DNA of 10,192 nt from contig NIRF01000024.1 in NCBI GenBank assembly GCA_002878375.1, positions 1-10,192 of the forward strand, read 5' to 3'. A program made the position numbers and the translations under genes. The notes beneath the pieces were generated by a model that was given only the letters and a program-made list of their open reading frames with translations, ran no database searches and was not told where the DNA came from. Within the stretch, counting starts at the first letter, position 1. The number at the start of each line of letters is the position of its first letter. This DNA is from Dictyoglomus sp. NZ13-RE01 (GTDB lineage Bacteria; Dictyoglomota; Dictyoglomia; Dictyoglomales; Dictyoglomaceae). Of this stretch, positions 1-10,192 are shown piece after piece.

Positions 1-1
1 A

Positions 2-202
2 GTATTTATGGGAGCATTGTTAGTTATTTACTTAACATCAAAAATAGAGAAGGGAGAGCATAGAATAAAGTTATTAAAAGAGGAATTAAAGAGAGGAATA
101 ATAAGCTTCATAAATTTTGCCTTAAGAATAATTGAGATATTAAGATTGAGGTTAAAGATAAGCAAGAAAGGAAGAATTGTGCTTATGATTGGGGGTGATT
201 AA
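2..202 (+). CDS. C-terminal fragment of an unidentified basic, hydrophobic protein (possibly a transposase tail)
   Basis: The reading frame is open from the left edge of the window and ends in TAA at 200-202. The first ATG, at 8, has no ribosome binding site in view, so the gene probably starts outside the window. The visible part has a hydrophobic stretch (GALLVIYLTSKI) and then a strongly basic, helix-rich tail ending in MIGGD. I do not recognise it firmly. A hydrophobic helix followed by a basic helical tail is compatible with the C-terminus of an IS4-type transposase, and an IS4-like remnant lies at the other end of the window on the same strand, but no catalytic motif is visible. It faces the TPR gene tail to tail with only about 30 bases between the stops, and no terminator hairpin is evident there. 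Confidence 0.4.
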   Translation, partial: VFMGALLVIYLTSKIEKGEHRIKLLKEELKRGIISFINFALRIIEILRLRLKISKKGRIVLMIGGD

Positions 203-232
203 AAATGATTACAGATCAGGGAGAAATTCTTA

Positions 233-1144
233 TTACATTTTAAAAATTGAAAATCCCAAAAGAGCTTCCGCTAATTTTTTGTTAATTTTGTATAGGGTTA
301 TTAATTCTGAAAAGCCATCTATCCAACTTTTCAGCTCAAAATATGCAATTCCCAAGCCATAGTGGGCAGGTCCATTTTTTGGATCCCTTTTTAAAACCTT
401 TTTGAACATTCTAATTGCTTTATCGAATTTCTCATTTGCTAAATAAACCATGCCAATATCCACATATACATCTAAAAAATCGGGATCCTTTTTCACCACT
501 TTATTATAACTTTCTATAGCTTTTCTCCACATTTTACTTTCATGATAAGCTCTACCTAAGCCATAATAAGCAGGAGTAAAATCTGGGTCCAATTTTATCA
601 CTTTTCTAAAATATTTTTTGGCTTCATCCCAATTCTTAAGATTTAATGATGCGACTCCCATCCCATAGTAAGCATCTATATGATCTGGTTTTAATTTTAC
701 TACCTCTTTTAGTGCCTCTAAGGATTCACTCCATTTATCAAGATGAAGGTACGCTAAACCAATAAAATAGTATATATCCGCTTCATTAAAATTTATCATT
801 AAAGATACACTGCTATCTTCTTTCTTCTCTTTCTTTAAATCTATTACCTTTTGGAAGAACTCTAATGCCCTTTCCCATTTATTTAGATTGAAATAATTAA
901 AACCTAATAAAAAATATACTCCTAAAGAGCTTGGATCTAAATCAACTATTTTTTCAAGGATGTTTATTGCCTCATCATATCGCTCCATATTAGTATAAAC
1001 TAAGCCAATTCCCCAGTAGGAAGGCACATATTTAGGATCTAAATTTAAGGCGTGATTAAAAGCTTCTAATGCCTTATCCCATTCTCTTCTTCCGTAATGA
1101 ATTAATCCCGTATAGAAATGCTTTTCTTTTGAAACCTCATTCAT
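233..1144 (-). CDS. TPR-repeat protein (about eight tetratricopeptide repeats)
   Basis: This 303-residue protein consists almost wholly of tandem 34-residue tetratricopeptide repeats. About seven good units can be read, each with the pattern aYYGLGxAY...WxxAIExFxKVIKLDPDxxx, starting near residue 9 and running to about 275. A short charged insertion (KKEKKEDSS) breaks the third unit near residues 105-115, and the last unit degenerates at the C-terminus. TPR solenoids are protein-interaction scaffolds; no enzymatic domain, signal peptide or membrane segment is seen, so it is probably cytoplasmic. The start ATG (1142-1144) has no good ribosome binding site close by, because the preceding bases are nearly all A and T. 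No upstream in-frame start exists nearby, so I keep it. It lies 80 bases downstream of the CsgG-like lipoprotein gene on the same strand and may be cotranscribed with it, which would fit a shared envelope role, but the partner is not known. Confidence 0.88.
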   Translation of the reverse strand: MNEVSKEKHFYTGLIHYGRREWDKALEAFNHALNLDPKYVPSYWGIGLVYTNMERYDEAINILEKIVDLDPSSLGVYFLLGFNYFNLNKWERALEFFQKVIDLKKEKKEDSSVSLMINFNEADIYYFIGLAYLHLDKWSESLEALKEVVKLKPDHIDAYYGMGVASLNLKNWDEAKKYFRKVIKLDPDFTPAYYGLGRAYHESKMWRKAIESYNKVVKKDPDFLDVYVDIGMVYLANEKFDKAIRMFKKVLKRDPKNGPAHYGLGIAYFELKSWIDGFSELITLYKINKKLAEALLGFSIFKM

Positions 1145-1224
1145 GGTATTAATTTTAAAATAATTATCTCTTTTTTACAATAAAGCTAACTCCCCCCTAC
1201 TGAGGAATTTTAGAAAGTTCTCTA

Positions 1225-2259
1225 TTACTTAGCTAAAGTTTCTATTAATTGGTTAATTCTTTTTACAGTATTAATGTGATTATTGGTTGGATCAAGATTT
1301 AGTGCCTGCATATAGCAGTCCTTTGCAGAATTTAAATCTCCCAAAATTTCATAAATTATCCCCAAGTCATAATAGTAGGATGCTAATAACTTTTTATCCT
1401 TCTTTGCCTCGATTACGCTTCTCAACTTAAGCATTTCTTCCAAAGCATCCTTTACTAAATCCGCTTTCAATAAAGAAATAATCCTTTCTTGCTCCTTTAC
1501 TTTAAGATCCTCCCAATTTACAATGTATTTTACAAAATATGGAGATATAGTTTTTACAATAGAAGTAACAATTTTCTGGGATAAATCGTTAAAAATCTCT
1601 CCCTCTGCTTTTGGGGGTTCACTTTTTCGGACCGCATAAGGTAGTCTCGAAATTACATCCTTAACTTCATCATCAGGAACACCATAGAGTAAAGGAGCCT
1701 GATAGTATGTTTCTTCAAATTTTTGAGAGAAAGTTCTGCTTACAATAATTTGGGAGGTAGCAACTGAAATAACTCTAAAGGAACAGCTTAAATAAGCCTG
1801 ACGAGTTATAGTAGGAACTATTACTCTATAAGTAACATCACTATATTTCTTACTTGGGATATAATATAATTCTTCACCTCTTACATCTTTTATATTTAAG
1901 TCGTCTAAAGATACTAATACTATACCTTCTACTCCTGCAAGCTTTCCAAATTCTACAGCCTTTTCAATATCTACCAATCCCCATGAAGAAAGCCTCATCT
2001 CCTGAAGAATAGCATCAAGTTTTTGCCTTTCTAAAATTTCAAAATACTTCATCTCTGATAGACTTGAAATAAGCATGTTTGATATTTTTCTACTGTACTG
2101 CTCATCTAATGGAATAATGGCAATTCTCCTAATTCCTATATCAACCTCAGGACGTACCTTGTATGTAACAACTGCTCGATATGGTGGAGCACATCCAGCT
2201 ATAAGGAATAATAAAGTTAAGAGGGTTAAAAAGGATAAAAATTTAAAAATTTTTTTCAT
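1225..2259 (-). CDS. CsgG/FlgO-like outer-envelope lipoprotein with C-terminal TPR
   Basis: A 344-residue lipoprotein. Residues 1-23 are a lipoprotein signal peptide: MKKIFK, a hydrophobic core, then the lipobox L-I-A-G-C with Cys23 as the lipidated residue. Residue 24 is Ala, which would favour the outer membrane in a diderm if the E. coli rule holds. Residues about 43-120 resemble the CsgG/TolB-N-like fold: a strand (RRIAIIPLD), a helix, the EILERQKLDAILQEM segment, and GKLAGVEGIVLVSLDDL. CsgG family members form export pores or envelope assembly factors, while FlgO-like relatives have less clear roles. A single TPR unit follows near residues 292-325 (YYYDLGIIYEILGDLNSAKDCY). The start is well supported by GGGGAGG about 9 bases upstream of the ATG. 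Its own promoter lies at 2325-2352. The TPR-repeat gene follows on the same strand. Substrate or assembly partner is unknown. Confidence 0.8.
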   Translation of the reverse strand: MKKIFKFLSFLTLLTLLFLIAGCAPPYRAVVTYKVRPEVDIGIRRIAIIPLDEQYSRKISNMLISSLSEMKYFEILERQKLDAILQEMRLSSWGLVDIEKAVEFGKLAGVEGIVLVSLDDLNIKDVRGEELYYIPSKKYSDVTYRVIVPTITRQAYLSCSFRVISVATSQIIVSRTFSQKFEETYYQAPLLYGVPDDEVKDVISRLPYAVRKSEPPKAEGEIFNDLSQKIVTSIVKTISPYFVKYIVNWEDLKVKEQERIISLLKADLVKDALEEMLKLRSVIEAKKDKKLLASYYYDLGIIYEILGDLNSAKDCYMQALNLDPTNNHINTVKRINQLIETLAK

Positions 2260-2324
2260 ACTTAATCCCTCCCCTTTTTAGGGTATTAACCATGAAACTC
2301 TAAGTTTTTATTATCCCATACATA

Positions 2325-2352
2325 ATTATAACATTTTATAAAATTATTTCAA
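2325..2352 (-). promoter_or_regulatory. Sigma-A-type promoter of the CsgG-like lipoprotein gene
   Basis: Read on the minus strand, TTGAAA (2347-2352) is followed after 16 bases by a perfect TATAAT (2325-2330). Transcription would start near 2318, giving a leader of about 58 bases before the ATG at 2259. The -35 box overlaps one copy of the ACAATTGA repeat (2349-2356), so a regulator binding there could block RNA polymerase. Confidence 0.68.
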
Positions 2353-2513
2353 TTGTGAGAACACCTGGAAAGACAATTGATATGTACATAGTTACCACCC
2401 TTGACAAATAGAGATAAATTCTTAATAAACAAGCCATAAAGGGGAAAAAGATCCTTTCCCTTATACATCATTTATCCATACCTATTTGCCCAGATCAGTA
2501 ATAACACAATTGA
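2349..2513. repeat. Three copies of ACAATTGA in the divergent intergenic region
   Basis: TCAATTGT at 2349-2356 and ACAATTGA at 2373-2380 form a perfect 8-bp inverted repeat with centres 24 bases apart. A third copy, ACAATTGA, is at 2506-2513, just before the radical SAM ribosome binding site. The first overlaps the -35 of the leftward promoter, and the first two lie upstream of the rightward promoter. The DNA is AT-rich and the core CAATTG is itself palindromic, so chance is possible. A two-way operator is only an inference. Confidence 0.3.
2401..2428 (+). promoter_or_regulatory. Probable promoter of the radical SAM gene
   Basis: A perfect TTGACA (2401-2406) is followed after 16 bases by TAATAA (2423-2428), a moderate -10 element. 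Transcription would begin near 2435 and leave a leader of about 100 bases before the ATG at 2536. A second TTGACA-like box at about 2511 lacks a -10 element before the start codon. Confidence 0.5.
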
Positions 2514-2535
2514 CATTATTTCAAAGGGGGAAAGT

Positions 2536-3498
2536 ATGCTGTATCCTATAGATTCTGCAGGAATAATACTAACTTATAAATGTTCATCAAGATGTAAGCA
2601 TTGTCTTTATGCAAGTGGGCCAGAATGGACCGATTTTATAAGTAAAGAGTATTTGGATATCCTTCTTCAAGGGATTAAAAAAATTTGGAAAGATTACATA
2701 CCTCCAAGAAATAAGAATATTCTTTTTCATGGAATTCACTTTGCAGGGGGAGAGCCCTTCTTGAATTTTCCCCTACTTCTTTATGCAGTAAAGAGAGCCC
2801 ATGAGCTTGGTGTATATATGGGTTATGTTGAGACAAATGCAAGCTGGTGTATAGATAAAAATGATGTTTATGAAAAGTTTTCCCTATTAAAATCTGAAGG
2901 GCTCCCCAAGATATTTATTAGCTGTTCTCCCTTTCATGCGGAGAAAATTCCCTTGAAGAGAACTCTCCTTGCTATTGAGGTTGCCATAGAAGTGTTTGGC
3001 CCTAAGAATGTAATTGTCTATATGGATCATTTTATAAAAGAGCTTGCAAAGATAGATATAGAAAATCCAATTCCATTAGAGAAATGGGTAGAACTATATG
3101 GCAAAGCTGGAGCTGGATATATATTTTGGGAGGGATATGCCCTAATTCCAGGAGGAAGGTCAGGCTTTTATTTAGGGCACCTATTCAAGAGATATCCTGC
3201 AGAGGTTTTTAGAGAAGAAAATTGCAGATTTGAGATCTTAGAATCTCAGCATGCCCATTTTGATTTATATGGAAATTACATACCATATTTTTGTGGAGGT
3301 CTTTCCTTGGGTAAGATAAAGGATTTAGAAGAGTTTTACAATAATTTTGATCTGGAAAAACTCCCCCTTGTAGAAATCCTTGTGGAAAAGGGTCCCTATG
3401 GGCTTATGAAGTATGCAGAAAAGTTTGGTTTTAAAAAAACAAGAAGGATATGTGGGGAAATGCCACCTTTGTGTAGATGTAAGAAGATTTTTAAATGA
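2536..3498 (+). CDS. Radical SAM enzyme with C-terminal auxiliary-cluster cysteines (function unknown)
   Basis: A 320-residue radical SAM protein. The S-adenosylmethionine-binding [4Fe-4S] motif CxxxCxxC is at Cys16, Cys20 and Cys23, following a typical first strand (GIILTYKCSSRC). The SAM-contacting Gly-Gly-Glu motif (AGGEP) is at residues 70-74, and a barrel-like region continues to about residue 200. The C-terminal part holds Cys230, Cys253, Cys306, Cys313 and Cys315, with HFDLYGNYIPYFC around residues 241-253. This is reminiscent of a SPASM or shorter Twitch domain carrying an auxiliary iron-sulfur cluster, though spacing does not match the canonical SPASM pattern exactly. Such enzymes often modify peptides or anaerobically mature other enzymes, but no precursor peptide or partner gene is adjacent, so I assign no substrate. 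The start follows AAAGGGGGAAAGT, a good ribosome binding site. It appears to be a single-gene transcript ending at the hairpin at 3596-3621. Confidence 0.88.
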   Translation: MLYPIDSAGIILTYKCSSRCKHCLYASGPEWTDFISKEYLDILLQGIKKIWKDYIPPRNKNILFHGIHFAGGEPFLNFPLLLYAVKRAHELGVYMGYVETNASWCIDKNDVYEKFSLLKSEGLPKIFISCSPFHAEKIPLKRTLLAIEVAIEVFGPKNVIVYMDHFIKELAKIDIENPIPLEKWVELYGKAGAGYIFWEGYALIPGGRSGFYLGHLFKRYPAEVFREENCRFEILESQHAHFDLYGNYIPYFCGGLSLGKIKDLEEFYNNFDLEKLPLVEILVEKGPYGLMKYAEKFGFKKTRRICGEMPPLCRCKKIFK

Positions 3499-3595
3499 TA
3501 TTTTCCCACACTCTATAGAGCTAAATCCTAAGGAGTTTTATAAATATTTGTAAAAAATTAATCTCTTTACATAAAAAAGAATAGCTTTAAAAGAT

Positions 3596-3621
3596 TAGGA
3601 GGCGAAATAAATCGCCTCCTA
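3596..3621. terminator. Bidirectional terminator hairpin between convergent transcripts
   Basis: TAGGAGGCG (3596-3604) and CGCCTCCTA (3613-3621) form a perfect 9-bp, GC-rich stem with an 8-base AT loop. On the plus strand it is followed by TACTTTCTTTAT, and on the minus strand by ATCTTTTAAAG. Both tails are moderately U-rich, as for intrinsic terminators serving the radical SAM gene from one side and the sugar operon from the other. The GH65 stop codon TAG is itself the first three bases of the stem on the minus strand, so a ribosome pausing at the stop would cover the upstream arm. Confidence 0.8.
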
Positions 3622-5694
3622 TACTTTCTTTATATTAAGCTCTAAGATATTTCCTTTATAGTGTAAATTCATTTTCAATTTTTTCCAATTGTTGGGGAGT
3701 TTAGGATCAAATCTTAAACCTTTCTCGTCTACTCTTATCCCCAAGAATCCAAAAACTATGGATTCCCATGTCCCACCTATTGCTGCAGCATGTAAACCAA
3801 GTTTTGTATTTCCCATTAAATCTGATAAATCCATTTCTGATGTTTTTTTGAAATATTCATATGCTAACTCTGTAAGCCCTAATCGGGCTGATACCACAGC
3901 ATGCATAGATGGTGAAAGAGAAGAAGAATGGACTGTCAAAGGTTCATAATATTTAAAATTTATTATCTTTTGATCTGTGGGGAAATCATCATAAAAGAGG
4001 AAAAATAGAGCAATTACATCCGCCTGCTTTATTACTTTACTCTTTACTACTCCACTATGTCCTAATATGGCATCTGCTGGCTTCCCACTTTTCTTTATCT
4101 CTTCCACGTCTACTTCTTCTAATTTGTTAAACCCTTCAAATTGCTCTATAAACTTTCCTTGTGATGGGAGATATATCTTTTCCGCAACCTCCTCCCACAT
4201 TCTTCTTTCTTCTTCCCTAAATTTTATTCTCTCTTTTATATCCTTTGCTTTCTCAGGATCTTTTACTTCTACAAGCTCTAAAACTTCTTTCGCCTTTAAT
4301 AGATTCCATCTCGCAAGATAATTTGTGTAATAATTGTTATCTACTTCTTCATGAAATTCATCAGGTCCTATCACTTTTAATATCTCATATGTGTCCCTCA
4401 AAGAATTGTATCTTGCCCTGGAAACCCAATATCTCGCACTCTCTATAAACATTTCTACTCCATAGTCAAAAAGAAATTTTTCATCGCCTGTAACTAAGTA
4501 ATATTGCCAAAATGCCCACATTACATCTCCTGTAATGTGAATCTCTTGCTCTCCTGTAAGTATTCTTACTTTCTCTCCTGTTTTTGCATCCTTTCCCCAC
4601 TTTGGTGTCTCCTCTTCCCCTGTGTCCGCACTCTCCCATGCTATACTGATCCCCTCATATCCTTCTTCCTTTGCTTTTTTTCTATATCCTTCTATGCAAT
4701 GATATCTATAAAGAAGAAGATTTCTTGCTATCTCTGGAAATGTATATAAAAAGAAGGGAAAAACAAAAATTTCATTATCCCAAAAGATATGCCCTTTGTA
4801 TCCTTCCCCACTTAATGCCTTTGCAGGTATACTCACTTTAGAAGAATGCCATGGTGCCATCTGCAAAAGTTGAAATATGGCATATCTTATATTCCTCTGG
4901 GAGATATCATCCCCTTCTATCTCTATATCCGCTCTATTCCACAAAGCTTTCCACTTTTCTTTATGTTTCTCCTCTATCTCTACATCTTTTTCTATCCTCT
5001 TTAATCTTTCTAAGGGATTTTCTCCATCTATTCTGTTTTCTGTTACCCATATGTATTTCTTTAATCTTGCTTTCTTACCTCTTTCTAAATAGGTGTGAAA
5101 AATTTTCCCAATTTTCCTCTCCTCTAATATCAAAGATTCCTCATTAAAATTTTCTCCTTCATGTTCTAAACGAAAGCCTATTTCAATATTTGATTCCTTC
5201 GTCTTCAAAATCAAAAATTTTTCATCTTGATATATATTAATAAGATGGTCATATCCAATCTTTCTTTCTGTATTTATCAATGAATCAAGCTCTATTTCTA
5301 CATTTTCCTTTGCAGTGATCTCTATTTCCCAAAGTAAAAGATTTTTATCTGCCATTGATGCAAACCTTCTTGTAATTACTTCTACCTTCTCATTAGAAAC
5401 GTATCTTTCCAAAATTCCATTTTCTAAATGAAGAACCCTTTTGTATTCATTAAAAGAAAGGGGCTTTTTATCTATATATAGATTTGCTTCAAAGGGATTC
5501 CCAAGATTTACTAATTCTGTAACATCTTCAGGTGGTCTATTGTAAACCCCATTGATAAATAGACCAACCTCTTCCTGGTTCCAGCTTTCTTCCTCTACCC
5601 CTCTTACTCCTAAATATCCATTCCCTAAGGTGAATACTGTCTCCCATTTTCCTATATCTTTTCTATTAAAACTTTCCTGCACTATTTCCCACAT
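3619..5694 (-). CDS. Glycoside hydrolase family 65 disaccharide phosphorylase (kojibiose/trehalose/maltose phosphorylase family)
   Basis: This 691-residue protein spans the full GH65 fold, slightly shorter than the usual 750-780. The N-terminal beta-sandwich begins with ETVFTLGNGYLGVRG (residues 18-32). The (alpha/alpha)6 catalytic barrel has SGEGYKGHIFWDNEIF (295-310), AWESADTGEE (352-361) and IGPDEFHEEVDNNYYTN (442-458), where Glu446 should be the general acid. KQADV (556-560) and the serine-rich HSSSLS (589-594) match the phosphate-binding segments of GH65 phosphorylases, which argues for phosphorolysis rather than hydrolysis. The family inverts the linkage and releases beta-D-glucose 1-phosphate in the cytoplasm. 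AWESADTGEE reminds me more of kojibiose-type members than of maltose phosphorylase, but the exact disaccharide cannot be settled by eye. There is no signal peptide. It is the last gene of the operon and overlaps the HAD gene by 29 bases. Confidence 0.92.
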   Translation of the reverse strand: MWEIVQESFNRKDIGKWETVFTLGNGYLGVRGVEEESWNQEEVGLFINGVYNRPPEDVTELVNLGNPFEANLYIDKKPLSFNEYKRVLHLENGILERYVSNEKVEVITRRFASMADKNLLLWEIEITAKENVEIELDSLINTERKIGYDHLINIYQDEKFLILKTKESNIEIGFRLEHEGENFNEESLILEERKIGKIFHTYLERGKKARLKKYIWVTENRIDGENPLERLKRIEKDVEIEEKHKEKWKALWNRADIEIEGDDISQRNIRYAIFQLLQMAPWHSSKVSIPAKALSGEGYKGHIFWDNEIFVFPFFLYTFPEIARNLLLYRYHCIEGYRKKAKEEGYEGISIAWESADTGEEETPKWGKDAKTGEKVRILTGEQEIHITGDVMWAFWQYYLVTGDEKFLFDYGVEMFIESARYWVSRARYNSLRDTYEILKVIGPDEFHEEVDNNYYTNYLARWNLLKAKEVLELVEVKDPEKAKDIKERIKFREEERRMWEEVAEKIYLPSQGKFIEQFEGFNKLEEVDVEEIKKSGKPADAILGHSGVVKSKVIKQADVIALFFLFYDDFPTDQKIINFKYYEPLTVHSSSLSPSMHAVVSARLGLTELAYEYFKKTSEMDLSDLMGNTKLGLHAAAIGGTWESIVFGFLGIRVDEKGLRFDPKLPNNWKKLKMNLHYKGNILELNIKKV

Positions 5695-6586
5695 TGTTGA
5701 GCTCTCCCTCCTTCTTTATAACTTCCCATAATATTTCTACAAATTTTTCTGGTCCTCCACCTATATGAATAACTTCTTTTGGTACTCCATTAGGTTCCTT
5801 TCCAACAGATATAAAAGTAGCTCCTTTAGTATATTTATTGAGCATTAAATAATCGCTACCATCTACTTCTCCTATTGGTCCAAATTCATCTCCTAATATT
5901 AACATTTCTTCAGGTAATACCCCTAATTTTTCCCTAACAAATTTTGTGGAATCAGATTTATCGGTAAGTCCTACCTCAATATGTTTCACATCACTAGTAA
6001 TCCTTGGATCCTTTAGACCAATTTCAAAGGAAATTTCCTTAGTTCTCTTAATAAGATAGCTTAAAGAGGGAACATTATGGTCCTTTAATCTTTTATTTAC
6101 TGCTATAAGAAGCTCATCGATTTTTGATTTTGGTGGATCTGCCCATTCTGGAAGAGGGATTAAATCTATTTTTCTTCTATTTAATCTGTTGTAGATTATA
6201 TCTACATCCAAATTATATTTTATCTTTACTTCATTTTTAAAAGTTTCAGCAATTCTATTTAGTTTATCTTCCTCTTCAGAAGTTGCAACTCTTCTTTCCA
6301 AAGTAATAAAATCTCCATCTTTCCATTGAAAAACCTCAGAGCCTCTATTAGTACAGAAATATAAATTATAAGCTAAATCTCTATCCAGCCAAGGACCAAC
6401 TTGTCTCCATACATTATTTATATTAGTCCCCGTAATAATGACAATTTTAATACCTAATTTTAATAATTGATGAAAGGGTTCCTTTAAATACTCAGCAGAA
6501 GAAAAACGATCTGGCACAGCAGTGCCATCCCAATCAAAAATTATAGCCTTAAATCTTTTTTTAGATAGTAGTTCTATCATATGCAT
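5666..6586 (-). CDS. HAD-superfamily sugar-phosphatase-like hydrolase (C2-type cap)
   Basis: A 306-residue cytoplasmic HAD enzyme. Motif I is FDWDGT (17-22), with Asp18 as the expected nucleophile and Asp20 as acid/base, the arrangement of phosphatases and phosphomutases. Motif II is VIITGTN with Thr52. A large cap lies between motifs II and III (about 85-190), placing it with the Cof, phosphomannomutase and trehalose-6-phosphate phosphatase group. Motif III is probably Lys215 (or Lys210), and motif IV is LGDEFGPIGEVDGSD (231-245). This cap position and the length differ from beta-phosphoglucomutase, which is about 220 residues with its cap between motifs I and II. A phosphatase acting on a sugar phosphate made or used by the neighbouring GH65 phosphorylase is my inference. 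The start at 6586 has GGGGG seven bases upstream; the ATG two codons later is less well placed. The gene begins 39 bases after the permease stop, and its 3' end overlaps GH65 by 29 bases. Confidence 0.82.
   Translation of the reverse strand: MHMIELLSKKRFKAIIFDWDGTAVPDRFSSAEYLKEPFHQLLKLGIKIVIITGTNINNVWRQVGPWLDRDLAYNLYFCTNRGSEVFQWKDGDFITLERRVATSEEEDKLNRIAETFKNEVKIKYNLDVDIIYNRLNRRKIDLIPLPEWADPPKSKIDELLIAVNKRLKDHNVPSLSYLIKRTKEISFEIGLKDPRITSDVKHIEVGLTDKSDSTKFVREKLGVLPEEMLILGDEFGPIGEVDGSDYLMLNKYTKGATFISVGKEPNGVPKEVIHIGGGPEKFVEILWEVIKKEGELNNVGNSAGKF
5704..5713 (-). promoter_or_regulatory. Ribosome binding site of GH65, inside the HAD gene
   Basis: On the minus strand AAGGAGGGAG lies nine bases before the GH65 ATG (5692-5694) and inside the HAD coding sequence. 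It supports this ATG, and with it the 29-base overlap. The arrangement suggests translational coupling of the two enzymes. Confidence 0.72.
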
Positions 6587-6625
6587 ACATCTGCCCCCAA
6601 CTTCTTCATACTTTACTTTTTTCCT

Positions 6626-7459
6626 CTACCCTCTAAGACCTGTAGTTACTATACCTTCTAAGAAAGCTCGCTGAGCTAAGAAAAAGATTATTATACATGG
6701 TAAGATGGAAATAAGAGTTGCGGCAGATAAAAGATTTGTATATCTAAAATATAGATTTTTATATGAAAGAAGAGCTAAAGAAAGAGTATACTTTTCTGTA
6801 CTGGAAATATAAATGAGAGGACCCAAAAGGTCATTCCAATGTCCTAAGAAAGAAAATACCGCAACTGTTGTAAGAGCAGGGCGAGAAAGAGGGAGAATGA
6901 TTTGCCACCAAACTCTAAAAGAAGATGCTCCATCTATATACGCTGCATCTACCAAATCTCTCGGAATTGTGAGAAAAAATTGTCTTAGTAAAAAGATAAA
7001 AAAAGCTGACCCAAAGAAAGATGGAACAAAAAGAGGTTTAAAAGTATTTATCCATCCTAAAAAATAAAAAATTCTATAAATTGGGATCATAGTTACTTCT
7101 CCAGGAAGCATCATTGTAGAAAGAACCAGTAAAAATATTAAATCTCTACCTTTAAATCTTAAAAAGGAAAAGCCAAAGGCTACCAACGAACTAGATAATA
7201 ATGTTCCTAAAACTCCCATAAAGGTTACAAAAGAAGTATTCAATAAATAACGAAAGAAAGGTTGTTGAGTAAATACCTCTATATATGCCTCTAAAGTAAA
7301 AGGATTAGGAATCCATATATCTCTTGCTGTATCTTCAAGTCTCATAAAAGATCGAGAAATTAGCCATGCTACAGGGAAAAGGACAAGAATTGCTCCTGCT
7401 GTAAGAATAGCATAGATAATTAACCTTGTAAGAAATTTCTTAAAAAATTTTAAATACAT
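6626..7459 (-). CDS. ABC sugar transporter permease, MalG/UgpE type
   Basis: This 277-residue inner-membrane protein has about six hydrophobic helices, starting near residues 12-34 and including 72-98, 107-130, 143-163 and 244-262. The cytoplasmic EAA loop, which contacts the ATPase, is VDAAYIDGASSFRVWWQIILPLSRP (written here in two parts: VDAAYIDGASS at 170-180 and IILPLSRP at 187-194). The short N-terminus before the first helix is typical of the second permease of CUT1 carbohydrate importers. It should form a heterodimer with the permease encoded just upstream. The ATG is preceded by GGAAGGTGGTTAA, and the gene starts 13 bases after the stop of the first permease, so the two are tightly coupled. 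The substrate cannot be read from the sequence; context suggests an oligosaccharide. Confidence 0.93.
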   Translation of the reverse strand: MYLKFFKKFLTRLIIYAILTAGAILVLFPVAWLISRSFMRLEDTARDIWIPNPFTLEAYIEVFTQQPFFRYLLNTSFVTFMGVLGTLLSSSLVAFGFSFLRFKGRDLIFLLVLSTMMLPGEVTMIPIYRIFYFLGWINTFKPLFVPSFFGSAFFIFLLRQFFLTIPRDLVDAAYIDGASSFRVWWQIILPLSRPALTTVAVFSFLGHWNDLLGPLIYISSTEKYTLSLALLSYKNLYFRYTNLLSAATLISILPCIIIFFLAQRAFLEGIVTTGLRG

Positions 7460-7472
7460 TTAACCACCTTCC

Positions 7473-8372
7473 TCATTTCTTAAGTTCTGTTTCATAATAA
7501 ACCCATAAAGGAGAAGATTTAAATATTAAAAGAGTAATTAATAAAATTATAATAAAAAGAATCCAAGCAAGAGCGGAAGCATATCCCATTTTAAAATCTA
7601 CAAAAGCATTAACATAAAGATATAGTACATAAAATAAAGCGGAATTTTGGGGACCTCCTTGAGAACCAAACATGAAATATGCTGGAGAAAATACCTTAAG
7701 AGAACCAATTACAGCCATCACAAAGTTAAAAAATATCACTGGAGAAATCATAGGTAAAGTTATGTATATAAAACGTTTAAAAGGACCTGCTCCATCTATT
7801 TCCGCTGATTCGTATAATTCCTTAGGAACTCCTTGTAAAGCTGCTAAAAATATTACCATGGCTCCTCCTACTCCCCAAATACTCATTAGGACCAATGCTG
7901 GAATAACCCATTTAGGATCTAAAAGCCAGGCAGGTCCAGAAATTCCAAACCAGCTTAAGATACGATTAATAAGTCCAGTGGTAGGATTTAGAAGCATCAT
8001 CCATAACAGAGCCACAGAAGCTCCTGAAACAACTGTAGGAAGATAATAAATAGTCCTATATATTTGCTGTCCTTTTATTTTTTGGTTTAAAAGAACAGCA
8101 AGAATAAGAGCCACTGTTATCTGACTTGGAACAGCTAAAATTGTAAAATAAAAAGAATTTCTTAATGATTTATAAAATAAAGGATCTTTAAAAATATCTC
8201 GATAATTTTGAAAGCCTATCCATTCTGGAGTTGTAAAAACATTCCATTTTGTAAAGGAATAAAATAAAGAAGCCACCATAGGACCAAGAGTAAAAACAAA
8301 AAAGCCAATTATCCAAGGAGAAATGAAAAGATAACCCTCTATATTCTTTAATATTTTTTTAAACATACTCAT
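7473..8372 (-). CDS. ABC sugar transporter permease, MalF/UgpA type
   Basis: This 299-residue inner-membrane permease of the CUT1 carbohydrate importer class has six predicted helices, the first at about residues 13-38 and others near 72-97, 106-128, 155-178, 212-230 and 263-285. The EAA loop reads YESAEIDGAGPF (187-198) and YITLPMISP (203-211), the site that contacts the ATPase. It starts MSM, and two ATGs are possible. The weak AAAGAG motif directly abuts the first ATG (8372) but lies six bases before the second (8366), so translation more likely begins at 8366, giving 297 residues. It follows the binding-protein gene after 48 bases that hold a strong hairpin and precedes the second permease by 13 bases. 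The weak ribosome binding site and the hairpin both suggest lower expression than the binding protein. Confidence 0.93.
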   Translation of the reverse strand: MSMFKKILKNIEGYLFISPWIIGFFVFTLGPMVASLFYSFTKWNVFTTPEWIGFQNYRDIFKDPLFYKSLRNSFYFTILAVPSQITVALILAVLLNQKIKGQQIYRTIYYLPTVVSGASVALLWMMLLNPTTGLINRILSWFGISGPAWLLDPKWVIPALVLMSIWGVGGAMVIFLAALQGVPKELYESAEIDGAGPFKRFIYITLPMISPVIFFNFVMAVIGSLKVFSPAYFMFGSQGGPQNSALFYVLYLYVNAFVDFKMGYASALAWILFIIILLITLLIFKSSPLWVYYETELKK

Positions 8373-8377
8373 CTCTT

Positions 8378-8416
8378 TAAAGGGGAAGGGGTTAAAATCT
8401 TCCCCCTTCCCCTTTA
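8378..8416 (-). promoter_or_regulatory. Strong intercistronic hairpin between binding-protein and permease genes
   Basis: TAAAGGGGAAGGGG (8378-8391) pairs perfectly with CCCCTTCCCCTTTA (8403-8416), a 14-bp stem with an 11-base loop. On the minus strand it lies right after the binding-protein stop (8421-8423) and is followed by AAGAGATGAG with no run of T, so it is not a typical full terminator. In related transport operons such structures protect the 3' end of the binding-protein message or attenuate downstream genes, so excess binding protein is made. That role is inferred here. Confidence 0.72.
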
Positions 8417-8420
8417 TCCT

Positions 8421-9668
8421 TTATTCCCCTCCTTTTAAAATTTTATTAATTTTCTCACATGCCTCTTTAAGGGCTACTTCTGGAGATTTTGGATTGAAGC
8501 TTGTTAAGACCGAATCTCTAAGTTCATCTAAGACTCTTCCAATAGCACGACTATCAGGAGACTTAAATTGAGGTTCTTGTAAGTCTATGGCTTTAATAAA
8601 TAATTCTGCACCAGGGAATTGCTTTGCAAATAAACTTCCTGAACGTTTACTCCCTGGTATTTGTGTCTTTGTTAGAGCTAAAATATCTTGTGCTCTTGGA
8701 TCTGCAGTAAGGAAGGTTATAGCTGTAAAAGCTGCTTCAGGGTTGGGTGCCTTTGCAGGAATAGCTAATCCTACCACCTCCATTTCTCCTGAACCACCAA
8801 AATTTCCTTTACCTGGCTGTAATGCAAGTCCCCACTTAAATTTTGTAATCTTTGTAAGAATAGGCATGAAGTAAGGACCTACATCACAGAACATAGCTAC
8901 CTTTTCTGCCATAAACATATCAATAGGTCCCATACCTCCTGTTTCTTCTGGTTTTGGCGCAGCCCCGTGTACCCATACTAAGTCATATACATATTTCAGA
9001 GATTCTAAAGCTTCAGGTCTATTTAACATACACCTCTTACCTTCTCTATCTAATACTCTTCCTCCAAATTGATATAACCATTGATTCCACCAAGGAAATC
9101 CTGAACCCCATCTCTTTCCAGGTATGGTTAATTTTTTTGCATTTGCAAGATATTCTTCAGGTGTCCAAGCTTTTCCAGGAGAAGGAGGTTGTATTCCTGC
9201 CTCATTTAACATATCAAGATTATATGCCATTAATTTTGTATTCATACGGAAGGGTAAACCATATAATTTTTTATCCCAGTACATAGCATCTAAAGCCTTT
9301 CTATAATAAGCAGCGGTATTTATACGAGAAATATAGTTATCCAAAGAACTCAATGCACCCCTCGCTGCAAAAGCAGGAATATGAGCTCCTCCTATAGCTA
9401 TAATATCAGGAACATCCCCTGCTCCAATCATGGTTAAGACTTTTTCCTCATACATATCTGGAATGTGTACTGGAATAACTTCAATTTCATTTTGGGAATC
9501 ATTAAAGGCTTTAATCATTGCTTCATAAGCTGTTTTTTCCTCTTTACCACCCCAGAAAGTAAAACGAATTTGGACCTTTGAAGATGCCCCAAATCCTTGT
9601 GTTAGAAGAAATAGGGCAAGAAAGAATAAAGTGAACCCCTTAAGAAGAAAATTTTTTGTTCGCCACAT
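8421..9668 (-). CDS. Periplasmic sugar-binding protein of an ABC importer (SBP family 1, MalE-like)
   Basis: A 415-residue extracellular solute-binding protein. The N-terminus has basic residues (MWRTKNFLLK) and a hydrophobic core (residues 11-24), with cleavage expected around residues 25-30 (GFGASSK). No lipobox cysteine is present, so it should be a soluble periplasmic protein rather than a lipoprotein, which suits a diderm cell. The mature chain opens with IRFTFWGGKEEKTAYEAMIKAFN and continues with VLTMIGAGDVPDIIAIGG, both typical of family 1 sugar-binding proteins. The length is normal. AGGAGGTGAAAGT precedes the ATG, an excellent ribosome binding site. It is the first gene of the operon behind the 9741-9769 promoter. 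The ligand is probably an oligosaccharide cleaved by the GH65 enzyme downstream, by inference. The ATPase gene is not in the window. Confidence 0.94.
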   Translation of the reverse strand: MWRTKNFLLKGFTLFFLALFLLTQGFGASSKVQIRFTFWGGKEEKTAYEAMIKAFNDSQNEIEVIPVHIPDMYEEKVLTMIGAGDVPDIIAIGGAHIPAFAARGALSSLDNYISRINTAAYYRKALDAMYWDKKLYGLPFRMNTKLMAYNLDMLNEAGIQPPSPGKAWTPEEYLANAKKLTIPGKRWGSGFPWWNQWLYQFGGRVLDREGKRCMLNRPEALESLKYVYDLVWVHGAAPKPEETGGMGPIDMFMAEKVAMFCDVGPYFMPILTKITKFKWGLALQPGKGNFGGSGEMEVVGLAIPAKAPNPEAAFTAITFLTADPRAQDILALTKTQIPGSKRSGSLFAKQFPGAELFIKAIDLQEPQFKSPDSRAIGRVLDELRDSVLTSFNPKSPEVALKEACEKINKILKGGE

Positions 9669-9692
9669 ACTTTCACCTCCTCAAAGTTTTTT

Positions 9693-9714
9693 GCGGGATT
9701 TATATTTTTCCCGC
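9693..9714 (-). promoter_or_regulatory. Small stem-loop in the sugar-operon leader
   Basis: GCGGGA (9693-9698) and TCCCGC (9709-9714) form a 6-bp GC-rich stem with a 10-base AT loop, in the leader RNA between the operator and the ribosome binding site. It could stabilise the 5' end of the message. It is too small for a riboswitch I can name. Confidence 0.4.
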
Positions 9715-9720
9715 TTTATG

Positions 9721-9732
9721 GCGAACGTTCGC
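9721..9732. promoter_or_regulatory. Putative LacI-family operator of the sugar operon
   Basis: GCGAACGTTCGC is a perfect 12-bp palindrome with a central CpG, the form typical of LacI/GalR-family operators (compare the RbsR and PurR sites, which share a GC-rich arm and a central ACGT). It lies about +2 to +13 relative to the predicted start of transcription near 9734, an ideal position for repression. GC-rich DNA within an otherwise AT-rich leader makes it stand out. No regulator gene is present in the window, so the protein that binds is unknown. Confidence 0.65.
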
Positions 9733-9740
9733 TCATATAT

Positions 9741-9769
9741 AAAATATCCTATCCCAAACTTTTTGTCAA
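9741..9769 (-). promoter_or_regulatory. Sigma-A-type promoter of the ABC-HAD-GH65 operon
   Basis: On the minus strand a perfect TTGACA (9764-9769) is followed after exactly 17 bases by TATTTT (9741-9746). The predicted start is near 9734, giving a leader of about 65 bases before the ATG at 9668. This leader includes the operator palindrome and the small stem-loop. No other convincing promoter is seen inside the operon. Confidence 0.75.
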
Positions 9770-9811
9770 GAGTTCTTTTAACTGTCCTGTAATCATTTTT
9801 TGAAAAGAAAA

Positions 9812-9866
9812 ACCTCCCAGGGTTAGAATTAGATTAGAAAGATATCATATCCCAACCCCGGGAGGT
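9812..9866. repeat. Inverted repeat next to the transposase remnant, with ribosome binding site in one arm
   Basis: ACCTCCCAGGGTT (9812-9824) and AACCCCGGGAGGT (9854-9866) pair over 13 positions with one mismatch, leaving a 29-base loop. On the plus strand the second arm contains GGGAGGTGA, a strong ribosome binding site, seven to nine bases before where the transposase reading frame would be expected to start. Hiding the ribosome binding site of a transposase in a hairpin is a known way for insertion sequences to stay silent when transcribed from outside. It might instead lie near the element's terminal inverted repeat. Confidence 0.55.
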
Positions 9867-9883
9867 GAAAACTATAGTCATAG

Positions 9884-10192
9884 CAAGCTTTATCTTTAAA
9901 CCTTGTTAATCCCATTAAATACTCCTCTACTCAAGCTTTGGTAAATAGATTTAGAAGATTTTTTACATATCTAATTGATTGAAAGTATCTCTTTACTTCT
10001 TCCATTAATTCCAAAAGGGACAGTTTTTATCTTTGATAGAGAATTTACATATAGAAGACTGATGGAATTTCTAAAAGATAAAGGGATGAATTTTGTTATC
10101 AGGTTAAAGAAGAATGTTTATGTAAACGAGAAGCTAATAACCATGTTGCCAAAAGGGATTTATGAAGGAGTTCTAATTCATGGGATAGTAGC
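9884..10192 (+). pseudogene. Decayed IS4-like DDE transposase, interrupted and cut by the window edge
   Basis: Two pieces in different frames are seen. From 9884 to a TGA at 9980-9982 one frame reads NPIKYSSTQALVNRFRRFFTYLI, like a transposase N-terminus but without an ATG. From 9975 (after TAA at 9972-9974) another frame reads SLLLPLIPKGTVFIFDREFTYRRL and continues VIRLKKN to the right edge. The FDREF segment, followed by FVIRLKK about 20 residues on, matches the second catalytic aspartate region of IS4-family DDE transposases. In an intact protein more than 100 residues, including the first catalytic aspartate, would separate the two pieces, so an internal deletion is likely. A bad start (ATA at 9874 where an ATG would fit the ribosome binding site) adds to the decay. 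The C-terminal part continues beyond the window. Confidence 0.72.

Follow-up and report, generated by a model that had tools for sequence, protein, structure and literature searches.

A GH65 phosphorylase gene coupled to a C2-cap HAD gene in Dictyoglomus and the possible replacement of β-phosphoglucomutase

In Dictyoglomus sp. NZ13-RE01, the gene for a GH65 α-glucoside phosphorylase overlaps the gene for a HAD enzyme with a C2 cap, and the canonical β-phosphoglucomutase (bPGM), a model enzyme for phosphoryl transfer on which GH65 phosphorolysis is thought to depend, appears from sequence searches to be encoded neither in the operon nor elsewhere in the genome, which is 99.99% complete. The best overall explanation, to which we give a probability of about 0.6, is that the operon would import an α-glucobiose, most likely kojibiose or a short α-1,2-glucan, that the GH65 enzyme would phosphorolyse the disaccharide to glucose and β-glucose 1-phosphate (β-G1P), and that the translationally coupled HAD enzyme would take the β-G1P in place of bPGM. 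The HAD enzyme most likely replaces bPGM, and the pair may represent an alternative use of β-G1P; the parts are known and their combination is new. If this is true, the HAD enzyme is either a second, independently evolved bPGM or one step of a phosphorolysis-then-dephosphorylation route of puzzling logic, and a thermophilic bPGM substitute would serve cell-free sugar conversion.

Organization of the operon and its contig

The window, the whole stretch of DNA analysed, is one entire contig of 10,192 bp (NIRF01000024.1; contig C24 of genome G000) from a 1.93 Mb genome. The Dictyoglomus group consists of heat-loving bacteria, and the Dictyoglomota comparison set comprised seven genomes, that of the window included; two of these, each a single contig (G003 and G004), we take to be D. 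thermophilum and D. turgidum. Membership of the contig in this genome follows from its radical SAM gene (2536-3498), whose protein shares 82-87% identity with the D. thermophilum and D. turgidum counterparts, and from its ends, which are repeats common to many other contigs of the assembly. As these repeats (1-219 and 9782-10192) recur at many contig ends and the right-hand copy (9782-10192) resembles transposase coding sequence, copies of an insertion sequence probably flank the contig on both sides. DNA similarity of 75-79% identifies the radical SAM gene in four of the other six Dictyoglomota, the exceptions being the two fragmentary genomes; its neighbour in D. thermophilum and D. turgidum is a phosphoribosyltransferase-like gene, not the GH65/HAD operon. 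Divergent from it in the window, positions 233-2259 encode a TPR-repeat protein and a CsgG-like lipoprotein with a C-terminal TPR. An intergenic repeat of ~80-120 bp at 2368-2487 recurs with 74-87% similarity, both at several further sites of this genome and in the genomes of other Dictyoglomota; an Rfam search of the window, this repeat included, gave no match.

The operon and its putative signals, from promoter to terminator, are:

9741..9769, minus strand: sigma-70-type promoter TTGACA-17-TATTTT before the operon (10/12 matches)
9721..9732, no strand assigned: perfect palindrome GCGAACGTTCGC, putative LacI-family-type operator (1 match against 0 expected, 200 shuffles)
8421..9668, minus strand: sugar ABC transporter substrate-binding protein (PF01547, PF13416)
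7473..8372, minus strand: sugar ABC transporter permease, MalF/UgpA type (PF00528; NCBIfam UgpA 123 bits, under cut-off)
6626..7459, minus strand: sugar ABC transporter permease, MalG/UgpE type (PF00528; NCBIfam UgpE 119 bits, under cut-off)
5666..6586, minus strand: C2-cap HAD enzyme, 306 aa (ORF, PF08282, predicted model, fold matches, relative beside another GH65)
5666..5694, minus strand: 29-nt overlap of the HAD and GH65 genes (ORF coordinates)
3619..5694, minus strand: GH65 α-glucoside phosphorylase, 691 aa, with kojibiose-phosphorylase signature EEAP and WET (ORF, Pfam, motif)
3596..3621, minus strand: terminator-like hairpin with a 10-bp stem at the operon end (sequence scan)

Read along the minus strand, the order of promoter, palindrome, binding protein, two permeases, HAD, GH65 and hairpin makes up a five-gene unit that has neither an ATPase gene nor a bPGM gene and that reads as a catabolic sugar operon. 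The promoter scan overall gave no enrichment over shuffles, position being the main support for the sequence listed, and the palindrome resembles LacI-family operators. The first-pass annotation had placed a GH65 gene and a 306-residue HAD gene here, with a 29-base overlap and a ribosome-binding site inside the HAD gene; the ORFs agree exactly, and the site, AGGAGGGAG, lies just 5′ of the GH65 ATG. The E. coli ycjT-pgmB operon has a similar composition, with an ABC importer, a GH65 enzyme of signature EEAP and an adjacent HAD gene, but E. coli and nearly all of the relatives use a C1-cap bPGM, whereas the window HAD has a C2 cap and is unrelated in sequence.

The GH65 phosphorylase and its usual partner

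All three GH65 Pfam domains (N-terminal PF03636, catalytic PF03632 and C-terminal PF03633) match the 691-residue protein above cut-off, PF03632 with 388 bits, and its assignment to GH65 is certain on this sequence evidence. E446, the general acid, is invariant in the GH65 alignment, as are K556, H589, S591 and S592, conserved residues of the C-terminal half that are taken as the phosphate site. The protein is at most 43% identical to any sequence found, and its best PDB match is the Caldicellulosiruptor kojibiose phosphorylase CsKP (3wiq, 510 bits). De Beul et al. (PMC8537180) give the kojibiose phosphorylase pattern as EEAPxx, at CsKP positions 64, 392, 394, 402, 416 and 585, together with W391, E392 and T417, and DQGQDE as the trehalose-6-phosphate signature. 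The window protein has W353, E354 and T380 with E60, A356 and P364, which is EEAPLx plus WET and so the kojibiose pattern, the assignment of CsKP position 585 varying with the alignment, and DQGQDE is not present. EEAP also occurs in most of the GH65 relatives found, many of them uncharacterised, in which position 417 is C or S. The substrate is most likely kojibiose or a short α-1,2-glucan. Two ideas raised in the first-pass annotation, that the GH65 enzyme works in the synthetic direction and that the HAD enzyme removes phosphate from a phosphorylated disaccharide, fit poorly with an ABC importer, a LacI-type operator and a kojibiose rather than a trehalose-6-phosphate signature.

bPGM had been named as the common neighbour of GH65 genes, and this is borne out by 80 relatives of the GH65 gene, each taken with its flanks to a maximum of 10 kb; they are the best-ranked pattern matches and are rich in cyanobacteria and Chloroflexota. 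A bPGM-type HAD accompanies 65 of the 80, fused to the phosphorylase in 44, within 100 bp in 11 and within 5 kb in 10; none is visible for the other 15, in several cases because the contig stops. No protein like the window HAD is found around the 80 relatives, and a motif scan of the fetched flanks revealed no other nearby C2-type HAD. GH65 genes with no bPGM in the fetched flank were noted in cyanobacteria (L077, L080, L085, L091, L097 and L122) and in Chloroflexota (L105, L107, L116 and L127); for at least L077, L105, L116 and L127, a bPGM is encoded elsewhere in the genome.

In whole-genome searches, 20 of the 23 other genomes with GH65 encode a bPGM that scores above the curated cut-off. 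In the Dictyoglomus genome, where a search for bPGM outside the window had been proposed, the best match is partial, at 39 bits, and not above the cut-off, and in the Chloroflexota genome that has the second GH65-HAD pair (G518, below), the best is 99 bits against a cut-off of 189. The absence from these two genomes, set against presence in 20 of 23, gives a one-sided Fisher p of 0.033 for a small sample. D. thermophilum and D. turgidum have a bPGM-superfamily HAD (G003:C1:355809-356348 and G004:C1:465535-466074; 107-109 bits, under the cut-off) with no equivalent in the window genome, though both lack GH65.

Two C1 HADs in the window genome have weak bPGM-family scores of 34 and 32 bits, and they bear on the alternative that the window HAD acts on some other phosphate ester, such as glucose 6-phosphate, another sugar phosphate or a phosphorylated disaccharide, with an unrecognised C1 HAD handling the β-G1P. 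The known promiscuity of HAD phosphatases would allow such a role. Both C1 HADs are far under the bPGM cut-offs and score best as PpaX/phosphoglycolate phosphatase-like and REG-2-like proteins, which, together with the lack of the trehalose-6-phosphate signature in the GH65 enzyme (PMC8537180), makes this alternative unlikely. Use of β-G1P by the window HAD itself remains the preferred reading.

Family and fold of the HAD protein

In bPGM, the cap is of the C1 type and lies between motifs I and II. The motifs of the window HAD are D18/D20 (I), a region around T52 (II), K210 (III) and GDE at 232-234, followed further on by D245 (IV). In an AlphaFold2 model (pLDDT 80.9, pTM 0.81), built from a two-sequence alignment, the predicted cap lies between motif II, at the end of strand 47-52, and motif III, with K210 following strand 202-206, and so is of the C2 type; the model has no C1 insertion. 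The earlier reading of the cap from the letters alone is thus upheld, as is the view that the protein differs from bPGM. The bPGM models TIGR01990 and TIGR02009 gave no match at E≤0.001, and a structural search, which might have placed the protein with bPGM, had no bPGM structure among the 50 best fold matches, an absence that is in itself no proof. The match to PF08282 (HAD-IIB) is weakly above the gathering threshold (22.6 against 20.9 bits), and that to NCBIfam HAD-IIB (TIGR01484) is under the cut-off (30.7 against 41.8 bits). Sequence and predicted model together place the protein outside the bPGM family, in a different, C2-cap branch of the HAD superfamily.

The highest fold similarity of the model is to the IMP-specific 5′-nucleotidase ISN1 (Z 19.2 over 247 residues), but identity is only 13%, and ISN1 is a eukaryotic enzyme with a nucleotide substrate. 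Other matches are the atypical L. lactis α-phosphoglucomutase 4bnd (Z 16.9, 240 residues aligned), HADs of the Cof type (Z 16.5) and phosphomannomutases (Z ~14-15); the values for 4bnd and the phosphomannomutases fall where those of other C2 HADs do. With hhalign, the best profile match is to the Cof-type HAD-IIB sugar phosphatases such as YidA and YbiV, which also have a C2 cap (probability 95, full length), against 52 over residues 1-67 only for phosphomannomutase, represented by a yeast sequence that was compared with solved structures as a check. The window HAD differs from the Cof-type proteins, however, in its score under the NCBIfam HAD-IIB cut-off, in having GT rather than GR in motif II and in a longer motif IV loop. 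R27, nine residues past the nucleophile, lines up with an arginine of a phosphomannomutase, whereas the HAD-IIB phosphatases in the alignment have no arginine there. This residue and the predicted C2 cap are points of resemblance to 4bnd and eukaryotic phosphomannomutase; those enzymes, in contrast, handle α anomers, are not tied to GH65, are 15-18% identical to the window HAD and differ from it in length. Conservation of the three arginines in the phosphomannomutase cap is not clear, and no Pfam match to that family was obtained at E≤10. An attempt to place the protein in the phosphomannomutase family thus gave a compatible fold but no agreement of the sequence profile. Trehalose-6-phosphate phosphatase gave an hhalign probability of 3.6 (OtsB) and no Pfam match.

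As α-phosphoglucomutase does not use β-G1P (PMC10521662), the task of bPGM must be done somehow. One GH65 enzyme hydrolyses β-G1P itself, an activity that its authors consider possibly negligible in vivo (PMC3899277). The window HAD could be a bPGM from the C2-cap branch that converts β-G1P to glucose 6-phosphate, an independent invention unlike the known bPGM cap topology and present in at least two phyla; this is possible, and we put it forward tentatively. The fold match to 4bnd and the alignment of R27 with the phosphomannomutase arginine argue for it, and a mutase route would keep the phosphate-bond energy; the profile nearer to Cof-type HAD-IIB than to phosphomannomutase, and a phosphatase as the top fold match, argue against it. 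These last two observations, and the fact that most HAD-IIB enzymes are phosphatases, point instead to a β-G1P phosphatase, with phosphorolysis and then dephosphorylation yielding two glucose, a net hydrolysis pulled by phosphate loss. The genomic context supports this equally well. Such a route would nevertheless waste the phosphate-bond energy that a phosphorylase exists to conserve and achieve what a plain hydrolase would with a single gene, and R27 is shared with phosphomannomutase; we consider it rather unlikely. The mutase is slightly favoured over the phosphatase, the choice being beyond the reach of sequence. The different route that the first-pass annotation proposed stands in so far as the HAD enzyme has a C2 cap, is not of the bPGM family and has no canonical bPGM alongside it, but a C2 mutase route, as in 4bnd, is open equally with the phosphatase it envisaged.

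A second GH65-HAD pair and the origin of the operon

A search of about 590 other genomes with the HAD protein, including Thermotogota, the Thermoanaerobacter class and ~400 Anaerolineae, identified one clear relative, in a Chloroflexota genome (G518:C151; 33% identity over nearly the full length, E 2e-36), to which no Pfam model matched. This relative was found with the HAD query alone, and a GH65 gene directly adjoins it with a 53-nt overlap, in the order GH65 then HAD, the reverse of that in the window. The comparison of HAD neighbourhoods suggested at the outset thus places the pairing in a second phylum; there are two instances in all, this one from a fragmentary assembly, on a contig 4.1 kb long. 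In the Chloroflexota GH65, some ten residues ahead of the catalytic Glu are missing, and Gln replaces a His that is invariant in the other sequences. The protein also differs from the window GH65 in its specificity-position residues, which suggests that the pairs share the β-G1P product rather than the acceptor sugar. In the GH65 gene tree, the two are not sisters, and the window branch is too long (1.41) for the tree to distinguish one origin of the pairing from two.

The recurrence in a second phylum indicates, from sequence and gene order, that the pairing goes beyond a local coincidence. That a housekeeping HAD came by chance to lie in a sugar operon would be consistent with there being one further instance among the genomes scanned, but the only close relative found also adjoins and overlaps a GH65 gene, in opposite order, HAD and GH65 are translationally coupled in the window, and both genes are absent from the other six Dictyoglomota and were therefore gained or lost together. 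A chance neighbourhood is accordingly very improbable. With both genes absent from the other Dictyoglomota, and with the radical SAM gene having other neighbours in D. thermophilum and D. turgidum, the data fit acquisition of the operon by the window lineage, with loss elsewhere as the alternative; the G+C content (0.31-0.38) is not distinctive.

Single-protein scans of genome contigs, viral contigs and plasmids gave no HAD relative, nor did whole-genome scans of the other Dictyoglomota, 36 GH65-bearing genomes and 37 Thermoanaerobacter-class genomes. Three of four weak Thermotogota matches and a weak match in a further Chloroflexota genome (G495) are generic HADs located away from GH65. The GH65 query also gave a second match on C10, a glycoside phosphorylase of another kind that aligned at its C-terminal end only and was read as GH94-like. 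Next to the Chloroflexota GH65-HAD pair, positions 2495-3514 of L140 encode part of a deoxyribose-phosphate aldolase as well as a glucuronate isomerase.
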